Assembly (NCBI RefSeq): GCF_010731795.1
Contig: NZ_AP022591.1
Span: 1,178,001-1,242,000 of the forward strand
Length of the DNA stretch: 64,000 bases
Direction: 5' to 3'
Source: Mycolicibacterium celeriflavum
GTDB lineage: Bacteria; Actinomycetota; Actinomycetes; Mycobacteriales; Mycobacteriaceae
The position numbers and the translations under genes are program-made. The notes beneath the pieces are model-generated. The model did no database searches and was not told where the DNA came from. It worked only from the letters and a program-made list of their open reading frames with translations. Positions 1-64,000 of the stretch are shown here, one piece after another (the first letter of the stretch is position 1; every line of letters begins with the position of its first letter).

Positions 1-739
1 CACGATGGCTCCACAGGAATTTCGCGTTGGGGTAAGCCTCGACAAGCGCATCGAGTGCGAACATGTGCACTGGCGTGCGCAGATGCCACAGGGTCGGCGG
101 GCAGTGCCACTGAAGGAGCTTGAGCACCTGCCGGTGGAAGAGGTAGGTCTCGCGCATGTCGCAGTGGAGCAACCATCGAAGGTAAGCCGGGACCCGAACC
201 ACACCGTCGAAGTGGAAGGTTCGAAAACTCATGCCCATCAAGTCCTGGCATTCGGTCGCGGCCTGCGGTTCGGAATTCATCATCGACCTCATGCGGGGGA
301 ACATGCTGTTCATCATCGCGATCCCCTCTGCGGCCTGGGCAATTCGCGGATCTTCGTGCTGCGTGGCGGCCTCCGGTGGCGGCGTGCACGCTTGTGACTC
401 CCACAGCCTCAGCGACCGGAACTGGGGATCGCTGGCCACGAGTTGGCTCAATGCCGTGGTGCCGGTGCGCGGTAGTCCGATCACGAAGACGGGTCCTCCG
501 ATGACCTCATCGTCGATCTCCGGATGCTGCTTGTAGGTCTCGATGATTCGCAGCCGCTGGATGAGCGCGTTGCTGATCGTCGCGTGCTGGATGACGCGAC
601 CCATGTCGTTCAGATCAGCCTCGGTGTTCAAGGCCTCGACGGTGCGTTCGAGGCCCTCGCGATAATAGGAGGACCCGAAGTCGCTCAGACCGATGGCGGC
701 GCGGGCACCGTCTTCGAGTTCTTCCACCGTGAACGTCAT
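1..739 (-). CDS. PAPS-dependent sulfotransferase family protein (C-terminus cut by window edge)
   Basis: The gene runs off the left edge; 246 codons are visible from the ATG at 737-739. Members transfer a sulfuryl group from PAPS to hydroxyl or amine acceptors in the cytoplasm. A GLPRTGTT loop at residues 88-95 matches the 5'-phosphosulfate-binding loop of the Sulfotransfer_3 type, followed by the usual SDP...LRLWE stretch. The start lies in the stop codon of the DUF1214 gene (ATGA, 4-nt overlap), so the two are very probably co-transcribed and translationally coupled. The acceptor cannot be told from sequence; mycobacteria carry several such paralogues, some acting on glycolipids or trehalose. 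Confidence 0.85.
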   Translation of the reverse strand, partial: MTFTVEELEDGARAAIGLSDFGSSYYREGLERTVEALNTEADLNDMGRVIQHATISNALIQRLRIIETYKQHPEIDDEVIGGPVFVIGLPRTGTTALSQLVASDPQFRSLRLWESQACTPPPEAATQHEDPRIAQAAEGIAMMNSMFPRMRSMMNSEPQAATECQDLMGMSFRTFHFDGVVRVPAYLRWLLHCDMRETYLFHRQVLKLLQWHCPPTLWHLRTPVHMFALDALVEAYPNAKFLWSHR

Positions 740-1971
740 GCGGAGAATCTCCTGTGAACCGCACGCCGACGTGCCGCGACCGTGGCTGCTCGCTGTTCGG
801 CGGAGACCATCGCCGTATCGGCAGGAAGTACTGACGGCACATCGGTGACCTTCACCACGCGAGTGGCCGGCGTGGGGGCCGTCGCCGTTCGCACACACCG
901 CAAGATCATGGCGCCGTTGCTGTGTCCCGCTGTATCAAGCCAATTGGCGACGCCGGGATCGCGTGAGCTGATCACTACACGCACCAGCCCATCGCTGTCG
1001 ACCGTAGCCTGATGCGCATTGAGACTGGATTGATGACGGCCGTAGTGGATGGTCTCCCACCACTGATTTCCCAGCGAAAAACTCCAATAGATGCCGTCGG
1101 GAGGCTCGACCTCGAGGATCAACGCCTCATCGGGTTCGAGTTCGTAGCGCCCGATGACCGGACGGTTCTCCGCAGCGGCACCGATCTCGGTGCGGTCGAT
1201 GGCCGGCATGAAGCCGTTGCGCGGCGGACCGGCGTTGAACTCCAGGAAGAATCGTACGTTTTCGTGAACGAAGTCACCCAGAGCCCGGATCTGTTGTGCC
1301 ACAGCTATATCGGATATCGACACCCGGTGGTGCCGATTGATTTCATCGCCGATGCGTTCGATCTGCAGCGAAGACGGCTCTTCCGCGTCCCAGTCGTAGA
1401 AGAAATGTCGCACCACCAACGTCGGATTCTCGCCCTCGAGGCGAAGCCAGTTTCCCACCTGCTCGTCAGCCGACAGCACCACTTCGAAGTCACCGTCCGG
1501 ACCGACCTCGAGGTCGTCGACCAGGCAGTTGGCGGTCGATGCGATCCCGTTCATGGTCTGCAGTCCGACGTATCGGGCTGTGCCCCGGTTACCGAAGAGT
1601 CGGTACGTTTCACCGCCTTGCAGGGTGGCACGCAGGTAAATGCAGTCGGGGCATTCCATACCCCAGGTGAGAATGTCGTCGGTACTTGTACGGGACACCG
1701 CGAGAAGCGGGTCGGGATCGGCCCGCAGTGCCTCGTCGATTCCGACCGCCAGTAGCACCAACAGGTGCCTCATACCCGACGCGTAGTCGACGCGGTTGCC
1801 GTTGGTTGCGTTGGATGCGACGAGGCTTCCGACTGCGGTCAACTGGTCCAGCAGATGCGACCACGCGGCCTGCATATCGGAATCGCCGTTGGTGGAGAAC
1901 GCCGCCTCGGCGACGGAGAACGGCAGCCACGCCATCGGGTTTCGGCTGGTCACGACAGTTTCTCCGCTCAT
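736..1971 (-). CDS. DUF1214 (DUF1254-related) domain protein
   Basis: This 411-residue protein has no signal peptide or membrane segment and looks cytoplasmic. The C-terminal half, with segments such as PPDGIYWSFSLGNQWWE (about residues 290-310) and a late NGAMILR motif, resembles the DUF1214 domain; no catalytic function is established for it. It is the first gene of a two-gene unit with the downstream sulfotransferase, overlapping it by 4 nt, so a role in modifying or handling the sulfotransferase acceptor is a reasonable inference. The ATG at 1969-1971 has no clear Shine-Dalgarno. A 23-bp palindrome 15 nt upstream contains a TATGAT -10 element, suggesting repressor control. Confidence 0.7.
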   Translation of the reverse strand: MSGETVVTSRNPMAWLPFSVAEAAFSTNGDSDMQAAWSHLLDQLTAVGSLVASNATNGNRVDYASGMRHLLVLLAVGIDEALRADPDPLLAVSRTSTDDILTWGMECPDCIYLRATLQGGETYRLFGNRGTARYVGLQTMNGIASTANCLVDDLEVGPDGDFEVVLSADEQVGNWLRLEGENPTLVVRHFFYDWDAEEPSSLQIERIGDEINRHHRVSISDIAVAQQIRALGDFVHENVRFFLEFNAGPPRNGFMPAIDRTEIGAAAENRPVIGRYELEPDEALILEVEPPDGIYWSFSLGNQWWETIHYGRHQSSLNAHQATVDSDGLVRVVISSRDPGVANWLDTAGHSNGAMILRCVRTATAPTPATRVVKVTDVPSVLPADTAMVSAEQRAATVAARRRAVHRRFSA

Positions 1972-1985
1972 CGAAACGCACGCTT

Positions 1986-2008
1986 AACTGAAAATCATAT
2001 TTTCAATT
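1986..2008 (-). promoter_or_regulatory. Palindromic operator overlapping a TATGAT -10 box
   Basis: TGAAAAT (1989-1995) and ATTTTCA (1999-2005) form perfect 7-bp arms around CAT; with one mismatch the symmetry extends to 10-bp arms (1986-2008). On the minus strand TATGAT (1999-1994) lies inside it and fits a sigma-A -10 hexamer for the DUF1214/sulfotransferase unit. The tract is strikingly AT-rich for this genome. A dimeric repressor (TetR-like) site is the natural reading; no regulator gene is adjacent within the window. Confidence 0.6.
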
Positions 2009-2067
2009 AATGTGCTCCGACTGTTACACGTCTCCGCCAGAGTGTCAATGGATCTGGATGATCTGAA

Positions 2068-4866
2068 CTATCCGCTGTTGCGCAGTGCGGTGGCCAACCC
2101 GCTCATCGTGAGAAGGATCCCCCGCTGGACGAGTTCGTCGTCGTCGCCGGAACGGTAGCGGCGCAACAGCTCGACCTGAAGGTGGTTCAACGGTTCCAGG
2201 TACGGGAAGCGGTTGAACACCGAACGTGCCAGCGCGGGGTTGTCCGCCAGCAGGTCGTCCTGGCCGGTGATGAGCTTGTGCATCCGGATCGTGCGGGCGT
2301 GCTCGGCCGCGATCTTGTCGAAGACCCGGCGCCGCAACTCCTCGTCGTCGACGAGTTCGGAATAACGGGCCGCCAAACCCAGATCGGACTTCGCCAACAC
2401 CTGCGCCATGTTCGACAGCACAGTGCGGAAGAACGGCCATCGCCGGTACAAGTCCTGCAGGACTTCGACACGAGCTTCCTTCTCCGGGCCCTCACCCACA
2501 TACTCCTCGAACGCCGAACCGGTGCCGTACCAGCCGGGCAGCATGACCCGCGATTGGCTCCATGCCAACACCCATGGAATCGCCCGTAGGTCGGAAATCG
2601 AGGTCGTGGGCTTGCGCGACGACGGCCGGCTGCCGATGTTGAGTGCGCCGATCTCGCTGACCGGCGTCGATGCCTTGAAGTAGTCGACGAAACCCGGTGT
2701 CTCGTGGACCAATTCGGCGTACGCCCGTTGCGCACGTCCGGCGAGGTCGTCGAGCACCTCATAGGCGGGCCCCGCTGCGTCGCCGAGGCCTTCAACGTCG
2801 AGCAGTGTGGCCTCCAGGGTGGCGGCCACCAGTGTCTCGAGGTTGCGGTGCGCGATCTGCGGTTCGGCGTACTTGGCGGCGATGACCTCACCTTGTTCGG
2901 TGATACGTAGCGATCCGTTCACCGCTCCCGGCGGCTGCGCCAGAATGGCGTCGTAGCTCGGCCCTCCACCGCGGCCGACCGTGCCGCCGCGTCCGTGGAA
3001 GAGGCGCAACCGGATTCCGGTCTTGCGTGCGGATTCGACCAGGTCGAGTTCGGCTCGGTACAGCGCCCAGTTCGCCGCCAGATAGCCGCCGTCCTTGTTG
3101 GAGTCGGAGTAGCCGAGCATCACTTCCTGGCTGTCGTCACGCGCGGACACGATCGATCGGTACACCGGAAGGTCAAGCGCCGCTTCGAGGATCGACGATC
3201 CACGTTGCAGATCGTCGATGGTCTCGAACAGCGGCACGATGCCCACTGGGGCGTATGGCTTTTCAGCCGACACGTCCAGCAGGCCGGCTTCCTTGAGGAG
3301 AATGGCAGCCTCCAGCATGTCCGAAACCGACTCGCACATCGAGATGATGTAGTTCGGCACCGCCAGCGGCCCGAACACTCGTACTGCCCGCGCGGCCGCC
3401 ACCACGATGTCGAGTTCTTTGCGGGCCAGTTCGGACAGGGCGGCCCCCTCGTTGACCAGCGGTCGCCGCGTCGCCAGCTCCCCTGCCAGCAATTGCACCC
3501 GCTCCGCCTCAGCCAGCGATCGGTAGTCCGGGTGCACACCGGCCCAGGCGAGAAGCTCGGCGATGACCTCCTCGTGCACTTCGGAGTTCTGCCGCATGTC
3601 CAGGCCGCACAGGTGAAAACCGAAGGTGTGCACCGCTTCTCGCAGCCGCGCCAGCCGATCATCGGCCAGCACTGCGCTTCCGTTGGCGCGCAGCGAATCA
3701 TCGACAATATCCAGGTCGGCTAGCAGTTCGGTGGACGTCTGGTAGCGCTCGAGACCCAGGTCGAGTTCGTGTTCCGGCTGCTGGTCCAGGATCTCCTTGG
3801 CGGTTGACGTGAGGCGGGCGTGGATCACGCGCAGCGCTCGCCGGTAGGGTTCGTCGGCCCGCGCAGGCTCGTCGCACCGGGCGGCCAGCGCGGCGAGGTC
3901 GTCGCTGATCCGGACCAACCGCCCCGACATCGACAACTCCTCTTCCAGCGCGGTGATCTCGGCGAAATAGTGGTCCAGCGCCCTGTACGCGGCGTTGGAG
4001 GTGGCAAGGCGAACCACCTCGGCGGTGACGTTCGGATTGCCGTCGCGATCGCCGCCGATCCACGACCCGGGCCGCACGATCGGCTCGACGAGTAGTCCCG
4101 CGTCGGGCCAGCGAGCCTGTAGTTCCGCGCGCACGTCGGCATTCACCTGAGGGATGACTTCGAAGAACGCCGCCGGGTAGTACCGCAGACCGGTCTCGAT
4201 TTCGTCTTGAATCTTCAACCGCGACAACCGAACCAGCGCGGTCTGCCACAGCGTGAGGATGTGGCGGCGCAATTCGTGCTCGATGTCGCGACCGTCGTCG
4301 GTGCGAACGTGGCCGTGCAGCCGCAGCCGCATCAGTTCGGTGATGCGGTGTTGCGTGTCGAAGATCGTGCGACGCCGGGTCTCGGTCGGATGCGCGGTGA
4401 TCACCGGCGACACCAACGCCCCCGCAAGCGCCTCGGCGACGGCGCCCGGCTTCAAATCGACCGAGTCGAGTTTGGCGTAGGTGGCGGCCAGGCTGCTGTC
4501 CTGTGGGGGCTCGCCCGCCTCCACGTGCACGGCCCGGCGACGTTCCCGGTGAATGTCCTCGGCGACGTTGGCCAGTAGCGCGAAGTGGGTGAAGGCGCGG
4601 ATGATGGGGATCGCCTGGCGGATCTCGATGCCGTCGAACATGTCGGCGAGCTCCCCGCGGTCGATCTCCGAGCGGCGCACCCGAAACGACTCGACGCGGG
4701 CGCGCTCGACGAGGTCGAACACCTGCTCGCCGTTCTGCTCGCGCACGGTGTCGCCGAGTATCGCGCCGAGCAGCCGGATGTCCTCGCGCATCGGCTCGGT
4801 GGCGTCGCGGCCCACCCGGGTGCGCTTCACGGCGCCGATCGGTTCCAGTCCGGCGACTTCAGCCAT
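2068..4866 (-). CDS. ppc: Phosphoenolpyruvate carboxylase
   Basis: The enzyme adds bicarbonate to PEP to give oxaloacetate, an anaplerotic reaction in the cytoplasm. The 932-residue length is typical. Catalytic His159 lies in [10 protein letters not shown]; the [12 protein letters not shown] block, [11 protein letters not shown] and the [14 protein letters not shown] loop are all intact, and the C-terminus ends in the usual NSG-type glycine. The ATG at 4864-4866 has no good Shine-Dalgarno. It lies 57 nt downstream of secG and could be read through from the gap-pgk-tpiA-secG operon. Its presence here contrasts with M. tuberculosis, which to my knowledge lacks ppc, and resembles M. leprae and fast growers. 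Confidence 0.97.
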
Positions 4867-4900
4867 TACTCAAGTATTGACGCCGCGACAACGAGCCGCA

Positions 4901-4920
4901 GGGTGAGGGTGAGGGTGAGG
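4901..4920. repeat. Three GGGTGA hexamer repeats in the ppc leader
   Basis: GGGTGA occurs three times in tandem (4901-4918) followed by GG, between secG and ppc. On the ppc sense strand it reads CCCTCA repeats, 35-54 nt before the start. A short slippage-prone microrepeat; no function is implied by the sequence alone. Confidence 0.8.
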
Positions 4921-4923
4921 CCG

Positions 4924-5157
4924 TCAGCTGTACTTGATCAGCAGCGCCACGCCGACGATCGAGACCAGCCAGATTCCGGTGACGAACAGCGTCAACCGGT
5001 CTAGGTTCTTCTCCACCACCGTCGACCCCGACAGGCTGGACTGGACGCCACCGCCGAACAGCGTGGACAGGCCGCCGCCCTTGGCGCGGTGAAGCAGCAC
5101 CAGCAGCACGACCAGGACGCTGGTCACCACCAGGGTTATCTGCAGGGCCAATTCCAT
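4924..5157 (-). CDS. secG: Preprotein translocase subunit SecG
   Basis: This 77-residue membrane protein is the small accessory subunit of the SecYEG channel. Two hydrophobic helices (about residues 4-24 and 53-73) flank a loop that carries the family's RAKGGGLSTLFGGG signature. The start was taken at the ATG at 5155-5157 (MELALQ); the open frame continues upstream but the added residues are Arg/Pro/Cys-rich and non-conserved. It follows tpiA at 31 nt, the usual mycobacterial arrangement at the end of the glycolytic operon. Confidence 0.96.
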   Translation of the reverse strand: MELALQITLVVTSVLVVLLVLLHRAKGGGLSTLFGGGVQSSLSGSTVVEKNLDRLTLFVTGIWLVSIVGVALLIKYS

Positions 5158-5188
5158 GGCCGCAAGACTACCTAATCGGCATGCACAG

Positions 5189-5974
5189 CTAGGGCAGGGG
5201 CCCGCCGGCCGCAATGGCCGCCAACGTGGCGAACTGCTCACCGTCCAGCGACGCCCCGCCGACGAGCGCCCCGTCGACGTCCTCCTGTGCGACGATTTCG
5301 CCGACGTTCTTCGCGTTCACCGACCCGCCGTACAGCACCCGGACGCCGGCCGCCAGCTGCGGCGTGGCCAGTTTGCCCAGCTCGTCGCGGATCGCCTTGC
5401 AGACTTCCTGCGCGTCGGCGGCGCTGGCGACCCGGCCGGTTCCGATCGCCCACACCGGCTCGTAGGCGATCACGGCCTGACCGATCTGCTCGGCCGAGAG
5501 GCCGGCCAGCGAGCCGCGCAGCGACTCGACGTTGTGTTCGACGTGGTTGCCGGCCTCGCGGACCTCGAGCTGCTCACCGATGCAGATGATCGGCACGAGC
5601 CCGTGGCGGAAGGCGGCAGCCGCCTTGGCGGCCACTATCGCGTCGTCCTCGTGGTGATAGGTGCGCCGCTCGGAGTGGCCGACGACCACGAAGGTGCAGC
5701 CCAGCTTGGCCAGGAACGCGCCGCTGACGTCGCCGGTGTAGGCGCCGGAGTCGTGCTCGGAGAGATCCTGCGCGCCGTAGGTCAGCAACAGCTTGTCGCC
5801 GTCGACCAGGGTCTGCACACTGCGCAGATCCGTGAACGGCGGAATCACCGTGACGTCGACCTTGTCGAAGTACTTCGCCGGCAACGCGAATGCGATCTTC
5901 TGCACCAGCGCGATCGCCTCGAAGTGGTTGAGGTTCATCTTCCAGTTGCCGGCGATCAGCGGTTTGCGGCTCAC
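5189..5974 (-). CDS. tpiA: Triosephosphate isomerase
   Basis: Interconverts dihydroxyacetone phosphate and glyceraldehyde 3-phosphate in glycolysis. At 261 residues it is full length. Visible motifs are GNWKMN near the N-terminus (catalytic Lys), VVGHSERR (catalytic His), [11 protein letters not shown] (catalytic Glu) and the phosphate-binding YGGSVN. The start is GTG (5972-5974) with GAGAGG about 11 nt upstream. It follows pgk after a 50-nt gap that holds duplicated copies of the pgk 3' end. Confidence 0.98.
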
Positions 5975-5987
5975 GACTCGAGCACCT

Positions 5988-6041
5988 CTCAGTCCTCTAG
6001 AACGGCTCAGTCTTCTAAAACGGCTCAGTCTTCTAAAACAG
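5988..6041 (-). repeat. Three tandem 18-bp copies of the pgk 3' end including the stop codon
   Basis: Units 6024-6041, 6006-6023 and 5988-6005 are in tandem; the first two differ by one base, the third by three more. The unit encodes Val-Leu-Glu-Asp-stop; since 18 is a multiple of three, the pgk frame meets the same VLED-stop three times in a row (stops at 6025-6027, 6007-6009 and 5989-5991). The first stop ends Pgk; the other copies lie in the pgk-tpiA gap. Confidence 0.95.
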
Positions 6042-7239
6042 CGATGCCGGGCAGTTTCTTGCCCTCAAGGTATTCCAGCGACGCCCCGCCGCCGGTGGAA
6101 ATGTGGGAGAAACCGTCCTCGGCAAGACCGAGTTGACGCACCGCGGCCGCCGAGTCCCCGCCGCCGACGACGCTGAACGCGCCCTTATCGGTCGCGGAGA
6201 TGATCGCCTCGGCGACGCCCTTGGTGCCTGCGGCGAACGCCGGGAACTCGAAGACCCCCATCGGACCGTTCCAGAAGACGGTCTTGGCGTTGGACAGCAG
6301 CGTGGTGAACCGCTCGATCGAGCCGGGGCCGATGTCGAGGCCCATCTTGTCTTCCGGAATCCGGTCGGCGGCGACGATCTCAGCGGTGGCGTCGGCCGCG
6401 AACTTGTCGGCCACCACGATGTCGACCGGCACATGGATCACGTCGGCGTAGGTGTCCAACAATTTGCGGCACGTCTCGATCATGCCCTCTTCCAGCAGCG
6501 AGGTACCGACCGAAACACCTTGCGACGCAAGGAAGGTGAAGCACATTCCGCCACCGATGAGCAGGCTGTCGGCCTTCTCGGCGAGCGATTCGATGACCGC
6601 GAGTTTGTCGGACACCTTCGATCCGCCCAGCACCACGGCGTACGGCCGGTCCGTCGAGCTGGTCAGCTGCTCGAGCACATTCACCTCGGCGGCCACCAGC
6701 GTGCCCGCATAGTGCGGCAGCAACGTCGCGACGTCGTACACCGACGCCTGCTTGCGGTGCAGCACGCCGAAACCATCAGAGACGAAAGCGCCGTCATCGC
6801 CGACGAGTTCGACCAATGCCTTGGCCAGCGCCAACCGCTCGGCGTCGTCCTTGCTGGTCTCGCGCGCGTCGAAACGGACGTTCTCCAGCAGCAGGATGTC
6901 GCCTTCGGTCAGTCCCTCGGCACGGGCCAGTGCGTCGGTTCCGACGACGTCACCGGCCAACTGCACGTGCCGACCGAGCTGCTCGCCCAATGCCTTCGCG
7001 ACCGGCGCCAGCGAGTACTTCGGGTCGGGGCCGCCCTTGGGACGGCCGAGGTGCGCGGTGACGACGACCTTGGCACCCGCATCGGAGAGCGCCTTCAACG
7101 TCGGCACCGAGGCGGTGATCCGTCCGGGGTCGGTGATGTCGCCGTCGTCGTCGAGCGGGACGTTGAGGTCCGACCGGACCAGCACGCCCCGCCCCGAAAC
7201 ACCCTCTGCCAGAAGGTCTTCGAGCGTCCTGATCGCCAC
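6025..7239 (-). CDS. pgk: Phosphoglycerate kinase
   Basis: Transfers phosphate from 1,3-bisphosphoglycerate to ADP in glycolysis. Length 404 is normal. The N-terminal substrate-binding [12 protein letters not shown], the AHLGRPKG loop, [15 protein letters not shown] and the C-terminal nucleotide-binding GGGDSAAA are all present. The start is GTG at 7237-7239, only 4 nt after the gap stop codon, so it depends on coupling. The last codons and stop are the template of an 18-bp tandem repeat that continues into the intergenic gap. Confidence 0.98.
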
Positions 7240-7243
7240 GGCG

Positions 7244-8990
<1,747 letters not shown>

Positions 8991-9015
8991 CGGTCCCCCA
9001 TCTCCGCGACCCCCG

Positions 9016-9993
9016 CTAAGCGTCTTCGAGCAGGTCCGGCGTGACGGCCGACTCGGTGTCGGGGATGCCGTCTTGTTTGGCCTTGCGATCGGCCATCGAC
9101 AGCAATCGCCGAATACGCCCCGCCACAGCGTCTTTCGTCATTTGCGGATCGGCCAACCGGCCCAGCTCCTCCAGCGACGCTTGCCGGTGCTCGACGCGCA
9201 GCTTGCCCGCCGCTGCCAGGTGGTCAGGCACCGTGTCGCCGAGGATCTCCAGCGCCCGCTCCACCCGCGCCGCGGCCGCGACGGCCGCTCGAGCCGAGCG
9301 ACGAAGGTTCGCGTCGTCGAAGTTCGCCAGCCGGTTCGCTGTCGCGCGCACCTCGCGGCGCATCCGGCGCTCTTCCCACGTCAGCCTGGTGTCCTGCGCG
9401 CCCATCCGGGTCAGCAACGCGCCGATCGCCTCGCCGTCGCGCACCACCACGCGGTCGGTCCCGCGCACCTCGCGGGCCTTCGCGCTGACCCCCAACCGGC
9501 GGGCCGCGCCGACGAGTGCCAATGCCGCCTCCGGGCCCGGGCAACTGACTTCCAGCGCCGAGGACCGGCCCGGCTCGGTGAGTGACCCGTGCGCCAAAAA
9601 CGCTCCCCGCCAGGCGGCTTCGGAGTCGGCGACGCTGCCGCCGACGACCTGGGCGGGTAACCCGCGAACGGGTCGGCCGCGCAGGTCGAGCAGACCCGTC
9701 TGACGGGCCAGCGCCTCACCGTCGTTCGCCACCCGAACCACATACCGGGTGCTCTTGCGGATGCCGCTGGCCGACAGCACGTGCACCGCCGCGTTGTAGC
9801 CGTACAGGTCGTAGATGTCCTTGCGAAGCCGCCTGGCGATGATGCCCAGGTCGACCTCCGCCTCGACGATCACCCGCCCCGAGACGATGTGCAGACCGCC
9901 GGCGAAGCGCAGCAGGGAGGCCACCTCGGCGCGGCGAGCGCTGACCGAATTGACGATCAGCCGGCTCAACTCGTCTTTGACCTCGGCTGTCAT
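9016..9993 (-). CDS. whiA: Sporulation/cell-division transcription regulator WhiA
   Basis: WhiA is a DNA-binding protein with an N-terminal LAGLIDADG-homing-endonuclease-like domain and a C-terminal helix-turn-helix; in actinobacteria it co-activates division genes with WhiB. The sequence begins [12 protein letters not shown], contains [16 protein letters not shown] and ends with the HTH region around [20 protein letters not shown]. The ATG at 9991-9993 (325 residues) overlaps the yvcK stop as ATGA; an in-frame GTG two codons upstream is less likely. It is the fourth gene of uvrC-rapZ-yvcK-whiA. Confidence 0.96.
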
Positions 9994-11003
9994 CGCCACG
10001 GGTCGTCACCTCTCGGTCCGTTCATCGTCGGCGTCGGCACGGTCGGCGCCGGTGGTGCTGCGCCGCGCAGGCGCACCCCGTCCAGAGCCGCGGCCAACCT
10101 CGCCGGGTCATGTAAAGGTGTACCAGGTCTGGACACGTCAGCGAACTCAACTCGGGCATCGAGAATCGTCGCGGTGCGCCGCAATTGCTCGCGTTCGCGG
10201 TCACTGGGCACTCGGCTCGCGTCGACGATGATGTCGTGCACGGTGAAGGTCGGCGCGTGCTGTGACAGCACGTGGATGTGCCGCTCGACGGAGAAGCCGG
10301 CCGTCTCCCCCGGCTCGGCCACCAGGTTGAGCACCAGTGCGCGGCGCGCGGTGGTCGCCTGCAGCGCCGCCAGCATGTCGGGCACCAGCACATGCGGGAT
10401 GACGCTGGTGAACCACGAGCCCGGACCGAGCACCACCAGGTCGGCGGCCATGATCGCGTCGACCGCCTGGCGGGTGGCCGGCGGGTCGCCCGGCAGCAGC
10501 CGCACCCGACGCACCTTCCCGACGGTCGTGGCGATTGCCACCTGGCCGCTGATCACCCGGCTCATCCGCGGATCGGCCTCGAGGCCGGCGACGTCGGCTT
10601 CGATACCGAGCCCCACGGGGCACATCGGTAATACCCGGCCTTTGACACCCAGGATGCGACCCAGCTCGTCGAGCGCGGCGACCGGATCGGCGAGGACTTC
10701 GCTGAGCCCCGCCAGCAGAAGGTTGCCGATCGGATGCCCGGCGAGCGCACCGCTGCCGCCGAAGCGATGCTGGAAGATCGTGGCCCACAGCCGACCGTGG
10801 GGACTGTCGGAAGCCAACGCCGCCAACGCCATTCGGAGGTCACCGGGTGGTACCACGTCGAGTTCGTTGCGCAGCCGTCCCGATGAGCCGCCGTCGTCGG
10901 CAACGGTGACGATCGCGGTGACGTGCGGAGTGAGCCTGCGAGCGGCCGACAGCGTGGCGTACAACCCGTGTCCTCCGCCGAGTGCAACGATTCGTGGGCT
11001 CAT
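9990..11003 (-). CDS. yvcK: YvcK/CuvA family protein (UDP-sugar-binding gluconeogenesis factor)
   Basis: Family members bind UDP-GlcNAc and support cell-wall synthesis and polar growth; the mycobacterial orthologue is known as CuvA. The 337 residues start with the glycine-rich [14 protein letters not shown], then [13 protein letters not shown] and PPGDLRM, all hallmarks of the family, and GHPIGNLLL. An AGGAGGACAG Shine-Dalgarno precedes the ATG at 11001-11003. It overlaps whiA by 4 nt and follows rapZ at 25 nt. Confidence 0.95.
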
Positions 11004-11028
11004 CTGTCCTCCTCGCGTGCGGGGAAGC

Positions 11029-11943
11029 TCATTCGCGGCCCAGATCCCGGTGCAGTACCCGCACCGTCAGGTCGTCACCCGCCTGCAACCGCGCCGCCAG
11101 CGCCTCGGCGATCGCCACGCTTCGATGTTTGCCGCCGGTGCATCCGATGGCGACGGTCATATATCGCTTCCCCTCGCGACGGTATCCGTCGATGACTACG
11201 TCGAGCAGCCGATGATAGGTGTCGAGGAACTCCCCCGCACCCGGCTGCCCGAGAACGTAGTCACGGACGGCAGCATGCTGCCCGGTGTGCGGACGCAGGT
11301 CGTCCACCCAGTGCGGGTTCGGCAGGAAGCGAACGTCCATCACGGTGTCGGCGTCCATCGGCAGCCCGTACTTGTATCCGAACGATTCCACCGTGACGTT
11401 CGTGTGCGCGACGGCCTCACCGCCGAAGGCCCGTTCGATGCTCTCCCGCAACGCAGGCACCGACAGAGTCGAGGTGTCGATGACCAGATCGGCGGACGCG
11501 CGCACCGGGGCCAGCAGCGCCCGCTCAGCCGCAATGCCTTCTGCCAGAGTCTGATTGCCCTGCAGCGGGTGACTGCGGCGGTTCTGCTCGTAGCGGCGCA
11601 CCAGGATGTCGTCGGAGGCCTCCAGGAACACCACTCGCGGCGTGATGTTCCGGGCGGCCAGCTGGTTGCGCACCCAGTCGAGGTCTCCGGTGAAACCGCG
11701 CGATCGCACGTCCATCACCACCGCGAGTTGTGTGATCCGCGAACCCGCCGCGAGCCCCAGCTCGACCATCTGCGCGATCAACTCCGGCGGGAGGTTGTCC
11801 GCGACGTACCAACCGAGATCCTCCAGCACCTTGGCCGCAGTGCCGCGTCCCGCGCCGGACAGTCCGGTGACGAGGACTACGTCGATATCCGAGTCGGCGT
11901 TCGCCTCGTCGCGAAGGTCCTCGTGCATCCCTTGGTCCGTCAT
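11029..11943 (-). CDS. rapZ: RapZ/YvcJ-type nucleotide-binding protein
   Basis: Family members bind nucleotides or sugar phosphates; the E. coli protein guides an sRNA to RNase E. The 304-residue protein has an N-terminal P-loop region, [12 protein letters not shown] near residue 25, where the usual GKS/T lysine is replaced by Arg-Gly, and a well-conserved C-terminal domain with [10 protein letters not shown] and the terminal HRDLGRE. The Walker A change appears general in mycobacterial orthologues, so ATPase activity may be weak. It overlaps the uvrC stop by 4 nt (ATGA). Confidence 0.94.
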
Positions 11944-13922
11944 CCCGATACCCTGCTCCGATCATGGCCGATCGCCGCCTCGGGCGCGTCGCTTTCGGGC
12001 GGTACGCCCAGTGCGTCCAGCACGGCCTTGGCGGTGGCGACGCCGATACCCGGTACCGCGGTGATCTCCTCGATGGACGCCTCCTTGAGCCGGGCCACCG
12101 AGCCGAAATGGGTGACCAGTGCCTTGCGGCGATGCTCGCCGAGACCGCGCACCGAGTCCAGCGCTGAGGCGGTCATCCGCTTGGACCGCTTGCTGCGGTG
12201 ATAGGCGATCGCGAACCGGTGCGCCTCATCCCGCACGCGCTGCAGAAGGTAGAGCCCTTCACTGTTGCGAGGCATGATCAGCGGGTCGGGTTCGGACGGA
12301 ACCCACACCTCCTCCAGCCGCTTGGCCAGTCCGATCACCGCGACATCGGTGATGCCGAGTTCATCGAGAACCGACTGTGCGGCGTTGACCTGAGGGGCAC
12401 CGCCGTCGACGACGAACAGGTTGGGAGGGTAGGCGAACTTGCGTGACTTTCCTTCCGGTGCAAGCTCGGTCGGGTGCTGGATATCGTGAAGGTGACGGTA
12501 GAACCGCCGCCTGGTCACCTCGGCGATCGATGCGACGTCGTCGGAGCGGCCCTCACCCGCGGCCTCCCGGATCGCGTAGTGCCTGTAATCGGACTTGCGT
12601 GGAAGGCCGTCCTCGAACACCACCAGCGAAGCCACCACGTCGGTGCCCTGGACGTGACTGATGTCGACGCATTCGATCCGCAGCGGCGCGTCGGCGAGCC
12701 CGAGCGCATCCTGAATGCTCTGCAGCGCAGCGGTTCTCGCGGTGAAGTCACCGGCACGCTTGAGTTTGTGCTGCGTGAGCGCGTCCATGGCGTTGCGGCG
12801 CACCGTCTCGGCGAGCGCGCGCTTGTCGCCGCGCTGTGGCACCCGCAGCACCACCCGCGACCCCCGCAACTGGGTGAGCCAGGCGGCCAGTTCGTCGGCG
12901 TTGCCCGGCAGGCACGGGACCAGCACTTGGCGTGGCACGGGATTCGTCGACTCGTCGGCGGCGCCGTCCAATTCGGCCTGCTCACCGTAGAACTGGGTCA
13001 AGAACTGTTCCACCAGGTGTTCCTGGCTTGTTTCGCCCGGCTCACCGGATTTCTCGACGATCCAGCCGCGCTGTCCGCGGACCCGGCCACCGCGGACGTG
13101 GAAGACCTGCACCGCGGCTTCCAGTTCGTCGTCGGCGAATGCGACCACGTCGGCGTCGGTGCCGTCGCCGAGTACCACCGCCTGCTTCTCCAGCGCCCGC
13201 TTGAGCGCGCCGATGTTGTCGCGCAGGCGCGCGGCTCTCTCGAAATCCAGCTCCTCGGCGGCCTCGTTCATCTGCTGTTCCATGTCGCGGACCAGCCGGT
13301 CGGTCTTGCCCGCCAAGAAGTCGCAGAAATCGAGGACGATCTGGCGATGTTCCTCGGCGCCGACCCGGCCGATGCACGGGGCAGAGCACTTGTCGATGTA
13401 GCCCAGCAGGCATGGCCGATCGATTTGCCTGTGCCGCTTGAACACTCCCGCCGAGCACGTACGAGCGGGGAACACCCGCGTGAGGAGGTCGAGGGTTTCG
13501 CGGATCGCCCAGGCGTGCGAATACGGACCGAAGTAGCGGACGCCCTTGCGCCGCGCTCCGCGGTACACCATCAGCCGCGGGTACTCCTCGTTGAGCGTGA
13601 CCGCGAGCACCGGATAGGACTTGTCGTCCCGGTAGCGGATGTTGAATCGCGGATCGAACTCCTTGATCCAGTTGTACTCGAGCTGCAGCGCCTCGACTTC
13701 GGTGTTGACCACCGTCCAGTCGACGCTGCCCGCCGACATCACCATCTGCCGTGTGCGGGGGGCCAGGTTCACCACGTCTGCGAAGTAGGAGTTCAGTCTG
13801 CTCCGCAGGCTCTTCGCCTTGCCGACGTAGATGACCCGGCCGTGCGGGTCACGGAACCGGTAGACGCCCGGCTCAACGGGGATCGACCCGGGGGCGGGTC
13901 GGTACGTCGCTGGGTCGGGCAC
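11940..13922 (-). CDS. uvrC: Excinuclease ABC subunit C
   Basis: Makes the dual incisions in nucleotide-excision repair with UvrAB. The 660 residues hold the N-terminal GIY-YIG nuclease (GVYRFRD...[10 protein letters not shown]), a Cys cluster with [13 protein letters not shown], a UVR motif near residue 210, the RNase-H-like nuclease domain ([24 protein letters not shown]) and C-terminal helix-hairpin-helix repeats ([24 protein letters not shown]). The GTG at 13920-13922 has no Shine-Dalgarno but a TAACCT -10 box ends 7 nt upstream, so the transcript should be leaderless. Confidence 0.98.
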
Positions 13923-13929
13923 GGATTCC

Positions 13930-13935
13930 AGGTTA
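13930..13935 (-). promoter_or_regulatory. Leaderless -10 box of uvrC
   Basis: TAACCT on the minus strand followed by 7 nt and the GTG start. The 53-nt divergent gap is shared with ggt, so the -35 region extends toward the ggt coding sequence. Confidence 0.6.
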
Positions 13936-13963
13936 CTGCCGCGTCACGACCTCTCCGATCCAC

Positions 13964-13969
13964 TACCGT
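13964..13969 (+). promoter_or_regulatory. Leaderless -10 box of ggt
   Basis: TACCGT, then six nt, then ATG at 13976; there is no Shine-Dalgarno. This is the typical mycobacterial leaderless layout, and it decides the start between GTG 13973 and ATG 13976. Confidence 0.6.
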
Positions 13970-13975
13970 CGAGTG

Positions 13976-15946
13976 ATGCGGATCTCCTCACTGACGAAGG
14001 TGATGGCGCCGTTGACGGGGATGATGTTGCTGCTGGCCGGCTGCGCCGCGGACGACGGCACCGAACCGGAAGCCTCGGGGCCGTGCGCGATCGTCGAGAA
14101 TGGCACCCAGGTAGCCAAGACCACGACCGCGCCCGCCGAACCCTCCCCCGGGGCGGCCCCCACCTCCAGGGACATCTCCACCAACCCCGAGGTGGCCACG
14201 GGCTACCGCACCGACATGACGCCGGTGCGCACCAGCAGCTACTCGGTCGTGACCGCAAATCCGTTGGCCACCCAAGCCGCGTGCGAAGTGCTGCGCGACG
14301 GCGGCACCGCGGCGGACGCGCTCGTCACCGCGCAGGCCGTCCTCGGCCTGGTGGAGCCGCAGGCGTCCGGTTTCGGCGGCGGCGGCTTCCTGCTCTACTC
14401 CGACGCCGCCTCCGGCGAGGTGCAGGCCTACGACGGTCGCGAGATCGCACCGGCCGCCGCCACGGAGAACTATCTGCGCTGGATCTCCGACACCGACCGC
14501 ACGGAGCCCAAGCCGGACGCCAGGGCCTCCGGTCGATCGATCGGTGTGCCCGGCATCCTGCGGATGCTCACCGAAGTACACGCCGACCACGGCAAGACGG
14601 GCTGGCGTGACCTGTTCGCGCCGGCCGTCACGATGGCCGACGACGGCTTCGACATCAGCCCGCGACTTGCCGCGGCCATCGAGGATGCGGCCGCACAGCT
14701 TAAGCGCGATCCGCAGGCCGCCGAGTATTTCCTCAACCCCGACGGCAGCCCGAAGGCCGCGGGCACTCGGCTCACGAACCCGGCGTACTCGAAGACGTTG
14801 GGCGCCATCGCCGTTGACCCGCAGGTGCTTTACACCGGCGCCATCGCCCACGACATCGTCGCCGCGGCGGCCGATAACTCCGGCGGTCGGACGCCCAGCC
14901 TGATGACCGCCGAGGATCTCGCGAATTACACGGTCAAGGAACGCGAACCGCTGTGCACCCCGTACCGCGGACGCGAAATCTGCGGAATGCCACCGCCGTC
15001 CTCCGGCGGCATCGCGGTCGCGGCCACCCTCGGGGTTCTGGAACACTTCCCGATGGCCGATCACAAGCCGACCGACGTCGATCTCAACGGCGGCCGACCC
15101 GCGGTGATGGGTGTGCACCTGATATCCGAGGCGGAACGACTGGCGTACGCCGATCGCGACAAGTACGTCGCCGACACCGATTTCGTTCCGCTGCCTGGCG
15201 GCTCACCCAACACCCTGCTCGGCAGTGACTATCTCGCCGGGCGGGCGGCGCTGATCTCCGAGCAGCACAGCATGGGCACCGCGAAGCCCGGCGAGTTCGG
15301 CCCGCCGACCGCCCCGGCACCGCCCATCCCGGAACACGGCACCAGCCAGGTCAGCATCGTCGACCCCCACGGCAACGCGGCCTCGTTGACCACGACGGTC
15401 GAATCGGCCTTCGGTTCGTTCCACATGGTCGACGGGTTCATCCTCAACAACCAGCTCACGGACTTCTCAGCCGAGCCCACCGGCCCCGACGGCGCGCCCA
15501 TAGCGAACCGGATCCAGCCCGGTAAGCGACCGCGCAGCACCATGGCGCCGACGCTGATCTTCGACCAGGCGCAGGGCCGGCCGGACGAACATGGTCGCCT
15601 GTACGCCGTACTCGGGTCGCCCGGTGGTGCGGTGATCATCCAGTTCGTGACGAAAACTATTGTGGGGATGTTGGATTGGGGTCTCGACCCACAGCAGGCG
15701 GTGTCGATGGTCGACTTCGGTGCGGCGAACACGCCCAAGACGAATGTCGGCGGCGAGCATCCAATTATCGATACGGCCGACAACGGGGACCATGACTCCC
15801 TGGTGCAGGGATTGCGAGCACTCGGCCATCAGGTCGATCTGGCCGACCAGTCGAGTGGCTTGTCGGCGATCGCCCGGGATGGCACCGGCCTCGTCGGCGG
15901 TGCGGACCCGCGCCGGGAAGGGTTGGTCATGGGCGACTCCCGATGA
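13976..15946 (+). CDS. ggt: Gamma-glutamyltransferase, exported lipoprotein
   Basis: Hydrolyses or transfers gamma-glutamyl groups from glutathione-like substrates outside the cytoplasm. The N-terminus is a lipoprotein signal with lipobox LLAGC (Cys about residue 23). The chain has the GGT features: SGFGGGGFLLY, the GRPAVMG-type large-subunit end, and the processing/catalytic Thr in EHGTSQVSIVD followed by TTTVESAFGS and a PRSTMAPTLIF segment. At 656 residues it resembles the mycobacterial GgtB type. ATG 13976 is preferred because a -10 box sits at the leaderless distance; GTG 13973 would add one Met. It overlaps the GNAT gene by 4 nt. Confidence 0.93.
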   Translation: MRISSLTKVMAPLTGMMLLLAGCAADDGTEPEASGPCAIVENGTQVAKTTTAPAEPSPGAAPTSRDISTNPEVATGYRTDMTPVRTSSYSVVTANPLATQAACEVLRDGGTAADALVTAQAVLGLVEPQASGFGGGGFLLYSDAASGEVQAYDGREIAPAAATENYLRWISDTDRTEPKPDARASGRSIGVPGILRMLTEVHADHGKTGWRDLFAPAVTMADDGFDISPRLAAAIEDAAAQLKRDPQAAEYFLNPDGSPKAAGTRLTNPAYSKTLGAIAVDPQVLYTGAIAHDIVAAAADNSGGRTPSLMTAEDLANYTVKEREPLCTPYRGREICGMPPPSSGGIAVAATLGVLEHFPMADHKPTDVDLNGGRPAVMGVHLISEAERLAYADRDKYVADTDFVPLPGGSPNTLLGSDYLAGRAALISEQHSMGTAKPGEFGPPTAPAPPIPEHGTSQVSIVDPHGNAASLTTTVESAFGSFHMVDGFILNNQLTDFSAEPTGPDGAPIANRIQPGKRPRSTMAPTLIFDQAQGRPDEHGRLYAVLGSPGGAVIIQFVTKTIVGMLDWGLDPQQAVSMVDFGAANTPKTNVGGEHPIIDTADNGDHDSLVQGLRALGHQVDLADQSSGLSAIARDGTGLVGGADPRREGLVMGDSR

Positions 15947-16396
15947 CGGTGTGCGTCGCCCGACTCGACGAATCCGATTGGCGGGTGTTCGCGGGCATGC
16001 GACTGCGGGCGCTGGCCGACGCGCTGGGTGAAAACGATCCGAGTTACCGGGACGAAGCGGCCTTCACCGCCACGCAGTGGCGACGCCGGTTGCGCGAGCA
16101 TGCGCAATTCGCCGCGGTGGTCGGCGACCGGCCGGTCGGGCTGATCGCAGCGCAGCGGGAGAACCTGGAGACGGTGTATCTCTACTCGTTGTGGCTCGAT
16201 CCGGCGGCCCGTGGCCGCGGGCTGGCCCGGCAACTGGTCGCGGCCGCCGTCGACTGGGCGCGTGCCAGCCGCGTCCGGACGGTGAAGTTGCGCGTCGCCA
16301 TCGACAATGCCGCCGCACGGGGTGTCTACGAGAGCCTCGGCTTCACCGTCGCCGATGACCAATCAGCTTCCAAGCGCGAGGAACTCGCGATGTCGC

Positions 16397-16410
<14 letters not shown>
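15943..16410 (+). CDS. GNAT family N-acetyltransferase
   Basis: A 155-residue acetyl-CoA-dependent acyltransferase. The acetyl-CoA loop is ARGRGLARQLV (about residues 88-98), followed by the C-terminal NAAARGVYESLGF motif typical of RimI-like GNATs. It starts within the ggt stop (ATGA), so it belongs to the ggt transcript; perhaps it acetylates an amine released by GGT, but the substrate is unknown. Its last 14 bp overlap the convergent PH-domain gene. Confidence 0.9.
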
Positions 16411-18634
<2,224 letters not shown>

Positions 18635-18756
18635 CACATCAGTATGAACCACCACGGTCCAGAAGTTATTGCCGCTCCCCTGACCTGGGAAGACGAGCTC
18701 CCGGCCAGCGGTCATCGACCTCCGGCGAGAGCGGCGTCAAAGCACCTTCCGGTGGG

Positions 18757-19050
18757 TCAGCAGCCGAGGTGAACCACTGCGGCTCTGACGATGTCGGTTG
18801 CCGCGGTCAGCGACACGCCTAGATCTTTGTAGACCATGTCGACCGCAGTGGGAGAGTTGTTGCCGCTGCGCTCTATTTGGCACACGCGGTAACCCTCGGC
18901 GAGCAACTGCTGAGGGCTGAGATGAGTGTAGTCCGGCAGCAACTGTTCAAGATAAGTTGCTTCGTCGGCTTGCACGGGCGCTGCGGTTATTACCGCCAAA
19001 GTCGACAAGGACGCCACGCCGACGATCAGACCGCGAAATCTCGTGACCAT
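18757..19050 (-). CDS. Secreted DUF732-family protein
   Basis: A 97-residue exported protein typical of mycobacteria. Residues 1-28 form a signal peptide ending in APVQA, with D29 as the likely new N-terminus. The mature part carries the DUF732 pattern: HLSPQQLLAEGYRVCQ with a conserved Cys, then AATDIVRAAVVHLGC with the partner Cys at the C-terminus, suggesting a disulfide. The ATG at 19048-19050 has GGAGGTG 9 nt upstream. It lies between ribC and ribA2 but has no evident link to riboflavin synthesis; function unknown. Confidence 0.88.
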   Translation of the reverse strand: MVTRFRGLIVGVASLSTLAVITAAPVQADEATYLEQLLPDYTHLSPQQLLAEGYRVCQIERSGNNSPTAVDMVYKDLGVSLTAATDIVRAAVVHLGC

Positions 19051-19106
19051 GGTTGCCCACCTCCGGGAGAGCCGTGTAACCCAGAGCCTACGGCGCAGCG
19101 CACGTT

Positions 19107-19715
19107 TCAGCTGGTGAACGGATTTTCCGGGGCGAGCAACCGCTCGACATATTTCGCGATCACGTCCACCTCGAGGTTGACGTGCGTTCCGACCTCGGCG
19201 CGCCCGAGCGTCGTGAGGTCGAGCGTCGTGGGGATCAACGACACCTCGAACCAGTCGTGCCCGAGACCGGACACGGTCAAGGACACCCCGTCGACGGTGA
19301 TGGAACCCTTCTCCACCACATAGCGCGACAACGCGGTCGGCAGCGCGATACGCACCACCACCCATCGCTCCGACGGCGTGCGCGCGACCACGTGTCCGGT
19401 CCCGTCGACGTGCCCCTGGACGATGTGTCCGCCGAGGCGGCTGTTGACTGCCGCCGCACGCTCCAGGTTGACACGACTACCCGTTCCGACGCGGCCGAGG
19501 CTGGACCGGTTCAACGTCTCACCGATCACGTCGGTGGTGAACACCCCGTCGGGCCACACCTCGACGACGGTCAGGCAGACGCCGTTCACCGCGATCGAGT
19601 CGCCGTGGCGGGCATCCGATGTCACGAGGGGTCCGCGGATCGCGAGCCGGGCGAAATCGCCGAGCTCCTCCTTGCCGACGACCTCGCCCACCTCTTCGAC
19701 GATTCCGGTGAACAC
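19107..19715 (-). CDS. ribC: Riboflavin synthase alpha chain
   Basis: Dismutates two lumazine molecules to riboflavin. The protein (202 residues) is the usual tandem of two lumazine-binding domains: MFTGIVEEVGEV, NGVCLTV and GHIVQGHVDGTG in the first, GVSLTVSG and the repeated pattern in the second. The start is GTG (19713-19715) without Shine-Dalgarno; TAGTCT lies 6 nt upstream, a leaderless signature, making ribC the head of the ribC-DUF732-ribA2-ribH unit. Confidence 0.97.
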   Translation of the reverse strand: MFTGIVEEVGEVVGKEELGDFARLAIRGPLVTSDARHGDSIAVNGVCLTVVEVWPDGVFTTDVIGETLNRSSLGRVGTGSRVNLERAAAVNSRLGGHIVQGHVDGTGHVVARTPSERWVVVRIALPTALSRYVVEKGSITVDGVSLTVSGLGHDWFEVSLIPTTLDLTTLGRAEVGTHVNLEVDVIAKYVERLLAPENPFTS

Positions 19716-19721
19716 GCCGCC

Positions 19722-19727
19722 AGACTA
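19722..19727 (-). promoter_or_regulatory. Leaderless -10 box of ribC
   Basis: TAGTCT on the minus strand, six nt, then GTG. The 187-nt divergent region to lprG shows no riboswitch-like fold by eye. Confidence 0.55.
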
Positions 19728-19890
19728 TCCAGTCAGCGGCCACGCACCGAAGAAGGACGAAACCGCAGTGGTGCTTTCGCCGCAGCGCATTCGATGGCAG
19801 AGGTTGAGAACCCGTCGAAACGCCAGTTCACCGGCCACACCATCGCTTCTGCCGAGGCCCCGCCGACCGCTCCCACACCCGCGGACCCTC

Positions 19891-19896
19891 TACGAT
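19891..19896 (+). promoter_or_regulatory. Leaderless -10 box of lprG
   Basis: TACGAT followed by six nt and the lprG ATG; no Shine-Dalgarno is present. Confidence 0.6.
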
Positions 19897-19902
19897 GCAC
19901 TC

Positions 19903-20604
19903 ATGCCCAAGCGCCTCGTGCTGATCTTCATAACCCTGGCCACCGCCGTCGCGTTCCTGGCGGGGTGTTCCAAGTCGGAGGAATCCACCAAGGACCTGCC
20001 GGACGCCGCGACTCTCCTGCAGCAATCCAGCGCGACGACCAAGGCCCAGACAAGCGCGCACATGAAGCTGACGATGGAGGGCCCGTCCGAGAAGTTGCCG
20101 ATCGAGATGCTCGAAGGTGATCTGAGCAATGCTCCGGTTTTCACCGCCCAAGGCAAGGTCAACCTCCTGATGATGGGCCAGCGCCTCGAAGGCGTGGAGT
20201 TCAAGGTCGTTGACGGCGACCTCTACGCCTCGCTGACTCCGGGCGCCGGCTTGTCGAATTTCGGCCCCGCCGCCGAAATCTATGACGCCTCGCTCATCCT
20301 CAACCCCGAGACGGGCGTGGCCAACGTGCTGGCCAACTTCTCTGACCCGAAGGCCGAGGGCCGCGAGACGATCAACGGTGTCGAGACTGTCCGCATCACC
20401 GGGAACGTCAGCGCCGACGCGGTCAACAAGATCGCGCCGCAGATCGGCGCGACCGGTCCGGTGCCCGGGACCGCGTGGATCGCAGAGGACGGCGACCACA
20501 AGCTGGCCCAGGTCAAGCTGCAGACCGACTCGGACACCAACATCACCATGACGCTGTCGGAGTGGGGCAAGCCGGTGACCGTCGCCAAGCCGCCGGCCGC
20601 CTGA
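19903..20604 (+). CDS. lprG: Lipoprotein LprG
   Basis: LprG carries triacylated lipids and lipoarabinomannan precursors across the periplasm, working with the P55 pump. The 233 residues start with a lipoprotein signal (lipobox FLAGC, Cys about residue 22); the mature domain [18 protein letters not shown]...AHMKLTMEG matches the LppX/LprG fold with its lipid cavity. The ATG at 19903 is chosen because the signal peptide begins there and a -10 box lies at leaderless spacing. Its stop shares one base with the P55 start (TGATG). Confidence 0.95.
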
Positions 20605-22211
20605 TGTCGCTTTCAGTGCCAGCGACGGACGCTGGAGCCGCGCCAACGACGACGTCGAATCGCCGGATCGCGATCAGCGCGGGCGGCCTCGCGGTACTGC
20701 TCGGCGCGCTCGACACCTACGTCGTCGTCGCGATCATCAGGGACATCATTCTCGACCTCAGCATCCCGATGAACCAGCTGCAACGGGTGACGCCGATCAT
20801 CACCTGTTATCTGCTGGGCTACATCGCCGCCATGCCACTGCTGGGCCGCGCATCCGACCGGTTCGGCCGCAAATTCATCCTCCAACTCAGCCTGGCGGGG
20901 TTCGCGGTCGGCTCAGTGGTCACCGCGATGTCGAATGACCTTGTTCCAATGGTGATCGGCCGCACGATCCAGGGTGTCGCCAGCGGCGCGCTGCTCCCGG
21001 TCACACTCGCGCTGGCCGCCGATCTGTGGGCCAGCCGCAACCGGGCCTCGGTACTGGGCGGGATCGGCGCCGCGCAGGAGTTGGGCAGCGTGCTAGGCCC
21101 GCTCTACGGCATCGGTGTGGTCACGGCCCTGAATACGTGGCGCGACGTCTTCTGGATCAACGTTCCGCTGGCTGCCGTTGCCATGGTGCTCATTCACTAC
21201 AGCCTGCCCGCCCGGCTCAAACCCGAAAACCCGGAAAGAGTCGACGTGGCCGGGGGCGTACTGCTGGCCATCGCGCTCGGCTTGACCGTGATCGGGCTCT
21301 ACAATCCCGCTCCCGACGGCAAGAAGATCCTGCCGAGCTACGGACTGCCGGTGCTCTTGGCAGCGGCGGTGGCCCTGGTGGCCTTCTTCGTTTGGGAGCG
21401 GTTCGCCCGCACCCGGCTGATCGAACCGGCCGGCGTGCATTTCCGGCCTTTCCTGGCTGCGCTAGGTGCATCGCTGTGCGCGGGTGCGGCGCTGATGGTG
21501 ACGCTCGTCAACGTCGAACTGTTCGGGCAGGGTGTTTTGGGTGAGGACCAGACCGGAGCGGTTCTTCTGCTGCTGCGCTTCTTGATCGCTCTGCCGATCG
21601 GCGCCGTGATCGGCGGATGGATTGCAACCCGGATCGGTGACCGCGTGGTCGCCTTCGCCGGCCTCATGATCGCCGCGGGCGGGTACTGGTTGGTCTCTAA
21701 CTGGGGCATCGATGTGCTGTCCACCCACCACGACCTCGGCTTTGTCGCCCTGCCTGTGCTCGACACCGACCTTGCGATCGCCGGCCTCGGGCTAGGGCTG
21801 GTCATCGGGCCCCTGACCTCCGCGACGTTACGGGTAGTCCCAGCCGCCCAGCACGGCATCGCATCGGCGGCCGTGGTCGTGGCGCGCATGGTCGGCATGC
21901 TGATCGGCCTCGCCGCGCTGACGGCTTGGGGGCTGTACAAGTTCAATGTGTATTTGCAGGAGCGCCTCGACGCCCTGCCGGCGCCAACGGCAGATAGCCC
22001 TGGCGGCTTGTTGGCCGCTCAAACCGCACGGCTTTCACGGGCGACCGTGGAGGCCTACACCATGCAGTACGGGGTCATCTTCCTGGCAACAGCGGTGGTC
22101 TGCGTCGTCGGCGCCTTGCTCGGCCTACTGATCAGCGGGCGCAACGAGCATGCCGACGAACCGGCAGCCGTCGACGAGACAGCCGACGCAGACCCGGTCA
22201 GCGGCCTCTAG
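20604..22211 (+). CDS. MFS transporter P55 (Rv1410c-like)
   Basis: A 535-residue major-facilitator protein with 14 predicted helices. The N-terminal [15 protein letters not shown] helix, the loop-2 [11 protein letters not shown] motif A and [17 protein letters not shown] are typical of the DHA2-like drug/lipid pumps. In mycobacteria P55 with LprG exports triacylglycerols and affects drug resistance and the cell envelope. Coupling to lprG by TGATG supports joint function. The C-terminal tail is acidic and cytoplasmic. The last 4 bp overlap a small minus-strand gene. Confidence 0.95.
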
Positions 22212-22360
22212 CAGCGCTCGAGACCGGGGCGCAACAGCGCGGGCTCTGCTGGCCGCGCCGCCTCCTCGTCGGGCTGGCCCCGGAAGGTGTCGCAGATCAA
22301 CGCCTTGAGGGTGCGGGGGGCAAGTGGGCGATAGCTGAGCCAGTCCTGCAGTGCAGTCAT
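22208..22360 (-). CDS. Small hypothetical protein (50 aa)
   Basis: I do not recognise this gene. The ATG at 22358-22360 is preceded by GAAGGA at 7 nt, a good Shine-Dalgarno. The peptide begins [17 protein letters not shown], contains the single Cys of ALICDTF and ends LLRPGLERC. It is soluble, with no signal peptide. Its 3' end overlaps the convergent P55 stop by 4 bp. It could be spurious, but a ribosome site plus non-antisense position favour a real small gene. Confidence 0.4.
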
Positions 22361-22444
22361 GGGTCGTCGTCCTTCGTTCGTGCTCACCAGCGCGCAAATC
22401 GTCGGTGAAAGCGCGATTACAACGGGGCCGCCGTGGCCCGCTCT

Positions 22445-22458
22445 GGTACGAGTGTACC
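22445..22458. promoter_or_regulatory. Inverted repeat GGTAC-N4-GTACC between divergent genes
   Basis: Perfect 5-bp arms in the 174-bp gap between the 50-aa gene (start 22360) and the DJ-1/PfpI gene (start 22535). A candidate operator serving either promoter. Confidence 0.35.
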
Positions 22459-22534
22459 GACGCAACAGGGCTGATTGGCTCCTTGCCACGCCGGGTATGC
22501 GTGCGGTCACACCCACGTCAACGGAGAAAAGCTG

Positions 22535-23089
22535 ATGGCAAGTTCACTGACTGGCAAGAAGATTGCGTTCCTGGTCGCACCCGAAGGCGTCGAGCAGGTC
22601 GAGTTGACCGAACCATGGAAGGCCGTCGAACAGGCCGGCGGCACCCCGGAGTTGGTGTCGACGGAAGTCGGCAAGATTCAGGCGTTCAACCACCTGACCC
22701 CGGCCGACACATTCGAGGCCGAGAAATCCGCCGATTCCGTGGCGGCGTCCGACTACGCGGGCCTGGTGCTGCCGGGAGGCGTCGCCAACCCGGACAACCT
22801 GCGCATGAACGCCGACGCGGTCGCGTTCGCAAAGAGCTTCTTCGATGCGGGCAAGCCGGTAGCGGTCATCTGCCACGGACCCTGGACGCTGGTCGAGGCG
22901 GACGTGGTGCGCGGGCGCACCATGACATCCTGGCCGAGCGTGAAGACCGACCTCGTCAACGCGGGAGCCAACTGGGTCGACGACGAGGTGGTCGAATGCT
23001 CGCGTGGGCCAAACACTTTGGTGTCCAGCCGCAAACCGGATGATCTGCCTGCGTTCTGCAACACGCTGGTGAGCGCTTTCGCCAAGTAG
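22535..23089 (+). CDS. DJ-1/PfpI family protein
   Basis: A 184-residue class-I-glutamine-amidotransferase-like protein. It starts with the family strand KKIAFLVAPEGVEQVELTEP, has LVLPGGVANPD and the nucleophile elbow VICHGPWTL whose Cys (about residue 116) is followed by His as in PfpI/YhbO-type proteins. Such proteins act as proteases, glyoxalases or deglycases under stress; which applies is unknown. GGAGAA precedes the ATG. No operon partner; the next gene has its own leaderless promoter. Confidence 0.92.
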   Translation: MASSLTGKKIAFLVAPEGVEQVELTEPWKAVEQAGGTPELVSTEVGKIQAFNHLTPADTFEAEKSADSVAASDYAGLVLPGGVANPDNLRMNADAVAFAKSFFDAGKPVAVICHGPWTLVEADVVRGRTMTSWPSVKTDLVNAGANWVDDEVVECSRGPNTLVSSRKPDDLPAFCNTLVSAFAK

Positions 23090-23122
23090 CCCAAACCCGG
23101 CCCGCCGACCGACGCCCCTGGG

Positions 23123-23128
23123 TAACGT
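23123..23128 (+). promoter_or_regulatory. Leaderless -10 box of the FtsX-like permease gene
   Basis: TAACGT, seven nt, then ATG 23136, without Shine-Dalgarno. Confidence 0.55.
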
Positions 23129-23135
23129 CGCGAAC

Positions 23136-24185
23136 ATGCTCCTCGCCGCGCTTCGCGACATGCAGTGGAGAAGGCGGCGTTTCGCGATCGCGGTGCTGTC
23201 CACCGCGATCATCTTCGGGATGACACTGGTTCTGACCGGGTTGGCCAACGGTTTCCAGACCGAGGCCGAGCGTACGGTCGACTCGCTCGGGGTCGACCAG
23301 TTCGTGGTCAAGGCCGGCGCATCGGGTCCGTTCGTGGGCGCGACACCGTTCGCGCCCGTTGAATTGCGGCGCATCGCCGCCGCACCCGGCGTCGAGGCGG
23401 CCGCTCCCCTGGCCTATGCCGGTGGCACCGCGACTCTCGACGGTGAGACGCGCAACGTCGACATCTTCGGTGCGCCGGAACGCGGTCCGGGTATGCCGGC
23501 TGTGACGGAAGGGCGCCCGCCGAGAGATCCCGACGAAGTAGCGGTCTCGACCACACTGGGCCGCGGTGTCGGCGATGAAGTCGAGATCGCTTCGCGGACG
23601 CTGCGTATCGTCGGCCTCGTGGAGAACTCGACCGCGCTGGCGAACCTGCCCAACGTGTTCCTGACCACCCAGGGCGCGCAGCGGCTGATCTACGGCGGTG
23701 AGCCGCTGGTCGCCTCGATCGGTGTTCGCGGGTCACTGGAGCGGGTGCCGGACGGCTATCGCGCCGTCGACCGCGCGGGTGCGATCGAGGATCTGCTTCG
23801 GCCGCTGAAAGTGGCGGTCAACTCGATCACCATCGTCGCGGTCCTGCTGTGGATCGTCGCGGCGTTGATCGTGGGATCGGTCGTCTATCTATCCGTGCTC
23901 GAACGGCTGCGAGATTTCGCCGTGTTCAAAGCGATTGGGGTGCCGACGCGTTCGGTGATGGCCGGGCTGGCGCTGCAAGCGGTGATCGTGGCGTTGCTGG
24001 CGGCACTGGTCGGGGCGGGGCTGTCGCTGTTGCTCGGGCCGCTGTTTCCCATGCAGGTCATCGTGCCGACGCAGGCGTTCGTCGCGCTGCCGATCGTCGC
24101 GGTGGTGATCGGCCTGATCGCCAGTGCGGCGGGCCTGCACCGCGCGGTCGCCGTCGATCCCGCGCTGGCATTCGGGGGTCCGTGA
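23136..24185 (+). CDS. FtsX/MacB-type ABC transporter permease (Rv2563-like)
   Basis: The 349 residues have the FtsX-like layout: a membrane helix at about 17-37, a large extracytoplasmic MacB-like domain (about 40-220) and three C-terminal helices (about 225-250, 275-305, 315-335). The cytoplasmic coupling sequence LERLRDFAVFKAIGVPTRSV lies between helices 2 and 3. It is followed after 3 nt by an ATPase gene, making a two-component type-VII (mechanotransmission) ABC system. Length and partner resemble the M. tuberculosis Rv2563/Rv2564 pair. Substrate unknown; lipids or envelope signalling are typical. Confidence 0.9.
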   Translation: MLLAALRDMQWRRRRFAIAVLSTAIIFGMTLVLTGLANGFQTEAERTVDSLGVDQFVVKAGASGPFVGATPFAPVELRRIAAAPGVEAAAPLAYAGGTATLDGETRNVDIFGAPERGPGMPAVTEGRPPRDPDEVAVSTTLGRGVGDEVEIASRTLRIVGLVENSTALANLPNVFLTTQGAQRLIYGGEPLVASIGVRGSLERVPDGYRAVDRAGAIEDLLRPLKVAVNSITIVAVLLWIVAALIVGSVVYLSVLERLRDFAVFKAIGVPTRSVMAGLALQAVIVALLAALVGAGLSLLLGPLFPMQVIVPTQAFVALPIVAVVIGLIASAAGLHRAVAVDPALAFGGP

Positions 24186-24188
24186 CCC

Positions 24189-25205
24189 ATGGGTGATCTG
24201 TCCATCCAGAACCTGGTGGTCGAGTACTCGAGCGGCGGGCACACATTGCGACCGATCGACGGGCTGAACCTCGATGTCACGGCCGGCTCGCTGGTGATCC
24301 TGATGGGGCCGAGCGGATGCGGGAAGACGACGCTGCTGTCCTGCCTCGGCGGAATCCTGCAACCCACAAGTGGCACCATCAAATTCGGGGACGTTGACGT
24401 GACGTCGTTGAGCGCCAAAGACCTTGGGACATACCGGCGCGAGACAGTGGGTTTCGTGTTCCAGGCGTTCAATCTCGTGCCGAGCCTCACTGCGGTCGAG
24501 AACGTGATGGTGCCGCTGCGCGCCTCGGGCATGTCGCGCCGTGCCTCGCGCAAGCGGGCCGAGCAGCTGCTCGGGCGCGTGGGCCTGGAGGACCGCCTCA
24601 AGCACCGGCCCGGCGATCTCAGCGGCGGGCAGCAACAGCGGGTGGCGGTGGCCCGCGCGATCGCGTTGGACCCGCCGCTGATCCTGGCCGACGAGCCCAC
24701 TGCGCACCTGGACTTCATTCAGGTCGAGGAAGTACTGAAGCTGATCCGCGAGTTGGCCTCCGGTACCCGGATGGTGGTCGTCGCGACACACGACAGCCGC
24801 ATCCTGCCGTTGGCCGATCGCGTGGTCGAGATGGTGCCCGACTTCGCGTCGGTGGACCGCCCGCCGGAGAGCGTGGAGCTGGAGACCGGTCAGGTGCTCT
24901 TCGAGCAGGGCACGATGGGCGACCTCATCTACATCGTGACTGAGGGTGAGATCGAAATCGTGCGTGCACTTCCCGGCGGCAGCGAGGAGATGCTGAAGCT
25001 GGCGACCAAGGGCGACTACTTCGGCGAGATCGGCCCTCTGTTCCACCTGCCGCGGTCGGCGACCGCACAGGCGCGTACCGATGCGACGGTGATGGGCTAC
25101 ACGGTCCAGGCATTCCGAGAACAGCTGGGGGCGGCCGGGGTACGCGAACTCATCGAGCACCGTCCGCTGGCCGCCGAGGAAGCAGCTACCCCGGAACGAG
25201 GCTGA
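24189..25205 (+). CDS. ABC transporter ATPase fused to a cyclic-nucleotide-binding domain (Rv2564/GlnQ-like)
   Basis: Residues 1-225 are an ABC ATPase with Walker A GPSGCGKTT, Q-loop FQAFNLVPS, signature LSGGQQQRVA, Walker B LILADEPTAHLD and switch His VATHD. Residues 230-325 are a cNMP-binding domain with a phosphate-binding cassette FGEIGPLFHLPRSATAQA that keeps the Gly-Glu and Arg used by CRP-type proteins to hold cAMP. This suggests transport is gated by cytosolic cAMP. M. tuberculosis Rv2564 and Rv0073 have the same fusion. It pairs with the permease 3 nt upstream; the last 20 bp overlap the convergent ribG gene. Confidence 0.93.
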   Translation: MGDLSIQNLVVEYSSGGHTLRPIDGLNLDVTAGSLVILMGPSGCGKTTLLSCLGGILQPTSGTIKFGDVDVTSLSAKDLGTYRRETVGFVFQAFNLVPSLTAVENVMVPLRASGMSRRASRKRAEQLLGRVGLEDRLKHRPGDLSGGQQQRVAVARAIALDPPLILADEPTAHLDFIQVEEVLKLIRELASGTRMVVVATHDSRILPLADRVVEMVPDFASVDRPPESVELETGQVLFEQGTMGDLIYIVTEGEIEIVRALPGGSEEMLKLATKGDYFGEIGPLFHLPRSATAQARTDATVMGYTVQAFREQLGAAGVRELIEHRPLAAEEAATPERG

Positions 25206-26187
25206 GCAGCACGTCGGGGCCGATCGGTTCGATCCCGTCGAACCGCCACCGCTGGGCGTGCGCGATGCTCAGCACCCCGACGTCGTCGACGGCGGTTATC
25301 GGGCCGCCCAACAGGATCGGCGCCACATAGGCCAGGATGCGGTCGATGACCCCGGCGCGCAGGAAGGCGCCCGCCAACGTGGGGCCGCCCTCGAGCAGCA
25401 CATCGGTGCGATCGGAAAGCGCCTTGATGACCTCGTGCGGGTCGTGGGTGCGGATCACCATTGTGCGCGAGTCGTCGTTGAGAACCCTTGCTTCCTGGGC
25501 GATTTCACGTTCGCCCACGACGACCCGCAATGGCTGACGGTCGGCCAGCGTGCCGTCCGGCAGCCGCGCGGTGAGCACCGGGTCGTCGGCGAACACCGTG
25601 CCGGTGCCCACCACGATCGCATCGGCGACACGACGCCTGCGGTGTACGTCGGCCCGCGCGGCCTCGCTCGTGATCCACTGGCTGCTGCCGTCCGCCGCCG
25701 CGCTGCGACCGTCGACGCTCGTCGCGAACTTCCACGTCACATGCGGTGCTCCGGTGCGCTGCTTGTGCAACCACTCGCGCAGCGAGCCGCCCGCCACCGC
25801 ATCGGCGAGCACACCCGCAGCGACGGTCAGCCCCGTGTCGGCAAGTCGCGCCGCTCCGCCGGCGGCAACCGGATTCGGATCAGTCACCGCGTAGACAATT
25901 GTCGAAACGCCCGCTGCGACAAGGGCGTCGACGCAAGGCGGTGTCCGGCCATGGTGATTGCACGGCTCGAGTGTCACAACGGCGGTGCCGCCGGCGGCGC
26001 GCTCACCCGCCCGGCGCAGCGCGAGCACCTCGGCGTGCGGACCACCGGAGGGTTCGGTCGCGCCCACACCGGCCACCTCGTTGTCGCGATCCAGGATCAC
26101 CGCTCCCACAGGCGGATTAGGATAGGTGGCGCCCTTGACCTTGTCCGCCTGTTGGATCGCCAGCCGCATCGCGGCCTCGAGGTTCAT
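25186..26187 (-). CDS. ribG: Bifunctional riboflavin deaminase/reductase
   Basis: Performs the second and third steps of riboflavin synthesis. The N-terminal deaminase domain has the zinc motif HAEVLAL and [11 protein letters not shown]; the C-terminal reductase domain has [13 protein letters not shown] and the NADPH-binding [13 protein letters not shown]. Length 333 is normal. The ATG overlaps the rpe stop (4 nt), so it is the last gene of fmt-fmu-rpe-ribG rather than of the other rib cluster 6 kb away. Its 3' end overlaps the ABC ATPase gene by 20 bp. Confidence 0.96.
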
Positions 26188-26861
26188 AGCCGCAGGTGCT
26201 TGGACGCGACGGCGGCTTGACGACGCAACGATTCCACCGCAGCGGCGGGGTCCTCTGCGCTGTAGACGGCCGACCCCGCGACGAAGCAGTCCACTCCCGC
26301 CTCGGCGGCCTGCTCGATAGTGTCCGCATTGATGCCGCCGTCGATCTCGACGACGATCGTCAGCTCACCTGCGTCCACCAGACGCCGGGCCGTGCCGACC
26401 TTGACCAGCACCTCGGGAATGAACTTCTGGCCACCGAAGCCCGGCTCCACCGACATGATCAGCAGCGTGTCGAACTCCGGCAGGATTTCCAGATACGGCT
26501 CCAGCGGAGTGCCGGGCTTGACCGAGAGCCCCGCCTTGGCGCCCGCGGCGCGGATGTCGCGGGCGACGCCGACGGGGTTGTCGGTGGCTTCGGCGTGGAA
26601 GGTCACGTTGTACGCGCCCGCTTCGGCGTACGGCGGCGCCCACCGATCGGGATCCTCGATCATCAGATGGCAGTCCATCGGGATGTCGGTCACCTTCAGC
26701 AGCGCCTCCACGACCGGCTGACCGATGGTGAGGTTCGGCACGAAGTGGTTGTCCATCACGTCGACGTGCAGCCAGTCCGCACCCGGCACCGCGGCGGCTT
26801 CGTCGGCGAGCCGGGCGAAGTCGGCGGCCAGGATCGACGGCGCGATAAGCGGTCCTGCCAT
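26184..26861 (-). CDS. rpe: Ribulose-phosphate 3-epimerase
   Basis: Interconverts ribulose 5-phosphate and xylulose 5-phosphate; ribulose 5-phosphate also feeds DHBP synthesis for riboflavin. The 225 residues show [13 protein letters not shown], the metal/catalytic [23 protein letters not shown], and [10 protein letters not shown]. The ATG at 26859-26861 lies 5 nt after the fmu stop; longer upstream reading is Arg-rich shadow. It overlaps ribG by 4 nt. Confidence 0.97.
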
Positions 26862-26866
26862 GCGCC

Positions 26867-28249
26867 TCACCCTACTTTGAGGGCGGCCGCGAACATCGCG
26901 TCGGTGCCGTGCCGGTGCGGCCACAACTGCACGTACGGCCCGGCGCCGAGGTTGTCGACGGGCTCGCCCGCCGGGAAAAACAAGGGCCGGGCGTCCAGGG
27001 CAGTCACCGGGTGTCGGCGCAGCGCGTCGGCGACCACACCGACGGTCTCGGCGAGGTGCGGCGAGCAGGTCGCGTACAACACCACGCCCCCGGGGCGCGT
27101 CAGCCGGATCGCCGAGGCCAGCAGTTCGCGTTGCAGTTTGGCGAGCGGCGGCACGTCGGATGGCTGGCGCCGCCATCGGGCCTCCGGTCTGCGCCGCAGC
27201 GCACCCAGCCCGGTGCACGGCGCGTCCACCAGCACCCGGTCGAAGCCGGTTTCCACACCGGGGTCGCGGCCGTCGACACGCAGCACCTCGACCGGAAGGC
27301 CGCGGGTGTTCTGCTCGACGAGGTCGGCGCGTACGGGCGCGGGCTCGACCGCGGTGACGCGCCCCTCACCGGCCAGCGCGGCGAGCAAGGCGGTCTTGCC
27401 GCCGGGACCCGAGCACAGGTCGAGCCACCGGCCGCCGTCTTCGCCGTCGAGTTCGGCCAACGTGAGCGCGCGCGCCACGAGCTGACTGCCTTCGTCTTGC
27501 ACCAGCGCCGTGCCCTCACGCAGCGCCTGCAGTCGGCCCGGGTCGCCGCCGGCCAGATACACGGCGTACGGCGAATAGCGGCCGACCGTGCCGCCCACCT
27601 GGGTGGCCAGATCCGCCGCGGTCAACACCCCGGGCCGGGCCGCGAGGTGAACCGCCGGTCGAGCGTCGTCGCTGGCGAGCAGCGCGTCGAGTTCGCCGGC
27701 GTCGGCGCCCAACGCATCGGCGAAGGCCTGGGCGATCCAGCGTGGATGCGCGTGGACGAACGCCGTGTGGCCGACCGGATCGGTGCTCGCGTCGGGTGCC
27801 AGCTCTTCGACCCAGGACTGCTCGTCGCGCGACGCGATGGTGCGCAGCACGCCGTTGACGAAACCGGCTCGCGCCGAGTCGAACTCGATGCCGGCCTGCT
27901 CGACGGTGGTGGACACCGCAGCGTGGTGTTCGACCCGCGTGCGCAGCAACTGATAGGCGCCGAGTCGAAGCAGGTCGAGCAGGACGGCATCGATTCTGTC
28001 CGGCGGACGGTCGGCGGCCCGGCTGATGACGGCGTCCAGCAGGCCTTTCGTCCGGCACGTCCCGTAGGCGAGCTCGGTGGCGAAAGCGGCGTCGCGGCCG
28101 CTGATCCCGCGATCACGCAGGATCGCCGGCAGTGCGAGGTTGGCGTAGGCGTCCTTCTCCGAAACCGCCCGCAGCACGTCGAACGCCGCGCGGCGCGCCG
28201 GGTCGAGAGGTTGGCGCCGCTGGCGCGGACGCTTGCGGGGATGCGTCAT
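26867..28249 (-). CDS. rsmB: 16S rRNA m5C967 methyltransferase RsmB/Fmu
   Basis: A 460-residue SAM-dependent RNA methyltransferase. Residues 15-150 form the NusB-like RNA-binding domain ([12 protein letters not shown]); the C-terminal Rossmann domain has the SAM loop [16 protein letters not shown], the [15 protein letters not shown] motif and the catalytic [13 protein letters not shown]ys. The ATG overlaps the fmt stop by 4 nt. The last Lys/Arg-rich N-terminal stretch (residues 1-15) would bind RNA. Confidence 0.96.
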
Positions 28250-29175
28250 TCGGCTCGCGCCGTGTCGTCGAGTCGGGCGCCGCGGGCCCAGTCGGCCGCG
28301 TTCATCGATTTCTTACCGGGCGGCTGGACCGTGCCGAGCAGCACGGGGGCGGACGCGGTGCCGATGCGCGCACCGGTGCGGTTGGTCCGAAGCGCGCCGG
28401 GCGGCAGGCTTTCTGATTGGTCGTCGATGCTGACGGGGCCCAGTTTGATCCGTAGGTCGCCGATCATCGTCCAGGCGCCGGGGTTCGGTGTGACGGCCCG
28501 GATGCGTCGCTCGACGACGTGCGCGGGCAGATCCCATCGCACCCGGGCCTCGTCGACGGTGATCTTCGGCGCTATCGTCACGCCCTCCGACGGCTGTGGC
28601 ACCGGGGCGAGCGTCCCGTCGGCGATCCCGTCGAGTGTTGTCTCCAACAGCGCCGCACCCGAAACCGAAAGGCGCTCAAGCAGTTCGCCCGCGGTGTCGG
28701 TGGGTCGGATGGTTTCGGTGACCACGCCGTAAACAGGTCCCGAGTCGAGGGCCGGCTCGATCTGGAACGTCGTCGCACCGGTAACGGTGTCACCGGCGGC
28801 GATCGCGGCCTGCACCGGCGCGGCCCCGCGCCAGGCGGGTAACAGTGAGAAGTGCAGGTTGACCCAGCCGTGCCTAGGCACCGCGAGCAGTGCGTCCTTC
28901 ATCAGGGCCCCGTAGGCGACGACGGCGCAGCACTCCGGGGCTAGCTCGGTCAGTTCGGCGACGAACTCGTCGGAGTTGGGCTTCGGCGGCCGCAGCACCG
29001 GGATGTCGTGCTCGAGTGCGAACCGGGCCACCGGCGACGGGGACGGTTTGCCGCGCCGGCCCGACGCGGCGTCGGGGCGGGTCAGCACCGCGATGACGTC
29101 GTGACGAGGCGACTCGACGAGTCGGCGCAGCGACGGCAGGGCGGGCTCGGGCGTCCCGGCGAAGACGATGCGCAC
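28246..29175 (-). CDS. fmt: Methionyl-tRNA formyltransferase
   Basis: Formylates initiator Met-tRNA with 10-formyl-THF. The 309 residues start [12 protein letters not shown]; the folate/formyl-binding catalytic segment [15 protein letters not shown] and the C-terminal OB-like domain are present. The start is GTG (29173-29175) without Shine-Dalgarno and with TAGACT six nt upstream, hence leaderless and head of the four-gene operon. Confidence 0.97.
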
Positions 29176-29181
29176 CGCGCC

Positions 29182-29187
29182 AGTCTA
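29182..29187 (-). promoter_or_regulatory. Leaderless -10 box of fmt
   Basis: TAGACT on the minus strand, six nt, then the fmt GTG. Confidence 0.55.
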
Positions 29188-29221
29188 GAGAGGGCACTCG
29201 GCGCCGATACCGATGCGTGTT

Positions 29222-29758
29222 TCAGCGCGGCGTCTGGTAGTACTCGCGCTCCGCCACCCCAGTCAGCGGCGCGACGAACATCCACGGGATCGTGGTGATC
29301 AACCGGTTCAGTGTGGCGACCGAGTCGTTGTAGTACTGGCGCGCGAACGCCAGCTTGTTCTCGCTGTCTGTGAGGTTCTCCTGCAAGTTGAGGAAGTTGT
29401 TCGACGAGTTCAGCTGCGGATAGTTCTGTCCGAGCGCCAGCAGCGGGGCCAACGCAGTGTCGAGGTCCTTCTCGGCGGTGCTGCGCTGGGCCACCGATGT
29501 ACCCGCCGTCGCCGACGTCAACGCCGCCCGGGCGTTGGTGACGTGGTCGAGAATGCCCTTCTCATGTGCGGCGAAGGTCTGCACGGTGTGCACGAGGCTC
29601 GGGATCAGCGATGCGCGGCGGGTGAGCTCGACGTCGATACCGCTCAGCGCCTCGGCAACTCGCACGTCGGCCGCACGCAGCTTGTTGTAGCCGACCACGA
29701 ACACGATAAACGCCAGCACCGCCAGCACCAGCGCAACCACCAACAAAAAGGTCACCAT
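29222..29758 (-). CDS. LemA family membrane protein
   Basis: A 178-residue protein with one N-terminal helix (about residues 3-24) and a helical-bundle domain: YNKLRAADVRVAEALSGIDVELTRRASLIPSLVHTV is the LemA signature. The N-terminus stays out or in depending on topology; the function is unsettled. Its start overlaps the upstream DUF2207 gene by 7 nt (ATG 29756-29758) or 4 nt if GTG 29755 is used. LemA with DUF2207/TPM proteins is a recurring pair. Confidence 0.9.
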   Translation of the reverse strand: MVTFLLVVALVLAVLAFIVFVVGYNKLRAADVRVAEALSGIDVELTRRASLIPSLVHTVQTFAAHEKGILDHVTNARAALTSATAGTSVAQRSTAEKDLDTALAPLLALGQNYPQLNSSNNFLNLQENLTDSENKLAFARQYYNDSVATLNRLITTIPWMFVAPLTGVAEREYYQTPR

Positions 29759-31569
29759 GATCCGCCTCCTCCTCCGCCCCCGCCGCCGCCACCACCGCCG
29801 CCGCCGCTGAAGCCGCCACCACCACTGCTGCCGCCACTGGACGACTGCGATGCGGTGTAGGCGCCGATCGACGACGACAACGCCGACTCGAAGCTGTCGA
29901 AGCTCGCCCCGCCGGAACCACCGACGAAGCCCACGCCGCTGGTCGAGGATGAGTTGTACCAATACGGTTGCGGTGCAGGTGTACCCGTGGCCGCCTCGTA
30001 CTTCTTGGCCCACAGCGCCGCGGCGCCCGCGGCGACCGCGAACGGGACATAGGCCGAGTAGAGATCCTTGTGTGCCCCGAAGTCGAACCGCGCTTCAGCC
30101 GAGTCGGTCGTCAGCAGCCGGTGGAAACCGCCTGCGCGCGACCATAGTTCGCGGCCCGCCTCGGTTCGGCGGGTCCCCACACCCGCGGTCCACGACCGGA
30201 TCGACAGCAGGAAGAAGGCGGCGAAGGGCAACGCCCACATCGTCGTCGGGAACACCCACCGGAAGATGCCGAACAGCATGAACAAGAATGCGATCGCGTT
30301 CGCGGTGCGGACCCACAGCTCCTTCCTGCGCTTGACGAGCAGCTTGTTGTCGATTGCCCACTTCTGGACGGCTTTGGCCATGTCGGTCTTGGCCTTGGTG
30401 AGCTTTTGTCCGGACTTGACGGTCTTCTTGGCTTCGAACTCGGTGCCCGGGCCCATCGCTTTCAACGCCGACCCGACCGCCACGCTGACCGGGTCGACGC
30501 CGAGCCACGCGCTGCGCTCGGCGATACCCCGGACACGCCAATGCTGGTCGCTCATCTGACGCAGTTCGATCAGCTCGCGCTCGGCGAGGTAGAACAGCGT
30601 GGCGGTGAGCCCGTTCTTGGGAACCGCTTCTGTCCGGATGTACTCGGTCTGGACCGGGCCCAGACCGGGCGGCGGCGCGTACTGCAATGGAAATCCGGGC
30701 GACGGTTCCACAGTGGTGCGGTACCACAGCAGCGCGGCCGCACCGGCTGCCACGGTCAGGGCCCCGACCAGCAGGACACCGGTCAACGACTGGCCGAGCA
30801 CGCGGTCCCAGGTGTGCGTCCACGGCAGTTCGGCGCGCGGCGGGGTGGCGACTTCGACACCTGCACGCACCGTTACCGGGGTGTGCGGTGCGAGGTACTG
30901 CGCTAAGAGCTCGACTTTGTTGCCCGTGACCGTCAAGTTCCGGCACGGGGCGCCGACACCGTAGCCGACCGAGCACTGAACGTGGGCGACGTTGCCGGGC
31001 AGGCGAATCGAGATATCGGCCCGCTGGATGCGGTTGTTCCAGGCCGGCGCGATCACATTCCAGAAGAACACCGAGTCCGATGCGGCGGGCTCACCGGTCG
31101 ACGAGGCGAATCTTCGGTCAGCGCCGGCGTTTCCGGGATCGAGAACGCCGTCGATGGAGTAGCGGATCTCGAACACGTGCTCGCCGTAACTGAGGTACTG
31201 CTCGGGATCGCCGATTTTGGCCACCCGGAACCGCTCCCCGTCCTCCCACAGCATCTGATACGACACCCACTCGCCGTCGAGGAGAATCGACTTGATTTTC
31301 GGCGTCTGCCGGACGTGAGGGTTGTTGGGATTGGTCACATCCCAGTACCGGAAGATCCCGTGCCTGCCGCCGGGGAAGTCCGCCGTGATTATTTCCACGG
31401 CGTCGAGTCGTCCGTTGTCGTTGACGACGAAGTCCGCGTCGTAGTCGGTGATGACAACCGGGTCGTCGACAGGCGCCGCGTCCGAGCCGCCGCCGGCGAA
31501 GATCACCGGCCACAGCAGCCCGAAGGCGAGCAGCAGCAAGGTGATCGACCACGCGAACAATCGGCGCAT
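29752..31569 (-). CDS. DUF2207 membrane protein with poly-glycine tail
   Basis: The 605-residue protein has a signal/anchor helix (residues 5-25), an extracytoplasmic beta domain (about 35-245; DYDADFVVNDNGRLDAVE is DUF2207-like), a helix near 260-282, a cytoplasmic part, two helices near 420-460, and a low-complexity C-terminus rich in Ser then Gly, ending in a run of 15 Gly before SW. Similar Gly-rich ends occur in TPM/DUF2207 proteins. AGGAGG precedes the ATG. It is coupled to lemA; together they may form an envelope-associated complex. No enzyme motif is seen. Confidence 0.88.
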   Translation of the reverse strand: MRRLFAWSITLLLLAFGLLWPVIFAGGGSDAAPVDDPVVITDYDADFVVNDNGRLDAVEIITADFPGGRHGIFRYWDVTNPNNPHVRQTPKIKSILLDGEWVSYQMLWEDGERFRVAKIGDPEQYLSYGEHVFEIRYSIDGVLDPGNAGADRRFASSTGEPAASDSVFFWNVIAPAWNNRIQRADISIRLPGNVAHVQCSVGYGVGAPCRNLTVTGNKVELLAQYLAPHTPVTVRAGVEVATPPRAELPWTHTWDRVLGQSLTGVLLVGALTVAAGAAALLWYRTTVEPSPGFPLQYAPPPGLGPVQTEYIRTEAVPKNGLTATLFYLAERELIELRQMSDQHWRVRGIAERSAWLGVDPVSVAVGSALKAMGPGTEFEAKKTVKSGQKLTKAKTDMAKAVQKWAIDNKLLVKRRKELWVRTANAIAFLFMLFGIFRWVFPTTMWALPFAAFFLLSIRSWTAGVGTRRTEAGRELWSRAGGFHRLLTTDSAEARFDFGAHKDLYSAYVPFAVAAGAAALWAKKYEAATGTPAPQPYWYNSSSTSGVGFVGGSGGASFDSFESALSSSIGAYTASQSSSGGSSGGGGFSGGGGGGGGGGGGGGGSW

Positions 31570-31606
31570 GCGGACCTCCTGTCCTGCCCGTTGCCGGGTG
31601 TCCGGT

Positions 31607-33610
31607 TCACCCTATGTGCAGCGGGTCGATCTGGATGCGAACCGGCTGTTGATCGTGGCGGGCGCTGAGCACCGCAGCCGCCCGTCGCAGGGCAGAGGAC
31701 AGCGCCAGGCCGGTGACGCGGGGCACCCGGACGAGCATCCTGATCACCGTGCCGTCGGTAGGGATGCCGGGCGGCCGGCGCGCGCCGACCGGAAGATCGA
31801 CCGGTCCCAACCGCTCGGCGCCGTCGGGCAGTGCTGCGGTGTCGAGCAGCGAGTGGACCGCCTCGGGGACACCGTCGATCGCGGCCATGTGCACGGCCGG
31901 CGGCAGGCCGACGTCGGTGCGGGAGTTCAGTTCAATGTCGGCGTGGCCGACCGGATCCCAGCGGATCAGCGCCTGCACCGTCGGTATCGCGGACTCGGCG
32001 ACCACCGCGACCACCCCACCGTCCGCCCGACTGCGCACCCGAGCCCCTGCGGCCATCCAGCGGCGCAGGGCATCCTCCGCGGCTCGCAAGTCCTGTCGAC
32101 CGAGAAGCGCCCAACTGTCCAGCAGCAGCGCGGCGCCGTAGCCGCCGCCCGAGACGGCGGGTTCCGCACCGGGCGTAGCGACCACGACCGCCGGATGCGG
32201 CGGCACTTCGGCCACCATCGCGTCGCCGCCGGAGGTGATGACCGTCGTCCCGGGGAAAGCGCGGCCGAGCTCCTCGGCGGTGCGCCGGGCCCCGACAACG
32301 ACCGCGCGCACTGCGTCCGAGCCGCATCGGGCGCAGCGCAAGGCGGTATGGGTCCGGCCACACCATCGGCACACCGCGCCAGCGGCATCCCGATCCGGCA
32401 GCGACAGCGGGCCGGTGCAGTGCCTGCACCGGGCGATGGTCCGACACCGCGCGCACGCCAGCGCCGGCACATATCCGCGGCGGGGCACCTGAACCAGCAC
32501 CGGCGCGCCGGACTCCAACGCCTTGCGCGCCGCCTGCAGCGCCATCGAGGGCAGCCGGGCCGACCGGGCGGCCGGATCGCGTTCCTGCTCGAAACCGCTG
32601 TCGTCGAGGGCGATCACGCGCGGGGAGGCCGCCCGCACCACCGGCCGAAGCGCGACCAGGTCGTGCGCCCAGCCGCTGCGCACGAGCGCCTGCGCCTCGG
32701 CGGTCCTGGCGTAGCCGCCGATCAATGCGGCGCAACGGAGTTGGTGCGCGCGCAGCATCGCCACCTCCCGCGCATGCGGATACGGTGCCCGGGGCTCGGC
32801 GAGCGTGTCGTCGCCGTCGTCCCACACCATCACCAGGCCGAGGTCGCCGACGGGCGCGAACACCGCGCTGCGGGTGCCGATGACGAGCCGGGCGTCGCCG
32901 CGCAACACCGACAACCAGCGTCGGTAACGTTGCGCGGGGCCGAGTCCCGCCGACAGCGCCACCACGCGCGCGTCGTCGACGAAGCGGACGGCTGCGGTGT
33001 GCAGCGCGTCGATGTCACGCTGATCGGGAACGATCACCAACACGCCACGTCCGGAGTTCACGGTGACCGCCGCGGCTTCGGCCAGTCGGTCCGGCCACGC
33101 TTCCCCGGGGAGCGCCTGCCAGACCGCGCGCGCCGCGCGGCCGTCGGCCAGCGCCGCGACGAACTGGTCGCCGCGGCCATAGGCGGACCAGGGGGCCGTG
33201 TCGACCGGGTCGGCGGTGAACGTCACCGACTCCGGTGGGTCCTGCTTCTCGACCCGGGCATGACGTGGTGGTATCGCCAGCCGCAACACGTCCGCGCGGG
33301 TGCCCGCATAGCGCGCCGCGACGGCGTCGGTGAGGCGGCGAATCTCCGGCGTCAGCACCGGCTCCGGTGACACCACCCGGTCCAACCACCCGAGCTTGCC
33401 GACATGATCTGTGTCGGAACGTCTTTCGAGAATGAAAGCATCGACCAGCCGACCGTGGAACCGTACCCGCACCCGGACGCCGGGCTGCGCGTCGTCGGAC
33501 TGCTCGGCAGACACCAGATAGTCGAATTCGCGGTCGAGATGCGGCACGGTCAGCATGGGCAGCACGCGCGCGATCGGCTCGTGCTCAGCCTGCTGCCGGG
33601 GGCTCTTCAC
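31607..33610 (-). CDS. priA: Primosomal protein PriA, helicase motifs degenerate
   Basis: PriA recognises stalled forks and restarts replication. The N-terminal DNA-binding domain (VLPMLTVPHLDREFDYLV...GVRVRVRFHGR) and the Cys-rich zinc region (CARCRTIARCRHC and CRWCGRTHTALRCARCG) are conserved. The Walker A loop expected near residue 180 is absent (AVTVNSGRGVLVI continues without GKT) and the DEAH box reads VWDDGDD. This is the known actinobacterial form thought not to hydrolyse ATP as a helicase. The GTG start (33608-33610) directly abuts the upstream TAG of the YhhN gene. Confidence 0.94.
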   Translation of the reverse strand: MKSPRQQAEHEPIARVLPMLTVPHLDREFDYLVSAEQSDDAQPGVRVRVRFHGRLVDAFILERRSDTDHVGKLGWLDRVVSPEPVLTPEIRRLTDAVAARYAGTRADVLRLAIPPRHARVEKQDPPESVTFTADPVDTAPWSAYGRGDQFVAALADGRAARAVWQALPGEAWPDRLAEAAAVTVNSGRGVLVIVPDQRDIDALHTAAVRFVDDARVVALSAGLGPAQRYRRWLSVLRGDARLVIGTRSAVFAPVGDLGLVMVWDDGDDTLAEPRAPYPHAREVAMLRAHQLRCAALIGGYARTAEAQALVRSGWAHDLVALRPVVRAASPRVIALDDSGFEQERDPAARSARLPSMALQAARKALESGAPVLVQVPRRGYVPALACARCRTIARCRHCTGPLSLPDRDAAGAVCRWCGRTHTALRCARCGSDAVRAVVVGARRTAEELGRAFPGTTVITSGGDAMVAEVPPHPAVVVATPGAEPAVSGGGYGAALLLDSWALLGRQDLRAAEDALRRWMAAGARVRSRADGGVVAVVAESAIPTVQALIRWDPVGHADIELNSRTDVGLPPAVHMAAIDGVPEAVHSLLDTAALPDGAERLGPVDLPVGARRPPGIPTDGTVIRMLVRVPRVTGLALSSALRRAAAVLSARHDQQPVRIQIDPLHIG

Positions 33611-34348
33611 CTACGAAGTGGTAGCAGACCGCGCGGACATCTCGGCCGTCCGGCCGAAGAAGAACCCCGCCGTGATCAGCAGCAGCGACGTCGCATACGC
33701 CCACCAGATCGGCACTGCCAGCGCCTCTGAGTGTGGTGGGGTCAAGACGAACTTGCCGATGCCGATCATTGCATCGGACACCGCGAAGCACACCGCACCG
33801 AGAGCGGTCCACGGTGTCGGCAGGCGCGCCAGCAGTGCGGCGCACACCATCGCGCCGAGCACTGCGATGTACAGCGTGACAGGTACCGCCATACCGTCGT
33901 CGATCAACCGCGGCCAGAACCACACCAGCAGGGCCAGGCAGGCCGCGACGGTGATCGCCGCAGCGGCCAGCCGCGGCGCCGAAGCGGCGGCCAGGGGCCA
34001 CAGGGCCGCCAGAAAGCACAGGTGCGCGACAAGGAAAGCGCCCAACCCCAGCACGAACGACGGCTCCCACCAGGGCAGCGCCAACAGGACGTCGCCCGCC
34101 GCGGAGAACAGCAGGGCAGCCACCAGCCAGCGTCGTTCGCGGACGATCGGGTGGGTCAGCGCGGCCGCCGCGAGCAGCACCGCCGCAGCCGCCTTCGCCG
34201 CGGGCTGCAGCGCGAACTGGCCGGTGAGTTCGGCGCCCGCGGGAAGCCGCACCGCGGTCACGATCAGGAAGACGCCGTAGCAGGGTCCGACAACCGCCGC
34301 CGCCACCCACAGACGCCTGGTCCAGGGGTGAACGTACGGTGTCTGCAT
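33611..34348 (-). CDS. YhhN/TMEM86 family membrane protein (lysoplasmalogenase-like)
   Basis: The 245-residue protein has about eight hydrophobic helices with the family pattern [14 protein letters not shown] (conserved GD) and [13 protein letters not shown] (conserved SD). Characterised members hydrolyse vinyl-ether lysolipids; mycobacterial activity is unknown. In M. tuberculosis a membrane gene (Rv1401) also precedes priA. The ATG at 34346-34348 overlaps the divergent esterase ATG by two bases, which is unusual; a GTG at 34304-34306 is an alternative that would keep the first helix. The stop abuts priA with no gap. Confidence 0.85.
34335..34340 (+). promoter_or_regulatory. Leaderless -10 box of the LipH-like gene, inside the YhhN coding start
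   Basis: TACGGT, six nt, then ATG 34347. It lies within the first codons of the divergent YhhN gene; the same bases contain TACGTT on the other strand (34336-34331). Confidence 0.55.
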
Positions 34349-35306
34349 GTCAGACGCTGAAGTAGGGCCGGCCAGCCCGGAGCCCATAGACGCCATTCTG
34401 CTGAAGGTACTTGAGAAGGTCCCGTTTCAGTTGTCAACCGAAGGCGGAGCCCAGGCCGCACGGCAGCGGTTCGATGCGCTGCCCCGTGTGGAGACCAATC
34501 CCGAGGTTCGTGCCGAGGGCCGTACGGTCGACGGGCCCGGCGGGCCGATCCCGGTACGGTTGTACCGCCCGCCCGCGGGAACCGACACCACCCCGCCGGT
34601 CGTGCTGTTCTTCCACGGCGGCGGCTGGTCGGTGGGCGATCTCGACAGCTACGACAGCACCGCGCGTCGGCACGCGGCCGACGCCGACGCGGTGGTGATC
34701 TCCGTCGACTACCGGCTTGCGCCCGAGCATCCCTATCCCGCCGCCGTCGACGACGTGTGGGCGGTGACGCAGTGGGTCGGCACACACGCCGACGAGTTGG
34801 GAGTCGACGCCGATCGAATCGCGGTAGCGGGTGATTCGGCGGGCGGCAACCTCGCCGCGGTGGTGTCCCAGCTGGCACGCGACGCGGGCGGACCGCCGAT
34901 CCGCTTCCAGCTGCTGTGGTATCCGGCGACGACGTGGGACGTGTCGCTGCCGTCATTCAAGGAGAACGCCGACGCGCCCATCCTGAACTTTGCTGCGGTG
35001 ACGGGATTTTCACGTTGGTACGTGGGGGACATGGATCTGCGTGACATGCCCGCGACGTTGGCGCCGGCCCGCGCGAAGGACCTCACCGGTCTGCCGCCCG
35101 CCTACATCGCCGTCGCGGGCCACGATCCGCTGCGCGACGACGGCGCCCGTTACGCCGAGCTGCTGGCCGCCGCGGACGTGCCCGTCGAACTGCACAACGC
35201 CGAAACGCTGATACACGGTTATCTCGGTTATGCGGGTGTGGTGCCGGCCGCGACCGAAGCCACCGAGCGGGGACTGTCGGCGCTGCGTCGCGCGTTGCAC
35301 GGGTGA
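34347..35306 (+). CDS. HSL-family esterase/lipase (LipH/LipI-like)
   Basis: A 319-residue alpha/beta hydrolase, the length of M. tuberculosis LipH, which lies at the same relative place between metK and priA. The oxyanion HGGGW (residues about 90-94), nucleophile GDSAGG, the acid in the HDPLRDD segment and the catalytic His of LIHGYL are all visible. No signal peptide; cytoplasmic. It hydrolyses short acyl esters in characterised relatives; the natural substrate is unknown. Confidence 0.93.
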
Positions 35307-35353
35307 TGCGGTCGAGTGTGGCCTGATGGCTTCATGATGTAGCGCCGGGCCGG

Positions 35354-35359
35354 TACCGT
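35354..35359 (+). promoter_or_regulatory. Candidate -10 box of the flavin monooxygenase gene
   Basis: TACCGT with a predicted start of transcription near 35366, giving a leader of about 27 nt that contains GGGAGG before ATG 35393. Confidence 0.45.
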
Positions 35360-35392
35360 GGGCGCAACGTCATGGCATCGACGGGAGGCCCT

Positions 35393-36874
35393 ATGACAGC
35401 GCCGGATCACGACACCGTCATCGTCGGCGCCGGATTCTCCGGCATCGGCACCGCGATCAAGCTCGACAAGGCAGGGATGGGTGACTACCTCGTCGTCGAG
35501 GCCGGCGAGGGACCGGGCGGGACGTGGTACTGGAACACGTATCCCGGTATCGCCGTTGATATTCCGTCGTTCTCCTACCAGTTCTCCTTCGAGAAGAGCC
35601 CGAACTGGACGCGGAGTTACGCGCCCGGAAAGGAGCTGCAGGCCTACGCCGAGCACTGCGTCGACAAGTACCGTTTGCGGCCGAAGATCCGGTTCAACAC
35701 CAAGGTGACCGGTGCGACGTTCGACGACGAGGACAGCCTGTGGCGCGTCGAACTCGATACCGGCCAGCAGGTCACGTCCCGTTTCCTGGTCAACGCCAGC
35801 GGGGTGCTGATCACTCCGAACCTGCCCGATATCGACGGCGTCGACTCGTTCGCCGGCGTGACCATGCACACCGCCCGTTGGGACCACGGGCAAGACCTGA
35901 CCGGGAAGCGGGTCGCGATCATCGGCACGGGCGCCTCAGCGGTGCAGGTCATCCCTGAGATCGCTCCGATCGTCAAGCAGCTCACGGTTTTCCAGCGCAC
36001 TCCTATCTGGTGCTTCCCCAAGCCCGATGTGCCGCTCTCGCCGCTGATGCGGCGGTTGATGCGGCTTCCGGGCGGCCACACGGTGCAGCGCCTGCTCAGC
36101 CAGGCATACGTCGAGCTCACCTTCACGCTGCCCGCGCAGTACTTCACCCTCAACCCGATGGCCAAGAACATGTCCAAAGTCGGTGAGGCGTATCTGCGCA
36201 AGCAGGTCGACGACCCGGAAGTGCGCGACAAGCTCACGCCGCGCTACGCCGTCGGATGCAAACGACCCGGCTTCCACAACACGTATCTGTCCACGTACAA
36301 CCGCGACAACGTCGAGTTGGTCACCGAACCGATCGACAAGATCACCGGATCCGGGGTCGCCACCGTCGACGGCGTGACGCGCGACGTGGACGTGCTGATC
36401 CTGGCGACCGGGTTCAAGGTGATGGACGTCGACGAGATGCCGACCTATCCACTGACCGGGTCGGGCGGGCTGACATGGAGCCGGCTCTGGAACGAGCAAC
36501 GCCTGCAGGCCTATGAGGGCGTCAGCGTACCGGGATTCCCCAACTTCTTCTCAGTGTTCGGCCCGTACGGCTATGTCGGGAACTCCTACTTCACGCTCAT
36601 CGAGACGCAGACGCACCACATCGTGCGTTGCCTGACGGCGGCCCGTCGCAAGCACGCGAAGCGCGTCGAGGTGAAGCAGGAGGCCAACGACCGCTATTTC
36701 GCCGAGATGATGCGCAAGCGGCACCGCCAGATCTTCTGGCAGGACAGCTGCCAACTCGCCCGCAGCTATTACTTCGACAAGAACGGCGACGTTCCGCTGC
36801 GGCCTGCGAGCACCCCGGAGACGTACTGGCGCAGCCGCCGCTTCCCGCTGTCGGACTACGCGTTCACGTCCTGA
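35393..36874 (+). CDS. FAD-dependent monooxygenase (Rv1393c-like, Baeyer-Villiger type)
   Basis: The 493 residues begin with the FAD Rossmann motif VIVGAGFSGIGTAI; a second dinucleotide motif IIGTGASAVQVIPEI (about 178-192) would bind NADPH. Between them FAGVTMHTARWDH resembles the Baeyer-Villiger fingerprint FxGxxxHxxxWP but with Asp in place of Pro. Such enzymes insert oxygen into ketones or oxidise heteroatoms. ATG 35393 is preferred for GGGAGG 4 nt upstream and for its match to the family start; ATG 35372 in frame would add seven residues. It lies opposite metK and shares a strong hairpin with it. Confidence 0.93.
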   Translation: MTAPDHDTVIVGAGFSGIGTAIKLDKAGMGDYLVVEAGEGPGGTWYWNTYPGIAVDIPSFSYQFSFEKSPNWTRSYAPGKELQAYAEHCVDKYRLRPKIRFNTKVTGATFDDEDSLWRVELDTGQQVTSRFLVNASGVLITPNLPDIDGVDSFAGVTMHTARWDHGQDLTGKRVAIIGTGASAVQVIPEIAPIVKQLTVFQRTPIWCFPKPDVPLSPLMRRLMRLPGGHTVQRLLSQAYVELTFTLPAQYFTLNPMAKNMSKVGEAYLRKQVDDPEVRDKLTPRYAVGCKRPGFHNTYLSTYNRDNVELVTEPIDKITGSGVATVDGVTRDVDVLILATGFKVMDVDEMPTYPLTGSGGLTWSRLWNEQRLQAYEGVSVPGFPNFFSVFGPYGYVGNSYFTLIETQTHHIVRCLTAARRKHAKRVEVKQEANDRYFAEMMRKRHRQIFWQDSCQLARSYYFDKNGDVPLRPASTPETYWRSRRFPLSDYAFTS

Positions 36875-36886
36875 GCCCAATCGCCT

Positions 36887-36943
36887 CGAGACCGACGAAA
36901 TGGCTGAAATCAGCTGCTGAAAAAGACCATTTCGTCGGTCTCG
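36887..36943. terminator. Long hairpin, 17-bp perfect arms, between convergent genes
   Basis: Arms 36887-36903 and 36927-36943 are perfect inverted complements (left arm CGAGACCGACGAAATGG), separated by 23 nt that hold a smaller TCAGC/GCTGA dyad. The hairpin starts 12 nt after the monooxygenase stop and ends 16 nt from the metK stop, so it can terminate both transcripts. There is no U-tract on either strand, as is common for mycobacterial terminators. Confidence 0.75.
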
Positions 36944-36959
36944 CGGATGGCGGGGAAAA

Positions 36960-38168
36960 CTAGACGGCGGCCTTCAGCTCGTCGACCTTGTTGAGCTGCT
37001 CCCACGGCAGGTCGACGTCGGTGCGGCCGAAGTGGCCGTACGCGGCGGTCTGCGCGTAGATCGGGCGCAATAGGTCCAGGTCGCGGACGATCGCGCCGGG
37101 TCGAAGGTCGAACACCGACGTGATGGCCTTCTCGATGCGGGCCGGGTCGACGGTCTCGCTGCCGAAGGTCTCGACGAACAGCCCGACCGGAGCTGCCTTG
37201 CCGATCGCATAGGCGACCTGCACCTCGACGCGCTCGGCCAGCCCCGCTGCGACCACGTTCTTGGCCACCCAGCGCATCGCGTACGCCGCCGACCGGTCCA
37301 CCTTGGACGGATCCTTGCCCGAGAACGCGCCACCGCCGTGACGGGCCCAGCCCCCGTAGGTGTCGACGATGATCTTTCGACCCGTCAGGCCCGCGTCACC
37401 CATCGGGCCGCCGAGCACGAACTTGCCGGTCGGGTTGACCAGCAGCCGGAAGTCGGAGGTGTCCATCGTGTCGTGGTTCAGGTCGGCCAGCACCGTGTTG
37501 ACGACCTTCTCGCGGATGTCCGGCGTCAGCGTCGCCTCCAGGTCGATGCCCGCGGCGTGCTGCGTCGAGAGCACCACGGTGTCCAGGCGCACCGGGGTGG
37601 TGCCGTCGTACTGCACGGTGACCTGGGTCTTGCCGTCGGGCCGCAGGTAGCCGAGCACGCCGTTCTTGCGCACCTCGGTCAGCCGCCGCGACAGCCGGTG
37701 CGCGATTGCGATCGGTAGCGGCATCAGCTCCGGGGTGTCCTTGATGGCATAGCCGAACATCAGACCCTGGTCGCCGGCGCCCTGCAGGTCCAGCGGGTCG
37801 CCCGCCCCTTCCACCCGGGTCTCGTGGGCAGTGTCGACACCCATTGCAATGTCGGGCGACTGCTTACCAATGCCGATGTTGACGCCGCAGGTCTCGCCGT
37901 CGAAGCCCTTCTCCGACGAGTCGTAGCCGATCGAGAGGATGCGCGCCCGCACGGTGTTGGTGATGTCGGCGAACGCCTCCTTGGCCTCCGTCGTGACCTC
38001 GCCGACGACGTGCACCTGCCCGGTGGTGACCAGCGTCTCCACCGCAACCCGCGACCTGGGGTCGTCCGCGAGCAATGCGTCGAGCACAGAATCACTGATG
38101 GCGTCGCAGATCTTGTCGGGGTGACCCTCGGTTACCGACTCACTGGTGAACAGCCGAGCTTCGCTCAC
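36960..38168 (-). CDS. metK: S-adenosylmethionine synthetase
   Basis: Makes SAM from methionine and ATP. The 402 residues show the N-terminal [24 protein letters not shown] and the phosphate-loop [16 protein letters not shown] signatures. The start is GTG (38166-38168) with GGAGG 9 nt upstream. A perfect TATAAT lies upstream, so metK has its own promoter besides the mihF-gmk-rpoZ-coaBC operon. No SAM riboswitch fold is apparent. Confidence 0.98.
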
Positions 38169-38199
38169 GGTGTTGATCCTCCAAAACTTAGTTCATCGA

Positions 38200-38205
38200 A
38201 TTATA
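38200..38205 (-). promoter_or_regulatory. TATAAT -10 box of metK
   Basis: A consensus TATAAT on the minus strand 32 nt before the metK GTG, predicting a leader of about 25 nt. No TTGACA-like -35 is visible; a TGTGC-N6-GCACA dyad lies just upstream (38208-38223). Confidence 0.65.
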
Positions 38206-38280
38206 TCTGTGCCCTGTTGCACATAAGCGTGTGCGCCGGTTGCGTGCAAGCTTTACACGCAGCCAGGTGCGTGATTCGAG

Positions 38281-39528
38281 CTACCCGCCGCCCTGCAGGA
38301 ACGCCACGATCGCGTCCACGATACGGCTGGCCATCAGAGTTTTCGAACCATGTTCCAGCGCGGATTCCGTGCCGTCGGCCGCGAGCAGCCAGCCGTCGTT
38401 GTTGTCGACTTCGAACGCCCGATTCTCGCCCACGGCATTGACCACGAGCAAATCACACCCCTTGCGGCGCAACTTAGCGCGGGCGTGGTGGAGCACGTCG
38501 CCGTTCGCATCACCGGTCTCCGCAGCGAATCCCACGATCGCGCGCATATTGGGTAACTGGCCGTCGGCGCGCGCCCGCACGGTGCCCGCCAGCACGTCCT
38601 CGGTCCGGGTCAACTCGATGACCGGGGCCGCGGCGTTCGGGTCGGCGGACTTCTTGATCTTGCTGGTCTGCATCCGCGTCGGCCGGAAGTCGGCGACCGC
38701 GGCGGCCATCACCAGCACGTGAGCATCCGGGGCGTGTTTGGACACGGCGTCCTTGAGCTGGGCCGCCGACCCGATATGGACGACATCGACGCCTGCCGGG
38801 TCGATCAGCCCGATGGTGTTTCCCGCGATCAGCGTGACCTCGGCGCCGCGTTGAGCCATCACGCGCGCCATCGCGTACCCCTGCTTGCCCGAACTGCGGT
38901 TGCCGATGAACCGCACCGGGTCGATCGGCTCACGGGTGCCGCCCGCCGAAACCAGCACCTTGACGCCGGCCAGGTCGTAGGTCAGCGCGTCCGGGCGGGT
39001 CAGCAGGAGTTGGGCCAACGTGGTGATCTCCTCGGCTTCGGGCAGCCGGCCGGCACCGCTGTCGGAACCGGTCAGCCGGCCCGACGCGGGTTCGAGCACG
39101 ATGGCACCGCGGCGGCGCAGCGTGGCGACGTTCTCCACCGTCGCCGGGTGAAACCACATCTCGGTGTGCATCGCCGGAGCGAACAGCACTGGACATCGAG
39201 CGGTCAGCAGCGTGGCGGTCAGCAAATCGTCCGCCCGTCCCGCCACGGCGCGGGCCAGCAGGTCCGCGGTGGCGGGCGCGACGACGACGAGGTCGGCTTC
39301 CTGGCCGAAGCGGACGTGCGGCACCTCATGGACGTCATCCCAGACCCCGGTGTGGACCGGGTTACCGGAGAGCGCTTCGAAGGTGGCGGCACCGATGAAG
39401 CGCAGGGCCGACTGGGTGGGGACGACGCGGACGCTGTGGCCTGCTTCGGTGAGCTGCCTGACCACGGTCGCGGCCTTGTAGGCGGCGATACCACCGGCGA
39501 CGCCGACGATGATCCGCTTGGGCTCCAT
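38281..39528 (-). CDS. coaBC: Bifunctional phosphopantothenoylcysteine decarboxylase / synthetase
   Basis: Two steps of coenzyme A synthesis. The CoaC flavoprotein domain (residues 1-185) has GVAGGIAAYKA, the PAMHTEMW active loop and SGRLTGSDSGAGRLPE; the CoaB domain has VLVSAGGTREPIDPVR, FIGNRSSGKQGYA, AAAVADFRP and SKIKK. Length 415 is normal. It follows rpoZ at 31 nt and is a known essential gene in mycobacteria. Confidence 0.97.
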   Translation of the reverse strand: MEPKRIIVGVAGGIAAYKAATVVRQLTEAGHSVRVVPTQSALRFIGAATFEALSGNPVHTGVWDDVHEVPHVRFGQEADLVVVAPATADLLARAVAGRADDLLTATLLTARCPVLFAPAMHTEMWFHPATVENVATLRRRGAIVLEPASGRLTGSDSGAGRLPEAEEITTLAQLLLTRPDALTYDLAGVKVLVSAGGTREPIDPVRFIGNRSSGKQGYAMARVMAQRGAEVTLIAGNTIGLIDPAGVDVVHIGSAAQLKDAVSKHAPDAHVLVMAAAVADFRPTRMQTSKIKKSADPNAAAPVIELTRTEDVLAGTVRARADGQLPNMRAIVGFAAETGDANGDVLHHARAKLRRKGCDLLVVNAVGENRAFEVDNNDGWLLAADGTESALEHGSKTLMASRIVDAIVAFLQGGG

Positions 39529-39559
39529 GGCGGCGGCTCCCCTATGACTCGCTGTGCTG

Positions 39560-39877
39560 CTACTCGCCTTCGGTGTGCTCGAGCAGGTCGCCGTGGATCT
39601 CGCGCAGCGCGATCGACAGCGGCTTCTCCTGAAGCCCGGGCTCGACCAGCGGGCCGACGTATTCGAGGATGCCGTCGCCGAGTTGGTTGTAGTAGTCGTT
39701 GATCTGGCGCGCGCGCTTGGCGGCGTAGATCACCAGCGCATACTTGCTCGACGCGCGGTCCAGCAACTCGTCGATGGGCGGATTGGTGATGCCCAGCGGC
39801 GTGTCGTAGGCGCCGGCGCCGGACGTGTCGATGTCGTCCACAGCGGCCAGCTGCGCATCGGCGTGCGGGGTGCTCAC
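39560..39877 (-). CDS. rpoZ: RNA polymerase omega subunit
   Basis: A 105-residue subunit that helps fold and assemble beta-prime. The conserved core is [29 protein letters not shown]. The start is GTG (39875-39877) with AGGAGA 8 nt upstream. Placement gmk-rpoZ-coaBC is typical. Confidence 0.97.
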
Positions 39878-39937
39878 GTAGAAAATCTCCTGAAGTTCAG
39901 ATGCTTTGGGCCGGTCCGCGCGTGTCGTGCGCCTTAA

Positions 39938-40513
39938 CTAAGTCCGGTTCACCAGCAAGGATACCAATTCGGCGCAGGCAGACTCCAATTGGCTGTTCAC
40001 GACGACCGTGTCGAAGTCGTCCTGGGCGGCCAGTTCGGCCCGCGCGGTCGCCAGTCGACGCTCCATCACCTGGGGGGACTCGGTGCCCCGCCCGGTCAGC
40101 CGACTCTCGAGTTCTGCCCAGCTGGGCGGGGCGAGGAACACGGTGAGCGCTTCGGGCATGGCCTTCTTGACCGCCCGCGCGCCGGCAAGGTCCACCTCGA
40201 TCAGAACGGGTCTCCCGGCCGCAATGGCCTCGCGAACGGGCTGGGCGGGGGTCCCGGAGAGGTGCAGGCCGCCGTGGATCTCGGCCCATTCGAGCAGCGC
40301 GCCGTCGGCGATCAACTCACGGAATCGGTCAGCTGTCACGAACGTGTAGTCGACACCGTCGACCTCACCGGGGCGTGGGGCCCTGGTGGTCACGGACACG
40401 CTGAAGTGCAGGTCGGGAATGCGTTCGCGCAGACAGCGGACGATGGTCGACTTCCCGACGGCTGAGGGGCCGGACAGCACAACTACCCGGCCGGCCCCTC
40501 GGCCGGCGCTCAA
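39938..40513 (-). CDS. gmk: Guanylate kinase
   Basis: Phosphorylates GMP to GDP. Walker A is [11 protein letters not shown], followed by [16 protein letters not shown], the GMP-binding EWAEIHGG and [13 protein letters not shown]. The likely start is TTG (40511-40513): no ATG or GTG is suitably placed, and the frame is closed upstream by the mihF stop itself, which is in the same frame three codons before. Translation therefore probably depends on coupling to mihF. Confidence 0.95.
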
Positions 40514-40522
40514 CTTCTGCGC

Positions 40523-40840
40523 CTAGGACTGGTCGAACTTTTCCAGCAGCGCCTTGCGCTGACGATCGCCGAGGCCGCGCAACCGGCGGGTCGGCGCGAT
40601 CTCGAGTTCGGTCATGATTTCCTGCGCCTTGACCTTGCCCACCTTGGGCAACGCCTCCAGAAGCGCGGAAACCTTCATCTTGCCCAAGACCTCATCGGTC
40701 TCGGCGTCCTTGAGCACCTGCTTGAGGTTGGTGCCGCCGCGCTTGAGCCGATCCTTCAACTCGGCTCGGGCTCGACGTGCGGCGGCAGCCTTCTCCAACG
40801 CGGCCGCGCGCTGTTCGTCGGTCAACTGGGGAAGGGCCAC
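40523..40840 (-). CDS. mihF: Integration host factor MihF
   Basis: A 105-residue nucleoid-associated protein specific to actinobacteria, unrelated to HU-type IHF; it stimulates L5 integrase and bends or compacts DNA. The C-terminal helix-two-turn-helix region KVSALLEALPKVGKVKAQEIMTELEI is conserved, as is RRLRGLGDRQRKALLEKF. The GTG at 40838-40840 is preceded by GGAGG; the frame stays open upstream but that part is not conserved. It heads the operon with gmk. Confidence 0.96.
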   Translation of the reverse strand: MALPQLTDEQRAAALEKAAAARRARAELKDRLKRGGTNLKQVLKDAETDEVLGKMKVSALLEALPKVGKVKAQEIMTELEIAPTRRLRGLGDRQRKALLEKFDQS

Positions 40841-41351
40841 GGGTTCCTCCGTCTCATCGCCATCGATTGTTACTGCCTCGGCTGATAGGGAAAATCCAGA
40901 ACAGCCAGCGACGACGACCGTACCCACGCGGACTGACGAAAGCGAACGCCACCCCCTGGTTACGGCGTCAAAAGCCCAGCGTGTAGGGCGGTCGTGGACG
41001 CGACGTTTGAAGCGCCCCACGGCGCCCAGGGCGCGAAGTTCTCGCTTCCCGCGGCCGGAACTTCCTGCATTTCAAGGCAATTCGCGTCCTGGAACCCACG
41101 ATTTCGCGCCCACGGCGCGTGACCTGCGCCACAACAGAGGGTCGTCGGAGGGTCCGAAAAGAAAATTCTCGCTGGTCATGCGGTTTCGGGCGTGTCGCGA
41201 ACGCACGGGTCGGCGCCGTGCTGTGACCCCTGTTGCAGATGTTTCAGCAGTTGCCTCTGTGGTCTCACCCTCATTCGAGGCTCGCGAATCTGCGCTGAGC
41301 GTCGTGCTCCCGCGCCGATCACAGCCCTGCCGGCAGTCTCGCGAACGTGAT
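40841..41351. other. 511-bp gap between mihF and pyrF
   Basis: No convincing gene was found. It holds the mihF leader and promoter region and the 3' end of the pyr operon. In M. tuberculosis PE15/PPE20 occupy this position; they are absent here. Frames open across the region are Arg-rich shadows. On the minus strand an A/T-richer patch (about 41150-41175) and a TAACAA hexamer (near 40870) are the only promoter-like spots; neither is compelling. Confidence 0.6.
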
Positions 41352-42166
41352 CTAGGCCAAATATGCGACCGCGTCGCGCATCGCCTCCGCGGCGGACCGC
41401 AACGCAGCGACGCCAGGACCGGCGCGGAGCACCTCTCGGGAGACCGCGGGGAGCAACTGGCCCGGCTTGGCTCCGCCGAGGCCACCGAGCGCCTCCGGGC
41501 GCCCGCCCTGCGCCCCGACGCCCGGGACGAGCACGGGGCCGCCGAGCGCGCTGACGTCGGGTGGGTCGGCCAGGGTGGCCCCGACGACGACGCCGATCGG
41601 ACCGGGTTCTTGCGAAACGGCCCGGTTGACCTCCGCGGCGGCGTCCACGATCGACTGCGCGACGGTCCGGCCGCCGGCGTCGGCGCGCTGGACGGCCGCG
41701 CCTTCGGGGTTCGAGGTGGCGGCGAGCACGAACAACCCGCGGTCGTTGGCCACGGCGGTGTCGATCAACGGCTGGAGACTCCCGAAGCCCAGGTACGGCG
41801 ATGCGGTCACGGCGTCGGCCGCCAGCGGCGAATCGCCGGCCCATGCGGCGGCGTAGGCGGCCATCGTGGAACCGATGTCGCCTCGCTTGGCGTCGGCGAG
41901 CACCAGCACTCCCGCGTCGCGGAGTGCGGCGATGGTGTGTTCGAGCACCGCGAACCCGGCGGCGCCGTACGCCTCGAAGAACGCGACCTGCGGTTTGACG
42001 ATCGCAAAGCCCGCGAAAGCCGTCACGCAGACGTCGCAGAACCGGCGCAAACCCTCGGCGTCCGTCGACAACTCCCACGCCCGCATCAACTCCGGATGCG
42101 GATCGATGCCCAGACACAGCGGCCCGCGGCGGGCCACCGCGGCGGCCAACCGCGGACCGAAACCGG

Positions 42167-42170
<4 letters not shown>
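41352..42170 (-). CDS. pyrF: Orotidine 5'-phosphate decarboxylase
   Basis: Last step to UMP. The 272-residue protein is the longer mycobacterial/group II type: [23 protein letters not shown], the catalytic [13 protein letters not shown] and VVVGAT. GTG 42168-42170 overlaps the carB stop (GTGA), which fixes the start; longer reading is shadow. It is the last gene of the pyr operon. Confidence 0.97.
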
Positions 42171-45514
<3,344 letters not shown>

Positions 45515-45539
45515 CAGCTGTCCCTTCTCCCGCGAGCGT

Positions 45540-45574
45540 GCGTGTCTGCACACGACACGCCGCTGGTTTCCAGC
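45540..45574. repeat. Two adjacent stem-loops in the carA-carB gap
   Basis: GCGTGTC (45540-45546) and GACACGC (45554-45560) form a perfect 7-bp stem with loop TGCACAC; one base later GCTGG (45562-45566) and CCAGC (45570-45574) form a 5-bp stem. The loop heptamer TGCACAC recurs at 45581-45587. The pair sits 26 nt upstream of carB on its leader. Either a leader control element or a copy of a dispersed palindromic repeat. Confidence 0.6.
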
Positions 45575-45612
45575 AGTTTGTGCACACTCGTGACCCGGTG
45601 AGAGAGCGCCAT

Positions 45613-46743
45613 CTACCGTTCCTCTCCGGCCATCAGGTCGACGAACTGGTCGAACAGGTAGTTCGCGTCGTGCGGGCCGGCCGCCGCCTCGGGGTGGTAC
45701 TGCACCGAGAAGGCGCGTCCGTTCGCGAGCTTGATCCCCTCGACCACACCGTCGTTGGCGCAGGTATGGCTGACGACGGCCTCACCGAACGGCGTGTCGA
45801 AGCGCTCCCCCGCTTCGCCCTCCAACGCGAACCCGTGGTTCTGCGCGGTGATCGCGACGGCGCCGGTCTGATGATCGATCACCGGCACGTTGATTCCGCG
45901 GTGGCCGAACACCATCTTATAGGTCGAGCGCCCGAGCGCACGGCCGAGAATCTGGTTGCCGAAACAGATGCCGAACAACGGAATTCCGGCGCCGAGCACT
46001 TCCTGCGTGACGGCCACGATGTGGTCGGCGGTCGCGGGGTCGCCGGGTCCGTTGGACAGGAACACCCCGTCGGGTTTCAGGTCGGCAATCTGCTCGTACG
46101 TCGCGGACGCGGGCAGCACGTGGCTGCGGATGCCGCGCAGCGCGAAATTGCGCGGCGTGTTCGTCTTGATTCCGAGGTCGATCGCGGCCACGGTGAACCG
46201 TTGCGGCCCTTCGGGTTCCACGACGTAGGTGGCGTCGGTGCTGACCTCGCCGGCCAGGTTCGCGCCTAGCATCGCCGGCTGTTCACGCACCCGGTCCAAC
46301 AGTTCGTCCGCGTCGGCCAGCGCCGGACCGGAGAACACGCCCGCCTTCATCGAGCCCCGACTGCGCAAGTGGCGCACCACCGCCCGGGTGTCGATACCGG
46401 CGATCCCGACGATGCCCTGGCGTTCGAGTTCCCCTTCCAGCGTGCCGGTGGCCCGCCAGTTCGACGCGCGCGGCGACGGGTCGCGCACCGCGTAGCCGGC
46501 CACCCAGATCTTGTCGCCGCGGCTCTCGGCATCCTCGTGATTCCAGCCGGTGTTGCCGATCTGCGGTGCGGTCGCGATCACGATCTGCCCGTGGTAGCTC
46601 GGGTCGGTGAGCGTCTCCTGGTAACCGGACATTCCGGTGGAGAACACCGCCTCGCCGAGCGTCTGCCCGACCGCGCCGAACGTCGTGCCGGTGAATACCC
46701 GGCCGTCCTCCAGCACCAGCAGCGCCCTGTCGGTTCCCCTCAC
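45613..46743 (-). CDS. carA: Carbamoyl-phosphate synthase small subunit
   Basis: The glutaminase subunit that feeds ammonia to CarB. The 376 residues carry the GATase triad: nucleophile Cys in [11 protein letters not shown] and the His-Glu of SVQYHPEAA; the N-terminal domain has [21 protein letters not shown] 46741-46743 overlaps the preceding stop (GTGA). Confidence 0.98.
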
Positions 46744-47243
46744 GCTGGCTCCTTCTCCACCCAGTTCGCGTACTCCCCACGGTCATTGGCGCGGAACCCC
46801 GTGTCGATCTCGGTGCCCGACGGTAACCGCCAGCGGATCGCGAGGATGCCCTCGTGGGTCATCGCCTTCCCGGCGAGGCCTCGCTCGGTGCGGATCGCGG
46901 TGATCGACGCATCGGGGATCCAGATCGGCACTGCGCCGCTGCGCTGCAACATGATTCCTTCGGGATAGCGGGTCAACACGGCCTTTGCCCGAAAGCCCAG
47001 ATCCCCGACCACGATGCGGTCGTTCCAATGCGGCGCCAGCGTGCTGCCGACATACAGGCCCTTGGTGGGGGGCACGATCGCCGGCCCGACGGTGTCCGGC
47101 AGGGCGGGCAACGTGCCGACGAGCTCGGCCTGGCGTTCGGCGCGGCGGCGCCATCCGCGCACCATCGCCTGAATCAGCACGGCGATGAGAACCACCAGAA
47201 TCACCGCCATGATCAGCGACCCGACCAGGGTGCCCGTATTCAT
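46740..47243 (-). CDS. Single-pass membrane protein in the pyr operon (Rv1382-like)
   Basis: A 167-residue protein with one N-terminal helix (about residues 6-28) followed by [10 protein letters not shown] and a soluble domain ([34 protein letters not shown]). The same gene sits between pyrC and carA in M. tuberculosis (Rv1382), so its link to pyrimidine synthesis or operon regulation is conserved but unexplained. Starts overlap on both sides (ATGA with pyrC, GTGA with carA). Confidence 0.88.
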
Positions 47244-48535
47244 GCCGTGCACTTCCCGTCGCGCGCAGTCACCTTGCCGCGCAACATCGTCAAGGTGACT
47301 GTCGCGGGCAGCTCGCGCGCCTCGAACGGCGTGTTGGCCGAGCGACTGGCCAGCGCGGAACCCTCGACCGTCCAGGTCGCATCCGGATCGACGACGGTCA
47401 GGTTGGCCGGCTCACCGATCTCCAGCGGCCTGCCCTGATCGGGCAGACCGACGATCTCGGCGGGCTTCTCACTCATCACCCGCGCGACGTCCCGCCACGT
47501 CAGCAACCCCGGCCGCACCATCGTCTGTGCCACCACCGACAGGGCGGTCTGCAACCCGAGCATGCCGGGGCGGGCGACGGAGAACTCGCAGCACTTCTCG
47601 TGTTCGGCATGCGGGGCGTGATCGGTGGCCACACAGTCGATGATCCCGTCCGCCAGCGCCTGCCGCAGCGCCAGGGCGTCGGAGGTTTCGCGCAGCGGCG
47701 GATTGACCCGGTAGCGCCCGTCGTAGGAGGCCAGGCGTTCGTCGTCGAGGAGTAGGTGGTGCGGGGTCACCTCCGCGGAGATCGAAATTCCCTGTGCCTT
47801 GGCCCACCGCACGATCTCGACGGTGCCCGCGGTGGAGGCGTGGCAGATGTGCACCCGCGCGCCGGCGTCGCGTGCCAGCAGCGCGTCCCGCGCGACGATC
47901 GACTCTTCGGCGGCGCGCGGCCACCCGGCCAGGCCGAGCCGTGCCGCGTTGGGGCCTTCGTGGGCCACCGCGCCGACCGTGAGCCGCGGCTCCTCGGCGT
48001 GCTGTGCGACCAACACGCCGAGTCCGGTGGCGTACTCGAGCGCCCGGCGCATGATCAGCGGGTCGTGCACGCAGATGCCGTCATCGGAGAACATCCGCAC
48101 CTGTGCGGCTCCGGCGGACATCATGCCCATCTCGGTGAGTTGGGTGCCTGCCAGGCCGACGGTGACGGCGCCGACGGGATGCACGTCGACCAGGCCGACC
48201 TGCTGACCGCGCTGCCAGACGTGGTCGGTGACGACCGGGCTGTCGGCGACCGGATTCGTGTTGGCCATCGCGAACACCGCCGTGTATCCGCCCAGAGCCG
48301 CTGCGGCCGAACCTGTTTCGATGTCCTCGGCGTATTCCCGCCCGGGCTCGCGCAGGTGGGTGTGCAGGTCGACGAAGCCCGGGAGCATGATCTGCCCGGT
48401 GGCGTCGACGACATCGGCATCGTCGGGGATCGCAAGCCCCACACCGACGTCGGCGATCTGCCCGTCGGACACCAGTACGTCGACCCGGTCACCTTCGCCG
48501 TAGAGCCGAACTCCCCTTATCAGCACGCTGCTCAT
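47240..48535 (-). CDS. pyrC: Dihydroorotase
   Basis: Zinc amidohydrolase closing carbamoyl-aspartate to dihydroorotate. The 431 residues are class [11 protein letters not shown] (metal His pair), VHICHAST and ATDHAPH supply further ligands. It overlaps pyrB by 4 nt (ATGA). Active class I enzymes are typical of actinobacteria, where pyrB and pyrC products may associate. Confidence 0.98.
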
Positions 48536-49482
48536 GCGCTGATCGCCTCCTCCTCGGCACCCACGAGCAAGTGGAACAGCACCGCCATCCGGATGTGCAC
48601 GCCGTTGGAAACCTGTTGCAGCACCGCCGATTGCGATGAGTCGGCGACGGAGAACGCGATCTCCATACCGCGGACCATCGGGCCCGGGTGCAACACCACC
48701 GAGGCGGCGGGGAGCAACGCCTGCCGCTTCTCGGAGAGCCCGTAGAGCACCGAGTACTCCCGGGCCGACGGGAAGAAGCCGCCATTCATTCGCTCGGCCT
48801 GCACCCGCAGCATCAGTACCGCGTCGGCTATCGGCAGTTCGGCGTCGAGGTCGTGCGACACCGTGACCGGCCAGCCGTCGACCCCGACGGGCAGCAGTGT
48901 GGGCGGTGCGACGAGGACCACCTCGGCGCCGAGGGTGTGCAGCAGCAGCACGTTCGAGCGTGCCACCCTGCTGTGCAGGACGTCGCCGACGATCACCACC
49001 CGCTTGCCCTCGATGTCGCCGAGCCGCTGGCGGATGGTGAGCGCGTCGAGCAGCGCCTGGGTGGGGTGCTCGTGGGTGCCGTCACCGGCGTTGATGACCG
49101 CCGGGCCGTGCCCGTCCTCAGTGGCCGTCCACTCGGCGAGTTGCTGCGGTGCTCCCGAGGCGGGATGCCGCAGGATCAGCGCGTCGGCACCGGCTGCGCG
49201 CAGGGTCAGCGCGGTGTCGCGCAGCGACTCCCCCTTGGACACCGACGATCCCGACGCGCTGACGTTGATCACGTCCGCGCTCATCCACTTGCCTGCGACC
49301 TCGAACGAAACCCGGGTGCGGGTGGAGTTTTCGTAGAACATCGTGATGATGGTGCGCCCGCGCAGGGTCGGCAGTTTCTTGACTTCGCGGCCGAGCAGCG
49401 CCTGGCTGAAGCGGTCGGCGTTGTCGAGGATGGCCAACGCGTCGTCGCGCGACAAATCGGCGGCCGAGAGCAGATGTTTCAC
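48532..49482 (-). CDS. pyrB: Aspartate carbamoyltransferase catalytic chain
   Basis: Condenses carbamoyl phosphate and aspartate. Length 316; [11 protein letters not shown] binds carbamoyl phosphate, HPTQALLD and the later MLRVQAER segment complete the site. The start is GTG (49480-49482) overlapping the pyrR stop (GTGA). No regulatory PyrI gene is present, as usual in this phylum. Confidence 0.98.
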
Positions 49483-50063
49483 CGGATCGGACCTCCGTGA
49501 GGCGCGAGAGAGATGCCGTCAGCTCCATCTATTTCGGCGAGCCGGACCTTGACGTTCTCAGTGCGGGACGTGGGCACGTTCTTGCCCACGTAGTCGGCGC
49601 GCAGCGGCAGCTCCCGGTGGCCGCGGTCGACCAGCACGGCCAGCTGCACGGCCTTCGGCCTGCCGATGTCGCGCAGCGCATCCAGCGCCGAGCGAACCGA
49701 GCGGCCGGTGTAGAGCACGTCGTCGACGAGGATCACCAGGGCCTGGTCGATACCGCCCTCCGGAATCGAGGTCTCCTCCAGCGCGCGGGGTGGCTTGAAG
49801 TCGAGATCGTCGCGGTAGAGCGTGTTGTCCAGTGCACCGTGCGCGACGGCAATACCGGAGAACTCTTTGATCTTCCCGGCGAGCCGAGTGGCCAGGGTGA
49901 CGCCCCGGGTCGGGATGCCGAGCAGGATCACGCGGGGTGCATCGGGACCGTCGAGTGCGGTCTTTTCGATGATTTGATGGGCGATACGGGAAATGGTCCG
50001 GCCGAGGTCCGCTGCGGACATCAGCTCCCGGTCGGTGCCTGAGGACTCTGAATGCGCGCCCAA
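49479..50063 (-). CDS. pyrR: PyrR, pyr operon RNA-binding attenuator / uracil phosphoribosyltransferase
   Basis: PyrR binds the pyr mRNA leader when UMP is high and represses the operon; it also has UPRTase activity. The 194 residues contain the PRPP-binding [13 protein letters not shown] and [13 protein letters not shown]. The start is TTG (50061-50063), decided by the near-perfect AAGGAGGT 9 nt upstream and by the MGA-type N-terminus of orthologues. It heads pyrR-pyrB-pyrC-(Rv1382)-carA-carB-pyrF. Confidence 0.96.
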
Positions 50064-50070
50064 GCGACTC

Positions 50071-50098
50071 TGACCTCCTTCTCCGCCTCTCTGGACGG
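50071..50098 (-). promoter_or_regulatory. PyrR-binding hairpin and adjoining Shine-Dalgarno of pyrR
   Basis: In the RNA, CCGUCCAGAGAGGCGG (50098-50083) has the PyrR-binding loop consensus UCCAGAGAGG closed by CCG/CGG with the bulged U, and is followed two bases later by AAGGAGGUC (50080-50072). No terminator hairpin follows, so control should be PyrR-dependent translational repression, the mechanism shown for M. smegmatis. Confidence 0.85.
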
Positions 50099-50126
50099 CT
50101 CTTTAAAGGACGTCGAAACTGCGGCG

Positions 50127-50156
50127 AGCTTAGCACCCGGGTCGCGCGTGTCTGAA
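50127..50156 (-). promoter_or_regulatory. Candidate pyr operon promoter
   Basis: TTCAGA (50156-50151) and TAAGCT (50132-50127) are spaced 18 bp and would start the transcript near 50120, leaving a leader that includes the PyrR hairpin. Confidence 0.45.
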
Positions 50157-50194
50157 CGACGCCACGACCGCGCTGAATCCGCCCGCCCGCTCAG

Positions 50195-50200
50195 TAGGCT
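50195..50200 (+). promoter_or_regulatory. Near-leaderless -10 box of the serine hydrolase gene
   Basis: TAGGCT, eight nt, then ATG 50209; no Shine-Dalgarno. Confidence 0.5.
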
Positions 50201-50208
50201 TGGCCGCG

Positions 50209-51411
50209 ATGAAACTAGACGGCAACCAAGCGTCCATCCGCGAGGCGATCGACGCCGGACTCCTCGCCGGCGCACTGACCCTGGTGTGGCACGCCGGCGA
50301 GGTCCTCCAAGTCAACGAGTTGGGTCATCGCGACGTCGACGCCGGGCTGCCGATGCAACGCGACACGATCTTCCGCATCGCCTCGATGACCAAACCGGTC
50401 ACCGTCGCGGCCGCGATGAGCCTTGTCGACGAGGGCAAACTGGCGCTCACCGACCCCGTCGCGCGGTGGCTGCCCGAACTCGGCGATATGCGGGTGCTGC
50501 TCGACCCGCGCGGTGATCTCGACAAGACCACGCCGGCCCGCAGGCCCATCACGATCGACGATCTCATGACGCACCGCAGCGGCCTGGCCTACGCGTTCTC
50601 GGTGCTCGGCCCGTTGAGCCGGGCGTACGGCAGGATGTCGTTCCGCCAGGATCAGGACCGCTGGCTGGGCGAACTGGCACAGCTTCCGCTGGTGCACCAG
50701 CCCGGTGAACGGCTCACCTACAGCCACGCCACCGACGTGCTGGGGATCGCGTTGTCGCGGATCGAGGGCAAACCGCTGGCCGACGTTCTGCGCGACCGGA
50801 TCTTCGAGCCGCTGCAGATGACCGACACCGGATTCTCGGTGGGCACGGAGGGACGGCGCCGCGCCGCGACGATGTACAAGCTCGACCACAACAACGCGCT
50901 GCAGCACGACGTGATGGGGCCCGCCCACATCACCGATCCGCCGTTCTGCACGGGCGGCGCCGGCCTGTGGTCGACGGTCGACGACTACCTGCGCTTCGCG
51001 CGGATGCTGTTGGCCGGCGGCGCGCTGGACGGCGTCCGCGTGCTGTCGGAGGAGTCGGTTCGGTTGATGCGCACCGACCGGCTCACCGAGGAACAGAAGC
51101 ACCAGAACTTCCTCGGGGCGCCGTTCTGGGTGGGCCGCGGCTTCGGGTTGAACCTGTCGGTGGTCACCGATCCCGCGAAATCACGCCAGCTGTTCGGGCC
51201 GGGTGGGCTGGGCACCTTCAGCTGGCCCGGCGCCTACGGCACCTGGTGGCAGGCCGACCCCTCGGCGGACCTGATCCTGATCTATCTGATCCAGAACCTT
51301 CCCGATCTCAACTTCGACGCCGCCGCGATCGCGGGCAACACCTCACTCGCGAAACTTCAAAGCGCACAGCCGAAGTTCGTCCGCCGCACCTACCAGGCAC
51401 TCGACATCTAG
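50209..51411 (+). CDS. Beta-lactamase-fold serine hydrolase (class C/esterase EstB type)
   Basis: A 400-residue cytoplasmic protein without signal peptide. The SxxK nucleophile motif is IASMTKPV (about residues 61-68), the Tyr motif is LTYSHATDVLG, and FGPGGLGTFSWPGAYGTWW takes the place of the third KTG/HxG motif. Such proteins are mostly esterases (LipE-like in mycobacteria) rather than penicillinases; the substrate is unknown. It is divergent from pyrR and its last 4 bp overlap the flavoprotein gene. Confidence 0.9.
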   Translation: MKLDGNQASIREAIDAGLLAGALTLVWHAGEVLQVNELGHRDVDAGLPMQRDTIFRIASMTKPVTVAAAMSLVDEGKLALTDPVARWLPELGDMRVLLDPRGDLDKTTPARRPITIDDLMTHRSGLAYAFSVLGPLSRAYGRMSFRQDQDRWLGELAQLPLVHQPGERLTYSHATDVLGIALSRIEGKPLADVLRDRIFEPLQMTDTGFSVGTEGRRRAATMYKLDHNNALQHDVMGPAHITDPPFCTGGAGLWSTVDDYLRFARMLLAGGALDGVRVLSEESVRLMRTDRLTEEQKHQNFLGAPFWVGRGFGLNLSVVTDPAKSRQLFGPGGLGTFSWPGAYGTWWQADPSADLILIYLIQNLPDLNFDAAAIAGNTSLAKLQSAQPKFVRRTYQALDI

Positions 51412-54083
51412 GTCAACGCTTGGCGCGCATACGCGCGAACGTCAGCATCGCCGTCTTCGAGCGCGACGCCCAGCGCCTCGCGCGCGCCGGGTTCGCAAGC
51501 AGCCCAACGGGACAGGCTGAGCACGGCGGCCTTGCGGACGTCGAGATGTCGATCGCTGAGCGTCTTGGCCAGGATCGGTACGGCGACCGTCGGCGCCGCA
51601 CCCGACAGCGCGCGGGCGGCCCCCTCACGCACCTGCCATGCCGGCTCGGTCAGCGCCTGCTGCACACCGGGTACGACGTCGTCACCGCAGCCGACGGCCC
51701 CGAGCGCGGCCAGCGCGGCTGCGCGCACCAACGGATCACTGTCGCCGAGGAGGCGTCGCACCGCACCTGCGCCGGCCCCCAGAGTCGCCAGCCCGTTGGC
51801 CGCCGCGATCCGCACTTCGCGGTTCTCGTCACCCGCGGCCGCGGCGACACCGTCCTCGTCGTCCACCGAGACCAGCGCGCGGACCGCCTCGATACGGACC
51901 CGGTGATCGACGTCGGCCACCGCCAGCCGATACGCCGACCGGTCACCCGCCCGCCGGGCGGCCAGGACATGGACCACCACCGCGCGCACCACCGGATCGG
52001 CCGAATAGCACAGCGGCGCAACGGCTTCGGGATCGGGCAGCACCTCCACCAGTTCCCGGATGCCGTCGGCCGCGACGCGTCGCACCTCCGCTTCACCGTC
52101 ACCGAGCGCATCGATCAGCGGCGGCTGATACCCATCGGGCAGATGCTCGACCAGCGTCGTGACTGCGGTGCGGCGCACCGCCGGGTCCGGATCGGCGAGG
52201 AACTCGGCCAGCTGCTCCACCGACGGCGACTCGAGCGCGAGCACGGCGGCGATGCGCGGGGACGGCGGCTGGACCGCCACCGGCTGTACTCGTGTCACCG
52301 CGGTCGCCGGCGGCCGCCCGGCGGCGACAAGCGGCTGCTCGACGCGTGTCACCTCGTCATCCGACGGTAGATGCTCGAGGTCGGTCACCGCGACGAAATA
52401 CGGTGCGACGGGCCGCTTCAGGAACTCCATGGTGCCGTCGGCGGCCTTGCGCAGGTTGAGGTGATAACGCCACCCTTCGTCGTCTCGCTGCGGGATGTCG
52501 GCCCTCTCGTGGTAGAGACCCCATCGTGACTCGGTACGGGTCAGCGACGAGCGCGCAGCCATCTCGGCGCAGTCGCGGATGAACGAGACTTCCACCGCTC
52601 GCATCAACTCATGTGGGGTGGTGGCGCCCATGCCTTCGATCTCGGTGCGCATGCGCTCGAAGGTCTCGACCGCGATCGACAGCTTGGTCGCGGTCTTCGG
52701 CGGCGCCACATAGTCATTGACGAACCGGCGCAGCTTGTACTCGACCTGCGGTTGCGGCGGGCCATGCGGTTGGCGCAGCGGACGGTAGACCAGTTCGTGG
52801 GCCGCCTCGAGCTGGTCCTGCGGCAACGACTGCGGCGCGGCGATCTCTCCCAGCGTCGACGCCGCATGCTCACCGGCGAGGTCGCCGTAGACGAACGCCC
52901 CGATCATGTAATTGTGCGGCACACAGGCCAGGTCGCCGGCCGCGTAGAGCCCCGGGACCGTGGTACGGGCATGCTCGTCGACCCACACCCCCGACGCGGA
53001 ATGGCCACTGCACAGCCCGATCTCAGAGATGTGCATCTCGACGTCGTGGGTGCGGTAGTCATGTCCGCGATTGGCGTGGAACGTACCTCGGGTCGGCCGC
53101 TCGGTGGTGTGCAGGATGCTTTCGAGCGCGTTCAGCGTCTCGTCGGGCAGATGCGACACCTTCAGGTAGATGGGTCCGCGCGCCGATTCGATCTCGCGTT
53201 TGACCTCGGCCATCATCTGTCCCGACCAGTAGTCCGAGTCGACGAACCGCTCCCCCAGGGCGTTGACCTGATAGCCGCCGAACGGGTTGGCCACATACGC
53301 GCATGCCGGTCCGTTGTAGTCCTTGATCAACGGATTCACCTGGAAGCATTCGATCCCCGACAGCTCCGCACCGGCGTGGTAGGCCATCGAGTAGCCGTCA
53401 CCGGCGTTCGTCGGGTTCTCGTAGGTGCCGTACAGGTATCCCGAAGCCGGCAGGCCCAGCCGTCCGCACGGACCCGTCGCCAGGATCACGGCTTTGGCTG
53501 CGACAGCGACGAACTCGCCGGTGCGCGAGTTCAGCGCGGCCGCGCCGACGGCGCGTCCCGTCCGATCAGTGAGGACGCGCACCGGCATCAGCCGGTTCTC
53601 GATGCGGATCTTCTCTCGCATCGAGCGTTGGCGTAGCACCCGGTAGAGCGCCTTCTTGACGTCTTTGCCTTCGGGCATCGGCAGCACGTACGAGCCCGAG
53701 CGGTGCACTCGGCGCACGGCGTACTCACCGTGTTCGTCCTTCTCGAACTTCACTCCGTAGCGCTCGAGACGTTGCACCATCGCGAATCCGCGGGTGGCGG
53801 TCTGATAGATGGTGCGCTGGTTGACGATTCCGTCGTTGGCGCGGGTGATCTCGGCGACGTAGTCCTCCGGCGTGGCCTTACCGGGGATCACGGCGTTGTT
53901 CACTCCGTCCATTCCCATCGCCAACGCTCCGGAGTGCCGGACGTGTGCCTTCTCCAGGAGGAGTACCTGCGCGCCGTGTTCGGCCGCGGTCAGCGCGGCC
54001 ATCGTGCCCGCGGTACCGCCGCCGATCACCAGCACATCACAGTCGAGCCGGGCGGTATCCGCGAGATCAGGTATTTGCATCAT
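51408..54083 (-). CDS. AprA/fumarate-reductase-like flavoprotein fused to HEAT repeats
   Basis: Residues 14-45 hold the FAD Rossmann motif (DVLVIGGGTAG...LLLEK), then RHSGALAMGMDGVNN (49-63), the TNAGDGYSMAYHAGAELSG segment (225-243), HISEIGLCSGHSASG (351-365) and GLYAAGDLACVPHNY (378-392), the pattern of adenylylsulfate reductase alpha/fumarate reductase flavoproteins. After a Pro-rich linker (590-612), residues 615-891 are about eight HEAT-like repeats (for example DPDPAVRRTAV, DHRVRIEAVRAL, SDPLVRAAALAAL). No Tat signal: cytoplasmic. ATG 54081-54083 overlaps the ABC ATPase stop (ATGA). The ferredoxin in the operon is the likely electron partner. Substrate unknown; a sulfur compound is an inference from AprA likeness and the SsuABC-like importer. 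Confidence 0.85.
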   Translation of the reverse strand: MMQIPDLADTARLDCDVLVIGGGTAGTMAALTAAEHGAQVLLLEKAHVRHSGALAMGMDGVNNAVIPGKATPEDYVAEITRANDGIVNQRTIYQTATRGFAMVQRLERYGVKFEKDEHGEYAVRRVHRSGSYVLPMPEGKDVKKALYRVLRQRSMREKIRIENRLMPVRVLTDRTGRAVGAAALNSRTGEFVAVAAKAVILATGPCGRLGLPASGYLYGTYENPTNAGDGYSMAYHAGAELSGIECFQVNPLIKDYNGPACAYVANPFGGYQVNALGERFVDSDYWSGQMMAEVKREIESARGPIYLKVSHLPDETLNALESILHTTERPTRGTFHANRGHDYRTHDVEMHISEIGLCSGHSASGVWVDEHARTTVPGLYAAGDLACVPHNYMIGAFVYGDLAGEHAASTLGEIAAPQSLPQDQLEAAHELVYRPLRQPHGPPQPQVEYKLRRFVNDYVAPPKTATKLSIAVETFERMRTEIEGMGATTPHELMRAVEVSFIRDCAEMAARSSLTRTESRWGLYHERADIPQRDDEGWRYHLNLRKAADGTMEFLKRPVAPYFVAVTDLEHLPSDDEVTRVEQPLVAAGRPPATAVTRVQPVAVQPPSPRIAAVLALESPSVEQLAEFLADPDPAVRRTAVTTLVEHLPDGYQPPLIDALGDGEAEVRRVAADGIRELVEVLPDPEAVAPLCYSADPVVRAVVVHVLAARRAGDRSAYRLAVADVDHRVRIEAVRALVSVDDEDGVAAAAGDENREVRIAAANGLATLGAGAGAVRRLLGDSDPLVRAAALAALGAVGCGDDVVPGVQQALTEPAWQVREGAARALSGAAPTVAVPILAKTLSDRHLDVRKAAVLSLSRWAACEPGAREALGVALEDGDADVRAYARQALT

Positions 54084-54838
54084 GAATGGCGCAGGGCAGC
54101 AAGGATTTCGGCGCGGGCCTCGTGACGCGCGACGTCGTGGGCACGGGGCTCGGGGACCTCGACGAGCGCGCGCAGTGGCTGACCGACCCGGCCCAGGACC
54201 GCGACCCGGTCGCCGAGAATCAGTGCCTCGTCGACATCGTGGGTGACGAACACGACGGTGGTCGGGTGCGCCTGCCACGTCTGGATGAGCAACCGCTGCA
54301 TCGCTGTCCGGGTCTGCGTGTCGAGAGCGGCGAAGGGTTCGTCCATCATCACCGCGCGCGGAGCGCCGGCCAGCCCACGCGCCAGCTGCACGCGCTGACG
54401 CATCCCGCCCGACAGGCTCTTGGGCAGGTAGTCGCCGTAGCCGGTGAGTCCCACTTCGTCGATCCAGCGCAGCGCGCGTTCGCGACGGCCTGCGCGCGGT
54501 GCGCCACGCAGTTGCAGCGCCAGCTCGATGTTGGAACGCACTGTGCGCCAGGGCAGCAGCGCGCTGTCCTGGAATACCATGCCGCGGTCGCGCGAGGTGG
54601 TGCAGACCGGCTCACCGTCGGCGAGCACCCGGCCCGAGTCTGGGAGCAGCAACCCCGTCAAGGCTCGCAACACCGTCGATTTGCCGCAGCCGGACGGTCC
54701 GGTGAGCACCAGGATCTCTTCGGGTTGCACGGTCAGGGTCAACCCGTCGACGACCGGCGCATCGGTGTAGGACAACCGCACGTCGTCGAGTTCGAGCCGC
54801 ATTCCCCGCAACGCCGCAGGGGCCGGTGATGTGGTCAT
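54080..54838 (-). CDS. SsuB/TauB-type ABC transporter ATPase
   Basis: A 252-residue nitrate/sulfonate/taurine-class ATPase: Walker A GPSGCGKST, Q-loop VFQDSALLPW, signature LSGGMRQRVQLA, Walker B AVMMDEPFAALD, switch VTHDVDEA. It starts in the permease stop (ATGA) and its own stop overlaps the flavoprotein start. It should energise import with the neighbouring SsuC-like permease. Confidence 0.94.
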   Translation of the reverse strand: MTTSPAPAALRGMRLELDDVRLSYTDAPVVDGLTLTVQPEEILVLTGPSGCGKSTVLRALTGLLLPDSGRVLADGEPVCTTSRDRGMVFQDSALLPWRTVRSNIELALQLRGAPRAGRRERALRWIDEVGLTGYGDYLPKSLSGGMRQRVQLARGLAGAPRAVMMDEPFAALDTQTRTAMQRLLIQTWQAHPTTVVFVTHDVDEALILGDRVAVLGRVGQPLRALVEVPEPRAHDVARHEARAEILAALRHS

Positions 54839-55686
54839 CGGTTGTTCTCCTCAGCGCGGGGCAGCCAATGGGTGGCGCGTCTGCCGATCAGTTCCACCGC
54901 GGCGGCGGTGGTGAATCCCAGGATCCCGATCGTGATGATGCCGACGAGGACGTCGGAATAATTGAGCACCGTATAGGCCTGCCAGGTGCGGTAACCGACA
55001 CCGAGGCGACCCGAGATCATCTCCGCGGAGATCACGCAGATCCAGGCCACTCCCATGCCCACCGACAATCCGCCGAACAGGCCGGGCAGGATGCCCGGCA
55101 GCACCACGCGCCGCAGCACGTCCCATCCCCCGCCGCCCAGCGTGCGCACCGAGTCCTCCCAGATGGTCGGCAGCGCCCGTACCGCGTGCCGAGTGCTGAC
55201 CATGATCGGGAAGTAGGCCGCCAGGAACGTGATGAACACGATTCCCGCCTCGTCGGTGGGGAACAACAGGATCGCGACAGGCACCATCGCGATCGCCGGG
55301 ATCGGTCGCGCGAGTTCGGTGAGCGGTCCGAAGACATCGGCGAAGGCCGCCGAGCGCCCGAGCATGATGCCGGTGATCACGCCGACGACCGCCGCCAATC
55401 CGAAGCCGGTCAGGATGCGTATCAGCGACTGACCCAGATCCAGCCAGTACTCCGGGGTGCCGAGGCGATTCGCCAGCGCAACAGCGACTTCGGTGACCGT
55501 CGGCAGCGTGTCGAAACGCAACCACAACCGGACGTCGTTGGCCGTCAGCACCTGCCACAGCCCCACTGCGGCGACCACGGAGGCCAATCGTAGGAGCCGG
55601 CGCCGCCACAGCGCCGCTTGCGGACGGCGGACCGGCGCGGTTTCCACGTGCACCGGCGACTCGAGCACCTCGACGACTGCGGTCAT
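54835..55686 (-). CDS. SsuC-type ABC transporter permease
   Basis: The 283-residue protein has about six helices between residues 30 and 270 and the EAA-like coupling loop around RTLGGGGWDVLRRVVLPGILPGLFGGL, as in sulfonate/nitrate/taurine permeases. Overlaps of 4 nt with both neighbours (SBP and ATPase) tie it to one transport complex. The N-terminal 25 residues are cytoplasmic. Confidence 0.94.
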   Translation of the reverse strand: MTAVVEVLESPVHVETAPVRRPQAALWRRRLLRLASVVAAVGLWQVLTANDVRLWLRFDTLPTVTEVAVALANRLGTPEYWLDLGQSLIRILTGFGLAAVVGVITGIMLGRSAAFADVFGPLTELARPIPAIAMVPVAILLFPTDEAGIVFITFLAAYFPIMVSTRHAVRALPTIWEDSVRTLGGGGWDVLRRVVLPGILPGLFGGLSVGMGVAWICVISAEMISGRLGVGYRTWQAYTVLNYSDVLVGIITIGILGFTTAAAVELIGRRATHWLPRAEENNR

Positions 55687-57128
55687 GCCGCACCCGCCAG
55701 CGCCTGCTCGTAGTCGACTGCGGCGCTACCGGGGTGGGCTGCGATGAACCGTTGGGCACCACCGGGAGTGGCGAACGGCAAATAGGTTTGACCGTCCTTC
55801 ACCCAGATCGCCTTGTCGGCGAACCACCGCGTGCCGAATTCGGTGTCTGGCACATACGCGGCCCGGACCACCGCGCCCCGTGCCTTGGCCTCCCGAACGG
55901 CCTTGAGAAGGCAGGCCGGTGAGGCCGCCGGCTGGGTTGCCTCGGCGCCGTCGAGCCACAGTTCGCCGGCTTTCGCCGGGTCCGCGACTTCGATGTGGCA
56001 CACCGGATCGGTGCCCTCGATGAGCGACGGGTTCGCCGTCGCCGCCAGCGCCCTGTCGTAGTCCAGGCCACGCGCATCGAACGCCGCGCGCAGCGGGGCG
56101 TCGTGCACGAAGCCTGCCACGTCCAGGTCGGCGAAGTCGCCGATCGACTCCAGGTACGGCACATCGCCTTTCAACGCCTCGACCAGCGACGGCTTCAGCG
56201 TCGTGTCGAACGATGTGCCGCCGGGGCCGTTGTAGAGATACACCACTTCCTGCGGGAGACCGCTGTCCTCGGCGACGATGCGCGCCGCTTCCAGTGGCTT
56301 GTCGTTGAGGAAGTCGGTGGCGTCCAGCTGCGCCTGCAGGAACGCGTCGAGGACTTCGGGATGGTCGGCCGCATACGCGCGGCGTACCACCACCCCGTGC
56401 AGGGTCGGGTAGTTCCCCTCGGCGCCGTCGTAGAGCAGCTTGGCCTTGTCCTGGTAGACCAGCAGGCCCGGCCAGGCGACGAACTGCGACAGTGCCTGGA
56501 CCTGCCCGGATTCCAATGCCGACGCACCGATCTGCGGCTGCTGGTTGAGGACTTCCACGCCGGTCTTCGGATCGACACCCGCGTTGGACAGTGCCCGCAC
56601 CAGGGTGCCGTGCCCCGCCGAGCCGACACTGGCCGACACCTTCTGGCCCTTCAGGTCGGTGAGCGTCTGCACGGGCGAGTTCGGCGTCACCACAACCATG
56701 TTCAACGCGCCGCGCGGATGGTAGCCGGTGACCGAGACGATCTGGGTGCGGGCCCGCTCGTTGGCCTGCGTGCTGGATCCGTTGATCAGCATCGGATAGT
56801 CACCCATCGAGCCGATGTCGATCTTCTCGGCGACCATCTGCGCCGTGATCGGCGCCCCCGTGTCGTAGTCCTGCCAGTTCACCTTGTATTCGGTACCGGT
56901 GCGGTCGGTGACGCCGGAAAGTCGCCGTTCCAGAAAACCTTTGGCACGCAGCAGTGTGCCCGCGGTGACGGTGTTGATGGTCTTGGACTGGTAGCCGATG
57001 ACGACGTCGACGACGTCACCGGAGGAGTTCGTGGCGGTGTCGAGCGTGCAGCCGGCGGTCGCAACGGATATTCCGGCGGCCAGCACGACCAGCCGGATCA
57101 GCGGTCGGGTCATGGTGCGGGTCCTCAT
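55683..57128 (-). CDS. SsuA/NMT1-type substrate-binding lipoprotein with NosL-like C-terminal domain
   Basis: The 481-residue protein has a lipoprotein signal (lipobox ATAGC, Cys22-27 depending on start) and an SBP fold (about 35-370: VIGYQSKTINTVTAG, DIGSMGDYPML, ASVGSAGHGTLVRAL) typical of sulfonate/nitrate/thiamine-precursor receptors. The last 105 residues (from DPVCHIEVADP) are extra; EFGTRWFADKAIWVKDG and LPFATPGGAQRFIAAHPG resemble the NosL copper-binding fold of nitrous-oxide-reductase assembly proteins. ATG 57126-57128 overlaps the ferredoxin stop (ATGA); an ATG five codons on is possible. The NosL assignment is by eye and needs profile search. Confidence 0.85.
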   Translation of the reverse strand: MRTRTMTRPLIRLVVLAAGISVATAGCTLDTATNSSGDVVDVVIGYQSKTINTVTAGTLLRAKGFLERRLSGVTDRTGTEYKVNWQDYDTGAPITAQMVAEKIDIGSMGDYPMLINGSSTQANERARTQIVSVTGYHPRGALNMVVVTPNSPVQTLTDLKGQKVSASVGSAGHGTLVRALSNAGVDPKTGVEVLNQQPQIGASALESGQVQALSQFVAWPGLLVYQDKAKLLYDGAEGNYPTLHGVVVRRAYAADHPEVLDAFLQAQLDATDFLNDKPLEAARIVAEDSGLPQEVVYLYNGPGGTSFDTTLKPSLVEALKGDVPYLESIGDFADLDVAGFVHDAPLRAAFDARGLDYDRALAATANPSLIEGTDPVCHIEVADPAKAGELWLDGAEATQPAASPACLLKAVREAKARGAVVRAAYVPDTEFGTRWFADKAIWVKDGQTYLPFATPGGAQRFIAAHPGSAAVDYEQALAGAA

Positions 57129-57352
57129 CGGATCAGGTAGGGCATGTTGACGGTGACGGCGCCGGTGGGACAGCGCGCTGCGCAGGGTCCGCAATACCAG
57201 CACTCGTCGACATGCATGAAGGCCTTGCCGTTGTCGGGGTTGATCGCCAGCGAGTCGAGCGGGCAGATGTCGACGCACAGCGTGCAGCCCTCGATGCACA
57301 GCGACTCGTCGATCGTCACCGGCACATCGGCACGTTGGTTGACCAGTGTCAC
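57125..57352 (-). CDS. 2[4Fe-4S] ferredoxin (AprB-like)
   Basis: A 75-residue cytoplasmic ferredoxin. Cluster ligands are Cys19, 23, 26, 30 (CIEGCTLCVDICP, with a three-residue first spacing) and Cys51, 54, 57, 61 (CWYCGPCAARCP). This resembles the small AprB-type partner of adenylylsulfate reductase more than a stand-alone FdxA. GTG 57350-57352 overlaps the GntR stop (GTGA). It probably passes electrons to or from the flavoprotein at the operon's end. Confidence 0.93.
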   Translation of the reverse strand: MTLVNQRADVPVTIDESLCIEGCTLCVDICPLDSLAINPDNGKAFMHVDECWYCGPCAARCPTGAVTVNMPYLIR

Positions 57353-58092
57353 GGGATGCTCCTCAGCAGGTTGCCGCGCATGGTGATTCGGTCACCACGC
57401 ATGCGGATGTATTCGAGGTCGACGGGCCTGCCGTCATCGAGTCTGGTGAGCCGCTCGAGCATCAGCAGCGCAGCCCCGGCGGGAATCTGCAGCGTCGCAG
57501 CCGAATGCGCGTCCGCCGCAACGGCTTCGAGCGCTAGCGAGGCGGTGCCCAGCCGCTGGCCGCTGACCTGCTCGATGAGCGCGAACACGTCGTTGGTCTC
57601 CAGCGGGTGGGCCAGCACCGCGGCCGCGACGTCCGCCACCAGATAGGTCAGGTCAAGGGAGAGCGGCAGGTCCCCCAGATAGCGCAGCCGCTCCACGAAG
57701 ACGACCTGCGCTCCGGGATCCAGGCACAGCTTGCGGGCCACCGCGGGCGGTGCGGCCAAGTGCTGTACCGCCCTGACCTCATTGCGGACTTCACCGTATT
57801 CCTTGAAGGTCTCCTGCAAACCGACCAGTGCGTCGAGCCCGTGGTCGTACTTGCGCACCGCAACGTGCGTGCCGGTTCTGGGTCCGCGCTCGATGAGTCC
57901 CTCGTCCTTCAACACCGAGAGCGCTTCACGAATGGTGTTGCGCGAGACGAAGAACTCCGCGGCCAGCTCCTGCTCGCCGGGTAGAGCGCTGTCGAAGGCG
58001 CCCGCATGGATCTGGTGGCGCAGCACATCGGCGACCTGACGGGCACGGTCGGCGCGCGGTCTGCGCAGAGGCGTCGGCTCGGGCTGCGACAT
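57349..58092 (-). CDS. GntR-family (HutC/UTRA) transcription regulator
   Basis: The 247 residues have an N-terminal winged HTH (about 17-80: LPGEQELAAEFFVSRNTIREALSVL) and a C-terminal UTRA ligand domain (about 95-235; ends with GRPVDLEYIRMRGDR). UTRA domains sense small metabolites. It is first in the operon and should autoregulate it. The ATG at 58090-58092 has no Shine-Dalgarno; TACCGT six nt upstream marks a leaderless start, and an inverted repeat lies at the -35 region. Confidence 0.93.
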   Translation of the reverse strand: MSQPEPTPLRRPRADRARQVADVLRHQIHAGAFDSALPGEQELAAEFFVSRNTIREALSVLKDEGLIERGPRTGTHVAVRKYDHGLDALVGLQETFKEYGEVRNEVRAVQHLAAPPAVARKLCLDPGAQVVFVERLRYLGDLPLSLDLTYLVADVAAAVLAHPLETNDVFALIEQVSGQRLGTASLALEAVAADAHSAATLQIPAGAALLMLERLTRLDDGRPVDLEYIRMRGDRITMRGNLLRSIP

Positions 58093-58098
58093 GCGGCT

Positions 58099-58138
58099 AC
58101 GGTAAGGGCGTGGCGGGCCCAGCCGGGCGGCGCTGGGC
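58099..58138 (-). promoter_or_regulatory. Leaderless promoter and inverted-repeat operator of the GntR operon
   Basis: TACCGT (58104-58099) ends six nt before the ATG. GCCCAGC (58117-58123) and GCTGGGC (58132-58138) are perfect inverted arms with 8-nt spacing, centred about 36 bp upstream of the predicted transcription start, where a bound regulator would block RNA polymerase. Confidence 0.55.
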
Positions 58139-58234
58139 GCCGGCGACCCGGACGATCCGCGCTTTGCGCCGCTTGGATCACCGGCTCACCAGGCGAAAGA
58201 CCGGAACGCGAGCGGCATTGCGCCACTTGCCTAC

Positions 58235-58257
58235 CCGCGATCGATTAACAATCGCGG
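58235..58257. terminator. Hairpin downstream of nusB
   Basis: CCGCGAT (58235-58241) and ATCGCGG (58251-58257) are perfect arms with a 9-nt AT-rich loop, 34 nt after the nusB stop. It may end the aro-pepQ-efp-nusB transcript; an operator role for the GntR operon is less likely at this distance. Confidence 0.5.
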
Positions 58258-58291
58258 TGAGCTAAAGAAACCGCGCGTCCTGCGGAGTCGC

Positions 58292-58804
58292 CTAACCCAC
58301 GCTTTCGTCGCCGGTTCCGCGCACCGCCTGCGCGGCGGCCCGGATCTGCGGCGTCACGAGCATCACCTGGCCCAGTACACCGTTGACGAAACCCGGTGAG
58401 TCGTCGGTCGACAACTGTTTGGCGAGTTCGACCGCCTCGTCGACGGCCACCGGCTCGGGTACATCGTCGGCGTGCAGCAGCTCCCACACCGCGACCCGCA
58501 GGATCGCGCGATCGACGGCGGGTAACCGCTCCAGTGTCCACCCCTGGAGGTGCGCGGCGATCAGATCGTCGATGTGCGCGGAATGCTCAGTCACGCCCCG
58601 AGCGACCGTCACGGTGTACGGGTTCAGCGGCGCTACGTCGGACTCGTTCTCCGCCATTGCATTGCGCGCCTCTGCCACCTCCGCCGAGGTGAGCCCGCGT
58701 GCCTCGGCCTCGAAGAGCAGGTCGACGGCGCGTTTGCGGGCCTGATGGCGGCCACGGTCGGCGGGCCGACCAATCCGGCCGGAGTCACCCTTGCGGTCAG
58801 GCAT
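58292..58804 (-). CDS. nusB: Transcription antitermination factor NusB
   Basis: Binds boxA RNA with S10/NusE for rRNA antitermination. The 170 residues have the N-terminal [29 protein letters not shown] and [25 protein letters not shown] signatures. It overlaps efp by 8 nt. Confidence 0.97.
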
Positions 58805-59360
58805 TCACCCGGCCCAGATAGCTGCCGTCGCGCGAGTCGACCTTGAGCTTGTCGCCGGTGTTGATGAACAGCGGCACCTGGATCTCGGCGCCGGTCTGCA
58901 CCGTGGCGGGCTTGGTGCCGGCACTGGAGCGGTCGCCCTGCAGCCCCGGCTCGGTGTGCGTCACCTCGAGTTCGACGGTGACCGGCAACTCGAGGTACAG
59001 CGGCGAGCCGTCGTGAAAGGCGATCTGCACCGGCATGCTCTCGAGCAGGAAGTCGGCGGCACGGCCGACCAGCGATTCGGGCAGCGGATGCTGCTCGTAA
59101 TCCTCGGAGTCCATGAACACGAAGTCGGAGCCGTCGCGGTAGAGATAGGTCGCGTCACGTCGGTCGACCGTCGCGGTTTCCACCTTCACCCCGGCGTTGT
59201 AGGTCTTGTCGACGGTCTTGCCGGAGACGACATTCTTGAGCTTGGTGCGCACGAAGGCCGGCCCCTTGCCGGGTTTGACGTGCTGGAATTCGATGATCTG
59301 CCAGAGTTGGCCGTCGATCACCAGGACGAGCCCATTCTTGAAGTCGGCGGTCGTTGCCAC
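58797..59360 (-). CDS. efp: Translation elongation factor P
   Basis: Rescues ribosomes stalled at polyproline. The 187 residues start [12 protein letters not shown]; the tip loop [12 protein letters not shown] carries the Lys that some bacteria modify; the OB domains end with [29 protein letters not shown] start (59358-59360) with AGGAGA about 12 nt upstream. No EpmA-type modification gene is adjacent. Confidence 0.97.
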
Positions 59361-59377
59361 AGTCGGTTGTTCTCCTG

Positions 59378-60481
59378 TCAGAGGATGGCCAGTTCCTTCG
59401 GGAACCGGGTAAGCAAGTCGGAGGTGTCGTCTTCAGAGCCCGCCACGACGAGCGTGTCCTCGATGCGGACGCCGCCACGGTCGGGCAGATAGACACCGGG
59501 TTCCACGGTCACCGCGGAGCCAGCAAGCAGTGTACCGGCGGCCGCGGCGTTGATCCCCGGCGCTTCGTGGATCTGCAGACCAACGCCGTGACCGAGCCCG
59601 TGTCCGAAGTTGTCGGCATAGCCGGCCTCGGCGATCACGCGACGCGACGCCGCGTCGACCTCCTTGAGCGACACCCCGGGCGCGAGCGCCTCCCGACCCG
59701 CGTGTTGCGCGGTGGCGACCAGCTCGTAGAGGTCGCGCTGCCACTGCGCGGCCGGCGCGAGCACGAAAGTTCGAGTCATATCCGAGTGGTAGCCGCTGAC
59801 CAGCGCGCCGAAGTCGATCTTCACGAAGTCGCCGGCGTCCAGCACCGCGTCGGTGGGCCGGTGATGCGGAATCGCCGAGTTGGGCCCGGCCGCCACGATC
59901 GTCTCGAACGACGTGCCGTCGGCGCCGTGCTCGAGCATCAGCGACTCGAGCTCGCGGCCGACCTCCTTCTCCGTCCGGCCCGCCCGCAGCCCGCCGCCGT
60001 CGACGAGGTCCCGCAGTGCCGCATCGGCGGCCTCGCACGCCAGCCGCAGCAGCGCGACCTCGCCCGCGTCCTTGACTTCGCGAAGCGCCTCGACCGTTCC
60101 AGCGGCCCGGACCAACTCGGTCTGCTCTCCGGCGGCAGCGGTCAACGCGGAGAACGCATCGACGGTCACCACGTGGCTCTCGAAGCCGAGCCGACGCACC
60201 CCGTCGGCGGCCGCGCGACGCGCCAGGTGCGGTCCGCAGGCCCGCTCGATGACGATCTCGGCGTCGGGTGCCTGCTGCGCCGCCTGGGTGCGGTAGCGTC
60301 CGTCGGTGGCCAGCACCGGCGTTTCCGCGTCTTTCCCGTCCGCCCGGATGAGCAGGGCGGCGTTGGAGCCGGTGAATCCGCACAGATATCGCACGTTGAC
60401 CAGGTCCGAAACCAGCATCGCGTCGATCCCGGCGTTGGCGAGGCGCTCGCGCAACCGGTCCCGACGCTGTGAAATAGTCAC
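59378..60481 (-). CDS. pepQ: Xaa-Pro dipeptidase/aminopeptidase (M24)
   Basis: A dinuclear-metal peptidase cleaving X-Pro bonds. In 367 residues the ligands are visible: Asp in [14 protein letters not shown], Asp in DMTRTF, His in [10 protein letters not shown], Glu in VTVEPGVYL and Glu in GVRIEDTL. Start GTG (60479-60481); TAGCGT lies 8 nt upstream. It precedes efp by 17 nt, the conserved mycobacterial order. Confidence 0.95.
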
Positions 60482-60489
60482 GGTCGATG

Positions 60490-60506
60490 ACGCTACTCGC
60501 TAAGGT
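60490..60506. promoter_or_regulatory. Back-to-back -10 boxes of pepQ and the divergent membrane gene
   Basis: TAGCGT on the minus strand (60495-60490) ends 8 nt before the pepQ GTG; TAAGGT on the plus strand (60501-60506) ends 8 nt before ATG 60515. The whole divergent gap is 33 bp. Confidence 0.45.
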
Positions 60507-61008
60507 GAGGCCCCATGAGTAAGTGGTTGCTGCGCGGACTGGTGTTCGCGACCCTGATGGTGATCGTGCGATTGCTGCAGGGAACGCTGATCAACGCGTG
60601 GGAAACCAAGGCAGGGCTGATCAGCGTCGTGCTGGTGGCGCTGTTCGCGATCGCCGCGTTCATATGGGGGTTGATCGACGGCCGGGCCGACGCCCGCGCC
60701 AACCCCGACCCGGACCGCCGCGGTGACCTGGCGATGGTCTGGCTGCTTGCCGGCCTGTTCGCCGGGATCGTCAGCGGCGCGGTGGCGTGGTTCATCGCGC
60801 TCTTCTACAAGAGCCTGTATGTCGAGGCGCTCGTCAACGAGGTCACCACGTTTGCGGCGTTCACCGCGCTGGTGGTGTTCCTGATGGCGATCGCGGGCGT
60901 GGCGCTGGGCCGCTACCTCGTCGACCGCAAGGCCGACCAGACACCGCACCTGCACCACGCCGGCGAAGATGACCGCGCCGACACCGACGTTTTCGCGGCC
61001 GTCGGGCG

Positions 61009-63221
<2,213 letters not shown>

Positions 63222-63222
<1 letters not shown>

Positions 63223-64000
63223 CAGCCCGAGGCCTGCACCGGTCGCGCCGCCGGCTCGCGGTTGCGCACCGCTCGTAGGTAGTTGTCGATGTTGGCGCGC
63301 GTCTCGGTCAGCGAATCACCGCCGAACTTTTGCAGCGCCGCCCGTGCCAGCACCAGCGCCACCATGGTCTCGACGACCACGCCGGCGGCCGGCACCGCGC
63401 ACACATCGGAGCGCTGATGGATCGCGACGGCCTCGTCGCCGGTGGTCATGTCCACGGTGGCCAGGGCCCGCGGCACGGTGGAGATCGGCTTCATCGCCGC
63501 GCGCACCCGCAGCGGTTGGCCGTTGGTCATCCCGCCCTCCAGGCCGCCCGCCCGGTTCGTCGAGCGCATCACCCCGTCGGGGCCCGGGTACATCTCGTCG
63601 TGGGCGACGCTGCCGCGGCGGCGCGCGGTCTGGAAGCCGTCGCCGATCTCGACACCCTTGATCGCCTGGATGCCCATCACCGCGGCCGCGAGCTGGCTGT
63701 CGAGCCGGTTGTCGCCGCTGGTGAACGAGCCCAGCCCCACCGGGAGGCCATGAGCGACCACCTCGACGACGCCGCCGAGTGTGTCGCCGTCCTTCTTGGC
63801 GGCCTCGATCTCGTCGATCATGGACTTTTCCGCCGTCTCGGCATACGCGCGCACAGGACTCGCATCGATCGCGGCCAGGTCCGCGGCCTGGGGCGGCGGG
63901 CCGTCGTACGGGTCTGACGCCCCGATCGAGATGACGTGGGACAGCACCTCGACGCCGAGCGCCTCTTTGAGGAACGCGCGGGCGATCGTGCCGGCGGCCA
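63222..64000 (-). CDS. aroC: Chorismate synthase (N-terminus beyond window)
   Basis: Makes chorismate from EPSP using reduced FMN. The last 259 codons are visible; the frame stays open to the right edge through [55 protein letters not shown] and the [13 protein letters not shown] blocks are conserved. It is the first visible gene of aroC-aroK-aroB-aroQ. Named aroF in M. tuberculosis annotation. Confidence 0.97.

What the first reader, a model, noticed from the sequence alone, without database searches (positions are those of the whole stretch)
51408..58092. Six-gene import-redox operon of unknown function with 4-nt overlaps at every junction
Seen: GntR/UTRA regulator, 8-Fe ferredoxin, SsuA-like lipoprotein, SsuC-like permease, SsuB-like ATPase and AprA-like flavoprotein-HEAT fusion, all coupled by GTGA/ATGA overlaps. 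Known: AprAB-type flavoprotein plus ferredoxin reduce or oxidise sulfur oxyanions, and SsuABC import sulfonates. Inference: a regulated uptake-and-redox pathway, perhaps for an organosulfur compound, distinct from the CysH route that mycobacteria use for sulfate assimilation.
Basis: partly seen in the sequence, partly recalled or inferred. Interest (0 to 1): 0.75.

Follow-up and report, generated by a model that had tools for sequence, protein, structure and literature searches.

The report
Reductive sulfo-ester import operon
A six-gene operon found in many mycobacteria, with related gene sets in cyanobacteria and proteobacteria, encodes a predicted importer for a sulfur-oxygen compound next to a flavin and iron-sulfur enzyme that would likely reduce it to sulfite, a sulfur-scavenging step that our literature searches did not find described.

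Summary
The six genes are real and at the stated place, in Mycolicibacterium celeriflavum. The 4-nt overlaps are firm at four of five junctions. The operon is a conserved module: 74 of 80 actinobacterial loci keep all six genes in order, and plasmids of cyanobacteria and proteobacteria carry the parts with HEAT as its own gene. Flavoprotein and ferredoxin form an AprAB-like pair, but the Arg at the APS site is Leu in 23 of 23 members, so it is not an APS reductase by sequence. The binding protein is SsuA-like with a NosL-type extension. New lead: the same transporter family also sits, without the flavoprotein, beside a sulfatase, its maturase and SulP; the tree needs two partner changes; both sets of binding proteins share 57 fixed positions and differ at one. 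Best reading: import of a sulfo-compound, probably a sulfate ester, and reductive cleavage to sulfite. This is inferred; nothing was measured. Against it: both systems often coexist (25 of 32 genomes), and a third variant has galactoside enzymes instead. Ten literature searches showed no paper on the module.

The parts
57349..58092 (-). GntR/UTRA (HutC-type) regulator, 247 aa
   Evidence: Pfam GntR 2.6e-16 and UTRA 1.6e-30
57125..57352 (-). AprB-like 2[4Fe-4S] ferredoxin, 75 aa; eight invariant Cys and an invariant Trp (ECWYC)
   Evidence: the small subunits next to the AprA-like proteins of L152 and L153 show CWDC at this place; profile hits include 3gyx_B and 8a8o_C
55683..57128 (-). SsuA/TauA-like lipoprotein binding protein; likely start at 57113 (476 aa)
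   Evidence: 476 aa in the public record
55686..56033 (-). C-terminal NosL-type extension of the binding protein (about residues 366-481)
   Evidence: PF05573 at E up to 1 in 11 of 13 family members, not in this member itself; high-confidence stretch of the model
54835..55686 (-). SsuC/TauC-like permease, 283 aa
54080..54838 (-). SsuB/TauB-like ATPase, 252 aa
51408..54083 (-). AprA-like flavoprotein fused to HEAT repeats, 891 aa (NCBIfam NF010374, 1709 bits)
52359..54083 (-). flavin domain, residues 1-575
51411..52259 (-). HEAT-repeat domain, about residues 609-890; a separate gene in 13 of 14 plasmid loci read
58161..58226 (-). two direct GGCGCAA repeats 54 bp apart upstream of gntR, candidate operator

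Best explanation
The operon likely imports a small sulfo-compound, probably an organic sulfate ester (R-O-SO3), and is predicted to cleave it reductively to sulfite with an AprAB-like flavoprotein-ferredoxin pair. Inferred steps: the NosL-extended SsuA-like protein would catch the ligand by its sulfo group; the permease and ATPase would bring it in; the ferredoxin would pass low-potential electrons through its conserved Trp to FAD; reduced FAD would take the sulfo group on N5, as proposed for APS reductase, and release R-OH and sulfite; sulfite would go to the siroheme sulfite reductase that the genome encodes beside CysH. The HEAT part would be a docking scaffold. The GntR/UTRA regulator would sense the ligand or a product and act on the operon's own repeats. 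Shown by sequence: gene content, order, conservation, domain families, residue changes and the exchange of enzyme partners. Untested: ligand, reaction, direction, regulation.
For: AprAB-like pair: best solved relative of the flavoprotein is the PAPS reductase alpha subunit 8a8o (5.8e-57 over residues 9-559), then APS reductase; the ferredoxin shares the CWxC..C...CP motif of the small subunits of L152 and L153. L152 suggests that an AprAB-like pair can sit in an assimilatory cluster: beside it are reading frames that I read as sulfite reductase, ATP sulfurylase, siroheme and cysteine synthases and a binding protein, ATPase and permease. Conserved module: 74 of 80 loci; all 20 genomes of 396 Actinomycetota with the flavoprotein over its cut-off also have the binding protein on the same contig within about 5 kb (coordinates). 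Partner exchange: 39 of 41 plasmid records with at least 80% of the binding protein also hold the flavoprotein, and the other 2 have arylsulfatase plus formylglycine-generating enzyme. Among the 24 places, 3 of the 4 without flavoprotein have GntR, sulfatase, maturase and SulP. Of 20 further regions around this sulfatase, 12 have binding protein, permease and ATPase. The sulfatase-linked binding proteins fall in two places of the tree, and starred branches force two changes. The 13 flavoprotein-linked and 5 sulfatase-linked binding proteins compared share 57 fixed positions and differ at one. The two sulfatases that I read begin at the catalytic domain with no signal peptide in sight and carry CTPTR. 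Sulfo-group residues Gln36 and Gly68 of SsuA are kept as Q47 and G91 in 18 of 18. Of 14 plasmid loci read, TauE-type exporters stand beside 3 and YeiH beside 2 of these, while SulP stands beside the sulfatase form. FdxA and a ferredoxin-NADP reductase follow in Methylobacterium radiotolerans, which fits electron flow toward the substrate.
Against: No ligand or activity is measured. The two systems coexist more often than expected in one genus sample (25 of 32 sulfatase genomes also have the flavoprotein, 215 of 395 overall at E 1e-100; Fisher p 0.005, not corrected for kinship), so they are not simple substitutes and may serve different substrates. A third variant pairs the transporter family with a GH36-like and a galactokinase-like protein (L143, L136), with no sulfur enzyme that I recognised. 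Of the SsuA sulfo-contacts, Gly86 is Gly in 5 and Ala in 8, and Ser141 is Ala in 6 and Thr in 7, of 13 flavoprotein-linked proteins; binding proteins of this fold also bind nitrate and bicarbonate. 13 of 52 plasmid records with the flavoprotein are not among the 41 with a full-length binding protein; one, Nostoc edaphicum, has only weak matches (59 and 92 bits) beside the flavoprotein. In 8 of 20 further sulfatase regions the transporter was not seen: 4 end at a contig end, 2 have another transporter, 2 hold a 52% identical sulfatase. Loss of the APS-site Arg could mean other chemistry. The flavin domain model was poor, so no pocket was modelled.
Confidence: 0.42

Rival explanations
1. The substrate is a sulfonate (C-S bond), imported as by SsuABC or TauABC, and the flavoprotein releases sulfite from it without oxygen.
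Against: Flavin attack on sulfur would need a carbanion leaving group (chemical reasoning, no call); the transporter pairs with a sulfatase elsewhere; 57 fixed positions shared with the sulfatase-linked proteins.
Confidence: 0.22
2. The pair is a true APS or PAPS reductase and the importer only brings in a sulfur source.
For: Nearest solved relatives are PAPS and APS reductase.
Against: APS-site Arg is Leu252 in 23 of 23 members, while L152 and L153 keep Arg; the loop that carries Lys120-Arg121-Ser122 in the PAPS reductase is replaced by an invariant VLPMP stretch; no ATP sulfurylase is among the six genes; a CysH-type gene is present elsewhere.
Confidence: 0.08
3. The module handles another small anion or organic acid (sulfur-free), as fumarate reductase-like flavoproteins and NMT1-type binding proteins do in other pathways.
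For: NCBIfam names the flavoprotein fumarate reductase/succinate dehydrogenase; the third variant with galactoside enzymes; the fold also binds nitrate and bicarbonate.
Against: The SdhA HPT site reads NPL and the covalent-FAD His aligns to Gly (alignment; motif roles recalled); sulfatase, SulP, TauE and YeiH neighbours.
Confidence: 0.13
4. The substrate is another sulfo-compound: a sulfamate (N-SO3), an S-sulfonate or an inorganic sulfur oxyanion, cut by the same flavin chemistry.
For: Sulfatase-family enzymes can also cut N-SO3 (recalled); a weak SGSH_C match (1e-7) is found in the sulfatase of L140.
Against: Nothing specific points to it.
Confidence: 0.15

Closest known systems
AprAB adenylylsulfate reductase and the assimilatory PAPS reductase of Methanothermococcus thermolithotrophicus (PDB 8a8o; PMC10322725, passages seen)
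   Same: FAD alpha subunit of the fumarate reductase superfamily plus a small subunit with two [4Fe-4S] clusters and a Trp next to a cluster Cys; an Asn and a His shared (N62, H361).
   Different: Arg265 position is Leu; different substrate loop; fused or linked to HEAT; with an importer and no ATP sulfurylase in the operon.
SsuABC / TauABC sulfonate importers
   Same: Fold and sequence of binding protein, permease and ATPase.
   Different: NosL-type C-terminal extension; partner is a flavoprotein or a sulfatase, with no SsuD or TauD monooxygenase among the six genes.
Sulfate-ester uptake with sulfatase (Ats systems, recalled, no call)
   Same: SsuA-type transporter for sulfate esters paired with a sulfatase.
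   Different: In the window a flavin and iron-sulfur pair takes the place of the sulfatase.
NCBIfam NF010374 (PRK13800) and NF006131 (PRK08275)
   Same: The flavoprotein scores 1709 and 882 bits, over both cut-offs.
   Different: These models bear only a fumarate reductase/succinate dehydrogenase name, no pathway.

Membership tests
Dissimilatory APS reductase (AprAB) | AprA-type FAD subunit | tested here: met
   2fja 1.3e-29; 8a8o 5.8e-57 over residues 9-559
Dissimilatory APS reductase (AprAB) | AprB-type 2[4Fe-4S] subunit with CWxC Trp | tested here: met
Dissimilatory APS reductase (AprAB) | APS-site Arg (A. fulgidus 265; role recalled, number counted in the alignment) | tested here: not met
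   Leu252 in 23 of 23 rows; Arg in L152 and L153
Dissimilatory APS reductase (AprAB) | NCBIfam equivalog cut-off for aprA (641.75 bits) | tested here: not met
   139.7 bits
MtPAPSR-type PAPS reductase | Lys120-Arg121-Ser122 (named in PMC10322725) | tested here: not met
   pairwise alignment puts His127-Arg128-Ser129 there; His invariant, the other two vary
Succinate dehydrogenase / fumarate reductase | covalent-FAD His and HPT site of SdhA (motif roles recalled) | tested here: not met
   Gly and NPL at these places in the alignment to 1nek
SsuABC/TauABC importer | SsuA/TauA-type binding protein with TauC-type permease and TauB-type ATPase | tested here: met
   all three score below the curated equivalog cut-offs listed
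SsuABC/TauABC importer | sulfonate binding | not testable with these tools
   Q47 and G91 kept, Ser141 position not kept
NosL domain | PF05573 match | tested here: inconclusive
   11 of 13 members match at E up to 1, best 1.3e-6; the window's own protein does not
Reductive sulfo-ester cleavage (proposed) | sulfite release from a sulfate ester | not testable with these tools
   needs purified protein

The most novel reading that the evidence does not exclude
A reductive sulfatase: an APS-reductase-like flavin and iron-sulfur enzyme that cuts imported sulfate esters straight to sulfite, spread over actinobacteria, cyanobacteria and proteobacteria, and exchanged in evolution with an ordinary formylglycine sulfatase behind the same transporter.
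Probability: 0.38. Interest if true: 0.85.

Novelty: new variant of a known kind. Interest (0 to 1): 0.62.

Why it matters
If true, bacteria have a further way to open sulfate esters: reduction instead of hydrolysis or oxygenation. It would deliver sulfite directly and skip the ATP-costly activation of sulfate. The flavoprotein is in 212 of 395 sampled genomes of the window's genus and NCBIfam labels it only as fumarate reductase/succinate dehydrogenase, so a widespread piece of sulfur metabolism may be misnamed. The paired sulfatase system gives a ready test of the shared ligand class.

Tried and rejected
Considered and rejected: succinate dehydrogenase or fumarate reductase (active-site motifs differ); true APS reductase (Arg to Leu); a copper-site NosL domain as the key to function: the two Cys of this domain are both present in 45 of 105 aligned rows, both absent in 59, and one row has only one (a few rows are pieces of one protein), which looks like a disulfide more than a metal site. 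Neighbours in mycobacteria gave no clue: the list was dominated by overlapping reading frames, and what I could read was housekeeping genes. Literature: ten searches answered; the library holds open-licence papers only. I saw listings and starts of abstracts, and passages of three papers (PMC8557817, PMC10322725, PMC3839906); other listed papers, such as PMC12581299 and PMC2864759, were not opened. The model of the flavoprotein-HEAT protein was poor (mean pLDDT 62) and was used only for the extent of the HEAT part. The second look at the binding-protein model tested only residues 37-365; no NosL structure was listed. The GTGGCGCAATR pattern occurs 8 times in the genome against 3 for the reversed control, and only the site in front of this operon has a second copy close by, so no wider regulon was found. 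Palindromes and a recalled GntR-site pattern upstream of gntR gave nothing shared.

Full report
What is there. Six genes lie on the minus strand at 51408-58092. Pfam and NCBIfam place them as GntR/UTRA regulator, 2[4Fe-4S] ferredoxin, SsuA/TauA-like binding protein, TauC-like permease, TauB-like ATPase, and a flavoprotein with HEAT repeats that fits NCBIfam NF010374 over its whole length (1709 bits, cut-off 1196). The nearest protein record is from Mycolicibacterium celeriflavum, 100% over the flavin domain searched. The genome is one contig of 5.02 Mb. The operon meets a beta-lactamase-like reading frame tail to tail and lies beside reading frames that I read as NusB, elongation factor P and PyrR (my reading).

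Overlaps. ATGA or GTGA joins each pair of frames in the sequence. The one before the binding protein is doubtful: the public protein is five residues shorter (476 aa, P0142) and only 3 of 74 relatives have that overlap, against 44 to 71 of 74 at the other four junctions.

Conservation. A scan of named genomes returned 80 actinobacterial loci, the best of 589 matches. 74 of 80 have all six genes, all 74 in this order, 72 of 74 with HEAT seen in the same frame; the other two end at the contig end. Of the six incomplete loci, five are cut at the upstream side and one, L124 on a 6.2 kb contig, lacks only a ferredoxin call. In the window's genus 212 of 395 genomes carry the flavoprotein above the curated cut-off. 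In 396 Actinomycetota genomes 20 do, and two more have distant matches; 22 have the binding protein, at 24 places. The 20 are all among the 22, with both genes on one contig within about 5 kb. Plasmid records of cyanobacteria, alpha-, beta- and gammaproteobacteria and Acidithiobacillus hold relatives; the 13 aligned are 55 to 62% identical. Of 14 plasmid loci read, 13 have HEAT as a separate gene, 12 have the importer of this family nearby, 6 have DUF971, 3 Mrp/NBP35, 3 TauE and 2 YeiH. In two cyanobacteria the LysR-type regulator carries a C-terminal domain of this binding-protein family (219 and 230 bits), so regulator and importer probably see the same ligand.

The enzyme. The flavin domain is closest, among solved proteins, to the PAPS reductase alpha subunit of a methanogen and then to APS reductase. 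The ferredoxin has eight invariant Cys and an invariant Trp in ECWYC. Two distant AprAB-like loci served as yardstick, L152 and L153. L152 also holds reading frames that I read as ATP sulfurylase, sulfite reductase, siroheme and cysteine synthases; the small subunits of both show CWDC. Against these, the family of the window has Leu252 where they have Arg, in 23 of 23 rows. By counting in the alignment this is Arg265 of A. fulgidus AprA, whose role at the sulfo group I recall. The substrate loop is a new invariant VLPMP stretch. Asn62 and His361 are shared. So the pair is built like APS reductase but is not one by sequence. The mechanism proposed for the methanogen enzyme, attack of flavin N5 on sulfur (PMC10322725, passages seen), is the model for the proposed reaction.

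The other partner. A plasmid search with the binding protein gave 41 records with at least 80% of it. 39 of them also hold the flavoprotein; the two that do not, Gordonia amicalis pCP113 and a Paraburkholderia plasmid, have GntR, arylsulfatase and formylglycine-generating enzyme, the second also an annotated SulP and the first SulP-like frames. Of the 24 places, four lack the flavoprotein; three of them, in two genomes of the same genus and one of the same family, show the sulfatase set with SulP (L140-L142), and the fourth, L143, does not. A search with this sulfatase found 32 of 395 genomes of the genus. Of 20 regions fetched, 12 have the transporter (in L168 the binding protein is in two frames), 4 are cut by the contig end, 2 have another transporter with SulP, and 2 hold only a 52% identical sulfatase. 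The sulfatase-linked binding proteins lie in two places of the tree, one beside Methylobacterium radiotolerans and four inside the actinobacteria, and the starred branches force two changes. Flavoprotein-linked (13) and sulfatase-linked (5) proteins share 57 fixed positions and differ at one. This is the main reason to think of a sulfate ester. The two sulfatases that I read start at the catalytic domain, so they should act in the cytosol after import.

Results against. Both forms coexist in 25 of 32 genomes (215 of 395 have the flavoprotein at E 1e-100; Fisher p 0.005, kinship not corrected), so they look like complements and may take different substrates. A third form joins the transporter family to a GH36-like protein and a galactokinase-like one in L143 and in Paenibacillus L136. 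13 of 52 plasmid records with the flavoprotein are not among the 41 with a full-length binding protein, e.g. Nostoc edaphicum and Ensifer adhaerens. No ligand or activity is known.

Energy check (recalled values and my estimate, no call). Sulfate to sulfite lies near -516 mV and APS to sulfite near -60 mV; an ordinary sulfate ester should fall between, perhaps around -400 mV, which needs a low-potential ferredoxin. That fits the gene set.

Regulation. Upstream of gntR, GGCGCAA occurs in 55 of 73 loci and as a pair 52-55 bp apart in 32 of 73 (letter-shuffled controls 2.96 and 0.0 per set). In this genome only the operon's site has a close second copy among 8 matches of the longer pattern.

Verdict. 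The most likely function is uptake of a sulfo-compound and its reductive opening to sulfite; a sulfate ester is the favoured substrate at about 0.4.

Noticed in passing
window 58161-58226 and upstream of gntR in relatives: Paired direct repeats of GGCGCAA about 54 bp apart, conserved in front of the operon; candidate operator.
   Followed up: partly
L040 5673-7673, L048 5307-7343: Cyanobacterial LysR-type regulators carry a C-terminal domain of the operon's binding-protein family.
   Followed up: partly
L044, L135, L137: In Acidithiobacillus caldus plasmids the module looks decayed: an ISL3 element lies at the binding-protein gene and one plasmid shows only a short flavoprotein piece in the stretch read.
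   Followed up: no
L143, L136: The transporter family pairs with a GH36-like protein and a galactokinase-like protein in two phyla.
   Followed up: partly
L152: An AprAB-like pair beside reading frames that look like ATP sulfurylase, sulfite reductase and cysteine synthase in a small actinobacterial genome; possibly an assimilatory APS reductase route.
   Followed up: partly
G031, G481, G572 flavoprotein matches: The flavoprotein match comes in two pieces in a few genomes, a possible sign of occasional loss.
   Followed up: no
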